64,000 bases of DNA, taken from positions 124,001 to 188,000 of the forward strand of contig NZ_FOKG01000005.1 in the NCBI RefSeq assembly GCF_900111885.1, in the 5' to 3' direction. A program made the position numbers and the translations under genes. Positions 1 to 64,000 of this stretch are shown here, one piece after another. The stretch is from Amycolatopsis marina. Its GTDB lineage: Bacteria > Actinomycetota > Actinomycetes > Mycobacteriales > Pseudonocardiaceae. The notes under the pieces were generated by a model, which was not told the DNA's origin, searched no databases, and worked only from the letters and a program-made list of their open reading frames with translations. The first letter of the stretch is position 1. Each line of letters opens with the position of its first letter.

Positions 1-655
1 ACGCCGCTTTGATCACCTGAAGATCGTTGATCGTGATGTCGGGAATTCGAGTCTGCTCGGTGAACAGCTCCAGTGTCTCCCGAACCAGTTCGCCCTTGTC
101 GTACAGCTTGCGAGGAGTGAGCTTGATGCCCTCGGCGTACATGTCGCGCTGCAGACCCGCACCGAGCCCGGCGGGAACCGGGCCACCGATGTCGAGCCAG
201 TGCGTGATGGCGACGGCGAAACCGATCAACTGGTCCTCGTGGAAGATCGGCATCAATGTGCCCACATCGTTGACGTGACTACCACCGCGGTAGGGATCGT
301 TGTAGATCAACACGTCCCCCGGCTGGAGCCGGTCGACTCCCCAGTGCTCAATCGCCATCCGCGCGTAGAACTGGTTGATGACGTAGTGCGCGGGTGCGGC
401 ACTGGCCATGGCGATCGCGTCGAAGTCGAGATCACGTTCGAGATCGCGCGGGGCGAGCAGGCCAACGCCGAAGTCGTTGACCTCGCTGAGCAACGGACTC
501 AGTGCTGCGGTATTGATCTTGAGTTGCATCTGCAGCGACACGAAACGCAGTGCGTGCCGCAGCACTTCCGCGGTGGTGAGGTCAATCCCGTAACGCGACT
601 TGACCTCGTCGACGTCCAGCGCCACTCCGCCCGACTGCGCTTGCGTGCCGGTCAT
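1..655 (-). CDS. hyuB: Hydantoinase B / oxoprolinase family subunit, partial (C-terminus beyond window)
   Basis: The minus-strand frame stays open from an ATG at 655 to the window edge and begins MTGTQAQSGG. It carries the HyuB-type N-terminal segment with FVSLQMQLKINTAALSPLLS and later a YNDPYRGGSHVND stretch, typical of the B subunit of N-methylhydantoinase, acetophenone carboxylase and related ATP-dependent amidohydrolases or carboxylases. It partners HyuA: the hyuA stop and this start overlap as ATGA, so the two are translationally coupled. About 218 residues are visible, less than half of the usual B subunit. The exact substrate cannot be told from sequence. Confidence 0.88.
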   Translation of the reverse strand, partial: MTGTQAQSGGVALDVDEVKSRYGIDLTTAEVLRHALRFVSLQMQLKINTAALSPLLSEVNDFGVGLLAPRDLERDLDFDAIAMASAAPAHYVINQFYARMAIEHWGVDRLQPGDVLIYNDPYRGGSHVNDVGTLMPIFHEDQLIGFAVAITHWLDIGGPVPAGLGAGLQRDMYAEGIKLTPRKLYDKGELVRETLELFTEQTRIPDITINDLQVIKAA

Positions 656-2691
656 GCTCCAGCCTCCTTCAATTCCACGATGATGTCGCCGACTTCATTG
701 ACCCGGGCGACGTCTCCGGGTACCAGTACTCCGGTGTAGCTGGGCGCCTCGATAACGGCAGGGCCGTTGATGACCTGTCCCGCGGCGAGCTCGGTGGCTC
801 GGAACACCGGGCTGTTCGCGTGGGTGACTCCACCGGTCACCAGTGTCCGCCGGGTGCGCGGCTCCGCCGGCGAGCGTTCCGGTACCGGCGCCGGACGCGC
901 TGCCCGCTCACTGGTGGACACCGCTCGCACCCGCAACGCCGAGATCTGCACCGGGGCGGGGAGCTGGTATCCGAACTGCCTTCGGTGCGCGTCACCGAAC
1001 GCTTCGGTGAAGTGCTCGAAGCAGTCCTCAGTGCGACTCGGGTCCACGAGGGCAGGCAGCTCCCAACGCTGACCCAGATACATACCGTCCACAATGAACT
1101 CCGCATGCTCGGCAGCCTCTTCGCCGAGCTTCTTGCGCAGCCGCACCGCGGTGTCCCGCATCTGCGCGAAGGAGTCCTGGACCAATTCGGGGGTAGCGAT
1201 CTTCATTACCGGAATAACCTCCTCCTCGAATCCTGCGCCCTCCAACATGCCGAACGCCGAGAAGACACCGGCCAGGGCGGGGAAGACCACCGTCGGCATC
1301 TCCAGCACGCGGGCGACCTGGCTCGCGGCGAACGGACCCGCAGCGCCGTAGGCGAGCAGACCGAACTCGCGGGGGTCGACCCCGCGGTAGACGGTGAGCT
1401 GACGGACGGCCTCGGCCATGCTGTTGATCGCGATCTCGGCGATGGCGTTCGCGACCGTTGTCGCGTCCATCCCGATCTGCTCACCGAGGTTGGCCAGCGC
1501 CTGTTCGGCGGCAGCGAAATCGGGGGTGATCTCGCCACCAAGCGAGGTGTCCGCGGCCAACCAGCCCAGCACCAGTAGCGCGTCGGTCACCGCGGGCCGG
1601 GTACCACCCTTGCCATAACAGGCAGGGCCGGGTGTGCTGCCCGCACTTTCCGGACCGACGCGGAGACCACCCGCGGCATCCACGGACGCGAGGCTGCCAC
1701 CGCCCGCGCCGATGCTGTGAATCTCCAGCACCGGCATGCTCACGATCAGGTCGTGCTCGAGTTCCAGCTCCCTTTTGGTCGAAGCCCGTCCGTCGGTGAC
1801 GACCGCGACGTCGGTACTGGTGCCACCCATGTCGAAGCCGACCAGGTTGGGCATGTCCAGCAGTCGCGAGTAGGTCTGCACGCCCATGACACCGCCGACG
1901 GGACCGCTGTTGAGCGTGGTCACCGGCTTGACCCCGACCTCGGTCGGGGCACTCAGCCCGCCGTCGTTGGTCATGAACATCAGCGGAGCCTGGTATCCGG
2001 CGCCGTCCAGACGTTGCTCCACGGACGTGGTGTAGTTGGACATCAGTGGCTGCGCGTAGGCGTTGAGCACACACGTCGACGTCCGGTTGTACTCCCTGGG
2101 GAACGGCGCGATCTCCGAAGAGGTACTCACGTGCAGATCCGGGAAGTGCTTCCGGATCAGCGCGGCGGCGCGCAGTTCGTTGCCCGGGTGCTTGTAGGAG
2201 TGGGTGAAGCTGATGGCGATGCTTTCACAGCCCAGGTCAACCAGCTCCTGCGCCTCACGCAGCAACTGATCCTCATTGAGCGGGACCAGCACGGTGCCGT
2301 CTGCCAGGGTCCGCTCGCGGACCGTACGCCGCCGATACCGCTCGACGATCGGCCGCAACTCGTGCGGACGACGATAACGTGGGTCCATAATGGCATCGGG
2401 GGCGCGCCAGCCGCGGCCCATGTCCATCAGATCGCGGAAACCCTCGCTGGCGATCAGGCCGATCTCGGCGCCTCGGCGAGTGAGGATCGCGTTGAGCGCG
2501 ACAGTCGTGCCGTGCACGACCTGTCCAAGCTCGCCCTTGTCGATATCGGCCTTGCCCAGGGTGTTCAGTAGACCTGTCGCTAGGTCACCGTACGTCGTCA
2601 GCGATTTCGCGGCGACCAGGACCTGATCCCCTTCGGCTACCACCAGGTCCGTGAACGTGCCGCCTGTGTCGATTCCGATTCGTAGTGCCAC
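652..2691 (-). CDS. hyuA: Hydantoinase A / oxoprolinase family subunit (HyuA)
   Basis: This 679-residue protein is the ATP-binding A subunit of the hydantoinase/5-oxoprolinase family. The N-terminal phosphate motif GIDTGGTFTD lies at residues 6-15, a VHGTTVALNAIL segment follows, and a second ASKHA-type motif GFDMGGTSTD lies near residue 290; length matches free-standing HyuA proteins. Members carry out ATP-dependent ring opening (hydantoins, oxoproline) or ketone carboxylation together with HyuB. The GTG start at 2691 follows a GGAAGAGGAG ribosome-binding site. It is the first gene of a minus-strand unit with hyuB. Its upstream region carries two copies of the locus-wide operator-like motif, suggesting co-regulation with the lipid-catabolic genes. 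Substrate unknown. Confidence 0.88.
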   Translation of the reverse strand: MALRIGIDTGGTFTDLVVAEGDQVLVAAKSLTTYGDLATGLLNTLGKADIDKGELGQVVHGTTVALNAILTRRGAEIGLIASEGFRDLMDMGRGWRAPDAIMDPRYRRPHELRPIVERYRRRTVRERTLADGTVLVPLNEDQLLREAQELVDLGCESIAISFTHSYKHPGNELRAAALIRKHFPDLHVSTSSEIAPFPREYNRTSTCVLNAYAQPLMSNYTTSVEQRLDGAGYQAPLMFMTNDGGLSAPTEVGVKPVTTLNSGPVGGVMGVQTYSRLLDMPNLVGFDMGGTSTDVAVVTDGRASTKRELELEHDLIVSMPVLEIHSIGAGGGSLASVDAAGGLRVGPESAGSTPGPACYGKGGTRPAVTDALLVLGWLAADTSLGGEITPDFAAAEQALANLGEQIGMDATTVANAIAEIAINSMAEAVRQLTVYRGVDPREFGLLAYGAAGPFAASQVARVLEMPTVVFPALAGVFSAFGMLEGAGFEEEVIPVMKIATPELVQDSFAQMRDTAVRLRKKLGEEAAEHAEFIVDGMYLGQRWELPALVDPSRTEDCFEHFTEAFGDAHRRQFGYQLPAPVQISALRVRAVSTSERAARPAPVPERSPAEPRTRRTLVTGGVTHANSPVFRATELAAGQVINGPAVIEAPSYTGVLVPGDVARVNEVGDIIVELKEAGA

Positions 2692-2792
2692 TGCTCCTCT
2701 TCCTGTTCGGAGTTGGTACGCCGTCCGGAAAACCGGGGAACGGTGTCGGAACCACCCAGTGGGGCGACTCGTGCCCGGACACCATGTTTGCC

Positions 2793-2806
2793 TAACTGGC
2801 CAGTAA
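2793..2806. promoter_or_regulatory. Operator-like motif upstream of hyuA
   Basis: TAACTGGCCAGTAA contains the perfect palindrome ACTGGCCAGT. On the minus strand it reads TTACTGGCCAGTTA and fits the motif TTACYRGYYRGTTA that recurs before several genes of the first 24 kb. It lies about 100 bases before hyuA and is a plausible binding site for one of the two paralogous TetR regulators (inference). Confidence 0.5.
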
Positions 2807-2969
2807 AGTAGCAGGAAGACATCTGATAGGCAACGACATGGCCGCGGGAACTTTCCACTCCTGCCCTAGATGCATGGCGGTGGAAAACTTGCAGGTCAGA
2901 ACCAAGTGGAGGCGGAACGACGCACCGTCGACCTTCCAGGCGTCCACCTGCGATGAGTTGAACCAATCA

Positions 2970-2984
2970 TACTGGCTGGTAAGG
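2970..2984. promoter_or_regulatory. Second operator-like motif in the hyuA upstream region
   Basis: On the minus strand this reads CCTTACCAGCCAGTA and matches the same TTACYRGYYRGT pattern. The 388-base gap between hyuA (start 2691) and the acyl-CoA ligase stop (3080) therefore holds two candidate sites plus a terminator hairpin and no convincing gene. Confidence 0.42.
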
Positions 2985-3035
2985 AAGATTAACCATAAGG
3001 CTGGACAGTTTTGCGGATTCGCGGAACACGACGAC

Positions 3036-3070
3036 CGGTGCTCGGGCAGCGGTCAGCCACCCGAGCACCG
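3036..3070 (-). terminator. Hairpin terminator downstream of acyl-CoA ligase
   Basis: CGGTGCTCGGG (3036-3046) and CCCGAGCACCG (3060-3070) form an 11-bp stem around a 13-base loop, ten bases past the stop of the ligase gene. There is no clear T-tract, as is common in high-GC actinobacteria. Confidence 0.6.
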
Positions 3071-3079
3071 AGTCCGCGG

Positions 3080-4714
3080 TCAGGCTGCGCCGGTGGCGTT
3101 GCCGGCGCGCAGTTTGAATCGCTGGATCTTGCCGCTGGGAGTCTTCGGCAGTTCGGACACGAAGTAGACCTGCCGCGGGTAGGCGTGCGCGGCGAACTCA
3201 CTCTTGACGAGCTTCTGCAACTCCGTCACCAGTTCCGGGCCGCCCTCGACCCCTTGCCGCAGCGTCACGTATGCGGTGAGCACCTCGCCACGCAGTTCAT
3301 CCGGCGCGGCCACGACCGCGGCCTCCACCACCGCCTCGTGGGTGACCAGCACACTCTCCACATCGAACGGCCCGATCCGGTATCCGGCCATGATGATGAC
3401 GTCGTCGTCACGTGCGGAGAAGTGGAATCTGCCCTGCTCATCGCGCAAGGCCGTGTCGCCGGTGACGTACCAGCGCCCGTCGGACGTGAACCGTTCCGCC
3501 GTCTTCTCCGGCGCGTCGAGGTAACCGGCGAACCACATCGACGGGCTCTGGTGGGTATCGACAGCGAGTCGGCCGACCGTACCGGTGGGCGCGATCTCAT
3601 CACTGTCGTCGCTGAGCACCTCGCAGGACCATCCCGGGAGCGGCCTGCCCATCGACCCGGCCACCACTTCCTCACGCAGGCCGTCCCGCCACGCGTTGGC
3701 GATGACCATGCCGAGTTCGGTCTGCCCGTAGTGATCACGCACCTCGACTCCGAGCGCATCGCGGGCCCAGGTCACGACCTCTGGGGTCAGCGGCTCACCG
3801 GCCGCAGCGGCACGACGCAGCCGCACGGGCACGGCCGCACTGTCCGAAGTCTCCGGGTTCGCGCGTAACGCGCGGTAGACCGTCGGCGCGGCGGCGAAGC
3901 TGGTGACCCCGAACTTCCGCAGGACCCTCCAGCAGGTCGCCGGTGAAAACGCGCCCTGAAACAGGAGATTGCGCCTGCCGAGTGCGAGTGGTGCGAGAAC
4001 GCCGTAGTACAGCCCGTATGCCCAGCCGGGATCGGCGGCGTTCCAGTAGACATCGGTCGGCTGCACGTCCACCGCGTCGATCAGGTAGTCCTGCATCGAG
4101 GCCAGTGACCGCAACGGAATCGGGACTCCCTTCGGCACTCCCGTGGTGCCGCTGGTGAACAGCAACACGATCGTCCCTTCCGGACCGACCTCGACCGGGT
4201 CGGGAACGGGCCCAGCCGACGACAGCAACTCGTCCAAGTCGTACCAGTGCGGTCGCTCCGGTGGCCTCCCACCCACCTGGACGATCTTCCAGTCCCGCTC
4301 CCCAGTTACGGGCAGCTTCTCGGTCTGGTCGGCATCGGCGACCACCACCTTGGCGTCGGCGGCGTTCAACCGCATTTCGATGGCCGGGCGGGCAAACGCG
4401 GTGAACAGCGGCACTTGGACCGCTCCCAGTCGCCAGATGCCCAGCAGTACCGAGGGCAGGTCGGCGGACTTGCCCATCAGCACGCCCACCGAGTCGCCGC
4501 GCCCGACACCGAGACCGGCCAGCGCGGCGGCCACCCGGGCCGAGCGGTCAGCCAGTTCGCCGTATGTCAGGTCGAGAGCGTTGAGCCCATCGTCGACAAC
4601 TGTGAAGGCGACCGCATCCCGCGGATGACGATCACAGAGCAGCGTCGTGGCGCAGGTGGCGGCAGCATCGGCAGCAGACTGGACGTTCTGTTTCGTTTGG
4701 TTCATTCGTAGCAC
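3080..4714 (-). CDS. Acyl-CoA synthetase (AMP-forming, ACS/ACSM-like)
   Basis: This ANL-superfamily enzyme (544 residues) activates a carboxylic acid as acyl-AMP and then acyl-CoA. Visible motifs are the P-loop LLFTSGTTGVPKG, the YGQTELG adenine motif, the WYVTGDTALRDEQG hinge region and the C-terminal catalytic lysine motif KTPSGKIQR. The layout resembles acetyl-CoA synthetase and medium-chain ACSM ligases more than FadD long-chain ligases. The GTG start at 4714 is preferred because GAGGAAAGG sits about five bases upstream; an in-frame ATG at 4705 is the alternative. It follows the TetR gene in the same direction after about 50 bases and probably forms an operon with it. Chain length and substrate are unknown. 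Confidence 0.87.
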   Translation of the reverse strand: MLRMNQTKQNVQSAADAAATCATTLLCDRHPRDAVAFTVVDDGLNALDLTYGELADRSARVAAALAGLGVGRGDSVGVLMGKSADLPSVLLGIWRLGAVQVPLFTAFARPAIEMRLNAADAKVVVADADQTEKLPVTGERDWKIVQVGGRPPERPHWYDLDELLSSAGPVPDPVEVGPEGTIVLLFTSGTTGVPKGVPIPLRSLASMQDYLIDAVDVQPTDVYWNAADPGWAYGLYYGVLAPLALGRRNLLFQGAFSPATCWRVLRKFGVTSFAAAPTVYRALRANPETSDSAAVPVRLRRAAAAGEPLTPEVVTWARDALGVEVRDHYGQTELGMVIANAWRDGLREEVVAGSMGRPLPGWSCEVLSDDSDEIAPTGTVGRLAVDTHQSPSMWFAGYLDAPEKTAERFTSDGRWYVTGDTALRDEQGRFHFSARDDDVIIMAGYRIGPFDVESVLVTHEAVVEAAVVAAPDELRGEVLTAYVTLRQGVEGGPELVTELQKLVKSEFAAHAYPRQVYFVSELPKTPSGKIQRFKLRAGNATGAA

Positions 4715-4763
4715 CCAAACCTTTCCTCGTTGAACGGTCGGTGGTGGCGCGACGCGAGCGGGA

Positions 4764-5354
4764 TCAGCCGCCCTCGGGCTGAATAAAGCCGGAAAGCAGC
4801 CCGACCACCTGGGACAACAGCTCCTCCACGCTCACTCGGCCGCCAGGGGTGTACCAGCGCGAGATCGACAGGGCCATGCCGTTGATCAGGTTCACCGCGA
4901 CCGTGATGTCGAGATCCGCCCGCACGAAGCCGTCCTTGGCACACACCTCGAAAAGACCTGCCGCGGCGTGGTTGAGATCGCGAGCCCAGGACAGATAGTT
5001 GCGCAACGCCTGGGCCGACAGCTGGTGCTGATCGGAGAACAGCACCGCGTAGTAGGTCCGGTACCGAACCGCGGACGTGACCTGGACTCGCAGATACCGC
5101 ATGAGCTTCTCGCGCGAATCCAGATCGCTGTTGATGATCTCGTCGATACTGTGCCGCAGCGGGTAGATGACCTGCTCGACAATCGTCTCCAGCAACCAGC
5201 GTTTCGACTCGACGTACTGGTAGACGGTCGGCTTGCTCACTCCCGCCTCGGCCGCGATGTCACTGATCGTGGCTTCGACGAAGCCCTTACGCTCGAAGAC
5301 CCGCGCCGCGGCGTCGACGAGTTCCTGCACGCTTGTGGCGCGCCGTGGTGCCAT
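4764..5354 (-). CDS. TetR-family transcriptional regulator (paralogue 1)
   Basis: This 196-residue TetR/AcrR repressor begins MAPRRATSVQELVDAAARVF and has its helix-turn-helix in ISDIAAEAGVSKPTVYQYV (about residues 33-51), followed by a divergent ligand-binding half. The ATG at 5354 follows a GGGAGG site; a longer frame from 5378 would begin inside that site and is less likely. It is divergent from the thiolase gene and upstream of the acyl-CoA ligase, a typical place for a local repressor with an acyl-CoA-type ligand (inference). Its DNA-binding half is nearly identical to the regulator at 25009, so the two may read the same operators. Confidence 0.88.
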   Translation of the reverse strand: MAPRRATSVQELVDAAARVFERKGFVEATISDIAAEAGVSKPTVYQYVESKRWLLETIVEQVIYPLRHSIDEIINSDLDSREKLMRYLRVQVTSAVRYRTYYAVLFSDQHQLSAQALRNYLSWARDLNHAAAGLFEVCAKDGFVRADLDITVAVNLINGMALSISRWYTPGGRVSVEELLSQVVGLLSGFIQPEGG

Positions 5355-5379
5355 GTCGCCTCCCTTAACGCTGCTCATC

Positions 5380-5393
5380 CTAACCGGTTGGTC
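5380..5393. promoter_or_regulatory. Operator-like motif between divergent tetR and thiolase
   Basis: CTAACCGGTTGGTC contains the palindrome AACCGGTT. On the minus strand it reads GACCAACCGGTTAG and matches the recurrent ACYRGYYRGTTAG motif with one difference. It sits about 26 bases upstream of the tetR start, where autoregulation would be expected. A weaker related stretch lies at about 5462-5480, nearer the thiolase. Confidence 0.42.
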
Positions 5394-5526
5394 ATGGGTG
5401 GCTAAAGAAAATGACGGAACTTGGGCCAGTTCAATGGGAAGACATACACCCGGCTTGATACTTTACTGCATGGTGAGTTAAGTTGCCGCACTACGGCAGC
5501 GAGCCCAGGTGACGAAAGGTGATCAA

Positions 5527-6711
5527 GTGCGAGACGTAGTGATCTCAGGCGTCGGCATGACAGCATTCGGCCGGCATTCGGATCGGACGATCAGCTCACT
5601 CGCCACCGAAGCCGCCCGCGAGGCACTCACCGACGCCTGCATCGGCGACGCGCAGAGCCAGGTGGACATCGTCTACTACGGCAACGTGGCGTCCGGTCTG
5701 CTGCAGGGCCAGGAGTCGGTTCGTGGCCAGCATGCGCTGCACGGCACGGAGTTGGCCGGGGTGCCGTTGATCAACGTCGAGAATGCCTGCGCATCCGGGT
5801 CCACCGCACTGAACCAGGCATGGCTGTCCGTGGCGGCCGGGCAGGCCGAGGTCGCGGTCGCCCTCGGCGCGGAGAAGCTCAACATCGGCGACAAGAACCG
5901 GACCTTCAACGCCCTGGCCTCCGCGCTGAACCAGGAGCGTATGGACGACATCGTCACAGAGTTGGGCAGCGACGGCGTCGGTTCGGTGTTCATGGACATC
6001 TACGCCCGCTTCGCCGAGTGGTACATGGAATCGTCAGGCGCGACCCCCGAGGACTTCGCCCGAGTCGCGGTCAAGAACAGCGCGCACGGGGCACTCAACC
6101 CCAAAGCGCAGTACGGCAGGCAGCTCACTGTTGAGGAAGTGCTCAACGCCCGGAAGGTCAGCGGGTGCCTCACCGTGCCCATGTGCGCGCCGATGAGCGA
6201 TGGCGCGGCCGCTGCGGTCGTCACCACACCGGAGTTCGCCAAGCGCTGCGGGGCCTCGCCGGTTCGTCTGCGCGGCAGTGCACTGTCCGCCGGACGGCAC
6301 GGCGCCTACGGCGAACTGGTTCCGGCGACAGCGCTGCGCGCTTTCGAGATGGCCGGAGCGGATCCCCGCGACGTCGACATAGTCGAATGCCATGACGCCG
6401 CCTCCCCCGCGGAACTGATCGTGCTGGAACAACTGCGCCTGTGCGAGCCGGGCGAGGCGCCCGCACTGCTGCGGTCCGGCGCCACCAGCATCGGCGGCAG
6501 ACTGCCGGTGAACCCCAGCGGTGGGCTCCAGAGCAAAGGACATCCCCTTGGCGCGACCGGGCTCGGCCAGGTGGCCGAGATCGCCGACCAGTTGCGCGGC
6601 CGGGCCGGGCGCCGACAGGCCGGCAGCCCGACATTGGCCGTGGCCGAGAACGCGGGTGGCTATATCGGGCCGGACGCGGCGGTCGCCACCGTCACCATCC
6701 TGAGCACCTGA
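5527..6711 (+). CDS. SCPx-type thiolase family protein
   Basis: This 394-residue thiolase-superfamily protein probably cleaves or condenses acyl-CoA thioesters. The nucleophilic cysteine lies in NACASGSTAL, the usual HD motif appears as ECHDAAS, and the C-terminal glycine-rich motif is NPSGGLQSKGHPLGATG. The organisation matches the SCP-x/lipid-transfer thiolase branch used in sterol and branched side-chain degradation. The GTG at 5527 is chosen because AAAGGTGA lies five bases upstream; GTG 5509 is an in-frame alternative. It is divergent from tetR and about 95 bases before the mce operon, so it may share that operon's control. The third catalytic residue was not verified by alignment. Confidence 0.85.
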   Translation: MRDVVISGVGMTAFGRHSDRTISSLATEAAREALTDACIGDAQSQVDIVYYGNVASGLLQGQESVRGQHALHGTELAGVPLINVENACASGSTALNQAWLSVAAGQAEVAVALGAEKLNIGDKNRTFNALASALNQERMDDIVTELGSDGVGSVFMDIYARFAEWYMESSGATPEDFARVAVKNSAHGALNPKAQYGRQLTVEEVLNARKVSGCLTVPMCAPMSDGAAAAVVTTPEFAKRCGASPVRLRGSALSAGRHGAYGELVPATALRAFEMAGADPRDVDIVECHDAASPAELIVLEQLRLCEPGEAPALLRSGATSIGGRLPVNPSGGLQSKGHPLGATGLGQVAEIADQLRGRAGRRQAGSPTLAVAENAGGYIGPDAAVATVTILST

Positions 6712-6806
6712 CACCAACACGACTCACCCGGCACCGGGCCGTCCCATGCGAAACCGGCCTCGCCTAACCGTCCCGTTCAGACCTTCAGCGCACTCAGGAG
6801 GGTGCC

Positions 6807-7574
6807 ATGCCATCGAGCGCCGTCGACAGAGCGCTACAGCCGGTGGGGGGCTTCCTAGCGATGTGTCTGGACACCGCGGTCGGTATCTTCCGGCGGCCGT
6901 TCCAGCTCAGGGAGTATCTCGAGCAGACGGTGTTCATCGCCCGTGTGTCGATCGTGCCGGCCATCATGCTGACCATTCCGTTCCTCGGCGTGGTCATGTA
7001 CAACCTCAACGAACTGCTCGGCGAGATCGGGGCCATCGACTTCGCCGGTGCCGGAGTCGGCCTCGCTGTCATCCGCGAGATCGGGCCGCTGGCCAGCGTA
7101 CTGGTGGTCGCGGGAGCCGGAGCCACAGCGATCTGCGCCGACCTGGGCTCACGAAAGATCCGCGAGGAACTCGACGCCATGGAGGTACTCGGTGTCGATC
7201 CGGTGCAACGCCTGGTGGTTCCCCGCGTACTCGCCTCGGCGACCATGGCGGTCGCGCTCAACACCCTGGTCTCCGTCGTGGCGATCGTGACCGGCTACCT
7301 GCTGTCGGTTGCGGTGCAGGGGGCCAGCCCAGGGCAGTTCATCGCCAATCTGAATCTGCTGACCGGACTGCCTGATCTGATCGTGAGCACGATCAAAGCC
7401 GCGGTGTTCGGTCTCGGTGCCGGCCTGGTCGCCTGTTATCGCGGGCTCACCGCCGGCGGCGGGTCGAAAGGCGTAGGCGAAGCCGTCAATCAAACGGTCA
7501 TTCTGGCCGTGATCGTCCTGTTCGTATTCAACGTGCTGATCAGCGCCATCTACATGCAACTGGGCATCGAGTGA
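6807..7574 (+). CDS. yrbEA: YrbE/MlaE-type permease of the Mce transporter (first copy)
   Basis: This 255-residue multi-spanning inner-membrane protein is the MlaE/YrbE permease of an Mce lipid importer. The hallmark segment EIGPLASVLVVAGAGATAI followed by KIREELDAMEVLGVDP near residues 92-130 is the conserved permease-ATPase coupling region. It forms the membrane channel with YrbEB and is driven by the Mkl-type ATPase at 20736. The ATG at 6807 follows AGGAGG. It opens the mce operon and is followed one base later by yrbEB. Confidence 0.95.
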   Translation: MPSSAVDRALQPVGGFLAMCLDTAVGIFRRPFQLREYLEQTVFIARVSIVPAIMLTIPFLGVVMYNLNELLGEIGAIDFAGAGVGLAVIREIGPLASVLVVAGAGATAICADLGSRKIREELDAMEVLGVDPVQRLVVPRVLASATMAVALNTLVSVVAIVTGYLLSVAVQGASPGQFIANLNLLTGLPDLIVSTIKAAVFGLGAGLVACYRGLTAGGGSKGVGEAVNQTVILAVIVLFVFNVLISAIYMQLGIE

Positions 7575-7575
7575 A

Positions 7576-8421
7576 ATGGGTGTCGAGATGACACAGACGG
7601 TTCGCGAGCGGGTGATCGAAGCGCCGCTCAACACGACGACGAAGCTGGGCGATCAGGTCAACTTCTACGCCCGTGCGCTCGCCTGGACGCCCCTGGCGAT
7701 AACCAGGTATCGCAAGGAGATTCTTCGTCAGATCGCCGCGGTCAGTTTCGGTACCGGCGGGTTGGCGTTGATCGGCGGCACGGCCGCCGTCGTGGCCATC
7801 CTCACCGGAGCCATGGGCATCGAGATCGGCCTCCAAGGACACTCCCAGCTGACCAACGTGGGAGTCGAGGCGCTGAGCGGTTTCGTGTCGGCCTACGTCA
7901 ACACCCGAAACGGCGCCCCCCTCGTGGCCGGCATCGCGCTGGTCGCCACCGTAGGCGCCGGATTCACCGCGGAACTCGGCGCCATGCGGATCAGCGAGGA
8001 AATCGACGCGCTCGATGTGATGGCAGTGCCCTCGATCCCCTATCTGGTCACCACACGGATCATCGCCGGAATGATCGCGGTCACGCCGCTGTACGCTGTC
8101 GCGCTGATAGCGGCCTACGCGTTGACCCGAGCCACCGTCATCGTCGTGTTCGGACAGTCCGCGGGAACCTATGACCACTACTTCAGTACGTTCCTGATCC
8201 CGTCGGACATCCTCAGCTCCTATCTGACGGTGCTGGCGATGTCGGTGGTGGTGATGTGTGTGCACTGCTATTTCGGCTTCAAGGCAGAAGGTGGCCCTGC
8301 CGGTGTCGGGCTCGCCGTCGGCAAGGCGGTTCGCACCTCACTGATCGCCATCATGTTCGTCGCGCTGGCCGCGACGATCACCCTGTACGGAAACACCGAC
8401 ACCCTCCACATATCAAGGTGA
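7576..8421 (+). CDS. yrbEB: YrbE/MlaE-type permease of the Mce transporter (second copy)
   Basis: This is the second permease of the Mce complex (281 residues), with GFTAELGAMRISEEIDALDV as the coupling segment and at least five hydrophobic spans. It lies one base after yrbEA and five bases before mceA. The ATG at 7576 is given; an in-frame ATG at 7588 preceded by GGGTGTCGAG is an equally reasonable start. It probably forms a heterodimer with YrbEA. Confidence 0.94.
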   Translation: MGVEMTQTVRERVIEAPLNTTTKLGDQVNFYARALAWTPLAITRYRKEILRQIAAVSFGTGGLALIGGTAAVVAILTGAMGIEIGLQGHSQLTNVGVEALSGFVSAYVNTRNGAPLVAGIALVATVGAGFTAELGAMRISEEIDALDVMAVPSIPYLVTTRIIAGMIAVTPLYAVALIAAYALTRATVIVVFGQSAGTYDHYFSTFLIPSDILSSYLTVLAMSVVVMCVHCYFGFKAEGGPAGVGLAVGKAVRTSLIAIMFVALAATITLYGNTDTLHISR

Positions 8422-8425
8422 CACC

Positions 8426-9616
8426 ATGGCCGCACGACAATCACGACGGCGAGCCCGCACCGCGACCGTGGGAGGGTTGGCGGCTGTCTGCCTGGCCGCC
8501 GTGGCCGCGCTCGTGGTGGGCAACTACATGCAGTTGTTCACCCCGGTGGTCACGGTGACCGTGATCGCTGATCGGGCGGGGCTGATGACCGACCTGAGAT
8601 CGGACGTGACCTTCCGCGGGGTCACGATCGGCGAGATCCGGGGTCTGGACAACCGAGATGACCAGGTCCATATCGAGATCGCCCTACGTCCCGAAGCGGC
8701 CGCGCAGGTGCCCGCCGACGTGTCCGGGCGCATCCTGGCACCGACGGTGTTCGGCGCCAAGTATCTGGAGCTCATCGAGCCGGGAACTTCGACCGGACCC
8801 GAACTCCGGGACGGGGACGTGATCACGCCCGCGACGGCCCAGGTCGAGATCAACTCGGTGTTCGACAGTCTCATGTCGCTGCTCAGCAGTATCGACGTCA
8901 GCAAACTGAACGGCACGCTGGGAGGGTTGTCGGCCACCCTTTCCGGCCGGGGTGAACAGACCGGCCGGTACATCACCGAGCTCAACGGCTATCTCCGTGA
9001 GTTCAACGCTCATCTCGCCAACCTCCACGCCACCGTCGACGGCACCGGTCCGGTCGCCCGGCTCTACGCCGGGGTCGCGCCAGATCTGGTAGCCACATTG
9101 GACAATGTGGTCACCACAGCCCGGACTCTGGTCGAGAAGGCGCCCGAACTCGAATCGACATTGGCGGAACTGACCACACTGGCGAACAGTGGTAGAGCGC
9201 TGTTCGCCGAAAACGGCGAGCATTTACGAGCAGCGCTGGCGGAGTTGACTCCGACCATGGAACTCCTGTCGACCTACTCCGGGATCATCCCGTGCACCCT
9301 GGACACCGCGAACCGGATTCGTGTTCTGTTCGAACAAGCAGTGGGCACGGAAGTGCCGGGTATTTCGCTGTATATCGGGGTCCAGCCCGCGCAGCCGGGT
9401 TACCGCTATCCCCATGACCTTCCCACGGTCCCCCCTGGAACCGGACCGAGTTGTTACGGCGCGCCGCACAGTCCTGAACAGTTGCCCTCTCCATATGTGA
9501 ACTTCGCGGATGGCAGTGAAATCTATCCATCCAAGGAGGACAGCGCCGAGATCGGTGAGCCGTTGATTGTGACGCAACTGTTCGGCCCCGAACTAAGCGA
9601 GGTTCTGACACGATGA
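8426..9616 (+). CDS. mceA: Mce family protein A
   Basis: This 396-residue protein has one N-terminal membrane anchor (about residues 13-32) followed by an MCE/MlaD domain recognisable from RAGLMTDLRSDVTFRGVTIG and a VSGRILAPTVFGAKYLELI strand pair. A long helical region and a Pro-rich C-terminal tail complete it. Mce proteins assemble as a hexameric tube that moves lipids from the mycolate envelope to the YrbE permeases. AAGGTGA precedes the ATG. The stop overlaps mceB as ATGA. Confidence 0.94.
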   Translation: MAARQSRRRARTATVGGLAAVCLAAVAALVVGNYMQLFTPVVTVTVIADRAGLMTDLRSDVTFRGVTIGEIRGLDNRDDQVHIEIALRPEAAAQVPADVSGRILAPTVFGAKYLELIEPGTSTGPELRDGDVITPATAQVEINSVFDSLMSLLSSIDVSKLNGTLGGLSATLSGRGEQTGRYITELNGYLREFNAHLANLHATVDGTGPVARLYAGVAPDLVATLDNVVTTARTLVEKAPELESTLAELTTLANSGRALFAENGEHLRAALAELTPTMELLSTYSGIIPCTLDTANRIRVLFEQAVGTEVPGISLYIGVQPAQPGYRYPHDLPTVPPGTGPSCYGAPHSPEQLPSPYVNFADGSEIYPSKEDSAEIGEPLIVTQLFGPELSEVLTR

Positions 9617-10638
9617 GCACAGGGACGAACCTGGTCCGGGTCGGAATCATCGTTTCGATCAGCGGGTTGCTGATGGCCCTGCTGATCGTCCTGTTCGACC
9701 GCCCGCAGGTAGGGGACCAGTTGCGCTATCACGCGCTGTTCCGAGACGTTTCAGGTCTCAGTGAGGGCGAGGACGTGAAGGCGTCCGGAGTCGTCGTCGG
9801 CCAAGTGCGCAGCGTTGAGCTCGACGATGACGGCACTCTGCGGGTCAGCTTCTCCGCGGCCCCGCATGTCCCGCTCACCACCAGCAGCACGGCCACCATC
9901 CGATACGCCAACCTCCTCGGGGATCGTTTCCTGGAGCTCGGCGCCGGCGAGGACTCGACCGAGGCCGATCCGCTGGCGCCGGACGCCACGATCAGCGAAG
10001 ATCACACCTTCCCCGCCCTTGATCTCGACGAGCTCTACAGCGGTTTCGCCCCACTCTTCCAGGGCTTGGACCCGGAACAGGTCAACGAGTTGTCCGCGGC
10101 GCTGATCGCCGTCTTCCAGGGCCAGTCCGGCGCACTCGAGCACCTGCTCGGCAACCTCGGCGAGTTGACCGGGGAGCTCGCCGATCACGACCAGCTGATC
10201 GGTTCACTCATCACCGAACTGAACTCGGTGCTCGGCACGGTCAACGCGAGGACACCGGAGCTGTCCTCGCTGGTCGACGAGGTGGACAGGCTGGTGGCGG
10301 GACTGGCGCAGGACCGAGACCCAATCGGCGAGTCGTTCGCCAGGATCAGTGGGTTCACCGAGGAGGTGTCGGGGCTACTCACCGAGGCCAGACCAGAGGT
10401 CCGCGGCCTTGTCACCGAACTCAAGCGTTTGTTGCCGGTGCTGCACGAGGGCAGGCCAACGATCGAGGAGAACCTGCGGCGGGCTCCGCGGCTGCAAGAA
10501 CTGCTCGGCCGAGTCGGTGGGTACGCCTCCGCGTTCAATTTCTACATCTGCGGCCTGCGGCTGCACCTGGACGGCCCCACCAGTGAGGGCATTCTCACGC
10601 CCTTCATCAGGAGCGAAGTGGAGCGTTGCCAAGGATGA
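9613..10638 (+). CDS. mceB: Mce family protein B
   Basis: A 341-residue Mce protein with an N-terminal hydrophobic anchor (VGIIVSISGLLMALLIVLF), an MCE domain (FRDVSGLSEGEDVKASGVVV) and a helical second half of the needle type. Its start overlaps the mceA stop and its stop overlaps mceC, both as ATGA, so the six mce genes are translationally chained. It is expected to be one subunit of the hetero-hexameric lipid tunnel. Confidence 0.93.
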   Translation: MSTGTNLVRVGIIVSISGLLMALLIVLFDRPQVGDQLRYHALFRDVSGLSEGEDVKASGVVVGQVRSVELDDDGTLRVSFSAAPHVPLTTSSTATIRYANLLGDRFLELGAGEDSTEADPLAPDATISEDHTFPALDLDELYSGFAPLFQGLDPEQVNELSAALIAVFQGQSGALEHLLGNLGELTGELADHDQLIGSLITELNSVLGTVNARTPELSSLVDEVDRLVAGLAQDRDPIGESFARISGFTEEVSGLLTEARPEVRGLVTELKRLLPVLHEGRPTIEENLRRAPRLQELLGRVGGYASAFNFYICGLRLHLDGPTSEGILTPFIRSEVERCQG

Positions 10639-11645
10639 GAACCTCTTTTCGAGAACGTAGCCGCACCAAGATCGCACTGTTCGGCCTGGTGGTAATCGCG
10701 GGATCTGGCACGCTCGCGCTGAACTCGGGAGCGCTGTATCGCACGCTCGTCACCGAGACCTTCCACGCGCATTTCGCCGCCGCGGGCGGTTTGACATCGG
10801 GCGACGAGGTGCGAACCGGTGGGCACGAGGTCGGCAGGGTCACCGAGGTCGGACTCGAAGGGGACAGAGTTGTGGTGACCTTCAACGTCGACAACGATGT
10901 CCAGCTTCGCGAGGGCGCTCGGGCCGCTATCGGTACCGCTACTCCGCTGGGTGCGAAGTACCTCGATGTGGACCTGGGCACCGGCGGGGAACTGGCGGCA
11001 GGAGGGGTGATCCCCAAGGAGCGCACGAGCAACCCGTATGACGTGAACCTGGCCTTACAGCAGTTGGGCGAGACCACCGCCGCGATCGACACCGAGCAGC
11101 TGGCCGAGTCACTCGATACCGTCGCCGCCGCGTTCGAGAACACCCCTGACGAGTTCGCGTCCGCATTGCGCGGGGTGAGCGAGTTGTCCAGGACTGTCGC
11201 TTCTCGCGATCAACAACTCCGGGAACTGCTCAGCAACGCCAGCGGGGTCACCAAGGTGCTGGCCAACCGAAACCAACAGGTCGTCGGGTTGATGGAACAC
11301 GGCAATGAACTGCTGGCCGAGCTGTACCAACGCCGGGACGATCTGCGCGACCTGCTGGCGGGCACCACCGCGACGATCGAAACTCTTCGCGGTGTCATCG
11401 ACGACAACGAAGCCGACATCGCTCCGGTGCTTGATCAGCTCAACGATGTCGTGAAAGTTCTGGTGCAGAACGAAGAGAACGTGAACAAGACCATCGACGG
11501 GCTGGCGACCTATGCGCTCACCCTCGGTGAGTCCGTCGCCGGTGGCAGCCACTTCTACGCCCTCATCGAGAACATCGTGCCGAGCAACCTGACACCGGTG
11601 CTGTCCGGAATGGTGCCGGAAATCCTGGAAGGGGGCGGCAACTGA
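10635..11645 (+). CDS. mceC: Mce family protein C
   Basis: Mce protein of 336 residues with an N-terminal anchor after FRERSRTKIALFG and an MCE domain with FAAAGGLTSGDEVRTGGHEVG and TPLGAKYLDV. The ATG at 10635 overlaps the mceB stop (ATGA); a longer frame from TTG 10626 is possible but breaks the pattern of the operon. The C-terminal half is predicted helical from its heptad-like Leu/Ile spacing. Same complex as its neighbours. Confidence 0.93.
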   Translation: MRTSFRERSRTKIALFGLVVIAGSGTLALNSGALYRTLVTETFHAHFAAAGGLTSGDEVRTGGHEVGRVTEVGLEGDRVVVTFNVDNDVQLREGARAAIGTATPLGAKYLDVDLGTGGELAAGGVIPKERTSNPYDVNLALQQLGETTAAIDTEQLAESLDTVAAAFENTPDEFASALRGVSELSRTVASRDQQLRELLSNASGVTKVLANRNQQVVGLMEHGNELLAELYQRRDDLRDLLAGTTATIETLRGVIDDNEADIAPVLDQLNDVVKVLVQNEENVNKTIDGLATYALTLGESVAGGSHFYALIENIVPSNLTPVLSGMVPEILEGGGN

Positions 11646-12868
11646 TGTTCCGACCACGTCCATCGCGCCTGCTCACGGTGGCGATCGTGGCGGCACTGGC
11701 GGTGTCAGCGACCATCGTGCTGTGGCCGAGCAACAGCGATCGCGCCATCACCGTCCACTTCGCCTCCACCACTGGCCTCTATGTCGGCGACGATGTTCGC
11801 ATCCTCGACGTGCCGGTCGGCTCGATCACCAGCATCGAGCCGACCGACGGCAGCGTTGTGGTCGAACTCGAATACGCCGAGGAACACCTGCTTCCCGCCG
11901 ATGTCCAGGCCGCGATCATCGCCCCCACTCTGGTGACCGGCCGCTATGTCGCGCTCCACCCGCCCTACACGTCAGGCCCCGAACTGGACGACGGCGCGGT
12001 GATTCCGGTGGAGCGAACCGTCGTGCCGATGGAGTGGGATCAGATCACCGAACAAGTGGCCCAACTCGCCGCCGACCTCGGCCCCGAAGGCGCGAATAGC
12101 GAAGGGGCACTGTCCCGGTTGCTCGACGTATCAGCTCGGAATCTCGACGGTCAGGGCGCACGACTGCACCAGACGTTGACCGACCTCGCGGCGGCGACCA
12201 CCACCTTGGCGGACGGCAGCGGTGACCTGTTCGAAACTGTGGAGAATCTGCGAATTCTGGTCGGCGCACTGGCCGACAGCGATCACGTGGTCGCCGAGTT
12301 CCAGAAACAGCTCGCCGGGGTTTCCGGTGTGCTCGAGGAGAATCGCGAACTGGTCACCACGACATTGCGGACGTTGGACGGCTCGGTCGAGCAGATTCGA
12401 GCATTCGTCGCCGACAACACCGACCGGCTCACCGCGAACCTGGAGTCACTGGGCTCTGTTGCCGAGAATCTCGCGGGCCAACGCCAGCGCATCGCGGACC
12501 TCCTGCAGATCGGCCCCACCACGCTGTCCAACTACAACAATGTGTACGACCCGGAGAGTTCTTCGATCAACGCCGTGGTCTCGGACATCTTTCTGCAGCA
12601 CCCCGCGGTGTTCGTGTGCAGCACGATCTTCTCCCTGGGCGGGCCTCCGGAACAATGCCAGCAGGCGCTGGCCCCACTGCTGAACGTCCTGCCTGACCAG
12701 TTGCCCGTCGGCACGAACCCGTTGTACCGCGATGGTGTGTCCAACCAGGTCGATGCGGGTGAGGGTGCCGAACCGAGTCCCCCACGGAAGCAGGAACCGG
12801 CGCCGGCGCCACAACCCGGCGCACAGGAGGGTTTGGCCGGCCTGCTGCTCCCGGGAGGTATCCGATGA
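11645..12868 (+). CDS. mceD: Mce family protein D
   Basis: Mce protein of 407 residues. It has an N-terminal span (LLTVAIVAALAVSATIVLW), then the MCE domain (TGLYVGDDVRILDVPVGSI) and a long helical region. The C-terminal tail is Pro/Glu-rich (EPAPAPQPGAQ), as in many MceD proteins. It begins within the mceC stop codon (TGATG) and ends in an ATGA overlap with mceE. Confidence 0.93.
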   Translation: MFRPRPSRLLTVAIVAALAVSATIVLWPSNSDRAITVHFASTTGLYVGDDVRILDVPVGSITSIEPTDGSVVVELEYAEEHLLPADVQAAIIAPTLVTGRYVALHPPYTSGPELDDGAVIPVERTVVPMEWDQITEQVAQLAADLGPEGANSEGALSRLLDVSARNLDGQGARLHQTLTDLAAATTTLADGSGDLFETVENLRILVGALADSDHVVAEFQKQLAGVSGVLEENRELVTTTLRTLDGSVEQIRAFVADNTDRLTANLESLGSVAENLAGQRQRIADLLQIGPTTLSNYNNVYDPESSSINAVVSDIFLQHPAVFVCSTIFSLGGPPEQCQQALAPLLNVLPDQLPVGTNPLYRDGVSNQVDAGEGAEPSPPRKQEPAPAPQPGAQEGLAGLLLPGGIR

Positions 12869-14091
12869 CTCGTCCAACCCGTCTGCGTTGGGCCGCGCTG
12901 GCCTCAGTGACGGTCATGACCGCCACCGGTTGCGCCTTCTCCAGCGAGGATATCCCGCTTCCGTTCAGCGATGGATCCGACGACAACGCCTACTCGATCA
13001 CGGTCGAGATGGCGCAGATCAACAATCTGGTGAAGAACGCCGAGGTGATGTACAACGACGTCATCGTCGGCTCGATCAAGAACATCGAGTTCGAGGACTG
13101 GCGAGCGATTCTCACGCTCGGCATCAACGGCGAGGTGGAGCTGCCGGGCAACATCATCGCCAAGTCGGGCCAGAAGAGCCTGCTCGGAGCCGAGTTCCTC
13201 GACCTGAGCACCCCCGAGGGCGAACAAGCCGCAGGTGACCTACGACCCGGCAGCACCATCCCCGTGCAACGCACCGGCGCGTACCCGGAGACCGAGGAAG
13301 TGCTCAGCGCGCTGTCAGTGGTGCTCAATGGCGGCGGTCTCCAACAGGTCAGAACCATCACCACCGAGCTCAACAACGTCTTTCGGGGACGAACAGACGA
13401 TACCCGCGAGCTACTGGACAATCTGGACGTGCTGGTCTCGCAGCTCAACGGTCATTCGGAAGGCATCGTCCAAGCCCTGGAAGGTCTCGAGCAGCTCAGC
13501 ACCACACTGAACGATCACACCGACCAACTCGACAACGCTCTGGACCATCTACCCGCAGGGATCGCGGTCCTCAACGAGAACCGGCCCCAGTTGACCCGGA
13601 CGCTGACCGCACTGGCCGATCTCAGTGATGTCGGAACGTCGGTTCTCAACTCGACGAGGGACGACCTCCTGCGTAACCTGCGCGATCTGCAACCGATCGT
13701 CGGTCAACTGGCCAACGCCGACACCGATCTGATCGAATCGCTTTCGATACTGCTGACCTTCCCTTTCCCCGGCAACACCCTGGATGGGGCCGCAAAGGGC
13801 GACTTCGCCAACAACTTCGTGACGCTCGACCTGCGCCTTTCGACCCTGCAGGAGAACTTCCTCACGGGCGTTCCGATTCTCGGGAACCTGCCTCCCCTGG
13901 GTGTGGGCAGCTCAGATTCACAGCCGGCACTGCAGGCTCCGCTCGGTCGGCCAGATCAACCCGACCAGTCTCAGGCGCCCGCACAATCCGAACGGCCGCC
14001 GTCGGATGGCTCGGTGCGAACCACTGAACCGCCGCCTCCGTCCGATCCCGTACCCGGCCTGCTCGGCGCGATTCTCGGAGGAGACAAATGA
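12865..14091 (+). CDS. mceE: Mce family lipoprotein E
   Basis: This 408-residue protein is the lipoprotein member of the set (LprK-like). The signal peptide ends in a lipobox, VMTATGC, near residue 23, so Cys is the likely lipidated residue. It is followed by an MCE domain (EMAQINNLVKNAEVMYNDVIVG), helices, and a Pro/Ser-rich tail. Lipid anchoring in place of a transmembrane helix is the rule for MceE. It overlaps mceF as ATGA. Confidence 0.93.
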   Translation: MTRPTRLRWAALASVTVMTATGCAFSSEDIPLPFSDGSDDNAYSITVEMAQINNLVKNAEVMYNDVIVGSIKNIEFEDWRAILTLGINGEVELPGNIIAKSGQKSLLGAEFLDLSTPEGEQAAGDLRPGSTIPVQRTGAYPETEEVLSALSVVLNGGGLQQVRTITTELNNVFRGRTDDTRELLDNLDVLVSQLNGHSEGIVQALEGLEQLSTTLNDHTDQLDNALDHLPAGIAVLNENRPQLTRTLTALADLSDVGTSVLNSTRDDLLRNLRDLQPIVGQLANADTDLIESLSILLTFPFPGNTLDGAAKGDFANNFVTLDLRLSTLQENFLTGVPILGNLPPLGVGSSDSQPALQAPLGRPDQPDQSQAPAQSERPPSDGSVRTTEPPPPSDPVPGLLGAILGGDK

Positions 14092-15446
14092 TCTCGCGAC
14101 TGGTCCGTGGACAGCTCCTGCTTTTCGTGACGCTGACAGTTGTCTGCCTCGTCGTCGCCGGAGTGCACTACATCGGGCTGCCGCGATTGCTGGGTGTCGG
14201 CCAGATGCCGGTATACGTCGAGCTTCCCGCCTCAGGCGGGCTGTATCCGGCCGCGAACGTCACCTACCGAGGTGTCAAGGTCGGCCGGGTCGACCGGATC
14301 GAACTCACCGGCAAAGGGGTGATCGCCGACCTCAGCGTCGACCGTGACGTCGACATACCGGCAGACGTGTCGGCCGCGGTGCGGCAGACCTCCGCGGTGG
14401 GCGAGCAGTATGTCGCGCTCATGCCGAACACGACGGGACCGCCCCATCTGGCGGAAGGCGCGACGATCCCGGTCGAGCGAACCAGTCTGCCCACCCCGGT
14501 CGAAACGGTGCTCGACAACGCGAAATCACTCGTCGACTCCGTGCCACAGGACAGTCTGCGCACCACATTGGACGAGGCTTATCTCGCCTACAACGGTTCC
14601 GGAAAGAGCGTGCAAAGACTGCTCGACTCCGCCGGGAGACTGACCGAACAGGCCCAGCAGCACCTGGACTCCACCGGCCAGCTGCTCGCGGACGCGCCCA
14701 CCGTGCTCGGCACCCAGCGGGACTCCGCCGCCGAGATCCAGTCCTATGCCGCGGACCTCGCGGCGTTCACCGGCGAGCTGAAAAGCACCGATGAGGCACT
14801 CAGGGGGGTGCTGGACCAGGCTCCGGCCTATGCCGAGGAGCTGACCACCCTCGTCGAACAAGTGCGACCCGCGCTGCCCCGGCTGTTGAACAACATGGCC
14901 GCCACCGGCGAGGTGTTCAACGTCTACCTCCCCAACCTCGAGGCATCACTGGTGATGCTGCCCGCGATCATGAACAACACCCTGTCGGTCGCGGCGACCA
15001 CACCGGTGCCAGGTACCGCGAAGATGAACCTCAAGACCTCGATCAACGACCCCGCCACCTGCACGGAGGGCTTCGGAAACGAGGCGAGGGATCCGTCGGA
15101 CACCAATCCGCTTCCCACCGCTGACGACGCCTACTGCAAGGTGCCGCAGGATTCGGACCTGCTGGTGCGGGGAGCACGCAACTCCCCCTGTCCCAACGAC
15201 GCCACCCGGCGTTCGGCCACCGCCGCAGGATGCGGACTGCAGTTCATCGGGGGTGCCGGAGCGGGTACGACGGGACCACGGAAGTCAGACGGTCCAGAAA
15301 GGACCGGCGCCGCCACCTACGACCCACTCACCGGTCTGTTCTTCGGCCCAGGGGGAAAGTCGTTCCTCTTGCGCGAGGACTCTGGCGTGGCCGCCCACCC
15401 GGGAGTGCGTTCCCTGTTGGACCCGCTTGGTCTCGCGCCCGCGTGA
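14088..15446 (+). CDS. mceF: Mce family protein F
   Basis: Last of the six Mce proteins (452 residues). It has an N-terminal membrane anchor (LLLFVTLTVVCLVVAGVHYI), an MCE domain (SGGLYPAANVTYRGVKVG) and a long C-terminal extension containing Cys pairs, with VPGTAKMNLKTSINDPATC of the MceF type. It ends 11 bases before the stop of the convergent Mce-associated gene, so the mce transcript must end in or beyond that gene. Confidence 0.93.
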   Translation: MISRLVRGQLLLFVTLTVVCLVVAGVHYIGLPRLLGVGQMPVYVELPASGGLYPAANVTYRGVKVGRVDRIELTGKGVIADLSVDRDVDIPADVSAAVRQTSAVGEQYVALMPNTTGPPHLAEGATIPVERTSLPTPVETVLDNAKSLVDSVPQDSLRTTLDEAYLAYNGSGKSVQRLLDSAGRLTEQAQQHLDSTGQLLADAPTVLGTQRDSAAEIQSYAADLAAFTGELKSTDEALRGVLDQAPAYAEELTTLVEQVRPALPRLLNNMAATGEVFNVYLPNLEASLVMLPAIMNNTLSVAATTPVPGTAKMNLKTSINDPATCTEGFGNEARDPSDTNPLPTADDAYCKVPQDSDLLVRGARNSPCPNDATRRSATAAGCGLQFIGGAGAGTTGPRKSDGPERTGAATYDPLTGLFFGPGGKSFLLREDSGVAAHPGVRSLLDPLGLAPA

Positions 15447-15457
15447 CACTGACACCC

Positions 15458-15976
15458 TCAGCCCTGCGCGAACTCCGAGACGAGCCAGTTCCCATCGGAC
15501 TTCACCAGGCTGACGGTGAGCGTGATCTGGTTCAGCTCGGCCTCGGGTTGCTCGGCGCTCGTGGTGGACTGGTCGACGAACAGGATGACTTCGGCGCTCT
15601 CGGTGTCATTGCGCACGACGCCGGCCGCCAGCACCTCGGCACTGGTGTCGATTCCCGCATCGGCCGCGGTCGGTGAGATGACCTCCTCGACCGTGCGGGA
15701 GAGAATGTCCGAGAAGGGCTGTGTCGTCACGGCGAGGCCCTCGGACAAGTCGGCATCGAGCGTGTCGGCGCTGTAGGACAGAATCGCCACCACGTTCTGT
15801 GTGGCCGCAGCGATGATCTCGGCCCGCAGGTCACGCTTTTCGTTCTCGGCCACGGCATTCTCGGTGAGCACCGCGGCCGTGGCCCCGCAGGCCACGGCGC
15901 CGGCCAGGATCGCCACAACGACCGTGCGGGGCAGCGCTCCCGCCAGTGCTCGTACTCGCATACCTGGGCTCCGCAT
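15458..15976 (-). CDS. Mce-associated membrane protein (first pair, downstream)
   Basis: A 172-residue protein with an N-terminal membrane helix (VVVAILAGAVACGATAAVLT) and an extracytoplasmic NTF2-like domain ending in KSDGNWLVSEF. This is the Mas/Mce-associated layout, thought to stabilise or escort Mce complexes. The ATG at 15976 shares its A with the upstream stop codon (TGATG); the frame extends further up to 16021 but would overlap that gene. It is transcribed away from the crotonase operon and towards mceF. Confidence 0.82.
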   Translation of the reverse strand: MRSPGMRVRALAGALPRTVVVAILAGAVACGATAAVLTENAVAENEKRDLRAEIIAAATQNVVAILSYSADTLDADLSEGLAVTTQPFSDILSRTVEEVISPTAADAGIDTSAEVLAAGVVRNDTESAEVILFVDQSTTSAEQPEAELNQITLTVSLVKSDGNWLVSEFAQG

Positions 15977-16509
15977 CACTTGGTCTCCGCGTTCTCCACC
16001 AGCCAGCGGCCGTCCTGCCACAACAGCGACACCACGGACCGATACGAACGTTGTTGGCCCTCGGGGTGTTCTGTGTTGACGAACGTGGTGTCGACCTGCG
16101 CCAACACCTCGGCACGCTGGTCATCGATCCGGGCCAGCGCGACGTCTGTCACCTGTCCCGAGGACTGCACCTTGCCCTGTTCGAGCAATCCGAACAGGGG
16201 GTCGCCCACACCCTCGAGTTGCCGCCGAAACTCACCCGTCGCGCCCTCGCGCAGCTTCGCCAGTACATCGGCCGCGGAGGCGTGCCCCAAGTTCGCCAAC
16301 ACTTCCAGGTGCTCGGTAGCCGCCCGTATCGCCGCGGTCTCCCGTTCAGCGCGTACTTGCTCCTCGTGCCGCAGCACCAACGCCCAGATCAACGCGGCCC
16401 CGCACACCAGCGCCAGGCCGAGCGCGGCGATGGCGGACACCGGCCGACAGCGGCGTGCGAGCGGCCGGGCAGCGCCGTCATCCGGCGTGCCCTCCTCGTT
16501 GACCGTCAT
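15976..16509 (-). CDS. Mce-associated membrane protein (first pair, upstream)
   Basis: This 177-residue protein has a cytoplasmic N-terminus rich in acidic and Arg residues, one membrane span (VSAIAALGLALVCGAALIWALVL) and an outer domain ending in LLWQDGRWLVENAETK. It belongs to the same Mce-associated family as its neighbour. It is first in a two-gene minus-strand operon whose promoter region (16510-16802) is shared with the divergent crotonase gene. Confidence 0.82.
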   Translation of the reverse strand: MTVNEEGTPDDGAARPLARRCRPVSAIAALGLALVCGAALIWALVLRHEEQVRAERETAAIRAATEHLEVLANLGHASAADVLAKLREGATGEFRRQLEGVGDPLFGLLEQGKVQSSGQVTDVALARIDDQRAEVLAQVDTTFVNTEHPEGQQRSYRSVVSLLWQDGRWLVENAETK

Positions 16510-16666
16510 ACCGGTTCTCCCAATTCGGCGTGCGGCGCTAACGCGTGAACGCGCCGAGATTTGCCCGGTGCCACGCGAAACCGGGCAGGTCCGCGGCAGG
16601 ACTCACCTGTTCGATCCCCGGCCCCTCGAACATCTTGACGCATGTCTGCCCCTGATAGGTTATTGA

Positions 16667-16680
16667 ACTAACCAGTAAGG
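16667..16680. promoter_or_regulatory. Operator-like motif in the divergent Mce-associated/crotonase promoter
   Basis: ACTAACCAGTAAGG reads CCTTACTGGTTAGT on the other strand, a full match to TTACYRGYYRGT-type sites seen before hyuA and the SDR/SMP-30 pair. It lies between two divergent genes of the lipid locus. Confidence 0.5.
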
Positions 16681-16758
16681 AATACTAGTCTGTCGTTGTC
16701 GAGTTTGACATGCCATATCGCTGGAAGCCAGCGCACTCGATGTAGCCAACGAAATCTG

Positions 16759-16768
16759 TCCAGCTAGT
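16759..16768. promoter_or_regulatory. Second, weaker operator-like motif before crotonase 1
   Basis: TCCAGCTAGT reads ACTAGCTGGA on the minus strand and fits ACYRGYYRG. It is 35 bases before the crotonase ATG and could overlap its promoter. It is the weakest member of the motif set. Confidence 0.3.
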
Positions 16769-16802
16769 TCAGCTAGGAGTACGCGGAGGTGGCAAACGCC
16801 CA

Positions 16803-17693
16803 ATGAGCGACCAACGAGTGCGGTACGAACGGCCGAGCGATCATGTGGCTCGAGTCGTTCTCGCTCGCCCGGAAAAGCGCAACGCCCAGGACCGCGCGAT
16901 GCTGCACGAACTCGACGATGCCTATCTGCGAGCCCTCCGCGACGAGGACGTGCGAGTGATCATCCTCGCCGCCGACGGACCCGACTTCTCCTCGGGGCAC
17001 GACCTCACCCTCGACTCCACCGACACCTATGACATGACCGGAGTCACCGCCCGGACGATGACCGGCGGCTTCACCGCCGCGGGCGCGGAGGGCTGGTACG
17101 CCACCGAAGAGGAACTGTTCCTCGGTCTCTGCCTGCGTTGGCGCGATATTCCCCGGCCGACCATCGCGCAGGTACATGGTCGGGTCGTGGGCGGTGGCCT
17201 GCTCCTGATGTGGCCGTGTGATCTCGTGGTCGCCGCCGACGACACCGTCTTCACCGATCCGGTGGGCGCGTTCGGCTGCGGTATCGGCGAGTACTTCGTG
17301 CAGCCGTGGGAGATGGGACACCGGCGCACCAAGGAGATGCTGTTCACCGGCGAATCCATCGACGCCGTCGACGCCCACGCCCTCGGCATGGTCAATCGAG
17401 TGGTTCCACGCGCCGAACTCGAAGCGGAAACCCTCGCGATGGCCGAACGGATCGCCAAGCGACCGACGTTCGGGGTCCGGTTGGCGAAACGTGCGGTGAA
17501 TCAGACGCTCGACCTGCAGGGACAGCGCTCCGCGGTCGAGGCGGCCTTCGGACTGCACCACCTCGCGCACTCGCACAACCGCGAGCTACACGACAGCCTC
17601 GTCGACCCCGCCGGAATTCCGTTGGTGCGCGAAGAGGCGCGCAGTCGCGCGGTACGAGCCCCCGGTGTCCGCCTCGGCACAGAACCGTCATGA
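16803..17693 (+). CDS. Enoyl-CoA hydratase/isomerase family protein (crotonase 1)
   Basis: A 296-residue crotonase-fold protein. The oxyanion-hole segments SSGHDLTL and HGRVVGGGLLLMWPCD are present. By my alignment the two catalytic glutamates of classical enoyl-CoA hydratase are replaced (Leu in GGGLLLM, Val in FTDPVGAFG), so a hydratase reaction is doubtful; it may catalyse another acyl-CoA reaction or hydrolysis, as in EchA5-like proteins. GGAGG lies about 12 bases before the ATG, an extended spacing. It heads a plus-strand run of crotonase 1, crotonase 2, SDR, two Mce-associated proteins and the ATPase. Confidence 0.82.
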   Translation: MSDQRVRYERPSDHVARVVLARPEKRNAQDRAMLHELDDAYLRALRDEDVRVIILAADGPDFSSGHDLTLDSTDTYDMTGVTARTMTGGFTAAGAEGWYATEEELFLGLCLRWRDIPRPTIAQVHGRVVGGGLLLMWPCDLVVAADDTVFTDPVGAFGCGIGEYFVQPWEMGHRRTKEMLFTGESIDAVDAHALGMVNRVVPRAELEAETLAMAERIAKRPTFGVRLAKRAVNQTLDLQGQRSAVEAAFGLHHLAHSHNRELHDSLVDPAGIPLVREEARSRAVRAPGVRLGTEPS

Positions 17694-17742
17694 CCGGCCC
17701 CACCGCCGGAAGATCCGAATCAGCAGAAAGAGAGAGCACCTG

Positions 17743-18543
17743 ATGTCACAGGCCGGAAGCGAGCACTCGGTCGTTCGCTACGAACTACGCGAATCGGCGG
17801 CGTGGATCGTGCTGAACCGACCCGAAGCACGCAATGCGTTGTCGACCCAGGTGGTCGACGGCCTGCGCGGCTCTCTCGACCGTGCTGAGCGCGACCCGGC
17901 CGTGCGGTCGATCGTGCTGGCGGGTGCTGGGTCGATGTTCTGCGCGGGCGCGGACCTGAAGATGGTGCTCGGGCAACTGAACGAGAACGGGGCGCTCGGC
18001 GCGTTCCTCGCCTCGGTCGGCGAGATCTGCAAACAAATCGCCCGGCATCCGAAACCGGTCATCGCCGCGGTACACGGCGGTGTCATCGCTGGCGGATTCG
18101 AGCTGGTACAGGCCTGCGATCTGATCGTTGCCACCGAAGATGCCACGTTCACCGACGGGCACGCGCGGTACGGGCTCTTCCCCGCGGCCGGTGGAGCTGT
18201 CCGGCTGGTGCGAAAGATCGGTGCGAACCGGGCGAAGCAGTTGCTTTTCACCGCCGAATCCTGGTCGGCGCAGCGGATGTACGACGCCGGTCTGGTCAAC
18301 GAGATCGTGCCCCCTGGCGAACTGGAACGAGCGGTCACCGAGCTCACCACGACGATCGGCAAACACAGCGCCACCGGGCTCGCGGCGATGAAACGGGTCG
18401 TCGAACAGGGTGCCGACCTGTACACGAACGCGGCGTTGGAGCTGGAACTCAACGCGTGCCGGGACTATGCGACCAACTGCCCTGACTTCGCCGAGGGCCT
18501 GCATGCCTTCCGGGAACGGCGTGAACCCAACTTTCAACGGTGA
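17743..18543 (+). CDS. Enoyl-CoA hydratase/isomerase family protein (crotonase 2)
   Basis: A 266-residue crotonase. FCAGADLKM and HGGVIAGGFELVQACD form the CoA and oxyanion-hole segments. The first catalytic Glu (in GGFELV) is present, while the second is replaced in FTDGHARYG, so it may be an isomerase or a hydratase with an altered mechanism. The ATG at 17743 follows an AGAAAGAGAGAG stretch; the frame extends upstream into crotonase 1 but has no better start. It probably acts in a beta-oxidation-like pathway on the substrate imported by the Mce system (inference). Confidence 0.83.
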   Translation: MSQAGSEHSVVRYELRESAAWIVLNRPEARNALSTQVVDGLRGSLDRAERDPAVRSIVLAGAGSMFCAGADLKMVLGQLNENGALGAFLASVGEICKQIARHPKPVIAAVHGGVIAGGFELVQACDLIVATEDATFTDGHARYGLFPAAGGAVRLVRKIGANRAKQLLFTAESWSAQRMYDAGLVNEIVPPGELERAVTELTTTIGKHSATGLAAMKRVVEQGADLYTNAALELELNACRDYATNCPDFAEGLHAFRERREPNFQR

Positions 18544-18592
18544 CGAACCAGCCCCGTGCGCGGGGCGCGGAAACTGAGCGGAAAGCGAGACC

Positions 18593-19354
18593 ATGGATCT
18601 CAAAAACAAGGTAGCCCTCGTGGCCGGGGGCGCATCCGGTCTCGGTCGTGAGGTCTGCGTGGACCTCGCGCGAGCCGGTGCGCTCGTCGCCGTTCTGGAC
18701 CGGGACGAACAGGGTGTGCGCGCGGTGGCGGAGAGCCTGCCACGCGGCCTTGCCATCCCCGCCGACATCACCGATGCGGCGTCCGTGGAGGAGGCCGTCG
18801 AACGGGTGTGCGCCGAGTTCGGCACGGTCCACATCAACATCAACACCGCCGGCGTCGTCGATGCGGGCAAGATCGTGTCCCGGGGCAAGCCGGGATCGTT
18901 CGACGATTTCCACCGGGTCGTGAACATCAACCTGTGCGGCACCTTCAACGTCATGCGGGTCGCCATCGCGGCGATGCTGCGCAACGACCCGGAGGACGGC
19001 GAGCGCGGCGTAGTCGTCAACACCTCTTCGGGCGCGGCCTTCGAAGGACAACCGGGACAGGCCGCCTACAGCGCGAGCAAGGCGGGACTGATCGGGCTGG
19101 CACTACCGATTGCCAGAGAACTGGCCGGAAAGGGCGTCCGGATCAACACCATCGCCCCTGGCCTGTTCGACACACCGATGTCGGCCGGACTCCCCCAGGC
19201 CGTTCGGGACGGACTGACGGCCGAGATCCCGGAACCCAGCCGACTGGGGCGGCCGGAGGAGTTCGCCCGTCTCGTACGCGACATCGTCGGCAACGGCTAT
19301 CTCAACGCCGAGTGCATCCGGCTCGACGCGGCGGTTCGCATGTCCCATCGCTGA
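18593..19354 (+). CDS. SDR, 3-hydroxyacyl-CoA dehydrogenase type 2-like
   Basis: A 253-residue short-chain dehydrogenase. The cofactor motif GGASGLG is near residue 11, an Asp at the end of the second strand (VLDRDEQ) suggests NAD over NADP, and the catalytic Ser and YSASK are in NTSSGAAFEGQPGQAAYSA. The APGLFDTPM segment and overall length match 17beta-HSD10/HADH2-like enzymes that oxidise 3-hydroxyacyl-CoA. Following two crotonases it would supply the next beta-oxidation step, with the thiolase at 5527 closing the cycle (inference). Confidence 0.85.
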   Translation: MDLKNKVALVAGGASGLGREVCVDLARAGALVAVLDRDEQGVRAVAESLPRGLAIPADITDAASVEEAVERVCAEFGTVHININTAGVVDAGKIVSRGKPGSFDDFHRVVNINLCGTFNVMRVAIAAMLRNDPEDGERGVVVNTSSGAAFEGQPGQAAYSASKAGLIGLALPIARELAGKGVRINTIAPGLFDTPMSAGLPQAVRDGLTAEIPEPSRLGRPEEFARLVRDIVGNGYLNAECIRLDAAVRMSHR

Positions 19355-19407
19355 GCATGCAGCACCCGCGAACAGAACGAGACCCGGACAAGCAAGGAGT
19401 GGGCAAC

Positions 19408-20109
19408 GTGGCTCTCCCCGATGCGGACGCAGCGGACACATCCGAGGCCAGTGCCGATCCCGGCGATTCACCGAACGACGGTGGCGATGCCGAATCCGAA
19501 CCGACGACGAAACGGCCCTCGCCACATCCTCGTGTGGAGCCCGCGGCGGCTGGCGAGTCCGATCGGTCCGAAGAGGAACCGCAACCCGAGGAGTCGTCGA
19601 ACGAGGACGAGGTGCGGCGCGAACCACTCCGCACGCGGTCAACGGCGCTGCTCCTGCTCATCGCCTGCACGCTCGCGGCCGCCGGGATCGTCGGCTGGCT
19701 GTGGTCGGGCGAACGTGCCGCGACCGCCCGCGAATCCGCATCACGTGACGCGGTCGCGGCGGCGACCGACGCGGCCCTGGCGTTGACCGGATTGAGCTAT
19801 CAACACCACGAGCAGGATCTGGCCCGGCTGCGGGAAGTCACGACCGGCGAGTTTCGGCAGCAGCTCGACGCCCAGGCCGATGCCTTTGCCGAAACCCTCG
19901 CCACCCACCAGGTCGAGTCCGAAGGCACAGTCGTCGCAGCCGGAGTCGAGGAGCGCGATGCGGAGCAGGCGACCGTCGTCGTCATCGCGGAGGCAACGGT
20001 CGACAACACCGAATCCGAAACGGGCGATCGTCGCCAGTACCGAATGCGACTGGGCATGACGCATGAGGACGGACGGTGGCTGGTGCACGGTTTGGAGTTC
20101 CTCTCGTGA
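19408..20109 (+). CDS. Mce-associated membrane protein (second pair, upstream)
   Basis: This protein (233 residues from GTG 19408) has a long acidic Pro/Ser/Glu-rich cytoplasmic tail, one membrane helix (ALLLLIACTLAAAGIVGWLW), and an outer domain with LTGLSYQHHEQDLARL and a C-terminal HEDGRWLVHGLEFLS. This is the Mce-associated layout. AAGGAG (19394-19399) sits eight bases before the GTG; an ATG at 19357 is an alternative. The stop overlaps the next gene as GTGA. It lies between the beta-oxidation genes and the Mce ATPase. Confidence 0.8.
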   Translation: MALPDADAADTSEASADPGDSPNDGGDAESEPTTKRPSPHPRVEPAAAGESDRSEEEPQPEESSNEDEVRREPLRTRSTALLLLIACTLAAAGIVGWLWSGERAATARESASRDAVAAATDAALALTGLSYQHHEQDLARLREVTTGEFRQQLDAQADAFAETLATHQVESEGTVVAAGVEERDAEQATVVVIAEATVDNTESETGDRRQYRMRLGMTHEDGRWLVHGLEFLS

Positions 20110-20642
20110 TCACTCCCAAGCTGATCGACTCGATAACCGGGTTATATCGCCAAGCCACCCGGAGTCGGACCCGTGTCCTTGGCCTCGTGCTCTTTCTCGT
20201 GATCGCCGGACTCGCCGTCACGGGCGGTTTGCTCGCACTCAGGACCAACTCGCTGGCCGTGCTCGACGAACAGCGAGGCCAGTCACAGCAGGTGGCCAAG
20301 GAAACGGTCGCGGAGGTGCTCTCCTACCGTCACGAAACCCTTGACGCCGATCGTCAGCGGGCTGCGGAGCTGGTGACCGGAAGTTTCGCCGAGGACTTCA
20401 ACGCGCTGATGGACGAGGTACTCGGCGCGACGGTGCTCGACAAGCAGGCCAGCGTGACCACAACCGTGACCAACACGTCTGTCATGGAGTCCGAGCAGGG
20501 GGCGGTCGTTCTACTGGTGCTGCTCGCGCAGGAAAGCGAGCACGCCGAGCAGAAGACCCCCGTCATCTCCAGCACCGCGGCTCGGGTGGAGATGCGCGAG
20601 GTCGACGGACGCTGGCTGATCGCGGATCTTTCCCCGCTGTAG
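20106..20642 (+). CDS. Mce-associated membrane protein (second pair, downstream)
   Basis: A 178-residue protein with an N-terminal helix (VLGLVLFLVIAGLAVTGGLLAL) and an outer domain ending in REVDGRWLIADLSPL. It starts at GTG 20106 in a four-base overlap with the previous gene, so the two are coupled like the first pair at 15458-16509. It is probably an accessory factor of the Mce complex. The 93 bases to the ATPase gene hold no obvious terminator. Confidence 0.8.
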   Translation: MITPKLIDSITGLYRQATRSRTRVLGLVLFLVIAGLAVTGGLLALRTNSLAVLDEQRGQSQQVAKETVAEVLSYRHETLDADRQRAAELVTGSFAEDFNALMDEVLGATVLDKQASVTTTVTNTSVMESEQGAVVLLVLLAQESEHAEQKTPVISSTAARVEMREVDGRWLIADLSPL

Positions 20643-20735
20643 TGCCAGGTCGAGACTTCGTGAGGCAGTTGAGCCAAGCCCCGACACACAGTTCTTGAGC
20701 ACAACCGGTTCAGCACATCGTTCCAGGAGGTCTGC

Positions 20736-21806
20736 ATGGGTGTCGAAGTCGTCGTCGAAGGTTTGACGAAGTCCTTCGGAAACCAGAACATCTGGCGTGA
20801 CGTATCACTGACCTTGCCACCCGGCGAGGTGTCGGCGCTGCTCGGGCCCTCCGGCACCGGCAAGTCGGTGTTCCTCAAGTCGTTGATCGGACTGCTCAAA
20901 CCGGAGCGCGGCAGGTGCGTCATCAACGGCGTGGACATCGTGACCTGCTCGGAACGCACGCTGTACGAGACGCGCAAGCTGTTCGGGGTGTTGTTCCAGG
21001 ACGGCGCGCTGTTCGGTTCGATGAACCTCTTCGACAACGTCGCGTTTCCACTGCGCGAGCACACTCGCAAGTCCGAGACCGAGATCAGGCGAATCGTGCT
21101 GGAAAAGCTGGAGATGACCGGGCTCACCGGTGCGGACGACAAGCTGCCCGGTGAGATCTCCGGCGGTATGCGCAAGCGTGCCGGTCTGGCGCGCGCACTG
21201 GTGCTGGACCCGGAGATCATCCTGGTGGACGAACCCGACTCCGGCCTCGATCCGGTTCGGACCACCTACATCTCCCAGCTGTTCCTTGACGTGAACGCGC
21301 AGATCGACGCGACTTTCCTGATCGTCACGCACAACATCAACCTGGCCAGGACGGTGCCGGACAACATCGGCATGCTGTTCCGCAAGGAGCTGGCCATGTT
21401 CGGTCCTCGGGAGGTGCTGCTCACCTCGGACGAGCCGGTGGTCAAACAGTTCCTCCACGGTCGTATGGACGGTCCGATCGGCATGTCCGAGGAGAAGGAC
21501 GGTGCCACCCTGGCGGCGGAGAAGGCGATGTTCGCGGCAGGCCACGGCGCGGGCGGCGTGGACGATGTCACCGGGGTGCCGCCCCAGATGCAACCCAGCC
21601 CGGGTCTGCCGGAACGGGCGGGCAGCCGCAACCGGACCGATCGCGTGATGCAAAGTCTGCACACCCTGCCCGAGAACGCGCAACACGCCATCGTCGAATC
21701 ACTGTCCCCGGAGGCGCGCAGGCACTACGGGGTCGAAGGCGGCGACACCCACAACTACGGCGCGCACGCCGCGATCAGTCAGGGAGCGGGCAGTCCCGTT
21801 GACTGA
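20736..21806 (+). CDS. mkl: Mce/MlaF-type ABC transporter ATPase
   Basis: This 356-residue ATPase powers Mce transport. Walker A is GPSGTGKS near residue 33, the ABC signature is ISGGMRKRAG and Walker B is IILVDEPDSGLDP. A C-terminal extension of roughly 100 residues follows the ATPase core, as in MceG/Mkl. AGGAGG precedes the ATG. In mycobacteria the ATPase gene is usually unlinked to mce operons, so its presence here makes the locus self-contained. It couples to the YrbEA/B permeases at 6807-8421. Confidence 0.93.
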   Translation: MGVEVVVEGLTKSFGNQNIWRDVSLTLPPGEVSALLGPSGTGKSVFLKSLIGLLKPERGRCVINGVDIVTCSERTLYETRKLFGVLFQDGALFGSMNLFDNVAFPLREHTRKSETEIRRIVLEKLEMTGLTGADDKLPGEISGGMRKRAGLARALVLDPEIILVDEPDSGLDPVRTTYISQLFLDVNAQIDATFLIVTHNINLARTVPDNIGMLFRKELAMFGPREVLLTSDEPVVKQFLHGRMDGPIGMSEEKDGATLAAEKAMFAAGHGAGGVDDVTGVPPQMQPSPGLPERAGSRNRTDRVMQSLHTLPENAQHAIVESLSPEARRHYGVEGGDTHNYGAHAAISQGAGSPVD

Positions 21807-21833
21807 CGCGGCGGCGCTACCGATGTGCGTTGC

Positions 21834-22970
21834 TCACAGGCCGTACGAACGGCCGATGATGTCCCGCTGAATCTCACTGGTACCGGCATAGACCGTGGAA
21901 ATGACCGACTCCCGAAGATGGCGTTCCATCTCGTGTTCCCGGGTGTAACCCGCACCGCCCATGAGCTGCATGCCTTCGATGGCAGTGCGTTTGGCGGTCT
22001 CGGTCACCTTCAGCTTGACCATGGAAGCTTCTCGCGGCTCGCACCGGTCGGGGTCGGCATCGAGCTTGGCCGCCGAATCGTAGACGAGTAGCCGACTGCA
22101 CTCGATCTCCGTGGCGAGTTCCGCGATCCGGTGGCGGACAGCCTGGAAACTGCCCACGGGCCGACCGAACTGCTCGCGTGTCGCGACGTACTCCAGCGCA
22201 TCATCGAACGTTCGTCGCGCACGGCCGAGAAACACCGCCCCACACATCAGGCGGTCGGTGTTGAGAGTGCGCATGATCTGGTGCCACGCCCTGTCCGGCT
22301 CGCCGATCACCCGGTCGGCGCTGACCACGACGTCGGTGAAGAAGACGTCGTTCACCTCGTCCCCGCCAAGCGTGTCTATCGGCCGCACCTCGACACCCTC
22401 GGTATCTGCGGGCACGTCGATCATCGTGATGCCGTCGTGCTTGGCGCCACTGGAATCGGTACGGCACAGCACCAGAATCCGGGTGGCGATATGGGCACAG
22501 GAGATCCAGGTTTTCTGACCGTTGAGGACATAACTGTCACCCCGACGTTCGGCCCGGCAGGTCATGGCCCCGGGATCGGAGCCGGCACCTGGTTCACTGA
22601 TCGCCGTCGCGAGCACGTCACCACGGCACACCCCACCGAGAATGTCGTGCTTCTGTTCCGCTGTGCCGAACCGCTCGACCACGCTGGAGCTCACCAACGA
22701 GACCGCCAGCCCGAACAGGGGGGCCAACCCGTACGCCATTTCCTCGAGAAGATGGCAGGCATCGGTCGCACTACCACCTCCACCACCGTATTCCGTTGGA
22801 ATCGCGCAGCCGAGCCAACCGAGTTCGGCGAGCTTGCGATGCAGCTGTTGGTTGTGCGTCGCCTGGCCGTTCCGGCTCAACTCGCGCCGCTGTTCCCTGG
22901 TCCCACACTCACGGCCGACGAAGTCGCGCAGGGAATGCACGAAATCCGCCCTGTCAGCAACTGCTGTCAT
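21834..22970 (-). CDS. Acyl-CoA dehydrogenase
   Basis: This FAD-dependent enzyme (378 residues from ATG 22970) introduces the alpha,beta double bond into an acyl-CoA. It shows the flavin/substrate motif AISEPGAGSD, the QLMGGAGYTREHEMERHLRE segment and the C-terminal YAGTSEIQRDIIGR with the usual acidic residue. The ATG at 22970 follows AAAGGTGAC; the frame extends to 23012 without a better start. It lies downstream of the SDR at 23009 with a 38-base gap and probably shares its transcript. It would act before the crotonases in a beta-oxidation-like route. Confidence 0.9.
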   Translation of the reverse strand: MTAVADRADFVHSLRDFVGRECGTREQRRELSRNGQATHNQQLHRKLAELGWLGCAIPTEYGGGGGSATDACHLLEEMAYGLAPLFGLAVSLVSSSVVERFGTAEQKHDILGGVCRGDVLATAISEPGAGSDPGAMTCRAERRGDSYVLNGQKTWISCAHIATRILVLCRTDSSGAKHDGITMIDVPADTEGVEVRPIDTLGGDEVNDVFFTDVVVSADRVIGEPDRAWHQIMRTLNTDRLMCGAVFLGRARRTFDDALEYVATREQFGRPVGSFQAVRHRIAELATEIECSRLLVYDSAAKLDADPDRCEPREASMVKLKVTETAKRTAIEGMQLMGGAGYTREHEMERHLRESVISTVYAGTSEIQRDIIGRSYGL

Positions 22971-23008
22971 GATGTCACCTTTGTTGTTCGTGAATATCAG
23001 AGTCTTCG

Positions 23009-23764
23009 TCACAACAGGTTGGTTGCCCCGTTGTCCAGTACGTAGGTGTGGCCGGTGGTGAACGCGGACTCGTCCGACGCCAGATGCAGCGCCACAGCGG
23101 CGACCTCAGCGGTTTCCCCCCACCGACCCTGCTTGTTCTCGACGAAATCGGCCATGTCGATGCCGATCGCCTGGCTGAGGAAGTCCGAGTTCGCCCTCGC
23201 GGCCCCGGTGCTGATCATTCCGGGAGCGATGGCGTTGACCCGCACACCCTGGTCCCGCAGCTCCAGGGCGGCACACCGGGTGATCGCCTCGATTCCGGCT
23301 TTCGCTGCCGCGTACGCCGACATTCCCCGCATCGCCCTCCGCCCCGCCGCGGAGGAGAGATTCACGAAGGCTCCACCACCCCGCTCCCGCATGGCGGGAG
23401 TCGCGTACCGCAGCGTGTGGAACACCCCGCCCACACCTACCGCGAGGACCCGCTCCCAGTCGTGTTGCTCCTGGTCGGTCACCAGCAGGCTGGACCCGAC
23501 GGCCGCGTTGTTCACCACGATGTCCAGACCGCCGAAGGTGGTCCTGGCGACATCGACGGCGGCAGCCACATCCGGTCCTGCCGAGACGTCACACCGGATC
23601 CACGTCGCTCGCGGGCCGAGTTTCTCACTCAGATCGCGAACCGCCGCGTCCGCGATGTCCGCCAGCACCACACTGGCGCCTTCGTCGACGAAACGCCGTG
23701 CGATCGCGGCACCGATCCCGTACGCGGCTCCGGTCACGATCGCCACCTTGTCCGACAAGCGCAT
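23009..23764 (-). CDS. Short-chain dehydrogenase/reductase
   Basis: A 251-residue classical SDR. TGAAYGIGAA is the cofactor motif, VLADIAD gives an Asp favouring NAD(H), NNAAV is the structural motif, and the catalytic Ser/Tyr/Lys are in NLSSAAGRRAMRGMSAYAAAK. It is first in a minus-strand unit with the acyl-CoA dehydrogenase and divergent from the SMP-30 gene across a 209-base region with two operator-like sites. Probable role: 3-hydroxyacyl-CoA or alcohol oxidation in the same catabolic pathway (inference). Confidence 0.87.
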   Translation of the reverse strand: MRLSDKVAIVTGAAYGIGAAIARRFVDEGASVVLADIADAAVRDLSEKLGPRATWIRCDVSAGPDVAAAVDVARTTFGGLDIVVNNAAVGSSLLVTDQEQHDWERVLAVGVGGVFHTLRYATPAMRERGGGAFVNLSSAAGRRAMRGMSAYAAAKAGIEAITRCAALELRDQGVRVNAIAPGMISTGAARANSDFLSQAIGIDMADFVENKQGRWGETAEVAAVALHLASDESAFTTGHTYVLDNGATNLL

Positions 23765-23784
23765 CGTCGTCCTCCAAATATTAC

Positions 23785-23796
23785 TTACCAGTTAAC
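23785..23796. promoter_or_regulatory. Operator-like motif upstream of the SDR
   Basis: TTACCAGTTAAC, about 20 bases before the SDR ATG, matches the first eight positions of the recurrent TTACYRGYYRGTTA motif. Its position next to the start would let a repressor block transcription. Confidence 0.42.
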
Positions 23797-23913
23797 ATTG
23801 TTTTAGCTGCCGACCCGGCTGACTGTCAAGCGCTCCCACGGCAAAGCTTCACAGAGTGACGCGATCTAGGTCGCGCTCTTGCCAACGGGAGCGAAGCACG
23901 GTATTAACTTAAT

Positions 23914-23931
23914 CCTTACTAGTTGGTTAGT
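23914..23931. promoter_or_regulatory. Operator-like motif upstream of the SMP-30 gene
   Basis: CCTTACTAGTTGGTTAGT matches the recurrent motif completely (TTAC-T-A-G-T-T-G-GTTA) and lies about 43 bases before the SMP-30 start. Together with the site at 23785 it flanks a divergent promoter. Confidence 0.5.
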
Positions 23932-23973
23932 TTTGATGGGACATACACGCAACGGTTCTCAACGAGGAGATCG

Positions 23974-24873
23974 ATGATGAGCAGGAAGTTCGACACCGTT
24001 GTCGGCGGCGGGATGTACTTCGAGGGCACTCGGTGGCACGAGGGCCGTTGGTACGCCTCGGACGCGCTCGCGGGCGTAGTGTGCGCGTTCGACCCCTCCG
24101 GGCGACGAGAAGACCTCATGCGCGTCGATGCACTGTGTTCCGGGCTGGGCTGGCTGCCGGACGGTTCGCTGCTGGTGGTGTCGATGAAGGACAGGGCCCT
24201 GCTGCGCAGGAACGCCGACGGCACCGTGAGCACCCACGCGGATCTGTCCGCGGTCGCGCCCTACTGGATCAACGACATGTGGGTGGACACCGCGGGCCGG
24301 GCCTGGGTCGGCACCATCGGGTTCGCGATCCATGAGGGTGAGGCCGCCAAGCCTGGCCCCATCTTCCGCGTCGACCCGGACGGTGGAGTCGCCATCGCAG
24401 CGGAGGATCTGTGGTGTCCCAACGGGATCGTCACGATCGACGGCGGCAGGACGCTGGTCGTGGCGGAGTCGTTCGCGGCGAGGCTCACCGCGTTCACGAT
24501 CGGCGAGGACGGCTCGCTGAGTGCCCGCCGCACCCTGGCACAGTTCGGCTCACCACCGCGACCCGGTGGTCCGCAGGAGATGCTCGCCGAGATGGAGCTC
24601 GCCCCCGACGGTCTCTCGGTGGACGCCGAGGACCATGTCTGGGCGGCTGACGCGCGCGGACAGCGCGTGGTCCGGGTGTCGCCCGCCGGCGAGATCGTCG
24701 ACGAGATCGCCCATCCCGCCGGAGCCAACGTCTACACCTGCGCGATGGGTGGACCGGACGGGCACGAGCTCCTTATCGCCGCCTCAGCGGGATTCTTCGA
24801 GGCACTCGGCGGGGTGGCGGGTACCGCGGAACTCATCACGACCCGGGTGGCCGTGCCTGCCCCGAGTTCGTAA
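23974..24873 (+). CDS. SMP-30/gluconolactonase family protein
   Basis: A 299-residue six-bladed beta-propeller of the SMP-30/regucalcin/lactonase family. The N-terminal blade has GMYFEGTRWHEGRWYASD, with the metal-binding Glu in FEGTRW; WINDMWVDTAGRAWVGT and LWCPNGIV are further family signatures. Members hydrolyse lactones with a bound divalent metal. GAGGAG lies before tandem ATGs at 23974 and 23977. The gene is divergent from SDR/ACAD and upstream of the second TetR, so lactone opening may be a step in the same pathway (inference). Confidence 0.87.
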   Translation: MMSRKFDTVVGGGMYFEGTRWHEGRWYASDALAGVVCAFDPSGRREDLMRVDALCSGLGWLPDGSLLVVSMKDRALLRRNADGTVSTHADLSAVAPYWINDMWVDTAGRAWVGTIGFAIHEGEAAKPGPIFRVDPDGGVAIAAEDLWCPNGIVTIDGGRTLVVAESFAARLTAFTIGEDGSLSARRTLAQFGSPPRPGGPQEMLAEMELAPDGLSVDAEDHVWAADARGQRVVRVSPAGEIVDEIAHPAGANVYTCAMGGPDGHELLIAASAGFFEALGGVAGTAELITTRVAVPAPSS

Positions 24874-25008
24874 ACGTCGGCCTGGACGTCGAACGCAGTC
24901 GCCTGTGCGCGTTCATCGGCCCTCGTGCGATCAGTAATATTCGGCCAGTCGATCAGGGTCACCGGTGCGGCACACCGTGGGGCCGGGTTTCGGTGGAGGG
25001 GAGCGGTC

Positions 25009-25611
25009 GTGGCACGTCAGCGCGCTACCAGTGTGCAGCAACTGGTCGACGCGGCCGCGCGGGTGTTCGAGCGCAAGGGCTTCGTCGAGGCGACGATCAG
25101 TGATATCGCGGCCGAGGCCGGCGTCAGCAAGCCGACCGTGTACCAGTACGTCACGTCCAAGCGCTGGTTGCTCGAAACGATCGTGGAGCAGATCATTTAT
25201 CCGCTTCGCGACGGTATCGAGCAGATCGTGGCCAGTGAGCTCTCCTCACGCGAGAAGCTGAACGCCTACCTCCGCGCGCACATCGAGAACGCGGTCAAGT
25301 ACCAGACCTACTACCAGGTGCTGACCGCCGACCAACACCAGTTGTCCACACAGGCATTGCGCAACTACCGATCCTGGGCCCGCGATGTGAACCACACGGT
25401 GGAGAAACTGCTCGCCGACTGTGCCGAAGCCGGGATCGTACGGTCGGACCTGGACATCAGCGCCGTGGCGAACCTGATCAACGGGATGCTGGTGTCGATC
25501 ACCCGTTGGTATCACCCGTCCGGCCGGATCGACGTGGACACCTTGTACGAGCAGGTGGTCGGTCTGCTCTCCGGCTACATCCGCTCCGGCGACGACTCTC
25601 AACACGACTGA
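25009..25611 (+). CDS. TetR-family transcriptional regulator (paralogue 2)
   Basis: A 200-residue TetR repressor beginning ARQRATSVQQLVDAAARVF after the GTG, with helix-turn-helix ISDIAAEAGVSKPTVYQYV. It is clearly paralogous to the regulator at 4764: the first 60 residues are almost identical and the ligand domains share TYYQVLTADQHQLS versus TYYAVLFSDQHQLS. The GTG at 25009 follows GGAGGGGAG; the frame upstream of it is judged non-coding. It lies just ahead of an acyl-CoA ligase, mirroring the arrangement of the first copy. Expected to bind the shared motif and respond to a CoA thioester (inference). Confidence 0.88.
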   Translation: MARQRATSVQQLVDAAARVFERKGFVEATISDIAAEAGVSKPTVYQYVTSKRWLLETIVEQIIYPLRDGIEQIVASELSSREKLNAYLRAHIENAVKYQTYYQVLTADQHQLSTQALRNYRSWARDVNHTVEKLLADCAEAGIVRSDLDISAVANLINGMLVSITRWYHPSGRIDVDTLYEQVVGLLSGYIRSGDDSQHD

Positions 25612-25752
25612 CCCGAACCGGCCTGATCGTTCGTAGCAGTTGACTCACCGGTGCTCCGTCGCGAGCACCCGAACGAGGTTGGAACACCGGTCCGCATCCT
25701 TCGAGTGTGGATACGAGAGCAAGCACCGATCGATCGTCATGACGGAGGAAAC

Positions 25753-27306
25753 ATGATGGATCCTGTGGAAGTCCTGCGCCGCAACGCCGAGATCAACGGC
25801 GAGCGGACCGCACTCATCTGCGGCGACCGCCGACAGTCCAATCGCGAACTCTACGAACGATCATGCCGACTGGCAAACGCACTGCGCGCGGCCGGAATCA
25901 ACCAGGGTGAGCGGGTCGCCCTGTTGGCGGACAACAGTTTCGAGTCCGTCGAACTCATCGGTGGGTTGACGCTCGGCGGTTACGTACGTTGCCCGCTCTA
26001 CGCCCACGACAGCGCTGACCGCCACGACTACCTACTCGGCCTGACCGAGGCCACCGCCCTGATCGTGCAGGACAAATACCACGCCGCGATCGCGCGGGCA
26101 CTCGCCGTTCGCGATTCGGTACGCGTGGTGGTTGTGCTCGGCGAACAGCCGGACGCCGACGTCCTCGACTACGAGCAAATGCTCGCCGCCGCCCCAGCGG
26201 GTCCTCCCCCGGTCATCGTCCGGCCTGACGACCCTTTTCAGATCCGCTTCTCCGCGGGCACCACCGGCCTGCCCAAAGGAATCCTGCACACCGTCCGTGG
26301 CTGGATGGCTGTCGGTGAGGAGATGTTCACCGCGGTACGACCGAAACTGGGCAGCGAGGACCGCTATCTAGCAGCGGGCCCGATGACACACGCGGCGAAC
26401 ATGCCGTTGTGGCCGCTGCTCGACGCGGGCGGCTCGGTCGTGGTGATGCCCGCGTTCGACCCGGGAGAGTTCCTGCGGCTGGTCGAGGCCGAACGCGCGA
26501 CGATGACGGTTCTGGTCGCGACCATGGTGCAAATGGTGATCCAACACGAGGACGCCTCGATACGGGACGTGTCCAGCCTGCGGCGCGTGTTCTACGGCGC
26601 CTCGCCGATCCCGGAGTCGATCGTGATCGGGGCGCTCGAGGTGTGGGGCAACATCATGCACCAGCAGTTCGGCCAGAGTGAGGTGGCACCGGTCGCCGAA
26701 CTGCTTCCGGAGCACCACATCGTGAACGGTTCGCCGGCACAGCGGCGGCGACTACGGTCGGCGGGCAGACCGACAGCGAACGCGCGCATCCGAATCGTGG
26801 ACGAGAACGACAACGAGCTGCCACAGGGCGAGATCGGGGAGATCGTGGCGGTCGGGCCTCCTCGAATGGCCGAAATCTGGTGCGATCCCGAGGCGACCGC
26901 CGCGCGGATCACACCGGACGGCTGGGTGCGTACCAGGGACATGGGCTACTTCGACGAGGAAGGCTTTCTGTTCCTCGCCGACCGCAAGGAGGATTTGATC
27001 ATCTCCGGCGGCTTCAACATCTGGCCCGCCGAGCTGGAGAACGTACTCACCGCCCACCCCGGTGTCAGTGAGGCAGTTGTCGTCGGCGTACCGCATCCGA
27101 AATGGGTGGAGACGCCGCTGGCCGAGGTGGTCCTGGTCCGCGGCTACGACGGTGAGGTAACCGAACAGGAGCTGATCGACTGGACTCGGGAGCGGCTCGG
27201 CTCGGTGAAGAAGGTCACCGGCGTGCGCTTCGTCGACGAACTACCGAAAACTCCGATCGGCAAGGTGCTCAGGCGTGTCGTACGCGACCGTTACCGAGAT
27301 CGGTAA
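25753..27306 (+). CDS. AMP-dependent acyl-CoA synthetase
   Basis: A 517-residue ANL ligase. IRFSAGTTGLPKG is the phosphate-binding motif, FGQSEVAPV the aromatic/adenine motif, GWVRTRDMGYFDEEGFLFLADRKEDLI spans the hinge and PKTPIGKVLRR holds the catalytic lysine. It resembles class I ligases such as 4-coumarate- or benzoate-type and medium-chain FadD enzymes. GGAGG precedes tandem ATGs at 25753 and 25756. It follows the second TetR by about 140 bases. Together with the ligase at 3080 it gives the locus two activation enzymes, perhaps for different intermediates. Confidence 0.87.
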   Translation: MMDPVEVLRRNAEINGERTALICGDRRQSNRELYERSCRLANALRAAGINQGERVALLADNSFESVELIGGLTLGGYVRCPLYAHDSADRHDYLLGLTEATALIVQDKYHAAIARALAVRDSVRVVVVLGEQPDADVLDYEQMLAAAPAGPPPVIVRPDDPFQIRFSAGTTGLPKGILHTVRGWMAVGEEMFTAVRPKLGSEDRYLAAGPMTHAANMPLWPLLDAGGSVVVMPAFDPGEFLRLVEAERATMTVLVATMVQMVIQHEDASIRDVSSLRRVFYGASPIPESIVIGALEVWGNIMHQQFGQSEVAPVAELLPEHHIVNGSPAQRRRLRSAGRPTANARIRIVDENDNELPQGEIGEIVAVGPPRMAEIWCDPEATAARITPDGWVRTRDMGYFDEEGFLFLADRKEDLIISGGFNIWPAELENVLTAHPGVSEAVVVGVPHPKWVETPLAEVVLVRGYDGEVTEQELIDWTRERLGSVKKVTGVRFVDELPKTPIGKVLRRVVRDRYRDR

Positions 27307-27354
27307 CGGTCGAAACGGACAACTTACCGGGAAACGTACCGTCCGCCGCCAATG

Positions 27355-27591
27355 TCAGGAAGCCAGCGAGAAACCGTCCTGCTGCTGCGACTGCGCACAT
27401 CCGCAGTCCGGATTCTCGTCCACACAGTTCAGCAGGAGCGGGTGGCGGGCCAGATCCCGGTCGGAGCAGTCCTGCTCCGTGCAGTCCACAACGCCGTCGT
27501 CATGCACGATCAGCGTGCCGTGGCAGTGCTCGAGCTCTGCTGTGCAGTCCGTGCACGTCACCTCGACGATGACAGATCCAGTGAAGGCCAT
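27355..27591 (-). CDS. Small cysteine-rich acidic protein, unknown function
   Basis: A 78-residue protein beginning MAFTGSVIVEVTCTDCTAEL with eight cysteines (a CxxC pair, then single Cys residues and a final CGC) and several Asp/Glu. It looks like small Cys-rich proteins common in actinobacteria, but I cannot assign a function; metal binding is possible from the Cys spacing. The ATG at 27591 is the first reasonable start; the frame above it is the shadow of ku. It lies 79 bases downstream of ku on the same strand and may be co-transcribed. Confidence 0.62.
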   Translation of the reverse strand: MAFTGSVIVEVTCTDCTAELEHCHGTLIVHDDGVVDCTEQDCSDRDLARHPLLLNCVDENPDCGCAQSQQQDGFSLAS

Positions 27592-27670
27592 GCTGCCTGT
27601 GATATCACGCGCGGGCGACGTTCCTCCGGCACCGCTGCGGCGTGTCGGAGGATTTCCGCGAATCCACCAA

Positions 27671-28669
27671 CTATGCGCTCTTCGGCCTGCGGACAGGCGC
27701 CTTGCGCGGGGTGGACTTGGGCGTGGCCGCCTTGTCCGACCCCGAATCCCGGGAGCGACTGCCCTGGCCTGACCGGGTGGTGGACTTGGCCGTCGAGCCG
27801 GCACCGCCCGACTTGCGGGTGGTCGTCTTGCGCTCCTCGGCCGCCTTGCCCGCTGTCTTCCGGCTGCCCGAGCCACTGTTCTTGGTCGCACGGGGCTTTC
27901 TGGTCGCGCTGATACTCGCCTGCAGCGCCGACATGAGGTCGACGACCTGCGCCTCACCCTTGCGGTCGGGCGCAGGCTTCGTGGTGCCCTTTCCGGCGAT
28001 CTTCGCGTCGATCAGCTCCCGCAGCGCCTGCTGATAGCTGTCCTGGTACTGGTCCGGCTCGAACACGTCCTCGGTCATCGAGTCGATGAGCGACCCGGCC
28101 ATGGCCAGCTCCTGGTCACGGATCTGCGGCGGGTCGTCGAGGAACCCGAAGTCCGGGGTGCGCACCTCCTCCGGCCACAGCAAGGTGGAGAGCACCAGCA
28201 CATCGGCATAGACGCGCAGCAGCGCGAGTGACTCCCGCTGCCGCAGGGTCACCTTGACCAGCGCCACCCGCCCCGACTTTCCGAGCGCATCGCGCAACAG
28301 CACGTACGGCTTGGTCGCCGCCTTCTGCGGTTCGACGAAGTAGCTGCGGTCGTAGGAGATCGGGTCGATTGCCTCCAGCGGAAGGAACTCAAGCACGTCT
28401 ATCGACTTCGACGACGAAACGGGCACGTCGGCGAGGTCCTCATCGGTGAGCACGACCATCGATCCGTCGTCGAGCTCGTAGCCCTTCGCGACCTCGGCGT
28501 AGGGCACTTCCTGCCCGTCGATCGAGCAGACACGCTTGTACTGCACCCTGCCCCCGTCGGCGGCGTGCACCTGCCGGAAGCTGATCGACTTCCCCTCGGT
28601 GGCCGCGTACAGGTGGATCGGGATCGACACCAACCCGAACGAAACCGTGCCCTTCCACATCGACCGCAT
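27671..28669 (-). CDS. ku: Non-homologous end-joining protein Ku
   Basis: A 332-residue bacterial Ku. It begins MRSMWKGTVSFGLVSIPIHLY, the family hallmark, contains SIDGQEVPYAEVAKGYEL and the central ring domain, and ends in a long Lys/Arg/Ser-rich tail of about 75 residues. It binds DNA ends as a ring homodimer and recruits LigD. Extended basic tails are known from actinobacterial Ku proteins and favour DNA binding. The ATG at 28669 follows GGAGG. No ligD is in the window. The 359-base gap to the divergent FadD gene (29029) holds only promoter-like DNA. Confidence 0.95.
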   Translation of the reverse strand: MRSMWKGTVSFGLVSIPIHLYAATEGKSISFRQVHAADGGRVQYKRVCSIDGQEVPYAEVAKGYELDDGSMVVLTDEDLADVPVSSSKSIDVLEFLPLEAIDPISYDRSYFVEPQKAATKPYVLLRDALGKSGRVALVKVTLRQRESLALLRVYADVLVLSTLLWPEEVRTPDFGFLDDPPQIRDQELAMAGSLIDSMTEDVFEPDQYQDSYQQALRELIDAKIAGKGTTKPAPDRKGEAQVVDLMSALQASISATRKPRATKNSGSGSRKTAGKAAEERKTTTRKSGGAGSTAKSTTRSGQGSRSRDSGSDKAATPKSTPRKAPVRRPKSA

Positions 28670-29028
28670 CAGCCCCGCACCTCCGTGCGTCGACGACCGC
28701 AAGTGTGATCGAGACTACCCGTCGAACCAGTGGGACGAAAGACTGCCGACGGCGGTATCGGGTACGTCTGCGCAGCTCAGCCGGGTTGTCTGCGCAACGG
28801 CAGTCTGCGATGGACGGGAAATCCCGGCAATGTGCCGCCATTCGGCCGAACAGCCAATAAGTTAACGAAGAGTCGCATGACGACAACCACACTGCCACGC
28901 GGAAGGCCTCCCCGAATTACCAGCTCATCTCGTGGATCACTGGCGAAACCGAACTTGATCGAGAGTTCCCTTCCAGATTTGTTAACTAGGATTTACTGTA
29001 TCCGCGTGCCGATCCGAGGAGGCCAGCG
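28670..29028. other. Divergent intergenic region ku / fadD
   Basis: This 359-base stretch contains no convincing gene. Near the fadD side, TTGTTAACTAGG followed by TTTACTGTATCC (about 28979-29003) partly resembles the recurrent operator motif, and GAGGAGG at 29016-29022 is the fadD ribosome-binding site. Confidence 0.5.
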
Positions 29029-30870
29029 TTGACCACCCAGCAATCCGTCCTGAGCGAGACCGAAGGCAAGACGATCCCCTCCCTCCTGCAACGCAACGCA
29101 ACGGAGTTCGGCGATCTGCCTGCGCTCACATCACTGGACGCGGCGGGAGAACCCACCCTGACCTGGGCCGAGCTCCGGTCCGAGATCGCCGCGGTGGCCA
29201 GAGGCCTCGCCGACCTCGGCCTGAACGCTGGCCAGCGGATGCTGATCATGGCCTCCAGCAGGCCTGAGCACCTCGTCGCCGACCTGGCGGCCACCCACAT
29301 GGCAGTGATCTCCTGCACCGCGTACTCGACCCTGAGCAGCTCACAGATTTCGTTCGTGGCGCGGCACAGCGCCGCACCGGTCGCGGTCCTGGAGGGTGCG
29401 GCCGAGCTGGAACGCTGGCTTCCCGTGCTGGACGAGCTGCCGGACCTGCGTCACGTGGTGGTGATGAACGCCGAGGACGTTCCCCCTGGCGACGATCGTT
29501 TCGTGAGTCTCGCCGATGTGCGGGCACGTGGGGCCGAGCTGCACGCGGCCGATCCGGACGTGTTCGAGTCCGCGGCCGCGGGCATCAAGCCGGACGATCC
29601 GCTGGCGATGATCTACACCTCCGGCACCACCGGTGATCCCAAGGGCGTGGTGCTGTCGCACCGAAACGTCATCCACGAGGGGCTGGCGGTGCATCGGCTG
29701 CACGGCACCCCGTTGCACATGACCAACATCGCCTACCTCCCGCTCGCACACATCGCCGAGCGGGAACTGTCGATCTACATCCCGATCATCTTCGCCGGTC
29801 ATGTGCACACACTGGCGGATCCGAAAAACGTGGTCAGCGCGCTCGGCAGGGTGCGGCCACAGAGCTTCTTCGGCGTCCCCCGCGTGTGGGAGAAGATGAC
29901 GGCCGGCCTCAAGAACATGCTGGCCGGAGCACCGGAGGACCGGAGGACCGCGCTCACCGAGGCGAACCAGCTACTGCAGGAGGGCTACAAGCTCCGCAGC
30001 GCGGGCAAGGATGTGCCCGCCGAACTCGCCGAGCGGATCGATCAGGCGGACCGCGAGGTGCTCGCACCCGTCCGGCAACTGCTCGGCCTGGACAACCTGC
30101 TGCTCGCGGCGAGCGGCGCGGCCGCCCTCCCGGTGGAGGTGCTCTACTTCATCGCCGGGCTCGGTGTCGAGATCGAGGAGGTCTGGGGGCTCTCGGAGAC
30201 GACGGGCGCCGCAACATCCAACACCGCGGGCGCGTTCAAGGCGGGCACGGTCGGCAGGCCGCTCGCCGATATCGAGGTCTCCCTGTCCGAGGACGGCGAG
30301 CTGCTCGTCAGGGGCCCGATCGTGTTCCTCGGCTACCTGCAGGCCGACGGCTCTATCGAACCGGCGACCGACGCCGAGGGCTGGTTCGCGACCGGTGACA
30401 TCGGCACGATCGACGACGACGGCTACGTGACGATCACCGACCGCAAGAAGGAGCTGATCATCACCTCCAGCGGCAAGAACATCGCGCCCACCAGGATCGA
30501 AGGACTGTTGAAGGAACATCCGCTCGTCGGCCAAGCCGTGGCGATCGGGGATGACCGTCCGTACATCACGGCGCTGATCGTCCTGGACGACGAGATCGCC
30601 CCAGGCTGGGCCGCCTCGAAGGGGATCGAGGAGTCCGACGTCAGCAAGCTCGCGGAACACCCGGATGTGCGGGCCGAGATCGACAGTGCGGTCGAGGCGG
30701 CCAACTCCCGGCTTGCCCGGGTGGAGCAGATCAAGCGTTATCACCTGCTGCCGAAGGCGTGGACCCCGGAGACCGGCGAGGTGACGCCGACGCTCAAGCT
30801 CAAGCGCAGGGTGATCAACGACCGCTACGGCACCGACATCCGCGCGCTCTACGAGGCCGCGAAGGACTGA
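29029..30870 (+). CDS. fadD15: Long-chain fatty acid-CoA ligase (FadD15-like)
   Basis: A 613-residue long-chain ligase. MIYTSGTTGDPKGVVLSHRN is the P-loop region, LPLAHIAERELS and EVWGLSETTGAAT are typical of the long-chain ACSL/FadD15 branch, and the C-terminus has DRKKELIITSSGKNIAP followed by a segment with ALIVLDDEIAP. It forms fatty acyl-CoA at the membrane face. The TTG start at 29029 is supported by GAGGAGG six bases upstream. It ends in a strong bidirectional terminator shared with the convergent SDR gene. Confidence 0.9.
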   Translation: MTTQQSVLSETEGKTIPSLLQRNATEFGDLPALTSLDAAGEPTLTWAELRSEIAAVARGLADLGLNAGQRMLIMASSRPEHLVADLAATHMAVISCTAYSTLSSSQISFVARHSAAPVAVLEGAAELERWLPVLDELPDLRHVVVMNAEDVPPGDDRFVSLADVRARGAELHAADPDVFESAAAGIKPDDPLAMIYTSGTTGDPKGVVLSHRNVIHEGLAVHRLHGTPLHMTNIAYLPLAHIAERELSIYIPIIFAGHVHTLADPKNVVSALGRVRPQSFFGVPRVWEKMTAGLKNMLAGAPEDRRTALTEANQLLQEGYKLRSAGKDVPAELAERIDQADREVLAPVRQLLGLDNLLLAASGAAALPVEVLYFIAGLGVEIEEVWGLSETTGAATSNTAGAFKAGTVGRPLADIEVSLSEDGELLVRGPIVFLGYLQADGSIEPATDAEGWFATGDIGTIDDDGYVTITDRKKELIITSSGKNIAPTRIEGLLKEHPLVGQAVAIGDDRPYITALIVLDDEIAPGWAASKGIEESDVSKLAEHPDVRAEIDSAVEAANSRLARVEQIKRYHLLPKAWTPETGEVTPTLKLKRRVINDRYGTDIRALYEAAKD

Positions 30871-30880
30871 GCGGGACTCA

Positions 30881-30928
30881 ACGCCGGGTTGTGCCCGCGC
30901 CGGTACGGGCGCGGGCACAACCCGGCGT
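30881..30928. terminator. Strong bidirectional terminator hairpin
   Basis: Two perfectly complementary 21-base arms (30881-30901 and 30908-30928) surround a six-base loop, between the fadD15 stop (30870) and the SDR stop (30928). The arms are very GC-rich. The right arm touches the SDR stop codon, so it can terminate both convergent transcripts. Confidence 0.85.
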
Positions 30929-31815
30929 CACGCAGCGCCTTCCGTCCACTTGCGCAAGCGGGGCGGTACCCGTTTCTCCAGCCCGTACGGTTCGAGGTGC
31001 GCGCTGAACACCTCGTCGAAGGCACGCTGGACGTCGTTGGTGTCCCACACCTGACGTTCCAGGATGGGCGCCTTCAGGTAAGGGTGGCCAACGATGTGCA
31101 ACTGCGGGCCGGTGCACCGGATCAACTGCCCGGTGATTCCCTGAGATCCCGGGCCGAGCAGGTACATCACCAGCGGCGCCACCCGCGACGGTGTGCGGTC
31201 GGGCGGGCAGTTGCGCAACGAGCGCTCCGACTTCCAGACCATCCGGGTGTGCGCGAGTGGACACACCGCGTTGACCCGGATTCCCACCTCCTCCATGTCC
31301 AGCGCCCAGGAGTAGGTCAGCGACGCCACCGCCCCCTTGGTCGCCGCGTAGGTACCCAGTTTGCGCTGCCCGAGTGACGCTCCGGAAGAGATGTTCACAA
31401 TGGAGCCACCCCGGCCGCCCTCCACCATCGCGCGCGCCGCGGCCATACCCGTGTAGATGACCCCCAGAAGGTTGACATCCACGATCTCCTTGACCTGTTC
31501 GGGTGATTCCTCCCAGGGGTAGGCCTCGTAGTTCAGCCCCGCGTTGTTGACCAGGCCGTCGATCCCACCGAACTCCGCGACACACAGATCGATGATGGCG
31601 TTCGCCTGCCCAGGGTCGGTCACGCTGTCCGAACTGGCGACCGCCCGCCCACCGTGCTCGCGGATGATGGCGGCCGTCCGCTCGGCAAGATCGGCGTCAA
31701 TGTCGTTGGCGACCACGGCCGCTCCGGCCTGCGCGGCATGAATCGCGAACGCCTCACCGAGGCCACGCCCCGCACCGGTCACCACTACCGCTTTGTGTTC
31801 TAGCAGCATGTCCAT
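30928..31815 (-). CDS. Short-chain dehydrogenase/reductase (MFE-like)
   Basis: A 295-residue SDR with TGAGRGLGEAFA as cofactor motif, NDIDAD suggesting NAD(H), NNAGLN, the catalytic Ser in NISSGAS and YAATKGAV. The sequence resembles the 3-hydroxyacyl-CoA dehydrogenase part of multifunctional enzymes and mycobacterial 3-ketoacyl reductases. A C-terminal extension of about 50 residues is longer than in a minimal SDR. GGGAGTAAGG precedes the ATG at 31815. The substrate is not determinable. Confidence 0.83.
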   Translation of the reverse strand: MDMLLEHKAVVVTGAGRGLGEAFAIHAAQAGAAVVANDIDADLAERTAAIIREHGGRAVASSDSVTDPGQANAIIDLCVAEFGGIDGLVNNAGLNYEAYPWEESPEQVKEIVDVNLLGVIYTGMAAARAMVEGGRGGSIVNISSGASLGQRKLGTYAATKGAVASLTYSWALDMEEVGIRVNAVCPLAHTRMVWKSERSLRNCPPDRTPSRVAPLVMYLLGPGSQGITGQLIRCTGPQLHIVGHPYLKAPILERQVWDTNDVQRAFDEVFSAHLEPYGLEKRVPPRLRKWTEGAA

Positions 31816-32240
31816 GTCCTTACTCCCAACGCCAGCCCCGACTCAGCTCTCGTAGCTCACTGCCGCTGGCCTTGCAGCCAGTGTTGGGTACCCGCGGGTT
31901 CCCCCGAACAGACCCGCGCCAAGCGGTCTATCCACTGCGCCGAACGATGGAGAGCTGATCGGTTCACGGGAAACTGCCCGACAGGTCGTTGTGCGCGCGA
32001 ACGGCCGGTCACCGCACCGTGAGCGGGCAGGCCGCGACTTTCGGAGGGGGTCGGGCGGCCCAGCCCCGACACCCGTTGGTCGGATTCGGCCAAGGTTCCC
32101 TGTTCGGCTCCGCGTAGCCGACGGCATACTTTACGTTGTTGTAGTCGTCGCATCCGGTGACGACGGACCTGCTGTCCGGCGGGCGGACAGCAGCCGGGAA
32201 CAGTGACACCATCAGCCGACGGGGGACAGGTGGCGAGACG
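31816..32240. other. Divergent intergenic region SDR / MFS transporter
   Basis: This 425-base gap contains no supported gene; overlapping frames there lack start sites and family features. A promoter for the plus-strand MFS gene is likely near GCATACTTTACGTTGTTG (about 32123-32140). No operator-like repeat was recognised. Confidence 0.4.
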
Positions 32241-33452
32241 GTGACGAGCAAGACCGCGCCCCGGGTGACCGCGCCACTCGGCAACCGTGAGTTCCGAGCG
32301 CTGTGGGCCGCCGAGACGCAGTCTGTGCTGGGAGACCAGCTCACCACGGTCGCACTCGCGATCATGGTCTTCGACCGCACCGGCTCCGCGCTGTGGGCCG
32401 CGCTCGTCTACGCACTGACGTTCCTGCCCGCACTGGCAGGCGGGCTGGGACTCGCACAACTCGCCGACCGCTACCCACGGCGGACGATCCTGTGGGTCAC
32501 CGCCGCGATGCAGGCGGTGCTGGTGGGCCTGATGGCGATACCCGATTCACCGATCGCGCTGCTGTGTGTCCTGATCGTGTTCGCCAGGCTGGCCGGCGCC
32601 CCCTCCAACGCCGCACAGAACGCGCTGACCAGGGAGGTGTTCACGGAAGACGAGATGTATCTGCGCAGCCAGGATCTGCGTGGCATCACCACCAACACGG
32701 CGATGCTCGTCGGCCTCGGCGGCGGCGGGCTGCTCGTTTCCCTGGTCGGGCCGTTCTACGCACTGGCCGCCGACGCACTGACCTTCGCCGTCGCAGCCGT
32801 GCTCATCCGTCGCTACGTGCGCTGGCGTCCAGCCGCTGGCGGCAACGGGGACGCCTGGTTCGGCGCACTGCGGTGGGTCTTCGGCCAGCGCAGGCTCCGC
32901 GTGCTGCTCGCACTGTCCTGGCTGGTCGGTCTCGCGGTGATTCCCGAGGGCCTCGCCGCGCCACTGGCTCACGAGATGGGCGCCCCCAGCCAGGCTGTCG
33001 GCTGGCTGCTGGCCGCGGATCCCCTCGGCTTCGTCGCCGGTGTCTTTCTCCTGTCCCGCTACGCCTCGGCGGAGGACCGCCGCAGGCTCATGGGCATTCT
33101 GGCGGTCTGTTCGGTGGCCGCCCTCATCGGTTTCGCGTTGCAGCCCGCACTTCCGTTCGCGCTCGTCATACTCGCGCTCGCCGGAGCGGCAGGCGCGTAC
33201 ATCATCACCGTGGGAGCCACCTTCATCACCTGGGTCCCGAACGACCTCAGGGGCGGAGCGGGCGGTCTGTACCGCACAGGTCTGCGAGTGGCGCAGGGAG
33301 TCGGCGTCGCGCTCGGTGGTGTGGTCGCACACCTGATCGGCTCGGCGTCCACAGCGGTCGCCTTCGCCGGCGTCACGGGCGTCGTCCTCGCCATACCCGT
33401 CGCACTCGCGTGGACACGGGTACGGACGGCCGACCCGAGCGTGTCGGGCTGA
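32241..33452 (+). CDS. MFS transporter
   Basis: A major facilitator of about 403 residues with roughly 12 hydrophobic spans. Between helices 2 and 3 it has GLAQLADRYPRRTILW, the MFS motif A region, and the N-terminal LGNREFRALWAAETQS is typical of the enterobactin-exporter/DHA3-like group. It probably exports a small molecule or drug by proton antiport. The GTG at 32241 follows AGGTGG; the frame extends to GTG 32157. It converges on the hexapeptide mini-ORF array, so export of its product is possible but unproven. Confidence 0.85.
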   Translation: MTSKTAPRVTAPLGNREFRALWAAETQSVLGDQLTTVALAIMVFDRTGSALWAALVYALTFLPALAGGLGLAQLADRYPRRTILWVTAAMQAVLVGLMAIPDSPIALLCVLIVFARLAGAPSNAAQNALTREVFTEDEMYLRSQDLRGITTNTAMLVGLGGGGLLVSLVGPFYALAADALTFAVAAVLIRRYVRWRPAAGGNGDAWFGALRWVFGQRRLRVLLALSWLVGLAVIPEGLAAPLAHEMGAPSQAVGWLLAADPLGFVAGVFLLSRYASAEDRRRLMGILAVCSVAALIGFALQPALPFALVILALAGAAGAYIITVGATFITWVPNDLRGGAGGLYRTGLRVAQGVGVALGGVVAHLIGSASTAVAFAGVTGVVLAIPVALAWTRVRTADPSVSG

Positions 33453-33466
33453 TGGCGGTGAACTCG

Positions 33467-33492
33467 GTGACCGAAACTCCGGCACCGGTCAC
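33467..33492. terminator. Possible hairpin between the MFS gene and the mini-ORF array
   Basis: GTGACCG (33467-33473) and CGGTCAC (33486-33492) can pair around a 12-base loop. It sits 15 bases after the MFS stop and 30 bases beyond the last mini-ORF of the opposite strand, so it could terminate both. The stem is short. Confidence 0.35.
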
Positions 33493-33521
33493 AACAACCT
33501 TCCGAGCTTGCCTGCCTGAGG

Positions 33522-33542
33522 TCACCAGTCACGGCTCGACAT
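33522..33542 (-). CDS. Hexapeptide mini-ORF copy 1 (MSSRDW), last in transcription order
   Basis: ATG at 33542 reads Met-Ser-Ser-Arg-Asp-Trp-stop. An AGGAGGAGGG ribosome-binding site covers 33549-33558, leaving six bases to the start. In-frame sequence upstream (FDSGGGRT) is unlike that of the other copies, so the conserved product begins at the Met. It is followed by a possible hairpin at 33467-33492. Function unknown; a secreted or modified peptide, or a ribosome-acting minigene, are options. Confidence 0.7.
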   Translation of the reverse strand: MSSRDW

Positions 33543-33591
33543 GGTCCGCCCTCCTCCTGAATCGAAATCCAATGTGTGCTGTCGTTCCGGT

Positions 33592-33612
33592 TCACCAGTC
33601 GCGACTCGACAT
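33592..33612 (-). CDS. Hexapeptide mini-ORF copy 2 (MSSRDW, synonymous variant)
   Basis: ATG at 33612 reads ATG-TCG-AGT-CGC-GAC-TGG-TGA. It differs from the other copies at two third-codon positions (AGT for AGC, CGC for CGT), leaving MSSRDW unchanged, which points to selection on the peptide. GGAAGGAGA at 33619-33627 is the ribosome-binding site, six bases from the start. The intercistronic distance to copy 1 is 49 bases. Confidence 0.72.
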   Translation of the reverse strand: MSSRDW

Positions 33613-33664
33613 GTCACGTCTCCTTCCGTTGCGCGAAAAACAGAACTTCACCGCTGTTTCAAGA

Positions 33665-33685
33665 TCACCAGTCACGGCTCGACAT
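33665..33685 (-). CDS. Hexapeptide mini-ORF copy 3 (MSSRDW)
   Basis: ATG at 33685 encodes MSSRDW with the same codons as copy 1. AGGAGGAGG at 33692-33700 is the ribosome-binding site, again six bases from the start. A T-rich GTTTTCG precedes it. The frame above (RVRRRQA) is unrelated to the frames above other copies. Confidence 0.7.
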   Translation of the reverse strand: MSSRDW

Positions 33686-33731
33686 CGCTTGCCTCCTCCT
33701 CACTCGAAAACGAACCAGGTCCACACAGGAG

Positions 33732-33752
33732 TCACCAGTCACGGCTCGACAC
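33732..33752 (-). CDS. Hexapeptide mini-ORF copy 4 (GTG start, SSRDW)
   Basis: GTG at 33752 encodes fMet-Ser-Ser-Arg-Asp-Trp. GGAAGGAGGG covers 33759-33768 with a six-base spacer. An in-frame stop lies about 12 codons upstream, so a long precursor is excluded for this copy unless a TTG or GTG a few codons upstream is used. Confidence 0.68.
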   Translation of the reverse strand: MSSRDW

Positions 33753-33808
33753 GATCGACCCTCCTTCCACCGCAAGCAAAACTCAACAGAATCAGATCCT
33801 TCCGAAGA

Positions 33809-33829
33809 TCACCAGTCACGGCTCGACAC
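33809..33829 (-). CDS. Hexapeptide mini-ORF copy 5 (GTG start, SSRDW), first in transcription order
   Basis: GTG at 33829 encodes fMet-Ser-Ser-Arg-Asp-Trp. GGAGGTG at 33836-33842 is the ribosome-binding site, about six bases away. The frame is open further up to 34057, but that stretch runs antisense through the start of the diguanylate cyclase gene and is not shared by other copies. A candidate minus-strand -10 box TATCAT lies at 33923-33928, about 95 bases before the start, and a palindrome AGCCGAGGCTCGGCT at 33884-33898 lies between. Confidence 0.66.
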   Translation of the reverse strand: MSSRDW

Positions 33830-34012
33830 GAGGAACACCTCCGATCGGCACTCGCGCATACGCACGAACGATACGGACAGTACAGCCGAGGCTCGGCTAC
33901 ACGACACATCTGGTGGAGTGAGATGATACCGGGCGAAGAAAACGAATGGCACTTCAGCGGGTAGCGGAGAGATTACCGATCCCGACAAGACACCGGTCAG
34001 GGAGGTGAAGAC

Positions 34013-35428
34013 ATGCCACCCCCACCTCCGGACCAGTCGCGGACTCCGCCCCAGCACGCCGATCTCCGGTCCGCGCCGCCGGACGGCAACGGCGTGGCAC
34101 CGCTACGGCCAGCCAAGAACGACGAGAGACCCGTGCAACAAGCAGCGACACAGAGTCACCATCCTTTCCATCCACGGGAGTGGGCACTGTGGCAACGACC
34201 GAAGCGCGTCGTCGTTGCGCTACTCGCCATGGAATTGCTTGCCGTTGCGGTCTTCGCCGTGGCGATCGCACACTCGGAAGTACCGTCCGTGGGCGACTGG
34301 ATACGATTCGCGATCCTCGCCGCGGGCGCTACGGTCCACATCCAATTGACCCAGCGACAAGAAGAGCGACGGCGAAATCGGACCAGAACCGTATTGATCG
34401 ATCTCACGGCGGTCTGGACGTTCCCCGCCGCGGTCATTTTTCCGGTTCCGCTCACCCTTCTACTCGTCGCATTGATTCGACTTCAACATTGGTTCATCGC
34501 CCGGCGTCCGGCGCACAACTTCGTCTTTTCCTCGATCGCCCACGGCCTGTCCGGAACATTGGCTCAGCTGACGTTCGTCTCACTGGCCCCATACAATTGG
34601 GGATCACTCGGCGGACTGGATTCCCTACATGACTTCGGCGGCCTGGTTCTCGCCGGTCTCGTCTTCGAAGCGGTACAGATCCTCTACGTGGGTTCAATTC
34701 TCGCGTTGAGTTCCTCATCGAGGCCCACGGTGGGCAAGGTGCTGGGCAACAAGGCCGACAACCTGCTCGAGGCGATCACGATCGGACTCGGGGCGGTCAC
34801 GGCGGTCCTGCTGGTCATCATGCCCCCGGCCGTGGCGATCATGGCGGTGGTGACGGTGGTGTTCAACCGGCTCGCCGAACTCGACCAGTTGCAGGACGAC
34901 GTCCGAACCGACTCCAAGACCGGCGCGCTCAACATGCGCGGCTGGAACGAACTCGCCGAACGGGGACTCGAACGCGCCCGCAAGTCCGAGGACGATATCG
35001 CCCTTCTGATGATCGACCTCGACCACTTCAAGTGGATCAATGACTCGTTCGGACACCCAGCCGGCGACGATGTGCTACAGGCCGTCGCCGAAGCGCTTCG
35101 AGAGGTTACCCGACCGAGTGACGTGGTCGGTCGCTTCGGGGGCGAAGAATTCCTCATCCTCCTTCCCGACATGGACGAACGTGCCGCCCTGCAGGCGGCG
35201 GAGCGCGTGCGGCGGGCAATCGCCGATCTGCGTATCGTGACGACCGACAAGCGTGGTAGTCAGACAACCATCAACCGGCGCACGACATCTGTTGGCGTGG
35301 CAATTTTTCCGCAGCACGCCGACAGCCTCGAAGGGCTCATGCACGCCGCGGACGCGGCCGTTTACGAGGCCAAGGAAGCGGGCCGGAACCAGGTCCGGAT
35401 AGCAACCCGAAACAGTCACGCCCCGTAG
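34013..35428 (+). CDS. Membrane-bound diguanylate cyclase (GGDEF)
   Basis: A 471-residue protein. About 60 hydrophilic residues lead into six or so membrane segments (residues about 62-290), then a GGDEF domain. The active-site loop RFGGEEF lies near residue 375, preceded by an RPSD inhibitory-site motif (RxxD) and LLMIDLDHFKWINDSFGH. It should make cyclic di-GMP from two GTP with product feedback inhibition. GGGAGGTGAAGAC precedes the ATG. No EAL domain is present. Its promoter region is shared with the divergent hexapeptide array. Confidence 0.92.
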   Translation: MPPPPPDQSRTPPQHADLRSAPPDGNGVAPLRPAKNDERPVQQAATQSHHPFHPREWALWQRPKRVVVALLAMELLAVAVFAVAIAHSEVPSVGDWIRFAILAAGATVHIQLTQRQEERRRNRTRTVLIDLTAVWTFPAAVIFPVPLTLLLVALIRLQHWFIARRPAHNFVFSSIAHGLSGTLAQLTFVSLAPYNWGSLGGLDSLHDFGGLVLAGLVFEAVQILYVGSILALSSSSRPTVGKVLGNKADNLLEAITIGLGAVTAVLLVIMPPAVAIMAVVTVVFNRLAELDQLQDDVRTDSKTGALNMRGWNELAERGLERARKSEDDIALLMIDLDHFKWINDSFGHPAGDDVLQAVAEALREVTRPSDVVGRFGGEEFLILLPDMDERAALQAAERVRRAIADLRIVTTDKRGSQTTINRRTTSVGVAIFPQHADSLEGLMHAADAAVYEAKEAGRNQVRIATRNSHAP

Positions 35429-35591
35429 TGAGAGCCGATCGACCCAATCGCTGCTGTCCCTCGATTTCCCACTCGTCTGGTCACCCTCTGCGAACAACTG
35501 GGTGCTCTCGGCGACCCGAGGCCGTCGATACCACCGAACTAGGGGGTTACCCGGATGCATATGCTCCAGGTCTCCTGGGACCCTGTTGCCT

Positions 35592-37772
35592 GTGATCGTT
35601 CCGACCCAGCCGGCGCCCACACGCGTACGCCGTCCGTTGTGGACCTCGGCGTGGGTTCTCGTGCTGGTCCTCGTGGTCGTCGGTTTCGGGTTCGTCGCGT
35701 CGCGGTCCGACCCGCCCGCACCGACCGGCCCGCTGCGGCCCGAGGTCGCCCAGGCGGAGCAGGCGATCGGCACGCTGCTCTCCCCCGGCACCGCCAGCAC
35801 GACGATCGAACTGCTCCCGGCCGACTTCACCGAGGTCACCGGTGTCGTCCCGGCAGAACTGACCGCGCCGGACAACACCATTCGCGCCGTGCACGCCGAC
35901 GGCGGTTGTTCCACGCCGTGGGGCGACGACGGCACCAGGTGGGACTACACCGCCTCCTGCAAGGCGCACGACCTCGGTTACGACCTGCTTCGTTACTCCG
36001 CGGCAAAGGGCCAGCCACTCGGACCAGAGGTCCGGAAGGCACTGGACGACCGGCTCTCGGCGGACATGCATGCCATGTGCGGGATCAATCCGCAGAACTC
36101 CCCCGGCACCTGCCGTGCGGTCGCCTCGCTGTTCTCGGCAGGCCTCGTCATCAACTCCTGGCATCAGCGCTGGGGCCCGCCGGTCGGCGAACCCGTGGCG
36201 CCGATGCTCGCGGGCGTCGCGATGATCGGATTCCTGCTGACGTTCCGGTTGCGCGGCTGGCTGCATGCCCGCCGGATCGCCCCCCGACAACGGCAGAGCG
36301 TCCCCGCCGTCGTCCGGCACAGAGCCGCGGGGAGCTGGGCGCCACTCGCCGTGGCCGCCGTCGCGCTGCTGGTACTCGGCGAGTCGGCGGTGGCCCTGGG
36401 CCGGTGGGCCGGAGTGGGCGACGGCTGGCTCTGGCCGCTGACCTGGCTCACCCAGCTGGCGTTCCTCTTCTTCTTCGCAGGTGGGCGTGCCAACGCCGCC
36501 GGATGGCGGGAGATCGTCGGGGCCGGCGGTGGCTACCGCGAGTACCTCGCCCATCGGGCAGGCTGGCTGCTGCGGCCGGCGCTGGTCTTCGCGGTCGTGG
36601 CCTTCGCGGTGCCCATGGCTCTCGAACTGCTCGGCATCCCGCCGAACACGACGGGCACGGTGATGCGCATAGCGCTCCATCCACTGTGGTTGCTCGGCGT
36701 CTATCTGCTGACCGTGGTCGTCACGCCGATCATGCTGACGCTGCATCGCCGCGCGCCGCTGGCCGTCCTCGCGCTCATCGCCGGAGGCGTTCTGGGGCTG
36801 GCCACCACCGCGAGCGGGGCGGGGCCCGAACTGCTCCAGTACGCGGGGGTGATCGGGCTCGCACTCCTGGCCCAGCAACTCGGCTTCGCCCACGCCGACG
36901 GTCTCCTGTCCCGGCGCCTGTTGGGCTGGACCGGTGCTGCCGCGATCGGCACCCTCGTCGCGTTGGCAGGCAGTGGCGCGCTGCCGCTCCTGCTGCTCGG
37001 CACCCCTGGGGCGGTGCCGCCCCTGGCTGGTCCCACGCTCGCCGTACTGCTGCTCGGCCTCGCGCACCTCGGGCTGCTGCTCGCGCTGCCACAGCCTGCC
37101 CGTGCGCTGGGTGCTCGTGCCGCGGTCGTCAGGGTGACCGACTTCGCCCTGCGTGCTCCGATGAGCCTCTACCTCTGCTTTCTGACCGCCATGCTGCTGC
37201 TGATCACCGTCGTCTACCTACCGGAGCAACTGGGCCGCGGCCTCGGCTGGGTGCTGCACCCTCGGTCCGTCATCGCGCTGGCGATGCTCGCCGGACCCGG
37301 TGTTGTCGTGTTCTGGTGGTTCGAACGGCACACGCAGCCGCACCGCACCCCCCGACTCGTGCCCGGCCCCGTCAACCGGCTGGAGATCCTGCTCGCCAGG
37401 GCAGCCGCCTGGTTGGGGTTCGGCTACGCGGTCATCGGCATCTTCGGCTTCGCGCTCTCCGGTTTCAGCGGCTCCGGGAACGCGACTCTGCTCGGCCTTG
37501 AGCTCGATCCCATCCAGAGCGTGCTGCACCTGCTGCTCGGCGTCTCCCTGCTGCACACCGTCCGGACCGGCGCCAGCGGCACTCCGACGACCTGGGTGCT
37601 CAGCACGCTCGCCTGCGTGCCGCCTCTGCTGGCCGCCACCTCAGGCCCGGACACCGACACGCTCGCGCTCCTCGTGCACGGCGTGACCGGGCTCTTCGCC
37701 ACCGCCGCGGTCGTGGCCACAGTGGCGACCAGTTGGCGGCCGAGTCGCACACCCGTGCGAAGCGGAGGCTGA
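35592..37772 (+). CDS. Membrane protein: phospholipase A2-like domain fused to acyltransferase-3-like domain
   Basis: A protein of about 726 residues. After an N-terminal span (LVLVLVVVGFGFVAS) comes an outer domain with GGCSTPWGDDG and SCKAHDLGYDLL, whose Cys and His-Asp pattern matches prokaryotic secreted phospholipase A2. About ten further hydrophobic segments follow; FFFAGGRANAAGW and a HPLWLLGVYLL segment resemble acyltransferase-3 membrane proteins. It may act on membrane or cell-wall lipids (inference). The start is uncertain: GTG 35592 lacks a clear ribosome-binding site and the frame extends to 35502. The combination is unusual. Confidence 0.72.
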   Translation: MIVPTQPAPTRVRRPLWTSAWVLVLVLVVVGFGFVASRSDPPAPTGPLRPEVAQAEQAIGTLLSPGTASTTIELLPADFTEVTGVVPAELTAPDNTIRAVHADGGCSTPWGDDGTRWDYTASCKAHDLGYDLLRYSAAKGQPLGPEVRKALDDRLSADMHAMCGINPQNSPGTCRAVASLFSAGLVINSWHQRWGPPVGEPVAPMLAGVAMIGFLLTFRLRGWLHARRIAPRQRQSVPAVVRHRAAGSWAPLAVAAVALLVLGESAVALGRWAGVGDGWLWPLTWLTQLAFLFFFAGGRANAAGWREIVGAGGGYREYLAHRAGWLLRPALVFAVVAFAVPMALELLGIPPNTTGTVMRIALHPLWLLGVYLLTVVVTPIMLTLHRRAPLAVLALIAGGVLGLATTASGAGPELLQYAGVIGLALLAQQLGFAHADGLLSRRLLGWTGAAAIGTLVALAGSGALPLLLLGTPGAVPPLAGPTLAVLLLGLAHLGLLLALPQPARALGARAAVVRVTDFALRAPMSLYLCFLTAMLLLITVVYLPEQLGRGLGWVLHPRSVIALAMLAGPGVVVFWWFERHTQPHRTPRLVPGPVNRLEILLARAAAWLGFGYAVIGIFGFALSGFSGSGNATLLGLELDPIQSVLHLLLGVSLLHTVRTGASGTPTTWVLSTLACVPPLLAATSGPDTDTLALLVHGVTGLFATAAVVATVATSWRPSRTPVRSGG

Positions 37773-38086
37773 CGGGCGTGTGGGAACGGCGGATCGCGTG
37801 GTCATGGTGAGCTGTGGAACGCGGCCGACGAAGTCCCGTCTGGGAGTCAGAGCCCTGGCGACTCGATGGCTGACCCGATCTTTCAGGCAGGCACTGATGG
37901 CGTTGGCATCGTCGACTTCGGGGTACTCAATGTGACGACAGCGCCCAACCGTGGGTGGGGTCGGCCACAACCGAAGGGCCATATGCCAGGCTACGGCAAC
38001 CCGCGCCGGTGGTTGGACGTCCAAACAAGGACCAGGCGTGGACTGTGTCCGTTGCGGACGGGCACCCGACGAAGGGAGTTGCTGGC
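37773..38086. other. Intergenic region before the LCP gene
   Basis: A 314-base stretch without a supported gene. GAAGGGAG at 38071-38078 is the ribosome-binding site for the LCP gene. No repeat or hairpin of note was seen. Confidence 0.4.
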
Positions 38087-39856
38087 GTGGAGTACCCGCC
38101 GCGCGACGGTCACGGGGACCGGCGTCCCCGGAGGCCGTGGCAGGAGGGCGCGTCCGGCAGCAAACCCACCCCACCGCCTGGAAGCAGGCCCCCGCGCTCC
38201 CAGACCCCGCCGGACAGGAGCGCAGGCCCACCACCCGGCAGGCCGGTCCGGCGCGGCCGGGCTGACGCTGGCCCCCGTACGCCGCCGGAGCGAGCAACGC
38301 GTTCCCGGCCCGCGAGCCGTCCCCGGCCCGCCCCACCGCCACGCAAGCGTGGCCCCGGCAGGGGCGCGAAAATCGCTGTCGCCGTGGTGTCACTGCTGGT
38401 CATGAGCCTCACGGGGTATGGCTGGGCGGCCATGCAGGGGCTGGTCAGCGGACTCACGATGACCGATGTGATCGCCGAGGACGGCGGCGGGGACAAGCCT
38501 GCCGATGGCGCCCGCGACATCCTCCTGGTCGGCATGGACAGCCGTACGGACGCGCAGGGCAATCCGCTCTCCGAGGACCTGCTCGCGCAACTGCGTGCCG
38601 GAGTCGCCGACGGCGAACTGAACACCGACTCACTGATCTTCGTGCACATCCCGAACGACGGCAGCAAGGCCGTCGCCATCTCGTTGCCGCGTGACTCCTA
38701 CGTGGACATCCCCGGGTACGGCAAACACAAGATCAACTCGGCGTATGCGCGGGCGAAGATGGAGGAGCGCTCCCGGCTCGAGGCCGAGGGCGTGACGGAC
38801 CCGAAGGAGCTCGAGGTCCAGAGCAACCAGGCAGGGGCGAAGACCCTCGTAGCCACTGTGGAGCAGCTCACCGGCTCCACGATCGACAACTACGCTTCCA
38901 TCAACCTGCTGGGTTTCTTCGAGATCACGAAGGCGATCGGCGGGGTGGAGGTCTGCCTCAACGAGGCCACGAAGGACAGGTACTCGGGTGCGGACTTCAA
39001 GGCGGGCAGGCAGACGATCTCCGGTTTCGACGCACTGGCTTTCGTCCGGCAGCGGCACGGTCTGCTCCGCGGTGACCTGGACCGGGTGGTGCGTCAACAG
39101 GTCTTCATGGCGGGCCTGGCGAAGAAGGTGCTCTCCGCGGGCACGCTCGCCGATCCCGGCAAGCTGAACGAACTGGTCGGCGCCATCAAGAAGTCGGTCG
39201 TGCTCAACCAGGGCTGGGACATCCTCGGTTTCGCCCAGCAGATGAAGGGCCTGACCGGCGGGCAGATCGAGTTCCGGACGATCCCGACCGTCAACATCGA
39301 GTACGAGACCCCCAACGACGGCACAGCGATCCAGGTCGATCCGGACCAGGTGCAGGATTTCGTCCAGGGCCTCGCCGGTCCGCCGCAACAGCCCGGCGAG
39401 GGTGCGTCGAAGGAGCAGGAGGACCTGCCTGCCAAGTCCACCATCACCGTGAACGTGCAGAACGGGACCAGCCAGACCGGCCTGGCCGCGAGTGTGTCCC
39501 AGTCGCTGACCGAGCAGGGATTCGCCGAGGGCGAGACCGGCAACGCTGCTCCTCAGGACATCTCGGTGGTGCGGGTGCCGCCGGGTACGACCGGCGTTGG
39601 TGAACAGGTCGCCGGCGCGCTCGAGGGCGATGTCGCCGTCGAGGAGGACAGCTCCGTACCCGCGGGCCACGCCACCGTCGTGCTCGGCACCGACTACTCC
39701 GGTTCCTCGACCGGGCAGTCCACCGGGTCCGGTAATACGGGCGGCGCGAGCGGAGCGGGCAAACCTGCTGCCGCACAGGCCGACGGGACCGGCGGGGCGA
39801 CCCCCGAGGACGAGGAGCCGCCGATCACCGCAGGCGGCGTGCCCTGCGTCAACTAG
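38087..39856 (+). CDS. LytR-CpsA-Psr (LCP) family cell-wall ligase
   Basis: A 589-residue protein. A Pro/Arg-rich cytoplasmic tail of about 90 residues precedes one membrane helix (IAVAVVSLLVMSLTGYGW). The LCP domain follows (DILLVGMDSRTDAQG, LNTDSLIFVHI, AISLPRDSYVDIPGYGKHKINSAYA, FVRQRHGLLRGDLDR). A LytR_C domain near the end (ITVNVQNGTSQTGLAASVSQ) and a Gly/Ser-rich tail complete it. LCP enzymes transfer wall polymers such as arabinogalactan from lipid carriers to peptidoglycan. The GTG at 38087 has GAAGGGAG eight bases upstream; the longer frame is not favoured. Confidence 0.92.
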   Translation: MEYPPRDGHGDRRPRRPWQEGASGSKPTPPPGSRPPRSQTPPDRSAGPPPGRPVRRGRADAGPRTPPERATRSRPASRPRPAPPPRKRGPGRGAKIAVAVVSLLVMSLTGYGWAAMQGLVSGLTMTDVIAEDGGGDKPADGARDILLVGMDSRTDAQGNPLSEDLLAQLRAGVADGELNTDSLIFVHIPNDGSKAVAISLPRDSYVDIPGYGKHKINSAYARAKMEERSRLEAEGVTDPKELEVQSNQAGAKTLVATVEQLTGSTIDNYASINLLGFFEITKAIGGVEVCLNEATKDRYSGADFKAGRQTISGFDALAFVRQRHGLLRGDLDRVVRQQVFMAGLAKKVLSAGTLADPGKLNELVGAIKKSVVLNQGWDILGFAQQMKGLTGGQIEFRTIPTVNIEYETPNDGTAIQVDPDQVQDFVQGLAGPPQQPGEGASKEQEDLPAKSTITVNVQNGTSQTGLAASVSQSLTEQGFAEGETGNAAPQDISVVRVPPGTTGVGEQVAGALEGDVAVEEDSSVPAGHATVVLGTDYSGSSTGQSTGSGNTGGASGAGKPAAAQADGTGGATPEDEEPPITAGGVPCVN

Positions 39857-40117
39857 CGCGTGCGGGCGCTCCGCCTGCGAGCCGAGTGGCCATCGAGCAG
39901 AGCCCCCTGCGCCTTCAGCACTCCCCCGGCACCCCCCTCCGGCCGCGCGCGGTTACTCCATTCGGGCGGACTGTGGGGTGGTTCGGCAAACAGTCGGCCG
40001 AATCCGCGTAATGAGCGGCGTGTCAGCGGCTTTCATCCTCGTGAAGGAGACTCGCATCACCCGGCCGGGCGACGGCAGGAGTGCGATACGACGCGTGGTG
40101 CAGGCAGGGGACGACGA

Positions 40118-40600
40118 GTGCGTATTGACGCGGAGGCCTATCAACGTGCGCTCGGCGAGGAGTTGCGCAAAGTCCGCAAGCGGCGAGGGTGGACGCGTAA
40201 GGAGCTGAACGAGCGTCTGCAGAGCGAGATCTCTCTGCAGACGCTGGCCACCTACGAGCTGGGGACGCGACAGTGTTCCGTCGTGCGGCTCGTGGAGTTG
40301 TGCGTGGCGATGGAGGAAACACCGCAGGATCTGCTGGCCAGGGTGCACCGGCGCGTCTTCACGGACGAACCCGGCCGTGTCCGGGTCAATCTCGCGGCGG
40401 TGATCGGCGACGACCAGCCGGAGTTGCAGCCGCTGCGCCGTTGGTGTCTGGACCGCCAACGACAGCCGGGGGGCGACCAGGCGGACGTTCAGCTCGATCG
40501 GCGGGCGCTCGAGTGGCTGGCCGAACTGTGTGGCATGCCGGTCGCGGAACTGGTGTCCCGCCTGCATCACCTCATGAACGACACGCACCAGGGGAGCTGA
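40118..40600 (+). CDS. XRE-family helix-turn-helix regulator
   Basis: A 160-residue protein beginning RIDAEAYQRALGEELRKVRK after the GTG, with an XRE/Cro-type helix-turn-helix (RRGWTRKELNERL and SLQTLATYELGTRQCSVVRL). A C-terminal region rich in Arg and Leu follows, with no recognised domain. Similar regulators are common in actinobacteria, where the substrate signal is unknown. The GTG at 40118 is chosen because the helix-turn-helix begins soon after; the frame upstream is non-coding. The 260 bases before it contain no gene. Confidence 0.78.
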   Translation: MRIDAEAYQRALGEELRKVRKRRGWTRKELNERLQSEISLQTLATYELGTRQCSVVRLVELCVAMEETPQDLLARVHRRVFTDEPGRVRVNLAAVIGDDQPELQPLRRWCLDRQRQPGGDQADVQLDRRALEWLAELCGMPVAELVSRLHHLMNDTHQGS

Positions 40601-40620
40601 CCCGCACCAAGCCACGGAGT

Positions 40621-40642
40621 CGCACTTTCCCGGGAAAGTGCG
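40621..40642. repeat. Palindromic repeat copy 1
   Basis: A perfect 22-base palindrome with core CACTTTCCCGGGAAAGTG, 20 bases after the XRE gene. It can form a long hairpin in RNA of either strand and lies in a convergent gap, so a bidirectional terminator role is likely. Confidence 0.75.
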
Positions 40643-40663
40643 ATAGGTCCGTGCGCAACTACC

Positions 40664-40683
40664 GCACTTTCCCGGGAAAGTGC
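40664..40683. repeat. Palindromic repeat copy 2
   Basis: The same 20-base palindrome GCACTTTCCCGGGAAAGTGC, 21 bases after copy 1. Confidence 0.75.
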
Positions 40684-40725
40684 CGTCCTGTGCCGCGTCT
40701 TCGCTGCTCACGGGGCCTCAGTTGG

Positions 40726-40745
40726 GCACTTTCCCGGGAAAGTGG
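40726..40745. repeat. Palindromic repeat copy 3
   Basis: Third copy of the palindrome (18-base perfect core; one outer base changed), ending two bases before the stop of the convergent monooxygenase gene. Confidence 0.72.
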
Positions 40746-40747
40746 CG

Positions 40748-42274
40748 TTATGCCGTGGGGACGCTCGGCTGCTCGCTCTCCTTCGCGGCCTCGCCCGTGT
40801 CCGCAATGCCGACCAGCGAGTACTCGCTGGTGTCGACCTTGCGGGTCTGCAACCAGTAGCGCCAGGTGAAGCCCGGCCACACCGTGCGGTTGACCCCCTT
40901 GGCGTCCAGGTACCAGCTCTTGCAACCGCCCTGGGTCCAGATGCCCTTGGCCAGCTTGCGCTGAATGTCCGAGTTGAACTGCGCCTGGGAGTCGGGGCGC
41001 GCCTCGATCCCGTCCGCTCCCGCGGACTCCACCAGGCGCATCGCCGCACTGACGTAGCGGATCTGCGACTCGATCATGAAAACGACCGAGTTGTGCCCTA
41101 GACCGGTGTTCGGGCCGAGCAGGAAGAACAGGTTGGGGAACCCGGACACGGTGATCCCCTTGTGGGTCTGCATGCCCTCGGTGGCCCACTCCTTGCCGAG
41201 GTTGCGCCCTTCCCTGCCGATGACCTCGAGGTTGTCGAAGGCGTCGGTGACATGGAAACCCGTGCCGAAGATGATCGCGTCGACCTCCCGCTCGACACCG
41301 GCGGAGTCGACGATGCTGTGCTCCCTGACCTCGGCGATGCCGTCGGTCACCACATCGACGTTCTGCCGGTTCAGCGCCGGGTAGAAGTCGTTGGAGATCA
41401 GCACCCGCTTACAGCCCATCGTGTAGTCGGGCGTCAACTTGGCCCGCAACCGCGGGTCCTTGATGTTCTTGTCGATGTTCCACTTGGCGATCTTCTGCGC
41501 CAGCTTCATCACGCCCGCGTGACCGTTGAAACCGATCGCCCGCACCTCGAGCATCCAGTACAGGGCGTTGCGGTACATCCGCTGTACGCCAGGGACCTTG
41601 TTGAACAGCTTCTTCGTCCACTCGGGCATCTCGTGGTCCGGCTTGGGCATGATCCACGGCGGTGTCCGCTGGAACAGCGTCAACTCCCGCACGTCCTTCG
41701 CGATCTGCGGGACGAACTGGATGGAACTGGCACCGGTGCCCACCACGGCGACCCGCTTGTCCCGCAGGTCGTAGTCGTGATCCCACTGCGCGGAGTGGAA
41801 CTGGCGGCCCTCGAACCGCTCGAGGCCGGGCAGTTGCGGAATCTGCGGAATGTGCAGCGCCCCCATGCCGGAGACGAGGAACCGCCCGACGAACTCGTCG
41901 CCGGAGGCGGTCGCGACGTGCCAGCGCCCCTCCTCCTCGTCCCAGCGCGCACCGGTCATCTCCTGACCGAACCGGACGAAACGGTAGAGGTCGTACTTCT
42001 CGGCGACCCCACGCATGTAGTCCCAGATCTCCGGCTGGGGCGAGAACGACCTCGACCAGTTCGGGTTCTGCTCGAAGGAGAACGAGTACATGTGCGACTG
42101 GATGTCGCAGGCACAGCCGGGGTAGGTGTTGTCCCGCCACGTGCCGCCGACATCCTGGGCCTTCTCCAGGATCACGAAGTCCTCGCGACCCTCCTTGCGG
42201 AGCTGGATCGCCATGCCGAGCCCGGAGAATCCGGACCCGACGATGATCACACCAGCTTCGGTGCGCTTGCCCAT
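40748..42274 (-). CDS. Flavin-containing monooxygenase, Baeyer-Villiger type
   Basis: A 508-residue FAD/NADPH monooxygenase. The FAD Rossmann motif VGSGFSGLGMA is near the N-terminus, the BVMO fingerprint appears as FEGRQFHSAQWDHD, and the NADPH motif is VGTGASS. Such enzymes insert oxygen next to ketones, giving esters or lactones. The ATG at 42274 follows GGAGG; an ATG 15 bases upstream lacks one. It is divergent from the TetR gene at 42356 across 81 bases, the usual arrangement of a substrate-induced BVMO and its repressor. Confidence 0.9.
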   Translation of the reverse strand: MGKRTEAGVIIVGSGFSGLGMAIQLRKEGREDFVILEKAQDVGGTWRDNTYPGCACDIQSHMYSFSFEQNPNWSRSFSPQPEIWDYMRGVAEKYDLYRFVRFGQEMTGARWDEEEGRWHVATASGDEFVGRFLVSGMGALHIPQIPQLPGLERFEGRQFHSAQWDHDYDLRDKRVAVVGTGASSIQFVPQIAKDVRELTLFQRTPPWIMPKPDHEMPEWTKKLFNKVPGVQRMYRNALYWMLEVRAIGFNGHAGVMKLAQKIAKWNIDKNIKDPRLRAKLTPDYTMGCKRVLISNDFYPALNRQNVDVVTDGIAEVREHSIVDSAGVEREVDAIIFGTGFHVTDAFDNLEVIGREGRNLGKEWATEGMQTHKGITVSGFPNLFFLLGPNTGLGHNSVVFMIESQIRYVSAAMRLVESAGADGIEARPDSQAQFNSDIQRKLAKGIWTQGGCKSWYLDAKGVNRTVWPGFTWRYWLQTRKVDTSEYSLVGIADTGEAAKESEQPSVPTA

Positions 42275-42319
42275 CTGCTCGTCCTCCATGTCCTGATTAC
42301 TGTTACCCGAAGTCCATCT

Positions 42320-42348
42320 TACTCGGAGTAGGTTACTTCCGGTAGACT
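42320..42348 (+). promoter_or_regulatory. Promoter with palindromic operator for the TetR gene (leaderless)
   Basis: TTACTC (42319-42324 region) as a -35 and TAGACT (42343-42348) as a -10 are about 17-18 bases apart. TACTCGGAGTA (42320-42330) is a palindrome on the -35. The -10 ends seven bases before the GTG, so the transcript likely starts at the GTG itself. A repressor on the palindrome would block both divergent genes. Confidence 0.55.
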
Positions 42349-42355
42349 GACTTTT

Positions 42356-42985
42356 GTGACAACTTCCTCGAGCTCCAGCGCGACGACCGCAACCCGGCGC
42401 AAGCGCATGCCACGGGCCGAACGTGAGAAGCAGATGATCGAGATCGCTGAGGCCGTGTTCTCCGAACGCGGGTACGCGGCGGCGTCGATGGACGAGATCG
42501 CCGAGCGTGTGGGCGTGTCGAAGCCGATGCTCTACGAGTACTTCAACTCGAAGGAAGGTTTGCTCCTCGCCTGTATCAGGCAGTCCAGGGCGGCGTTGCG
42601 CAGCGTGACCGAGCAGGCAGTTGCTGGAGCTGAATCCGCCGAACAGGCGATGTACAAGGGGCTACATGCGTTCTTCGTCTTCATCCGCGAGCACCGCCAG
42701 GCCTGGTCCCTGCTACGCCACGAGATGGTGCTCATCGGCACATCGGCCGCGGACGAGATCGAGGCCACGCGGCAGCAGCAGACCGATCTGATCGCCGCCC
42801 TGATGAGCGGCTATTTTGAGACGTCCGCTCCGTTGCAGGTAGAGGCTGCGGCGGAGTTCGTCGTCGGCGCCTGCGAGCGGCTGGCCATCTGGTGCGAGCG
42901 GCACGAGGACGTGTCTCCCGAGGTCGTCACGGGCTACGCGATGGACATCCTCTGGGACGGGCTGCGCGCTCGCGCCATGAGCTGA
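42356..42985 (+). CDS. TetR-family transcriptional regulator
   Basis: A 209-residue repressor with an N-terminal Ser/Thr-rich lead, the helix-turn-helix MDEIAERVGVSKPMLYEYF and a TetR_C ligand domain containing IREHRQAWSLLRHEM. GTG at 42356 appears leaderless given the -10 box position. It is divergent from the Baeyer-Villiger monooxygenase and probably controls it. It is not closely related to the two TetR paralogues of the lipid locus. Confidence 0.87.
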   Translation: MTTSSSSSATTATRRKRMPRAEREKQMIEIAEAVFSERGYAAASMDEIAERVGVSKPMLYEYFNSKEGLLLACIRQSRAALRSVTEQAVAGAESAEQAMYKGLHAFFVFIREHRQAWSLLRHEMVLIGTSAADEIEATRQQQTDLIAALMSGYFETSAPLQVEAAAEFVVGACERLAIWCERHEDVSPEVVTGYAMDILWDGLRARAMS

Positions 42986-43179
42986 TCGACGGACGGTAAT
43001 CGTCTACTCTGCGTAATCTCTGACACATTGTCGTATTGCTGTGCCCCACAGTCCGATACAGAATTCAACGAGAAGACTGAATGGGTGCACACGATCGTGT
43101 GGTGCCCGTGATCGGCGTCATGACACGAGGGCGACTGGGTCTCCCCTGTGGATGACGTTGTGAATGGAGGGCTGGACCG

Positions 43180-43674
43180 ATGGCGCAGGCGATCACGGCG
43201 ATGTACGCACAGGACAACGACGACTGGTCGATCACGGTGGCCGGACTCGGCGAGGAGGTCACGGCGAGGGCGCCGGGCATCATCGCGGCACGCGACCGCG
43301 TCGACCAGCTGGTGGAGAAGCTCGTCAACGAGGACAAGGGCACCACGGTCGTGCACCTGTTGAACGGCAGCGCGCTCGAGTTCACCTCGGCGTACATGAC
43401 AGCCCGTCTCACGCGGTCTACCGCGGAGCCGCTCGCGGCGCAGCAGGCCGACGAGGCGGCCGAGCCCGAAGCGGCCGAGGTTCCGGCCCAGGCCAGGACG
43501 GAGAACGGCGGGCCAGAGGCGGAAACCACCACGAAGCCCAGCAAGCCCGTCGTCCCGACGAAGGAACTGGCCAAGAGCCCCGAAGCGACAGGCACGCAGG
43601 CAGGCAAGAACGCGAAGGCCAACCCCAAGGGCAAGAGCGGTCAGCGGGACAGCCGTCGAAAGGTCGCTCGCTGA
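43180..43674 (+). CDS. Hypothetical protein, HicB-like N-terminal region
   Basis: A 164-residue protein. The first 75 residues (QDNDDWSITVAGLGEEVTAR, then IIAARDRVDQLVEKLV) resemble the small beta-alpha-beta fold of HicB antitoxins and are common in Pseudonocardiaceae; the rest is an Ala/Glu/Pro-rich low-complexity tail ending in a basic cluster. There is no HicA-like toxin next to it, so a toxin-antitoxin role is not supported. The ATG follows GGAGG. Confidence 0.55.
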   Translation: MAQAITAMYAQDNDDWSITVAGLGEEVTARAPGIIAARDRVDQLVEKLVNEDKGTTVVHLLNGSALEFTSAYMTARLTRSTAEPLAAQQADEAAEPEAAEVPAQARTENGGPEAETTTKPSKPVVPTKELAKSPEATGTQAGKNAKANPKGKSGQRDSRRKVAR

Positions 43675-43713
43675 GCCGTCGTCCCATTGCCCTTCCAGCG
43701 AACCGCCGGCGGG

Positions 43714-43935
43714 TCAGCGCAGGAGCTTGCGCACCAGCAGCAGCCCGATCAGCACACCCGCGCCGATCAGCGGGTACTTGACCTTCGGCTGATCAAGGGT
43801 GGTCTGCAGACTGGACTTCGCGTTGTCGGCAAGCCGCTTGGGGCTCGCCTTCGTGCCGAGCTCGTCCAGCGTGGACGCCAGCGCGTCCCTGGCCTTCTCG
43901 ATCTCACGCTCGATGGTGTCCGGATCGCGGGCCAC
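43714..43935 (-). CDS. DUF3618 family small membrane protein
   Basis: A 73-residue protein beginning ARDPDTIEREIEKARDALAS after the GTG, the hallmark of DUF3618, with a C-terminal membrane helix (YPLIGAGVLIGLLLVRKLL). It is thought to belong to the group of envelope-stress-linked small actinobacterial proteins, but its role is unknown. The GTG at 43935 follows GAGGAGG; the long frame above it (to 44547) crosses the tRNA gene and is not real. Confidence 0.75.
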   Translation of the reverse strand: MARDPDTIEREIEKARDALASTLDELGTKASPKRLADNAKSSLQTTLDQPKVKYPLIGAGVLIGLLLVRKLLR

Positions 43936-44072
43936 GTGTCCTCCTCGCCAGGCATGCCCTCGCAGGCTGCGCGGTTGCGGCTTCAGGCAGCCAACCGTAA
44001 AGGACGTCGCCTCGTCCGGTCGCGCGGGCACGCCGAAAGGCACTGCGCCGGTCACGCTAAGCTCATCCTCGC

Positions 44073-44146
44073 GGGCCCGTAGCCCAATTGGCAGAGGCAC
44101 ATGGTTTAGGTCCATGCCAGTGAGGGTTCGAGTCCCTCCGGGCCCA
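44073..44146 (+). tRNA. tRNA with UAG anticodon (Leu codon family), class I shape
   Basis: The acceptor stem is GGGCCCG/CGGGCCC, the anticodon stem CATGG/CCATG with loop TTTAGGT (anticodon TAG at 44107-44109), and the T arm GAGGG-TTCGAGT-CCCTC. The variable loop has only five bases (CCAGT) and the discriminator is A. Anticodon UAG reads the leucine codon CUA, but bacterial tRNA-Leu normally has a long variable arm, so this is atypical. The D stem is imperfect (three clear pairs). CCA is not encoded (CCG follows). Confidence 0.8.
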
Positions 44147-44210
44147 CCGACGTAGTCATTGTGCGAATCACACCTATGCACGACAGGGTGTGAGCGCTCA
44201 GCACGACCAC

Positions 44211-44815
44211 GACCGTCGTGCCCGCGCGAACGCCCCGAGCCGATGCGGTCGAACAGGCCGTACATCATCTTGGCCTCGTACACCCAGTCCAGCGTGAGGC
44301 CGTGCCGCGACTCGAAATCATGGATGAAGGCGTTCAGCCCGGGCTTACGCTTCGCGTAGCCGCCGAAGTGGAAGTCGTGGTCGGGCGTCCAGTTGCCGGT
44401 CTCCGCGCCGAACCCTTCACGCTGAAGCCGCCGCAGCTCGTCGTCGAGGAACTGGCCCCCTTGAGTACGGCGAACCCGAGAGCGCGTTGGCGTCCGGCGA
44501 GCCCGGCAGCGATCCCGGCCACGGTGCCGCCGCTGCCGGTGGCACAACAGACGACGTCGAAATCGATCTCGATCTCGCCGGGAAGCTCGGCGCAGCCGCG
44601 CACGCCCGGTCCGTTGCTGCCGCCCTTAGGTCAGCGTCATTCCCCGGTCAACGGCGTAGGCCAGCGACTCGTTCAGCGGCAGATGCTCCTCGCCCCGAAT
44701 CACGTCTTCCCGTTTGAGGTAGACCCGCACCTCGTGCTCGTCCAGACGGACATCGCACAGCTCCACCAGCGGCGACGGCAACAAGACAGCCGGCCGCTCC
44801 GCCGCTCCCCCACCA
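44211..44815 (-). pseudogene. Degraded ACC deaminase / D-cysteine desulfhydrase (PLP enzyme)
   Basis: Pieces of one fold-type II PLP enzyme are recognisable in order but in different frames. They are SPLVELCDVRLDEHEVRVYLKRED, then IRGEEHLPLNESLAYAVDRGMTL, then PKGGSNGPGVRGCAELPGEI and CCATGSGGTVAGIAAGLAG, and last FLDDELRRLQREGFGAETGNW and LDWVYEAKMMYGLFDRIGSG. The segment between KRED and IRGEEH, which normally carries the catalytic PLP lysine (GNKWRKLKYN), is deleted. A second deletion and at least two frameshifts follow, so it cannot be functional. It sits at the end of the NRPS cluster, downstream of the methyltransferase. Confidence 0.78.
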
Positions 44816-44819
44816 GGCC

Positions 44820-45518
44820 TCAGCCGACGCGCGTACCGGCGGCGAGAATGAACGGGATGGCGACGAACACCCGGTCGTCGCGTGCCCTGGCGGCCTGCTC
44901 CTCGAACCAGGCCCCTTCTCCGCCGATGTTGGCGAGCATCGGCAGGCACGAGGCGTCTGTCCAGACGATCGTGTGGACCTCGACGGTGACATCGGTGAAC
45001 CCGTTGTCCAGCAGGAGGTTCCGCTGTCGGCGGGAGATCCATCGATGGGTCACGCCGTCCGCGCGAGCGCGAACGAGCGCGCGGGTGTGTCGGGGATCAT
45101 CGGAGTCGATCATGTACGCGTCCCAGTCCTGACTGACGAGCACCGCGCGGCCGCCCCCGGCCAGGACCCGGCTTGCCTCGATGACGGCCCGCTCGGGCTC
45201 GTCGAGGTCGTGCAGGACCTTCTCGGCGCGGTAACCGGTGACCGAGCCGTCGTCGAGCGGCAACGCGGTGGCGTCGGCGACGTGGAACTCACTGGCGGGC
45301 CAGCGCTCGATGGCGACCTCGATCATGTCAGGGTCCGCGTCGACGCCGATGGCCCGAACCCCACGGGCGGCCAACTCGCCGACCGCCCGCCCGCTCCCGC
45401 AGCCGACGTCGACCACGGTGTCACCGAGCGCTTGGTAGGTCCGTTCTCGCAGACTACGAGCCTGGGACAGGTCGTCAAAGGCATCAAGGAGAGTGAGCAT
45501 CGTCGACATGGCCGTCAT
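44820..45518 (-). CDS. SAM-dependent methyltransferase (class I)
   Basis: A 232-residue class I methyltransferase. VVDVGCGSGRAVGEL is SAM motif I (about residues 35-49), VDADPDM follows as the acidic ribose contact, and FHVADATALPLDDGS is motif II. It resembles UbiE/biotin-type small-molecule methylases. ATG 45518 overlaps the end of the MFS gene by 35 bases; in-frame ATGs at 45509 and 45500 are alternatives. As the last intact gene of the NRPS unit it may methylate the product, or a free amino acid precursor (inference). Confidence 0.83.
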   Translation of the reverse strand: MTAMSTMLTLLDAFDDLSQARSLRERTYQALGDTVVDVGCGSGRAVGELAARGVRAIGVDADPDMIEVAIERWPASEFHVADATALPLDDGSVTGYRAEKVLHDLDEPERAVIEASRVLAGGGRAVLVSQDWDAYMIDSDDPRHTRALVRARADGVTHRWISRRQRNLLLDNGFTDVTVEVHTIVWTDASCLPMLANIGGEGAWFEEQAARARDDRVFVAIPFILAAGTRVG

Positions 45519-46860
45519 TGTGCTCTCTCACCCCCGGAGCCGGTGGTTCCGCACCCGAGGAAATTCGCGTCTCCATGTCGGCGGCGACCGTGCGTGAATA
45601 GACCCGGAGAAAGGGTACGACGACGGTCAGCGCGATCAGAGCGAACACCGCGAACGCGGCCTTGACCCCGACCCATTCCGCCAGCAACCCGGCGACGAAG
45701 GCGCCGACTGGCACCGAACCCCACCCGAACAGCCTTGCGGCCGCGCTGTACCGCCCCATCATCGACGCGTTGACCAGTGTCTGGCTGACCGTCCGGGAGT
45801 TGACCACCCACAACCCGCTGCCCAGGCCACCGAGGAACGCGCCGAGCGCGACCACCCACACGTTCGTGCTGATCGCGGGGAAAGCGACCAGGGCGCCGGT
45901 AAGGAAGATGTTGCCGAACATCACCCGCCGCCGTCCGAAGAGCCGGTTGCAGTGGGACACCAGCACCGCTCCGCAGGTTCCGCCCGCTCCGAGCGCGCCC
46001 ACCAGCAGGCCGTAGGCAGCGGTGCTCAAGCCCATGGTCGTGGTGGCGTACAACGGCATCAACGCCAGCCAGGCTCCCCACAACGAACAGAGCACGCCGA
46101 CCAGCAGGGTCATCACGCGCAGAACGCGCTGTTCCCACAGGTACCGCAGGCCCTCGACGATCTGCGCGTGGATCGCGGGCCGGGCCGCCGCGACCCCGGC
46201 AGGGGCCGTGGTCTGGACCGCCCGGAACCGGCCGACCAGGAATACCAGCGTGGCCGCGGTGATCGCGTAGGTGATCGCGGAGGTGCCCAGCACTATTCCC
46301 GCGCCGGCGGCTACCAGCAGACCGCCCAGGAACGGCCCGAGGAATTCGTTGCAAACCGTTTCCGATCCGGTCAGCCAGGAGTTCGCGCGTTCCCGTTTCG
46401 GTGCGGCCACCAGCGAGGGCAGCAGGGCAGCCGCGGAGGTCAGTGCGATCACCTCGGCGACACCGAGGATCACGCCGCCGGCGTAGATCATCGCCAGGTT
46501 CAGCGTGCCGGCCAGCGCCGCCGCCAGGAAACCGCCCACCACCGCGACCCGGACGGCATTGGCCAACCACAACAGTTTCCGCCGATCCCCTCGGTCCACC
46601 AGGACGCCGACGTGCAACGCCGTGAACAGCCACGGCAACGTCAGGGTGGTCAGCACTCCGGAGATCAAGGCTGGTGAGTTGGTCAGCGAGGTGGCGATCA
46701 GCGGTAGTGCGACCTTGAGCATGCCGTCGGCGAGATTGGTGGCCGCGGTGAAGAGCACCAGCACCGCGGTGTTCCGCCCGCTGGAATCGGTTCGGGCGGT
46801 GGCGGGGGTGGCGGCATCCGCGCCTCGCGCCTCCACCGCAGCTTGTGCCGCTTCCGTCAT
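45484..46860 (-). CDS. MFS transporter, probable exporter of the NRPS product
   Basis: A 458-residue major facilitator with about 12 spans. Motif A appears as GVLVDRGDRRKLLW, and the order of helices resembles MFS_3/enterobactin-type exporters. ATG 46860 follows a GGGAAGGGA ribosome-binding site; the frame above it is a shadow of the aminotransferase. It lies 47 bases downstream of the aminotransferase and overlaps the methyltransferase, which places it in the NRPS operon and suggests export or self-resistance. Confidence 0.86.
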   Translation of the reverse strand: MTEAAQAAVEARGADAATPATARTDSSGRNTAVLVLFTAATNLADGMLKVALPLIATSLTNSPALISGVLTTLTLPWLFTALHVGVLVDRGDRRKLLWLANAVRVAVVGGFLAAALAGTLNLAMIYAGGVILGVAEVIALTSAAALLPSLVAAPKRERANSWLTGSETVCNEFLGPFLGGLLVAAGAGIVLGTSAITYAITAATLVFLVGRFRAVQTTAPAGVAAARPAIHAQIVEGLRYLWEQRVLRVMTLLVGVLCSLWGAWLALMPLYATTTMGLSTAAYGLLVGALGAGGTCGAVLVSHCNRLFGRRRVMFGNIFLTGALVAFPAISTNVWVVALGAFLGGLGSGLWVVNSRTVSQTLVNASMMGRYSAAARLFGWGSVPVGAFVAGLLAEWVGVKAAFAVFALIALTVVVPFLRVYSRTVAADMETRISSGAEPPAPGVREHNDGHVDDAHSP

Positions 46861-46907
46861 GACGCTTCCCTTCCCACGGAGCTGGTTTCGACCCGCGATG
46901 ACACGCC

Positions 46908-48074
46908 TTATCCGCCGGAACTCTCGATGAGCCTGCCGATCGCGTCGAGGCCGCGCCGGATCCGTTCGGGTGTTTCGGTCCCGACCGAGATACGAATGTG
47001 GCGGTCGCAGGAGTCGCCGTACGCGATCCCGGGAACCACACTGACCCCGGATTCCCGCAGCAGGCGCTCGGCGAATTCGTCCGACCCCAGCGCCGAACGT
47101 CCCAGCGAGGCGAACAGGTAGAAGGTCGCCTCGCCGGGCAGCACCTCGATTCCCCGTGCGGCCAGCCAGCCCGCCACCTCGTTCCGTGTCGCGACCACGT
47201 GCTGGATCTGTGGCCTGGTGCGCTCGATGAGCGAGTCGAAGTGGTCGGCGAGGTAGCGCATCAACGGTGTCGGCGCGCAGGTGATCAGGTGCTGGTTGAC
47301 CTTCAGGATCTGCTCGACCAGGGCCTGATGGGCGATGACGTAGCCGACTCGCCACCCGGAAATGCCGTAGTTCTTGGACATCGAGTTGACCGTCATGGTG
47401 TGCCGCTTGTCCGGATCGGCGGCACCACAGCTGACGAAGCGGGTGCCGGGCGCGACGAATTCGTTGTACGCCTCGTCCACCACCAGCAGCAGGCCGTGCC
47501 GGTCGGCCAGTTCGTGCAGGAACTCCAGTTCGGCCGCCGTGTAGACCCGGCCGCTCGGATTGTTCGGGTTGTTGATGATGATCGCCCGGGTGCGCCCGGT
47601 GAGATACCTGGCCAGCTCGAAGATCTCGACATCGTGCGGCACCATGACCGGCATGCCGCCGCAGAGCCGGACCTGCGTGGGGTAGCTCAGCCAGAACGGC
47701 TCGAGCACGACGACCTCGTCGCCGGGCTCCACGGTCGCGAGCAACGCCAGGTAGATCGCCACCTTCGAACCGGCGGTGATCAGGATTTCGTGGTCGGGGT
47801 CGACGGGCAGCCCGAACTGGTCCCCGTAGTACTTGGCCAGCTGCCTGCGCAGTTCCGGCAGACCTCGGGAATGTGCGTAATGGTGCAGCTCGCCCGGGTC
47901 GATACCACCGAAGTCCGGGGCAGGTACGTCGAAGTACGACTCACCGAGGGAAAGCGTGATGATGTCGTGGCCGGTCGCCTTGAGGTCGTAGACCAGGTTG
48001 TTGTACTTGATCGAGATCGCCTGGTCGACCGACTCCATCAGCGCGCTGTGCCGCAGTGAGCTCGTGCCGTCCAT
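46908..48074 (-). CDS. PLP-dependent aminotransferase, class I/II
   Basis: A 388-residue fold-type I aminotransferase. IINNPNNPSGRVY, VVDEAYNEF and SMSKNYGISGWRVGY (with the PLP lysine) are all present, as in aspartate/aromatic aminotransferases. It starts in the stop codon of proA (TGATG). Its context suggests that it makes or modifies a nonproteinogenic amino acid for the NRPS, perhaps from glutamate semialdehyde-derived material (inference); ornithine aminotransferases belong to another class. Confidence 0.88.
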   Translation of the reverse strand: MDGTSSLRHSALMESVDQAISIKYNNLVYDLKATGHDIITLSLGESYFDVPAPDFGGIDPGELHHYAHSRGLPELRRQLAKYYGDQFGLPVDPDHEILITAGSKVAIYLALLATVEPGDEVVVLEPFWLSYPTQVRLCGGMPVMVPHDVEIFELARYLTGRTRAIIINNPNNPSGRVYTAAELEFLHELADRHGLLLVVDEAYNEFVAPGTRFVSCGAADPDKRHTMTVNSMSKNYGISGWRVGYVIAHQALVEQILKVNQHLITCAPTPLMRYLADHFDSLIERTRPQIQHVVATRNEVAGWLAARGIEVLPGEATFYLFASLGRSALGSDEFAERLLRESGVSVVPGIAYGDSCDRHIRISVGTETPERIRRGLDAIGRLIESSGG

Positions 48075-49327
48075 CAGGCCACCTTCCTGGTCTGTCCGGT
48101 ACCCCAGACCACGTTCTTCGCGGTCATCAGCGAGGTCAGGCCCATCGGGCCCCGCGCGTGCAGCTTCTGGGTGGAGACCCCGATCTCGACGCCATAGCCG
48201 AACTCACCGCCGTCGGAATAGCGGGGAGAGGCGTTGACGAACACGCTGCCGGAGTCGACCTCGCGCGCGAACCGGTTCGCCACATCGATGTCCTGGGCCA
48301 CGATGCCCTCCGCGTTCCCGGTCCCCCACTGCCGGATGTGCGCGATCGCCTCGTCCACATCGGACACGACCCGGACCGCGAGAACGAGGTCCAGGTACTC
48401 CGTCGCCCAGTCCTCGGCCGTGGCGGCCACTGCTTTCGGCCACGCCTCGCACACCTCGGCGCAGCCCCGGACCTCGACCCCGGCCCCGGCCAGCTCGTCC
48501 AGCGCCTGCGGCAGCCAGCCCGATACCAGATCCTTGTGCACCAGCAGGGTTTCGATCGCGTTGCACACGCTCGGCCGAGACGTCTTCGCGTTGACCACGA
48601 CCTCGGTGGCCATCTCCCGCCGCGCGGTGCCGTCGACGTAGAGGTGGCAGTTGCCCGCGCCGTCGATCACCGTCGGCACGGTCGCGTTCCGTTCCACCGA
48701 GGCGATGAGGTCCGGGCCACCTCTCGGCACCAGCAGGTCGATGTGGCCCTTGGCGCGCATCAGTTCCAGCGCGGCTTCCCGAGAAGGGTCTTCGACCAGT
48801 TGCACGACCGCGGCCGGCACACCGGGGTGCGCCGCGATCGCGGCGTGCAGCGCCGCCATGATGGCGCGGTTGGTACGCATCGCGGTGGATGATCCGCGCA
48901 GCACGGCGCAGTTGCCCGATTTCAGGCACAATGCGGCCACCTCGGCCGTGACGTTCGGGCGTGCCTCGTAGATCACCGCGATGACGCCCAGCGGTTCCAG
49001 CACCCGTTCGATGCGCAGGCCATTCGGCCGTGTCCAGCCCTCCACCACCCGCCCCGACGGATCGGGCAGGTCGATGATCGTCCGGATGGCGGCGGTCAGC
49101 CCGGCCGCACGCCGCTCGGTCAAGGTCAGCCGGTCCACCAGCGTCGCCGAGGTGCCCGCCGCGCGAGCCGCGGCGACGTCCTCGGCGTTGGCCTCGAGGA
49201 TCGCGTCCAGCCGCGTTTCGATGGCCTCCACCATGTCCCGCAGCAGTTCGTTCTTCTTCTCCGTGGTCAGCTGCTTGATCACGGCCGAAGCCGCGACCGC
49301 GTCCTGACACAGTTCCAGCACAGTCAC
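48074..49327 (-). CDS. proA: Glutamate-5-semialdehyde dehydrogenase (ProA)
   Basis: A 417-residue aldehyde-dehydrogenase-fold enzyme reducing gamma-glutamyl phosphate to glutamate 5-semialdehyde, which cyclises to pyrroline-5-carboxylate. The catalytic cysteine is in RPSVCNAIETLLVH, and length equals that of E. coli ProA. GTG 49327 lies two bases from the proB stop and follows GGGAAGGAC; the longer frame to 49429 is inside proB. It forms a coupled pair with ProB inside the NRPS operon, which suggests a dedicated supply of P5C or proline. Confidence 0.92.
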   Translation of the reverse strand: MTVLELCQDAVAASAVIKQLTTEKKNELLRDMVEAIETRLDAILEANAEDVAAARAAGTSATLVDRLTLTERRAAGLTAAIRTIIDLPDPSGRVVEGWTRPNGLRIERVLEPLGVIAVIYEARPNVTAEVAALCLKSGNCAVLRGSSTAMRTNRAIMAALHAAIAAHPGVPAAVVQLVEDPSREAALELMRAKGHIDLLVPRGGPDLIASVERNATVPTVIDGAGNCHLYVDGTARREMATEVVVNAKTSRPSVCNAIETLLVHKDLVSGWLPQALDELAGAGVEVRGCAEVCEAWPKAVAATAEDWATEYLDLVLAVRVVSDVDEAIAHIRQWGTGNAEGIVAQDIDVANRFAREVDSGSVFVNASPRYSDGGEFGYGVEIGVSTQKLHARGPMGLTSLMTAKNVVWGTGQTRKVA

Positions 49328-49328
49328 G

Positions 49329-50393
49329 TCAGTCCTTCCCGATGCGTACGTAGTCGGAATCGACGAGCAGGGCGGTGCCCGGTGCACAGCCGAACTCGAC
49401 GGTCTCGGCGGCGAAACGAATGCCGCCACGGGCGAGTAGGCGCTGATCCGGCCCGGTCAGGTCCACCACGTCGCCTGCGCGGAACCGGCCGCGCGCTGTG
49501 GTGATCTGCACACGGCGCAACGGTTGCCGGTGCTCGATGGCCAACTGCCCGGCCGAGCCGCAGGTGATCGCGCCCCGCGGTGGGGTGCGGAAAGCGCGCC
49601 ACAGCCGGCCGGCCGACGGCGGCCTTCCGCGGATCGGACGCGGCGCGAAGTCGGTGCCCACGTCGACACCGCGGTGGGCGTCGATGAGCACGGCTGGGTC
49701 AGCGGTGTCGGCGATGACGGTGCGCACTCCCGAATAGGTGGCTATCCAGCACGCGGCCAGCTTCATCTGCATGCCGCCGGTGCCCCCGTCGCTCAGCGAG
49801 TCCCCCGCCATGGCTTCGATCTCCGGATTCAGCGCGGGCACGTGGCCGATCCGGCGCGCGGCCGAGGCCAGCAGCGGGTTGCCGTCGTAGAGTCCGGGAA
49901 CGTTGGTCAGCAGCAGCAGAAGCTCCGCTTGGAGGAAACCCGCGAGCAGCGCGGCGAGCACGTCGTTGTTGCGGACTCCGAGCGCGTCGTTCTCGTTGAC
50001 GATCGGCAGAAAACCGTGCCGGTGCATCTCGTCGAACAAGGCCCGCACCCGAGGGCCCCGGCCCGGCTCGATCAGGTCGTGCGGGGTGAGCAGCACCTGC
50101 CCCGTCGCCAGGCCGCTGGCGGCGAAGCGCTCCCGCAGCGCCGGGTAGAGCACGCCCTGTCCCAGTGCGGCGGCCACCTGCTGGGCGGCGTCGTCGCCGG
50201 ACCGCGCGACGGCCGGATACGCGGTACGGCCCACGGCGATCGCGCCGGAGGCCACCAGCACCGGCGCCAGGCCGGCCGCGATCCCACGATGGATCGCCTC
50301 GCAAAGCCGGTCGAGGCGCTGCGGATCGACGCGGCCGTCGGCGATCAGGGAGCTGGTGCCGATTTTCAGCACCACCCGCTTGCCGGTGTTCAC
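49329..50393 (-). CDS. proB: Glutamate 5-kinase (ProB)
   Basis: A 354-residue kinase with an amino-acid-kinase domain (VVLKIGTSSLI, VASGAIAVGR, IVNENDAL, SDGGTGGMQMKL) and a C-terminal PUA-like domain (RGRFRAGDVVDLTG). It phosphorylates glutamate for ProA. GTG 50393 overlaps the preceding NRPS stop as GTGA, so it is translationally coupled to peptide assembly. The sequence is somewhat divergent from housekeeping ProB enzymes, in line with a secondary-metabolism copy (inference), which might be insensitive to proline. Confidence 0.9.
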   Translation of the reverse strand: MNTGKRVVLKIGTSSLIADGRVDPQRLDRLCEAIHRGIAAGLAPVLVASGAIAVGRTAYPAVARSGDDAAQQVAAALGQGVLYPALRERFAASGLATGQVLLTPHDLIEPGRGPRVRALFDEMHRHGFLPIVNENDALGVRNNDVLAALLAGFLQAELLLLLTNVPGLYDGNPLLASAARRIGHVPALNPEIEAMAGDSLSDGGTGGMQMKLAACWIATYSGVRTVIADTADPAVLIDAHRGVDVGTDFAPRPIRGRPPSAGRLWRAFRTPPRGAITCGSAGQLAIEHRQPLRRVQITTARGRFRAGDVVDLTGPDQRLLARGGIRFAAETVEFGCAPGTALLVDSDYVRIGKD

Positions 50394-52765
50394 GCCATGG
50401 TCCGTTCGAATTCGACGATCGCCGCGGCCACTTCCCGCGCGGCTCCGGCCCGCAGCACCCCGTGGTGGTCGGTGTCGGCTTGCAGCGGCCTCGGCTCGCG
50501 GAACCGGCCTGCCCATTCCTCGTTCTCACTCGCGCGCAGGTCCGCGCCCACGATCAGCGCGGCGACCGGCAGCTCCGCCGTGCGGACGTAGGCCTCGCCG
50601 ATCCGTGCGTGCCTGGCATAGGCGCGCCACCGCTCCGCCAGCGCCACGGCGGGAATCGGCTGTCCGATCGCCGCCAGCCAGGCGGCGAGCACCCGGACGC
50701 GAAACTCCGGCTCTCCCACCACCACGGGTCGGTCCGCGCCGGTGAACGCCGCCGAAAAGGCGGTGAAGAGCTCGTCCTCCGGTGTGGGCGAGTACCCCAC
50801 TGGCGGCGGCGAATCCAGCAGTACCAAGGGTTTCGCGGATTCCGGTGACATCTCGCAGGTCATCTCGTATGCCACCAGCCCGCCCATTGACCAGCCGCCG
50901 AGCAGGTCCGGCTCGTGCCCCTCCTCGGCCAGGTCCGCCCCGAAGCGCCGCGCCATCTCCCGTACGCTCGTCGCGGGTTCCTGTTCACGTGAGGCCGTCA
51001 CCCGCCAGTGCGGCGGGAGCGCCTCGGTGATCTCCCGGAAGTCGCTCGGGCCGCCACCGGCCCCGGGAATCAGGTGCAGGTGCGGGCCGGTGCCCTCGCG
51101 CAGCGAGACCGTGGTCGTGGTGGTCGTGTCGCCTGACTCGTCCTCGTTCCCCGCCAAGAGGAGCACCAATGCGCGTGGTGTCGGCTCCGCGAGCCATTCC
51201 ACCGCGTCGATGAACACCCCGGTGGCCTCCTCGAGTGCGGCGCTGAGCCGCAGCAGGAGCAGGGAGTTGCCACCCGCGACGAAGAAGTCCACATCGGGCC
51301 CCTCGGGCGGCCCGCCGAGCAGGTCCGACCACACCGCGTGCACCTGCCGCCAGGCGACCGACTCGGTGTCACCGTCAGGGGCGGTGACGCCACCGCGCCC
51401 GTCGATGGTCCGTGCCGGGGTGGAACGGGTGCTTACCCGGATGCCACCCACCACCCGTTCCGGATCGGTCGCGCCGAGGGCCAGCACGTTGTCCAGGTCG
51501 GTGAGCAGCGACTCCGCGGCCGCCCGGTCGTAGCGGCCCGTGTTGTACTCGACCTCCGCGTGGTATGTGCCGTCGGCTTCCCAGGTGGAGATCGAAAAAT
51601 CCGCCCTGGCCGCCCGGTTCGGGCTGGGCAGCAGGGTCAGGCCGATGTCGCCGAGCCCGAGCCCGGTGCCGATCGGCCCAAGGTGGCTCAGCCCCACCGG
51701 GCAGTCGTCGGTCAGCGTGCGCCTGGTTTCGTCGGGCAGCGCACCGAAGACGAAGGGATACGGCGTGGCCTGATGCGCGAGCATCTCCCAGGCGTCGTCA
51801 CGGGCGGCGGTCACGACGTCGAGCACGCGGTCGGTCTCGGCCACGTGCGCGCGGGAAAGGCACAGGTTGGCGAGATAGCCGACGAGCCCCTGCTCCTCCG
51901 GAGTCATCCGGTTGGCCAGTTCCGTCCCGATCGTGACATCGGGCCCCGCGCCCCCGAGGGCGAGCACTATGTGCATGGCGGCCTGGAAAACGGCGAACGG
52001 GGTGGCGAAGGTGTTCGTGGTGAGAGCCGCGATTCCGGCCGTGGCCTGTTCGCTGAAGGTGCGGCGGAACACCACGCCGGGAGCGCCGGGCACGAACTCG
52101 GCTTCCGTGGTGGGGGCCACGGTGGTGGCGACCGCGCCCGCCAGTCTGTTCCGCCAGTACTCGACGTCGGCCGCCCATCGCGCACTGGTGGTCGTCGCCC
52201 GCTGGCCGATCGCGTAGCGGTGGAACGGCTCCGGTTCGATGCCGAACTCGGGCTCCTGCCCGGCAACCGCTGCGGCGTAGGCCCTCGACAGATGCTCCAT
52301 CACCAGTTGCAGTCCCCAGCCGTCGAGGATCAGGTGGTGGACCGTGAGCACCAGTTCGTGCCGGTCGCCGACCCGGACGGAGGCGAGTCTGGCCAGCGGC
52401 GCGTGCTCGAGGGTCATCGGCTGTTGCTGCGCCTCCTCCGCGATCAGCCGCAGCAGCTCGTCCGTGCCCGCTTCGCCTGGGTCGTCCACTTCGACTCGGC
52501 GCACCGGGGCGCGCAGCCCGAACCGGACCTGCAGCAGCACGTCCTCGCCCGGCCTCGACACCGAGGTCCGCAACGCGTCGTACCGGTCGACCACGGACTG
52601 CCAGGCGATCGCCAACGCGGCCGGATCGATCGCGCGGTCGGCGGCCAGCCGCCAGGTGATGTGGTAGACCGACTTGTCCTTCGCGCGCTGATGCAACCAC
52701 CACATCGCCTCTTGCGCCGGGGTCGCCGCGGCGGTGACGTTTCCACTTTCCACGTCGGTTTGCAC
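50390..52765 (-). CDS. NRPS protein: condensation - PCP - thioesterase
   Basis: A 791-residue protein with three domains. The condensation domain (about 1-430) has HHLILDGWG as the HHxxxDG motif. The carrier domain (about 470-540) has FFVAGGNSLLLL with the phosphopantetheine serine. The thioesterase domain (about 560-790) has the nucleophile motif GGWSMGG. There is no adenylation domain, so the carrier must be loaded in trans, perhaps by the free A domain at 52803. It is the likely release module. GTG 52765 follows AAGGAGG with a seven-base spacer. Confidence 0.9.
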   Translation of the reverse strand: MQTDVESGNVTAAATPAQEAMWWLHQRAKDKSVYHITWRLAADRAIDPAALAIAWQSVVDRYDALRTSVSRPGEDVLLQVRFGLRAPVRRVEVDDPGEAGTDELLRLIAEEAQQQPMTLEHAPLARLASVRVGDRHELVLTVHHLILDGWGLQLVMEHLSRAYAAAVAGQEPEFGIEPEPFHRYAIGQRATTTSARWAADVEYWRNRLAGAVATTVAPTTEAEFVPGAPGVVFRRTFSEQATAGIAALTTNTFATPFAVFQAAMHIVLALGGAGPDVTIGTELANRMTPEEQGLVGYLANLCLSRAHVAETDRVLDVVTAARDDAWEMLAHQATPYPFVFGALPDETRRTLTDDCPVGLSHLGPIGTGLGLGDIGLTLLPSPNRAARADFSISTWEADGTYHAEVEYNTGRYDRAAAESLLTDLDNVLALGATDPERVVGGIRVSTRSTPARTIDGRGGVTAPDGDTESVAWRQVHAVWSDLLGGPPEGPDVDFFVAGGNSLLLLRLSAALEEATGVFIDAVEWLAEPTPRALVLLLAGNEDESGDTTTTTTVSLREGTGPHLHLIPGAGGGPSDFREITEALPPHWRVTASREQEPATSVREMARRFGADLAEEGHEPDLLGGWSMGGLVAYEMTCEMSPESAKPLVLLDSPPPVGYSPTPEDELFTAFSAAFTGADRPVVVGEPEFRVRVLAAWLAAIGQPIPAVALAERWRAYARHARIGEAYVRTAELPVAALIVGADLRASENEEWAGRFREPRPLQADTDHHGVLRAGAAREVAAAIVEFERTMA

Positions 52766-52802
52766 GATTGGCCTCCTTTCTCGCAGGTAATCGAATTCCG
52801 GC

Positions 52803-54362
52803 TCAGCGGCTGAGGAATCCGTCGACGAGCCGCCTGCGGTCGACCTTGCCGTTGTCGGTGACCGGGATTTCCTCGCGGTGGTGGAAGCCCCGTGGCCGCA
52901 TGTACCGCGGCAGTTCGGCGACCAGCCGGCTCAGCTCGTCCTCGGCGATCGGGTCCCCGAGGTAGAAGGCGTGCAGGTCGACTTCCCCGTCCACGGCGGG
53001 GATCGTGACGACCACGGCCTCGGCGATGGCGGCATGCCTGCGCAGAGCGCTCTCGATCTCGCCGAGCTCGACCCGGTTGCCGAGCACCTTGACCTGGTGG
53101 TCGACCCTGCCCTGGTGCACGAGTTCGCCCGCCTCGCGGCGCACCCGGTCCCCGGTGCGGTACCAGTGTTCGGCGGTGAGCGGGGCGCTCCCGTCGTAGA
53201 CTTCCACCTCACCATCCACAATGGATACGAAGCGGCCGATGTTGTCGGCGGGGTCCAGGTAGCCGGGGAACCGCTGATCGCCGCGCACACAGAGCTCGCC
53301 GTCCTCCGCGGGACGGAGGTCCGCGTCAAGCAGCGCGTATTCCAGGCGGGGGAAGACATCCCCGATCGGAACCGAGCGGTTCGAGGTCTCGACCAGCGAC
53401 GATGGGTCGGACGGCACCTCGTAGGCGGTGACGATGCAAGCGCACTCGCTCGGCCCGTAGCAGTTGATGACCGTGGTGTTCGTCGCGGCCGCGGTCCAGG
53501 CCTCGATGTGTTCCAGGGTCAGCGGTTCACCGCCGAACGAGCTCAGCCGGAGGGTGGGCATGCTGCCGGGGCCCAGTGCTCGCAACCGCTTGGCGAACCA
53601 GATCAGCGAGGGCACGGACATCCAGTGGGTCAGGTGTCTGGTGTTGATGAACTTCACCGGTGCGAGCACGTCCGCGCGCTGCGCGACGACCACCGCGCCA
53701 CCGCCGCCCCACGTCCCGAACATGGCCAGTATCGATCCGTCGAAGCTCATCTCGAACGTCTGCGCGCCACGGGAGGTGGGCCCGAACCGGTATCGCTTCA
53801 TCACCTCGGTCAGGAACGCGGAGACGTTGGTGTTCGTGACCGGCACGCCTTTCGGGCGACCGGTGGTGCCACTGGTGAAGATCAGGTACGCGGGAGCGTC
53901 CGGATCGGGCTCCACCACCTGCGGTACCGCCAACGTGGAATCCGGCCGCAGATACCGCCGCCAGCCGTCCCCGGTCAGGTCGAGGATGTCGACACCGGCC
54001 CGGGTACGGTAGTCCGCCGCCCCGTCACCAGCGGTGTCGTCGAGCATGGTCAGGTCCAGTTCCGCCGCCGCGGAGATGTCCAGGTTGCGAGCCGACGGGT
54101 TCGCCGGGTTCAACGGCACCACGGTCGCACCGAGCCGCAATGCCGCCAGATAGGCGATGTAGCCTGGCACGCTTCGCGCGGTCATCAGCCCGACCCGCTG
54201 GAGCACGCCGTCGTGGGCTGTCCGCATCACCGCCGAAACCTGCTCCACCGCGCCCATCAGCTCGCGGTAGGTGAAGGTTTCGACGCCGAGCTCCAGCGCC
54301 ACGTTGTCCGGATACGCCTGCGCCGACGCGCGGAACCAGTCGAAGAGGGAACGGTTTGTCAT
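52803..54362 (-). CDS. Free-standing NRPS adenylation domain
   Basis: A 519-residue amino-acid adenylation enzyme without a carrier. YLIFTSGTTGRPKGVPV is A3, NCYGPSECA is A5, YRTGDRV is A7 and VTDNGKVDRRRL carries the A10 lysine. By manual alignment the specificity residues read D-G-L-S-S-F-C-C-I-K, which matches no code I know well. It would activate an amino acid and load the free PCP (58206) or the C-PCP-TE protein. ATG 54362 overlaps the thioesterase stop as ATGA. Confidence 0.87.
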   Translation of the reverse strand: MTNRSLFDWFRASAQAYPDNVALELGVETFTYRELMGAVEQVSAVMRTAHDGVLQRVGLMTARSVPGYIAYLAALRLGATVVPLNPANPSARNLDISAAAELDLTMLDDTAGDGAADYRTRAGVDILDLTGDGWRRYLRPDSTLAVPQVVEPDPDAPAYLIFTSGTTGRPKGVPVTNTNVSAFLTEVMKRYRFGPTSRGAQTFEMSFDGSILAMFGTWGGGGAVVVAQRADVLAPVKFINTRHLTHWMSVPSLIWFAKRLRALGPGSMPTLRLSSFGGEPLTLEHIEAWTAAATNTTVINCYGPSECACIVTAYEVPSDPSSLVETSNRSVPIGDVFPRLEYALLDADLRPAEDGELCVRGDQRFPGYLDPADNIGRFVSIVDGEVEVYDGSAPLTAEHWYRTGDRVRREAGELVHQGRVDHQVKVLGNRVELGEIESALRRHAAIAEAVVVTIPAVDGEVDLHAFYLGDPIAEDELSRLVAELPRYMRPRGFHHREEIPVTDNGKVDRRRLVDGFLSR

Positions 54363-55084
54363 AGCGGCAGACTCCATGGTTCCGGTGTCACGAAGGGCGT
54401 CAGCGAGTCGCGCAGAGCCGGCAGGTTGTCCGGCCTGAACACCTCGTAGTGGTCCACGTCCAGATGTTGTTCACGCAGGCGGGGCGCCAGGTTTCGCCAG
54501 TTGGCCACGGTCAGCTCTCGCGTCGCCTCCGGGCCGGCGCAGGTGACCAGCAGCACGCGGCCTCCGTACGAGCGGTCGACGCGGTACTCGGCGACCGCGC
54601 TCAGCTGGCCCATCAGCACGCGTTTCAACCGCGCCGCGTTCTCCTTGTCGGGGCGGGGGCCGAGCATGCCGCCGACCTTGTCCAGCAGCCAGTTCGTGGA
54701 GTCGGCGCTTTCCGCGCGCGGCAGAGGTGAACTGTCCAGCAGCGCCAGGTCGGGTCGGACACCACGCTCGGCGAGCCGGACGCACATCTCCCAGCCGATC
54801 ACTCCGCCCATCGACCAGCCGAGCACCAGGTCCGGTTCGATCCCCGCGTCGTCCAGCGCCCGGAGCGCCGAGTCCGCCATGTCACCGACCCGGCTCTCGG
54901 GTTCTTCACCGGCCACCAGTCCCGACGCCCGGATGCCGTACACGTTGCCGGTCCGCCCGAGGAATTCCGCCAGCCGCAGGTAGTACCCGAGGCCGCCGCC
55001 CGCCCCGGGAAGCAGCACGCACGTGCGCCGGGATCCCCGGCGCACCAACGTGATCAGCCGGCCGGGCTGCGTCGCCGTCAGCAC
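54359..55084 (-). CDS. Type II thioesterase
   Basis: A 241-residue alpha/beta hydrolase with GAGGGLGYYLRLAEFLG and the nucleophile elbow GWSMGG, as in NRPS thioesterases; the Asp is in LLDSSPLP and a candidate His is in DVDHYEVF. It would remove mis-primed groups from carriers or help release the product. GTG 55084 overlaps the NRPS stop by seven bases; the longer frame to 55282 runs back into the NRPS coding sequence. Its sequence is close to the TE domain of the 50390 protein. Confidence 0.82.
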   Translation of the reverse strand: MLTATQPGRLITLVRRGSRRTCVLLPGAGGGLGYYLRLAEFLGRTGNVYGIRASGLVAGEEPESRVGDMADSALRALDDAGIEPDLVLGWSMGGVIGWEMCVRLAERGVRPDLALLDSSPLPRAESADSTNWLLDKVGGMLGPRPDKENAARLKRVLMGQLSAVAEYRVDRSYGGRVLLVTCAGPEATRELTVANWRNLAPRLREQHLDVDHYEVFRPDNLPALRDSLTPFVTPEPWSLPL

Positions 55085-58000
55085 GAGTCCACCTGTGCCG
55101 AACGCACCAGCGCGGCCAGCGTGGCGATCGTGGGCGACGCGAAGAACTCCCCCATCGCCAGGGTGACCCCGTAGGTCTGCTGGATCTCCGCGAAGGTGGT
55201 GAAAATATTCAGCGAATGCGCGCCGTACTCCAGCACCGGCCGGTCGCGGGCGATGCCGTCGACCCCGAGTACGCGTGACCACAGTGACGCGAGTTCACGT
55301 TCGAGTTCGCTCGCATACTCCACCACCGGGCCGTTGTCCCGCCGCTGAGCGACGAGTAACTCGTCGACCGTTCTGCCAAGTGCCGCGCGGTCGGTCTTTC
55401 CGGTTCCCGTCGCCGGGATCTCGGGCACCGTGAGTATCCACAGTGGCCGCATGTATTCGGGCAGTGTCGCCGCGAGATGGGTTCGCACCCGCTCCGGATC
55501 GGGCGTCGCACCGGGATGCGGGACCAGCAGCAGCGCGATCTCCTTGGCTGCGCCGTCGCCATGGACCACCGCGACGGCCTGGCGCACCCCGAGCACCCGG
55601 GTCGCCACCGCTTCGATCTCGCTGAGTTCCACCCGGTTGCCCCGGATCTTCACCTGGGTGTCCAGCCTGCCGAGGTAGATCAGCTCACCACGGTGATCGC
55701 GGACCACCAGATCTCCGGTGCGGTACATCAAACCCGCTCCGGCGAAGGTGTCCGGCACGAACCGTTCCCCGGTCAGCACCGGATCATTGCGGTAGCCGTC
55801 CGCGAGGCATTGCCCACCGAGGTACAACTCGCCGGGAACACCGGCCGGGGCCAGGTGCCCGGTAACGTCCACCACGTACGCGGCCACGCCGGGCAGCGGC
55901 GTCCCGATCGGCACGTGGACCGGCCACACCTGGTCCGCCACGGAAAGCCGGCGCGTGGTGACGGCCTGAGTTTCGGTGGGGCCGTAGTGGTTCACCAGCT
56001 CGCAGTGGGGGTGCTGGACGAAGAACTCCCGCAACTGCTCGTCCACCAGCAACTGCTCACCCGAGACGCAGAGCTGGCGCAACGCGGGCAACCGCGTTCC
56101 CCGGTCCAGTGCGTGCAACAACATCGGTCGCAGCGCCGCCACCGGCAGGTACACGTGCGTTGCTTCGCATTCGGCGATCCGTCGCAGCATCGCGGGGAAG
56201 TCACGTCGATCGGCCGCTCCCCGCGAGATCACCATGCCGCCGCTGAGCAAGGTCGGCAGGATTTCCTGGAAGCACACATCGAAACCGAGCGGCGCGTACT
56301 GGAGGAACCGGGTGTCGCGGTCCATCCGCAGCGCGTCGACCTGCCAGGCAGCCAGCTGGGTCAGCCACCGCTGTCCCATCTGAACTCCCTTTGGAACCCC
56401 GGTCGAGCCCGAGGTGAACATCACGTAGACCGCCCCGTCCGGGTCGCCCGCGGCCTCGCCTGGCTCGGCCGCCACCAGTTCCTTGATGGCCACCGCGGGC
56501 ACTCCGGGAACGACTTCGTGCCCGGCGACCAGGCGGCATTCCGCCTTGCGGACCATGTAGTCCAGGCGTTCCCCAGGAAGGCTTTCGTCAAGGGGCAGAA
56601 AACCCGCACCGCGACGGAGGATCGCCAGTATCGCGGTCACGGCGTCACCGAGGTTGTCGGTGGCCAGTCCGACCAGGTCGCCCCTGCCGATGCCACGTTC
56701 GGCGAGTCCGCCGGATGCCCGCTCCACCGCGCCGACGAGCTCCGCATAGGTCAGCTGCCGCCCGGGTTCGGAGATGGCGATCGCGTTCGGGTTCTGCCGC
56801 GCCATCGCTTCGACGCCCTCGACCAGGGTTGGGTACGGCGGACGGGAACTCCAGCCGTCAGATCGGGTGCTGGTCGCTGCCGACGAGTCGGTGAACAGCT
56901 CGGCCAGCGGCCTGGAACTGTCGTCCCACGCCCGCCGTGCCGCGGTGCGCAGGGAGGCGAGCAGGTCGTCGGCCACGGCCGGGGCGATGAGCTCCTGGTC
57001 GTACTCCAGTTCCAGCAGCCAGCTGCCGTCAACCGGTGTCGCGCCGAGCCACAGGTCGAACTTGGCGGTGTCGTTGCCGGGTTCACTGATCCGGCGAACC
57101 GGCCCGTCCGGCCGCCCCACGAACGTGTCCTGCATCGCCAGCATCGCCGAGAAGAGGGGGTTGCGGTTCGTCGTTCGATCCGGCCGCACGTCCGCGACGA
57201 GCTGGGTGAAGCTGATATCAGTGTTGGCCCGGCAGAAATCGACCGATTCACTGACCACTGTGGATAGATGATCGGCGACCGTGCGGTTCCAGTCGAGCGG
57301 GACGGTCACCGGCAGGGTGTTGACGAAGAACCCGCACAGGTCGAAGGCGCCGATGGTGCGCCTGGCCAGGAACGGGCTGCCGATGAGTACCTCCGCCACG
57401 TTGCCGTGCCGGGCCAGCACCGCGCCGTAGATTCCGGTGAACAGCACGAACGGGGAGACGTCGAGCCGATTGCAGAGACCGTTGAGGGCGGCCGCCTCCG
57501 CGTCGTCGAGCCGCCACTGCACACGCGCTCCGGTGAACGAGGTCTGGGCCGGCCGCCCCGGCCGGGGCGACAGCTCCAGCGGCGGGACGGTACGCAGCCG
57601 CTCCGCCCACGCCGCGGACCGCTCACGCGCATCCGCGGAGGTCGAGGACTGTTGCTGTGCCGAAACTTCCTTGCGGTAGGCGCGTTCGCGCAGACCGGCC
57701 TTCGCGTCGATCTCCGCCGGAGTGAGCGGTGCGGTCAGCATGCGTTCCAGGTCGTTGACCATCGGGCCGACCGAGAGCCCGTCGAGGATGATGTGGTGGT
57801 CCGCCAGCAGGATCACCGACGCGCTGTCGTCGGTCGCGCGCACCGTGGCGAACCGGTACGCCGGACCGTTCTCCAGATCGAACTCGGGTCTGCCGATCTT
57901 GCGGGCCGTGGTCGTCACCGCTTCCTCGAAATCGGCCGGTGCCACGACCACCCGTTCGCACGGGAGCGCGGAGGGGGCCGGGGTGAGCCGGGCGTGCATC

Positions 58001-58212
58001 TCCGGCAGCACGCCGAAGGTCTGCCGGAGGGCGGGCTGCATGGCGACCATCGCGGCGAGCGCGGCCTCGACCTGTGCGGCGCCGTAGCGCGGATCGAGGT
58101 CGAACCGGACAAGCATGTTGTAGACCGGCTTCCCGGCGGCCCGGTTGTGCACCATGAGCAGTCCCTGCTGGGAACCGGTGAGCGGGATGCCCTGTCGCGT
58201 CTCGGTCAGCAT
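55078..58212 (-). CDS. NRPS module: condensation - adenylation - PCP
   Basis: A 1044-residue module. The condensation domain (about 1-430) has HHIILDG. The adenylation domain (about 460-950) has YVMFTSGSTGVPKG, NHYGPTET, YRTGDLV and GKTDRAAL. The PCP (about 970-1040) has YGAHSLNIF with the carrier serine. By manual alignment the code is D-V-Q-Y-C-S-H-A-V-K, close to the proline codes (DVQ..., H at position 322). That fits the ProB/ProA pair in the operon. ATG 58212 overlaps the upstream PCP gene by seven bases. Confidence 0.92.
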   Translation of the reverse strand: MLTETRQGIPLTGSQQGLLMVHNRAAGKPVYNMLVRFDLDPRYGAAQVEAALAAMVAMQPALRQTFGVLPEMHARLTPAPSALPCERVVVAPADFEEAVTTTARKIGRPEFDLENGPAYRFATVRATDDSASVILLADHHIILDGLSVGPMVNDLERMLTAPLTPAEIDAKAGLRERAYRKEVSAQQQSSTSADARERSAAWAERLRTVPPLELSPRPGRPAQTSFTGARVQWRLDDAEAAALNGLCNRLDVSPFVLFTGIYGAVLARHGNVAEVLIGSPFLARRTIGAFDLCGFFVNTLPVTVPLDWNRTVADHLSTVVSESVDFCRANTDISFTQLVADVRPDRTTNRNPLFSAMLAMQDTFVGRPDGPVRRISEPGNDTAKFDLWLGATPVDGSWLLELEYDQELIAPAVADDLLASLRTAARRAWDDSSRPLAELFTDSSAATSTRSDGWSSRPPYPTLVEGVEAMARQNPNAIAISEPGRQLTYAELVGAVERASGGLAERGIGRGDLVGLATDNLGDAVTAILAILRRGAGFLPLDESLPGERLDYMVRKAECRLVAGHEVVPGVPAVAIKELVAAEPGEAAGDPDGAVYVMFTSGSTGVPKGVQMGQRWLTQLAAWQVDALRMDRDTRFLQYAPLGFDVCFQEILPTLLSGGMVISRGAADRRDFPAMLRRIAECEATHVYLPVAALRPMLLHALDRGTRLPALRQLCVSGEQLLVDEQLREFFVQHPHCELVNHYGPTETQAVTTRRLSVADQVWPVHVPIGTPLPGVAAYVVDVTGHLAPAGVPGELYLGGQCLADGYRNDPVLTGERFVPDTFAGAGLMYRTGDLVVRDHRGELIYLGRLDTQVKIRGNRVELSEIEAVATRVLGVRQAVAVVHGDGAAKEIALLLVPHPGATPDPERVRTHLAATLPEYMRPLWILTVPEIPATGTGKTDRAALGRTVDELLVAQRRDNGPVVEYASELERELASLWSRVLGVDGIARDRPVLEYGAHSLNIFTTFAEIQQTYGVTLAMGEFFASPTIATLAALVRSAQVDSC

Positions 58213-58436
58213 GCCGAGGCCGCCAACCGCATGAGCCAGGCCTTGAGATCACCGACGGTGCGCACGTCGACGAGACTGGCGAGGTCGATCTCCGCGTCAT
58301 CGTCGGCAACGACCTCGACCGCCAGCCGGAGCAGTGCCAGTGACTCGATTCCCGCTTCCAGCAACGGCGTCGTGTCGGTGAAGCGCCCGGTGGCGTACTT
58401 CTCGATTGTTTGATCGAGATTCGAAGTCAAGGGCAT
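58206..58436 (-). CDS. Free-standing peptidyl carrier protein
   Basis: A 76-residue carrier protein with LLEAGIESLALLRL, where the Ser takes the phosphopantetheine arm, and the second helix IDLASLVDVRTVGDLKAWL. It is the first gene of the NRPS operon and presumably the initiation carrier, loaded by the free A domain and feeding the condensation domain of the next protein. It overlaps the next gene by seven bases. Confidence 0.86.
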   Translation of the reverse strand: MPLTSNLDQTIEKYATGRFTDTTPLLEAGIESLALLRLAVEVVADDDAEIDLASLVDVRTVGDLKAWLMRLAASAC

Positions 58437-58779
58437 ATCCCGTCCCCCTGCGATAGATCATCCTGGTGATTCCTGGTTTCCGTCCCGCTTTCGGTCCCGA
58501 CCGCGCTATTGCGGACCTCCTGAAAGAGTCCGCTGCAGGCTTTCGAGGCACTTAAGTCAAGCTATCGGCTGTTCGACGCGAATGTAACGGCCAACCGCGC
58601 CGTGAAAACAATCGAGCATTTTGGAAGATTGATCAATGCCGATATCAACAACTCGATTGCCATTTCTCGTGCGAAACAGTATTTAGTTTGGTGACGGATA
58701 CATGCGTTCCCCGGGAAGAAGTCACACGGCAAACCTGGCCATGCGGTCCCGGCGCCGGCAGGACACACAGCCGACTTTC
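58437..58779. other. Divergent regulatory region of the NRPS operon
   Basis: A 343-base stretch without a gene and noticeably more AT-rich (about 58570-58690) than its surroundings. The promoter of the NRPS operon should lie here. No clear -35/-10 pair could be fixed by eye. Confidence 0.45.
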
Positions 58780-58820
58780 TCAACCAGCTGGTTGACAACG
58801 AGTCGAGGGTGTCCTAGATT
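58780..58820 (+). promoter_or_regulatory. Sigma70-like promoter with ArsR operator
   Basis: TTGACA (58792-58797) and TAGATT (58815-58820) are exactly 17 bases apart. The perfect palindrome TCAACCAGCTGGTTGA (58780-58795) overlaps the -35 box, where ArsR would shut off its own operon. Confidence 0.7.
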
Positions 58821-58849
58821 CCTATTCAACCGATGAGTTGAGGAAGACT

Positions 58850-59218
58850 GTGGACGAGAACGCGGAGCAGCTCAACCTGGTGTTCGCGGCACTGGCCGAC
58901 CCGACCCGGCGCGACCTGGTGGCCCGGCTGGCCGGCGCGGACGCGACCGTGGGCGAGCTGGCCGAGCCGTACGACATGAGCTTCCAGGCGATCTCCAAGC
59001 ACGTGAAGGTGCTCGAGGAGGCCGGCCTGGTGACCCGCAGCAGGGACGCCCAGCGCAGGCCGGTGCACCTGGACGCGGAGGTGTTCGACCTGATGACCAA
59101 GTGGATCGAGCGCTATCGCAGGGAGGCCGAGGAGCGCTACCGGCGCCTCGACGCCCTGCTGGGCCGGATGGCCGACGACAAGGACCGGAAGCACACTCAC
59201 ACGGAGGAAGCATCATGA
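58850..59218 (+). CDS. ArsR-family regulator
   Basis: A 122-residue winged-helix repressor with FAALADPTRRDLVARLAG and the recognition helix in ELAEPYDMSFQAISKHVKVL; no metal-binding Cys cluster is visible, so it is the SRPBCC-linked type and not a metal sensor. GTG 58850 lies just after GAGGAAG; TTG 58838 is an alternative start. It overlaps the SRPBCC gene as ATGA and probably autoregulates through the palindrome at 58780. Confidence 0.85.
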   Translation: MDENAEQLNLVFAALADPTRRDLVARLAGADATVGELAEPYDMSFQAISKHVKVLEEAGLVTRSRDAQRRPVHLDAEVFDLMTKWIERYRREAEERYRRLDALLGRMADDKDRKHTHTEEAS

Positions 59219-59703
59219 ACACGACCAAGCACGAGACCGAGATCCTGGCGGACGAGAAGGTCCCCACCATCGAGATCGTCCGGGAGTTCGACGCGGATCC
59301 CGAGCGACTGTTCCGCGCCCACATCGATCCCGACCTGTACGCGCAGTGGGTCGGGCCGCGCTCGGTGAGCACGAGGGTCACCAGATGGGACGCCCGAACG
59401 GGCGGCGCCTGGGCGTTCGCCAACGATCGCGACGGCGAGGAGATCGCCTCCTTCTACGGCAGCTTCCACGAGGTGCGGCCGAACGAGCGGATCGTGTGGA
59501 CCTTCACCTACGAAGGAGCGCCCGACGGAGTCGCGCTGGAGACGCTGACCTTCGAGGAGCTCGAGGGCGGGCGGACTCGGCTACGGGTGCTGAGCGTGGT
59601 GCAGGACTTCGAGACCCGCGACGGCATTTTGTCCAGCGGCATGGACGTCGGGGTCAGCGAAGGCTTCGACAAGCTCGACGAGTTGCTCGCGAAGGAGGCC
59701 TGA
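59215..59703 (+). CDS. SRPBCC (AHSA1-like) domain protein
   Basis: A 162-residue START/AHSA1-fold protein. IEIVREFDADPERLFRAHIDPDLYAQWVGP is the typical first strand and helix, and the end has VQDFETRDGILSSGMDVGVSEGF. It probably binds a small hydrophobic ligand. ATG 59215 follows GGAGGAAG and overlaps the ArsR stop. ArsR-SRPBCC pairs are common in actinobacteria, with a function that is not well defined. Confidence 0.87.
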   Translation: MNTTKHETEILADEKVPTIEIVREFDADPERLFRAHIDPDLYAQWVGPRSVSTRVTRWDARTGGAWAFANDRDGEEIASFYGSFHEVRPNERIVWTFTYEGAPDGVALETLTFEELEGGRTRLRVLSVVQDFETRDGILSSGMDVGVSEGFDKLDELLAKEA

Positions 59704-59704
59704 G

Positions 59705-60271
59705 ATGCCGTCCGCGTCCAAGAGTCCGGCCGAGCAGCACGCGTACGACGCGGCCCCGTTCACCGAACTGGTCGAGTCCGCCTCGGCCGGGGACTGGGCC
59801 CGGCCCAGCCCGGTCGCGGAGTGGACGGCTCTCGACATCGTGAAGCACCTGGTCGAGTGGTCCCGTGGCTTCCTGCAGGGCGCGGGGATCGAGCTCCCCG
59901 CCCTGGACGTCGAGGCCGATCCGGTCGCCGCCTGGAAGCAGCACGTGACCGACATCCAGGCCATCCTCGACGAGCCGGGAGGGCGGGTGCTCAGCAATCC
60001 GCACACCGGCGACAAGCCCGTGGACGAGGCGATCGACCAGTTCTACACCGCGGATATCTGGATGCACACCTGGGATCTCGCGAAGGCACTCGGCCACGAG
60101 CCCGACCTCGGCCAGCAGCGCTGCCGCGCCGCGCTGGCGGCCATGGAGCCGATGGAGCAGATGCTGCGCGACAGCGGGCAGTTCGGTTCCGCTGTGCCCG
60201 TCGCCGCCGATGCCTCCCCGCAGGACAGGTTGATGGCCTTCATCGGCCGCGACCCGGCCTGGCACCAATGA
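59705..60271 (+). CDS. TIGR03086-type (MDMPI/DinB-like) protein
   Basis: A 188-residue protein of the mycothiol-dependent maleylpyruvate isomerase/DinB-like group, TIGR03086 branch. PSPVAEWTALDIVKHLVEWSRGFL is the first helix with a metal-type His, and DIWMHTWDLAKALG carries the conserved HxWDL motif. Members are thought to be metal-dependent thiol transferases or isomerases. It is the third gene of the ArsR-SRPBCC unit, one base after the SRPBCC stop. Confidence 0.83.
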   Translation: MPSASKSPAEQHAYDAAPFTELVESASAGDWARPSPVAEWTALDIVKHLVEWSRGFLQGAGIELPALDVEADPVAAWKQHVTDIQAILDEPGGRVLSNPHTGDKPVDEAIDQFYTADIWMHTWDLAKALGHEPDLGQQRCRAALAAMEPMEQMLRDSGQFGSAVPVAADASPQDRLMAFIGRDPAWHQ

Positions 60272-60366
60272 CGCGGTGACCGCGGTCGCGACCGCACACC
60301 GCACACCGCGACCGCGACCGACAGTCCGGTGCCGGTTCACCGGGATGGTGCTTCGCCACCAACCCC

Positions 60367-60390
60367 GCGCACTTTCCCGGGAAAGTGCGC
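60367..60390. repeat. Palindromic repeat copy 4
   Basis: A perfect 24-base palindrome with core CACTTTCCCGGGAAAGTG, in the convergent gap after the TIGR03086 gene. Same family as the copies at 40.6 kb. Confidence 0.75.
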
Positions 60391-60429
60391 GGCAGGAAAC
60401 GCGCCGTCGCTGGTCCCGGACCCCGGCCC

Positions 60430-60455
60430 CTCGCACTTTCCCGGGAAAGTGCGAG
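60430..60455. repeat. Palindromic repeat copy 5
   Basis: A perfect 26-base palindrome around the same core, 40 bases after copy 4. It is followed by a G-rich stretch (GAGGGGGGTCGCGGGG). The rest of the 262-base gap holds no gene. Confidence 0.75.
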
Positions 60456-60533
60456 GGGGGTCGCGGGGTGCGGGTCGCGGGGTGCGGGGGCGCTCCCCGC
60501 TCGGAACTGGTGTCCACGGGGACACCGAGTCCG

Positions 60534-61133
60534 TCAGCGTGCGCGGTCGTAGACCATGGCGATCTCGCCCAGCTCGCCGGTCTCCTGAAGGGTGAGCGTC
60601 CATTTCGACGCGGGCAGGTCGTCTTCGAACAGTCGCCGCCCGCCTCCGGCGATCTCGGGGCTGATCATGAGATACAACCGGTCGAGCTGGTCCGCCGCGA
60701 GGAGCGCCTTGATGACGCTCGCGCTGCTGTTGACGAGAATGTCGCCCTCGCCGCTGGCCTTGAGGTCGGTGACGACGTCCGCGGCGGGTGCGTTCACCAC
60801 TCGGGTGCGTTCCCACGGTGCCTCGGTCAGAGTCGTCGAGAGGACCACCTTTTCCGCGCCGACCAACCACTTCGCGTAGCCGCGATCACGCGGGTCGGCG
60901 TTCTCGTCCCCGGCGACCGATGGCCAGAAGCCCATGAACCCCTCGGCATTGAGCCTGCCGAGCAGCGCTGTCGTCGCCGACTGCCAGATGCGGTCGAGAT
61001 GACGTCGCGCGACCTCGGTGGTCGCATAGGGGATGATCGCGCTCAGATCGCCGGGCCCGCCGGGGCCGTTGTAGCGCCCGTCGAGGGTGAGATTCATGTT
61101 CGCGGTCACCCTGCGTGCGGTCGAGTTGGTCAT
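60534..61133 (-). CDS. Dihydrofolate reductase-like / RibD C-terminal domain protein
   Basis: A 199-residue protein of the DHFR-like family. NMNLTLDGRYNG is the N-terminal strand, YAKWLVGAEKVVLSTTL and DILVNSSASVIKALL are typical, and LMISPEIAGGGRRLFEDD is the C-terminal signature. Such proteins are probably NADPH-dependent reductases of unknown substrate. ATG 61133 overlaps the ArsR-SRPBCC stop as ATGA, so it is the second gene of that unit. Confidence 0.87.
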   Translation of the reverse strand: MTNSTARRVTANMNLTLDGRYNGPGGPGDLSAIIPYATTEVARRHLDRIWQSATTALLGRLNAEGFMGFWPSVAGDENADPRDRGYAKWLVGAEKVVLSTTLTEAPWERTRVVNAPAADVVTDLKASGEGDILVNSSASVIKALLAADQLDRLYLMISPEIAGGGRRLFEDDLPASKWTLTLQETGELGEIAMVYDRAR

Positions 61134-61969
61134 GACGGTGATTCCTTTCCCTTGGTCCGCGCCTTGGTGGTGCCGTGGGACGCGCCGACGGCGTCGGCGA
61201 GGTTGTCGAGCACCTGCCCCCAGCCGGTTTCGATTCCGGCGATGTAGGGGACGGCCCCGACCGTCGTGTCGGTGATGCGCAGGCCCAGCCGCAACCGGGT
61301 GCCGTTCCGGGTCGCGGTGAGCGTCAGGTCGTAGTGGCCGCTGAACGAGATCGCCCCGGACGCGTCCAGCACCGAGAGGTCGAACGCGAGGCGCTCTGGT
61401 TTGCTCGCGGTGTGGACCTTTCCTTCGGAGCGGTAGCGCCCTTCGGCATCGCGGTACTCGAGAACGACGCGCCCGCCCGCCCTCGGCTCGAGAGCGCAGT
61501 CGGTGATCGTCATCGACGGCGGGGCCCACCAGGACGCCAGCAGGTCCGGATCGACCCAATGGCGCCAGACGAACTCCCGCGGCGCGGGCAGCACGCGCTC
61601 GAACGAAAAGGCGCGCCCGTCCGCCCACCGCTGACGGTCCGCGACCGCGGAGTCCGCGTCGATGGCCGCGCGGTAGCGCGCGATGACGTCTCGCTCGCTC
61701 CCGTGCGCCTCGGTTGCCTCGACCAGTTCCCGCAGTCGACGCGCGAGAGCCGCCAGTGGCGCGGCCTCGACCGCGTAGACGCGACGTTGCCCGAGCGGAA
61801 AGACGGTGACGAGGTCGACTCGGGCGAGGGTCTGGAGGTGCTTGGTGGTCTGCGGCTGCCGCAAACCGGTCAACTCGGCCAGTTCACCGACCGACCGGGG
61901 ACGTTCGGCGAGGAGTTCCATGATGTGCCACCGCGCGGCGTCCCCGAGTGCTGATGCGATCCGGTCCAT
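61130..61969 (-). CDS. ArsR regulator fused to SRPBCC domain
   Basis: A 279-residue fusion. Residues 1-85 are an ArsR winged helix (MDRIASALGDAARWHIMELL, GLRQPQTTKHLQTL) and residues about 120-275 an AHSA1/SRPBCC domain (FERVLPAPREFVWRHWVDPDLLASWW). It joins in one chain what the 58850-59703 pair keeps apart. It likely represses its own operon and senses a ligand through the SRPBCC part (inference). Confidence 0.88.
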   Translation of the reverse strand: MDRIASALGDAARWHIMELLAERPRSVGELAELTGLRQPQTTKHLQTLARVDLVTVFPLGQRRVYAVEAAPLAALARRLRELVEATEAHGSERDVIARYRAAIDADSAVADRQRWADGRAFSFERVLPAPREFVWRHWVDPDLLASWWAPPSMTITDCALEPRAGGRVVLEYRDAEGRYRSEGKVHTASKPERLAFDLSVLDASGAISFSGHYDLTLTATRNGTRLRLGLRITDTTVGAVPYIAGIETGWGQVLDNLADAVGASHGTTKARTKGKESPS

Positions 61970-61976
61970 GAGGCAG

Positions 61977-62006
61977 AGTATTCACTCATCAGAATATTCT
62001 CGTCAA
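61977..62006 (-). promoter_or_regulatory. Promoter with palindrome for the ArsR-SRPBCC fusion
   Basis: On the minus strand TTGACG (62006-62001) and AATACT (61982-61977) are 18 bases apart, and the perfect palindrome AGAATATTCT (61991-62000) fills the spacer. The -10 ends seven bases before the ATG at 61969, so the transcript may be leaderless or nearly so. Confidence 0.6.
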
Positions 62007-62026
62007 GGAATTTCTTTGTTCTGCTG

Positions 62027-62770
62027 CTAGTACCGTGCGGCGTACCAGGTCGGGGACTCGCCGAACATCTCCTTGAAGTCCCGGGTGAAATGCGCCTGGT
62101 CGGCGTAGCCGAGTTCGGCGGCGAGGGAGGCCCAGTCGACCTCCACACCCGCGGCCAGTCGTTCTGTCACGTCGTGCAGCCGGTAGCGGCGGATCACCCA
62201 CTTCGGCCCGACGCCCACGTACTCGGCGAACAGCCGTTGCAACTGCCGGACGCTCGTACCGAGATCACTCGCCAGCGCGCCGACGCGCGTGATCGCCGGT
62301 TCGGCGGCGATCTTCCCGACCACGTCAGCCGCCCGCTGCGCCCTGGGGTCCGGCTCGGGAAGGTGCGCCCTGAGGAACCGTTCGACCGTCTCGACGTCGC
62401 GGGCGTCCGGGACACCCGGACCGAAGACCTCGCCCGCGTCGACCGAGCGGTCCGTGATCGTGGAGACGGCCGCGCCGAGGAAAGGGCGGAAGCACCCCGG
62501 CCGGAACGCCACACCCAAGATGTTTCTTTCGCCCTCCAGCACCTTGATCCGATGTCCACTGACCACACCGTTCACGATCGCGGTGCCGTCCCGGAAAGTC
62601 AGGTGCACATTCGGCCGGGGTACGACCAGCTGCCGGTAGGGCTCGCTGTAGCTCCAGGAGACCATCCAGTAGTACTCGACGAACGGCGCAAGGTCCGGCG
62701 CGGGCGCGGGAAAAGTGTGACGCTGGAATCTCCGCCACGCGCTTCCGAGCTCACGGGCATCCCTGCTCAC
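62027..62770 (-). CDS. AraC-family transcriptional regulator
   Basis: A 247-residue protein. The N-terminal DUF6597-like sensory half has FVEYYWMVSWSYSEPYRQLVVPRPNVHL; the C-terminal AraC domain has two helix-turn-helix units (VGALASDLGTSVRQLQRLFAEY and WASLAAELGYADQAHFTRDFKEMFG). The GTG start at 62770 has only a weak ribosome-binding site. It is an activator candidate for nearby SRPBCC or TIGR03086 genes; there is 62 bases to the divergent gene at 62833. Confidence 0.87.
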   Translation of the reverse strand: MSRDARELGSAWRRFQRHTFPAPAPDLAPFVEYYWMVSWSYSEPYRQLVVPRPNVHLTFRDGTAIVNGVVSGHRIKVLEGERNILGVAFRPGCFRPFLGAAVSTITDRSVDAGEVFGPGVPDARDVETVERFLRAHLPEPDPRAQRAADVVGKIAAEPAITRVGALASDLGTSVRQLQRLFAEYVGVGPKWVIRRYRLHDVTERLAAGVEVDWASLAAELGYADQAHFTRDFKEMFGESPTWYAARY

Positions 62771-62832
62771 GCCGAAAGTCTATGTCGCGTTTGTTCAAGA
62801 CACCCGCGGCACGGCGTCGCTAGCGTGGCGCC

Positions 62833-63414
62833 ATGTCCGACACTCAGTTGACTGCTCGCGCCGCCACTCCCCTGCTGGAGATCATTCGCAACATCAAGCC
62901 GGACCAACTCGATGCGCCGACACCGTGCGCCGAGTACGACGTCCGCAGGCTGCTGAACCACCTGCTGTTCTGGGGGCCTTCGCTGGAAGGCGCCGCACGT
63001 AAGGAAACAGTGCCTCCGCCCGCCGAGTCGGATTCGGCGGTGGACCTGACCGGCGGCGACTGGGCCGCCGACGTCGAAACGCAGCTGAACCGCATCGTCG
63101 ACGCCTGGAGCAAACCCCGCGCATGGGCGGGCACCACCCACATGGGCGGCCCGACGGAACTGCCCGCGGCATTGGTCGGCGGCATGGTCCTGAGCGAGCT
63201 GGTCGTGCACGGATGGGACCTGGCGAAGGCGACCGGCCAGCACCTGGTCGTGGCGGACGACGTCGCCGGGGAAGTACACAAGGAGGTCACGAAGACCGCC
63301 ACACTGGGCCGGGAAATGGGCGCCTACGGGCCCGAGGTACCCGTGCCCGCCTCCTCGTCGACTGTGGACCGGGTACTCGGACTCACCGGGCGCGACCCGG
63401 CTTGGACGCCCTGA
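62833..63414 (+). CDS. TIGR03086-type (MDMPI/DinB-like) protein, second copy
   Basis: A 193-residue protein paralogous to that at 59705. It has DAPTPCAEYDVRRLLNHLLFW in the first helices, LSELVVHGWDLAKATGQHL as the HxWDL motif and VDRVLGLTGRDPAWTP at the end, which resembles the last residues of the first copy (DRLMAFIGRDPAWHQ). It is divergent from the AraC gene and probably controlled by it (inference). Confidence 0.84.
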   Translation: MSDTQLTARAATPLLEIIRNIKPDQLDAPTPCAEYDVRRLLNHLLFWGPSLEGAARKETVPPPAESDSAVDLTGGDWAADVETQLNRIVDAWSKPRAWAGTTHMGGPTELPAALVGGMVLSELVVHGWDLAKATGQHLVVADDVAGEVHKEVTKTATLGREMGAYGPEVPVPASSSTVDRVLGLTGRDPAWTP

Positions 63415-63448
63415 CGACGACCACCGGACCAGCACCGCACCGACCGGC

Positions 63449-64000
63449 TCACCGGTTCGCGCGCTCGATGGAGCGCCGCACCAGGCCGCGAATCCCCGGG
63501 AGCCCGATGGCCCGGATCGTCAGATCGCGTGCCAGGACGTGCGCCTTGCTCGGCGGCGCGAACTGGCTGATCCCTTTGCGGGCCAGCGCCTGTCGTTTGC
63601 GGACCTCAGGGCGCAGCCCCGCCTCCCATTCGGCCAGCGCCGCCGGAATGTCGTCGCCGTGCCCGTCCAGCGCGGCGCCCAGCCGGTCGGCGCCGTCGAG
63701 CGCGAGGGCCGCGCCGTAGCCCGCGAACAGCGTCACGCACCAGGCCGCGTCGCCGATCAGTACGACCCGATTCCGGCTCCACCCGTCCAGCACGATCTGA
63801 CTGACGGAATCGAAGTAGGCACCGGCCGGGTCGGCCTCGAGTTGCCGCAACGCGTCAGGCACGCCCCCGCCCAGGTCCCCGAACGCCGCCGTGAGCGCCG
63901 ACACCGGTCCGCGTGCCAGTTCGGCCGCCGGATCAGTGGCCCGGTAGGTGAAGAACGTCGAGGACCGTCCCGGTCCGAGGTTGACCACAGCCGCCGTGCG
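63449..64000 (-). CDS. FAD-dependent monooxygenase, partial (N-terminus beyond window)
   Basis: The minus-strand frame is open to the window edge and ends in 63449. It shows RNRVVLIGDAAWCVTLFAGYGAALALDGADRLGAAL, the C-terminal FAD contact (GDAA...GxGxxxAL) of PHBH-type aromatic hydroxylases. The FAD-binding N-terminus lies outside. It converges on the TIGR03086 gene with a 34-base gap. Confidence 0.85.
   Translation of the reverse strand, partial: RTAAVVNLGPGRSSTFFTYRATDPAAELARGPVSALTAAFGDLGGGVPDALRQLEADPAGAYFDSVSQIVLDGWSRNRVVLIGDAAWCVTLFAGYGAALALDGADRLGAALDGHGDDIPAALAEWEAGLRPEVRKRQALARKGISQFAPPSKAHVLARDLTIRAIGLPGIRGLVRRSIERANR

Follow-up and report, generated by a model that had tools for sequence, protein, structure and literature searches.

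Organization of the mini-ORF array and its flanking genes

The window analyzed here, a stretch of 64 kb from Amycolatopsis marina, harbors five ORFs of six codons each, all of which end in GAC-TGG-TGA and lie on the minus strand between positions 33522 and 33829. The array is flanked on one side by an MFS transporter gene, the 3′ end of which is turned toward it, and on the other by a gene encoding a membrane GGDEF protein, from which it is divergent, both of these genes being located on the plus strand. Because it is convergent with the former and divergent from the latter, the array appears, on the basis of gene order, to constitute a transcription unit of its own. The features of the locus are as follows, the Shine-Dalgarno sites being read from the sequence.

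32157..33452 (+): MFS transporter (MFS_3/EntS-like), convergent with the array; proposed peptide exporter
33522..33542 (-): mini-ORF 5, ATG start, MSSRDW-stop
33550..33554 (-): Shine-Dalgarno sequence GGAGG of mini-ORF 5
33592..33612 (-): mini-ORF 4, ATG start, MSSRDW-stop
33620..33624 (-): Shine-Dalgarno sequence AGGAG of mini-ORF 4
33665..33685 (-): mini-ORF 3, ATG start, MSSRDW-stop
33692..33696 (-): Shine-Dalgarno sequence GGAGG of mini-ORF 3
33732..33752 (-): mini-ORF 2, GTG start, VSSRDW-stop
33760..33764 (-): Shine-Dalgarno sequence GGAGG of mini-ORF 2
33809..33829 (-): mini-ORF 1 (first transcribed), GTG start, VSSRDW-stop
33838..33842 (-): Shine-Dalgarno sequence GGAGG of mini-ORF 1
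33923..33952 (-): promoter-like site (GTGCCA, 18 bases, TATCAT), a consensus match only, approximately 100 bases before mini-ORF 1
34013..35428 (+): membrane GGDEF protein with GGEEF motif and RxxD I-site, divergent from the array; proposed receptor and output
34181..34909 (+): N-terminal membrane domain of the GGDEF protein, S-component-like in prediction; proposed peptide sensor
34907..35392 (+): GGDEF domain (PF00990) of the same protein, profile match

The original prediction had placed five (M/V)SSRDW mini-ORFs on this strand in units of 67 to 77 bases, and all five were recovered, with starts at 33829, 33752, 33685, 33612, and 33542 and a copy spacing of 70, 73, 67, and 77 bases. The predicted Shine-Dalgarno sequence (GGAGG or AGGAG) precedes each copy, but the spacer, described as a constant six bases, proved variable, with the start codon located 6 to 8 bases off. 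A TA(T/C)CAT element with similar surroundings was present 70 to 175 bases upstream of the first unit in all 16 genus loci printed.

Gene finders usually apply minimum lengths that ORFs as short as these do not reach. A degenerate 21-base pattern produced five perfect matches in the 7.02-Mb genome, all corresponding to the window array, and in the rest of the genome a single place with one mismatch and eight with two. The array was also the sole match in the 64-kb window of a residue-blind scan for repeated ORFs of 4 to 8 codons preceded by a Shine-Dalgarno sequence, while the same scan returned no match in 20 versions of the window generated by a first-order Markov model; the array is not a product of chance. 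Tandem Repeats Finder returned nothing for the array, because its spacers are too diverged.

Distribution of the arrays and selection on the encoded peptide

The stretch located behind the MFS gene was retrieved from all 80 genomes of the genus, that of the window included. A GGDEF gene was present in this stretch in 76 of the 80, each of which carried one to five units as defined by an R-(D/E) motif. Neither a GGDEF gene nor units were found beside the MFS gene in L051 (genome G072) and L108 (G058); the stretch of L034 is filled by its array (nine units by the R-(D/E) count), its GGDEF gene appearing in L124, and that of L109, likewise outside the 76, stops at a contig end. The peptide varies from clade to clade within the genus, the forms observed including SSRDW, SNRDF, SARDF, RDREA, SDREA, AGRDY, SNRDL, SNRDG, and SNRDC, among others. 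In Amycolatopsis palatopharyngis all five units are retained with unchanged SSRDW codons, the second unit starting with ATG as opposed to GTG in the window, and the spacers have acquired substitutions and indels.

The original prediction had suggested a search of related genomes for repeated units. Such a search, using a pattern blind to neighboring genes (Shine-Dalgarno sequence, NTG, two codons, CGN, GAN, one codon, and TGA, occurring twice at a distance of 40 to 70 bases), yielded matches in 119 of 390 genomes of the family, representing 15 of 46 genera, while the reversed pattern, applied as a control, matched none of the 390. Across the order, 29 of 397 genomes were matched, only one of them outside the family (G420, with the peptide RNRDT). 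For 86 loci, 77 of them taken from pattern matches, with some overlap, and nine from stretches retrieved in the vicinity of such matches, a homolog of the window's GGDEF protein was found to adjoin the array in 83; two of the other three begin at contig ends (L154 and L181), and the third, L117, represents the same array as L169, which possesses the homolog. The pairing extends to arrays whose peptides contain RES, REY, RDN, REH, RDS, or RDT, with 31 to 39% local identity to the window's GGDEF protein, and array and GGDEF gene are located on opposite strands in 43 of 43 loci (some overlapping). When both strands of 454,020 bases, made up of the window together with 20 array loci, were subjected to the residue-blind scan, it returned GGDEF-adjacent arrays and nothing elsewhere; L332 accounted for four entries, one of which is an unlike pair (CDKGI and RINGI) next to the array, the L334 array was split into two pieces, and L343 was not matched, its repeats being contained in longer ORFs.

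A distinct arrangement was observed in genus g4 (L111, L112, L113, L115, L116, L169, L170, and L171), where the GGDEF ORF extends upstream, antisense through the peptide array. The gaps between units (below 130 bases) in these eight loci are multiples of three in 85 of 85 cases, compared to 24 of 88 in 13 other arrays, and coding on both strands is suggested for the g4 arrays, with the cyclase apparently lengthened at its N terminus across the peptide genes.

To assess constraint on the units, arrays were collected by a rule requiring a Shine-Dalgarno sequence, a start codon, 4 to 8 codons, a stop codon, and at least 60% identity inside the array, with no residue specified. This set replaced a motif-based tally, which had demanded CGN, GAN, and TGA and whose counts for those codons were thus circular. 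It comprises 77 arrays of three or more units (381 units in total), in which ATG, GTG, and TTG serve as start codons 206, 157, and 18 times and TGA, TAA, and TAG as stop codons 372, 6, and 3 times, respectively. Among codon pairs differing by one base within these arrays, 1,062 of 1,169 (0.908) are synonymous, compared to the 0.298 expected from the codons involved, a count which includes related, nonindependent arrays and is no probability, but whose direction is plain. Pairwise differences across the last three codons amount to 0 to 2% at first and second positions and 13 to 23% at third positions, spacers away from the Shine-Dalgarno sequence differ in about 47 to 71% of pairs, and the C-terminal three residues represent the most constrained part of the peptide. 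Since 91% of single-base codon differences are synonymous as opposed to the 30% expected, selection on the peptide itself is strongly supported at the sequence level; this synonymous bias, together with the conserved units in the genus loci, bears out the earlier view that the peptide is the conserved unit.

Further observations pertain to the form of the product. At codon 2, serine codons are exchanged among units (TCG, AGC, and TCC). Four loci harbor a single ORF with a repeated core, namely MRDNNWRDNNWR (L290), MRGQNWTLRGQNW (L257), MRDNNWTTRRDNNWT (L277), and VRDAHWRDAHWR (L287), the last of which showed no good Shine-Dalgarno sequence when one was looked for. Such a polyprotein-like form argues for a peptide-level product, which may be processed. 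In the VRNRES arrays L172, L173, L174, and L177, the last unit differs from the rest in being preceded by a sequence of its own, GGGAACGTC or GGAATCGTC ahead of ACC-ATG.

These data bear on two rival explanations. The first, a functionless tandem duplication arisen by chance, draws on the near-identical spacers of some arrays (e.g., in G823 and G832), from which it is apparent that arrays grow by duplication. It is nevertheless regarded as practically negligible, as the units are conserved across genera and families despite diverged spacers, none occurred in shuffled windows, the neighboring gene is constant, and the synonymous bias constitutes a strong argument against it. The second is an element acting at the RNA or translation level, which might sequester ribosomes or tRNAs, serve as an antisense or regulatory RNA whose Shine-Dalgarno sites are repeated, or represent a leader in reiterated form. 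Strong Shine-Dalgarno sites are indeed repeated, and the array strand is opposite to both flanking genes; yet such devices are disfavored by the synonymous bias (0.91 versus 0.30) and by a last residue that differs between arrays, and the serine codon exchanges at codon 2 and the repetition of cores within one ORF likewise speak against them. Moreover, the RNA of the array region is predicted to fold more weakly than shuffled sequences (z of +3.2), and a search of Rfam with positions 32000 to 36000 returned a single, chance-level miRNA match under threshold. We therefore consider an RNA-level role very unlikely. The trapping of tRNA-Trp, an option raised in the original prediction, is excluded as a general function because the terminal residue may be W, F, Y, L, A, G, C, N, S, H, T, or M. 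A leader peptide, also raised there, does not agree with the layout either: downstream on the array strand, ORFs of at least 80 amino acids are only those largely antisense to the MFS gene, and the array, rather than being upstream of and codirectional with a gene as an attenuator or leader is, is convergent with the MFS gene and divergent from the GGDEF gene.

The GGDEF and MFS partners

The GGDEF partner, the paralogous peptide sets, and their distribution extend beyond the original prediction. The window's GGDEF protein, a predicted diguanylate cyclase, matches PF00990 with an E value of 2.5e-44, harbors the motif GGEEF, and in Pfam presented no sensor domain besides GGDEF. A motif search of 49 proteins of the partner family identified GGEEF or GGDEF in all 49 and RxxD in 47, none being found in L211 and L212; the array-linked partner in L152 possesses GGEEI instead of GGEEF. 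Adjoining the GGDEF gene, positions 35502 to 37772 of the plus strand encode a 756-residue protein with a marginal match to a phospholipase A2 domain (residues 131 to 212).

A model of the full GGDEF protein (pLDDT 88.3) contains a standard GGDEF domain (best Z score, 26.4), and as the fold search with this model was filled by GGDEF domains, the N-terminal membrane domain was modeled alone with AlphaFold2 (pLDDT 84.5; pTM 0.82). Its 11 best rows in VIA-align are ECF S components with Z scores of 12.1 to 8.0, values to be read against the approximately 13 to 14 that helical models can reach by chance. RibU (PDB 5kbw) ranks first (Z score of 12.1 over 155 residues at 3.1 Å), followed by ThiT, FolT, and others down to 8.0, and the next kind of fold scores 6.2. 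Foldseek produced a best E value of 0.069 for the sensor domain alone, a sequence search of the PDB with this domain returned no match, and the membrane domains alone matched Pfam weakly, MASE9 being the best (E value of 0.0055, in 3 of 16 members). The predicted fold thus aligns with S components such as RibU, ThiT, and FolT over 151 to 169 residues, a resemblance which is suggestive at the level of models; here, in contrast to S components, the domain is joined to GGDEF and has no sequence match in the PDB. The protein also resembles MASE-type membrane-sensor diguanylate cyclases in that a multihelix membrane domain is joined by a helix to the GGDEF domain, but it differs from these in having GGDEF alone in Pfam.

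Paralogs were surveyed in 45 genomes, 44 spread over the family and one outside it, with an alignment of the N-terminal membrane domain as the query, and 1 to 10 per genome were detected in 41 of the 45. Upstream peptide ORFs were found for 23 of the 30 paralogs with loci of their own, including the new kinds SDRAW (four times) and RDKIW (three times), and none was found at the other 7. Eighty further upstream stretches comprised ten weak homologs (E values above 1e-21) as a control, in which no peptide ORFs were found, and 70 remoter paralogs. Rule-based repeated sets were present in 10 of these 70 (RNHNW, SKDL, RDNNWT, SDKGW, RDRGN, and others); assignment by eye, which admitted single ORFs and within-ORF repeats, some with weak Shine-Dalgarno sequences, raised the number to 34, with none seen for 36. 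A repeated set on the strand of the GGDEF gene was encountered in 0 of the 80 stretches. The paralog peptide sets include RNRES, SNRDN, RTREH, RDNTWT, and RNHNW, with up to 23 copies, and paralogs within one genome may be associated with differing peptides, as in G028 (SNRDF, RNRES, CGRDN, and SDKGW). The second paralog of the window's own genome (contig C10, positions 190776 to 191510) has an adjoining MFS gene and a GGDEF rather than a GGEEF motif, and no convincing peptide ORF was found for it. In L331 (G268, contig C29), two tandem sensor-GGDEF paralogs are located behind one 13-unit MRNHNW array.

Peptide distance was compared with the distance between partner proteins in a Mantel test on 59 of 63 pairs, four having been dropped for want of a GGDEF sequence and the peptides being hand-assigned. 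The Spearman correlation was 0.476 with the sensor domain (reached by 0 of 1,000 permutations) and 0.491 with the GGDEF domain (partial correlations, 0.232 and 0.268, respectively); peptide distance tracks both domains about equally, and the test therefore does not show which of them reads the peptide.

The same association was encountered beyond the family. A scan of 158 genomes of the class with the sensor domain (E value of 1e-25; best 17 candidates per genome) retrieved 13, namely, the window's own, ten of family f34, one of f21, and one of f24. Peptide ORFs accompany 18 of 18 of the loci outside the window genome, two of them as single ORFs, and encode RDNTWT, RDTTWS, RGNSWD, RANSWD, RDNNWN, RDNHWTP, RDNKWSR, SSTQWG, and RSVQWA. 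An M-R-x-x-x-W-x pattern derived from these arrays and blind to neighboring genes matched 16 of 22 f34 genomes, as opposed to 0 of 22 for the reversed pattern, and in the f34 loci fetched (19 distinct arrays of 22 listed), GGDEF and MFS genes are both opposite to the array in 30 of 30. A phylum-wide scan with the sensor-domain profile, covering the best 11 candidates of each of 246 genomes, recovered the window's own genome alone at an E value of 1e-14 and says little.

The window's MFS protein matches MFS_3 (PF05977) with 52.3 bits, above the cutoff of 27. Assignment to the enterobactin exporter EntS is not supported, since the match to the EntS equivalog NF007792 (59.8 bits) falls under the cutoff of 324. 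Clustering of the proteins predicted for the window region and for 20 further array loci placed the GGDEF protein in 18 loci, the count being that obtained by ORF picking, and the MFS protein in 17 of 21, the next cluster being present in four. An MFS gene was found for 49 of 67 peptide-bearing upstream stretches, always opposite to the array, and was not found at the other 18; the corresponding numbers are 15 of 44 for stretches without a seen peptide (the second paralog of the window genome being counted twice) and 0 of 10 for weak homologs. Because it is present at 49 of 67 peptide-bearing loci and persists at L051 and L108, where array and GGDEF gene are absent, the MFS gene is a frequent but not an obligate partner.

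A candidate peptide-to-c-di-GMP signaling system

We propose that the arrays specify directly encoded peptide autoinducers which are probably exported by the MFS transporter and sensed by the cognate membrane cyclase, a reading that we hold to be moderately probable. One short transcript carrying several mini-ORFs, each with its own Shine-Dalgarno sequence, would give rise to many copies of a ready-made peptide (M/V-SSRDW), and the neighboring MFS transporter would probably export it. The peptide would then act as the private ligand of the divergently encoded membrane GGDEF protein, its binding at the membrane domain switching c-di-GMP synthesis. As many GGDEF paralogs have a peptide of their own, several parallel peptide-to-c-di-GMP channels might operate per genome. 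What the sequences show is the mini-ORFs, the selection acting on their peptide, their pairing with the GGDEF gene, and a frequent association with the MFS gene; transcription, translation, export, binding, and the effect on the cyclase are inferred. Of the options offered by the original prediction, a secreted signal provides the best fit, secretion itself being a step that we infer.

The main rival to the autoinducer reading is cytoplasmic action, whereby the peptides, produced in numerous copies, would remain intracellular and bind the cognate GGDEF protein directly as regulators, reading out translation or transcription of the array. The mini-ORF peptides contain no secretion signal, 18 of 67 peptide-bearing loci showed no MFS gene nearby, and the peptide and GGDEF genes are divergently paired, all of which would suit an intracellular role; its standing is reduced by the MFS gene found on the GGDEF strand beside 49 of 67 loci and 30 of 30 f34 loci, and by the S-component-like prediction, which suggests a ligand site in the membrane. 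On balance, cytoplasmic action is considered unlikely.

Known systems with comparably small peptide genes include the biarylitide-type minimal RiPP genes, to which the original prediction had likened the array, and mccA of microcin C. The former consist of a single gene with an adjacent P450, and their precursor genes are alike in having five to six codons. Microcin C depends on a single-copy mccA encoding a heptapeptide with C-terminal Asn/Asp and requires the modifying enzyme MccB, an adjacent adenylating enzyme; mccA is alike in specifying a leaderless peptide of mature size (7 residues) near an MFS-type exporter. Under an analogous scheme, small antibiotics or modified peptides would be made from the array products and leave the cell through the MFS protein, with the GGDEF protein as a linked regulator; the very small size and direct encoding of the peptides, next to an MFS_3/EntS-like transporter, are compatible with this. 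Against it, the constant neighbor is a GGDEF protein and not a modifying enzyme, the C-terminal residue varies widely, and no third gene family occurs in more than 4 of 21 neighborhoods, such that neither the P450 or tailoring enzyme of the biarylitide type nor an MccB-like enzyme has a recurring counterpart. The biarylitide analogy is accordingly not upheld, GGDEF and MFS being the only families to recur in more than 4 of the 21; with respect to microcin C, the arrays differ further in being tandem and in their GGDEF partner, and the window peptide ends in Trp. An antibiotic-precursor role is thus deemed improbable, more so than cytoplasmic action.

The autoinducer reading finds a parallel in the RRNPP pheromone systems of Gram-positive bacteria (Rgg, PlcR, PrgX, and arbitrium), whose peptides are released by cleavage of longer precursors that are secreted and act on TPR receptors in the cytoplasm. 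Both share a short linear peptide whose gene adjoins that of a cognate receptor, in paralogous private pairs that differ from one another, the receptor role being in our case putative. Here, in contrast, the peptide is the whole six-codon ORF, and the neighbor is a predicted membrane diguanylate cyclase. Among actinobacterial c-di-GMP enzymes, the turnover enzymes CdgA to CdgF, RmdA, and RmdB of Streptomyces are comparable, and their signals are called unknown in PMC6205966; the Streptomyces venezuelae table considered from that paper lists no protein composed of a membrane domain and GGDEF only, and the passages considered mention no peptide genes.

In keyword searches of an open-access library, none of the papers listed described tandem peptide mini-ORFs beside GGDEF genes. 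None of the families tested accommodates an arrangement in which tandem, directly encoded peptide genes are partnered with a diguanylate cyclase. The layout of array, GGDEF gene, and MFS gene, which recurs with other peptides in other actinobacteria, probably represents an undescribed peptide signaling system. Whether it amounts to a new class of cell-cell signaling, defined by tandemly encoded mature peptides of 5 to 7 residues, MFS export, S-component-like cyclase receptors, and private c-di-GMP channels, is in our estimation an even matter.

We know of no other peptide autoinducer whose ready-made copies are each specified by a minigene in a tandem row, and the present one would be the first if the autoinducer reading is true. 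Peptides of six to seven residues are cheap to synthesize, and the idea is therefore directly testable. In streptomycetes, morphogenesis and secondary metabolism are reported to be under the control of c-di-GMP (PMC7911125); if the proposed reading holds, the array-encoded peptides would represent a ligand class for membrane diguanylate cyclases.
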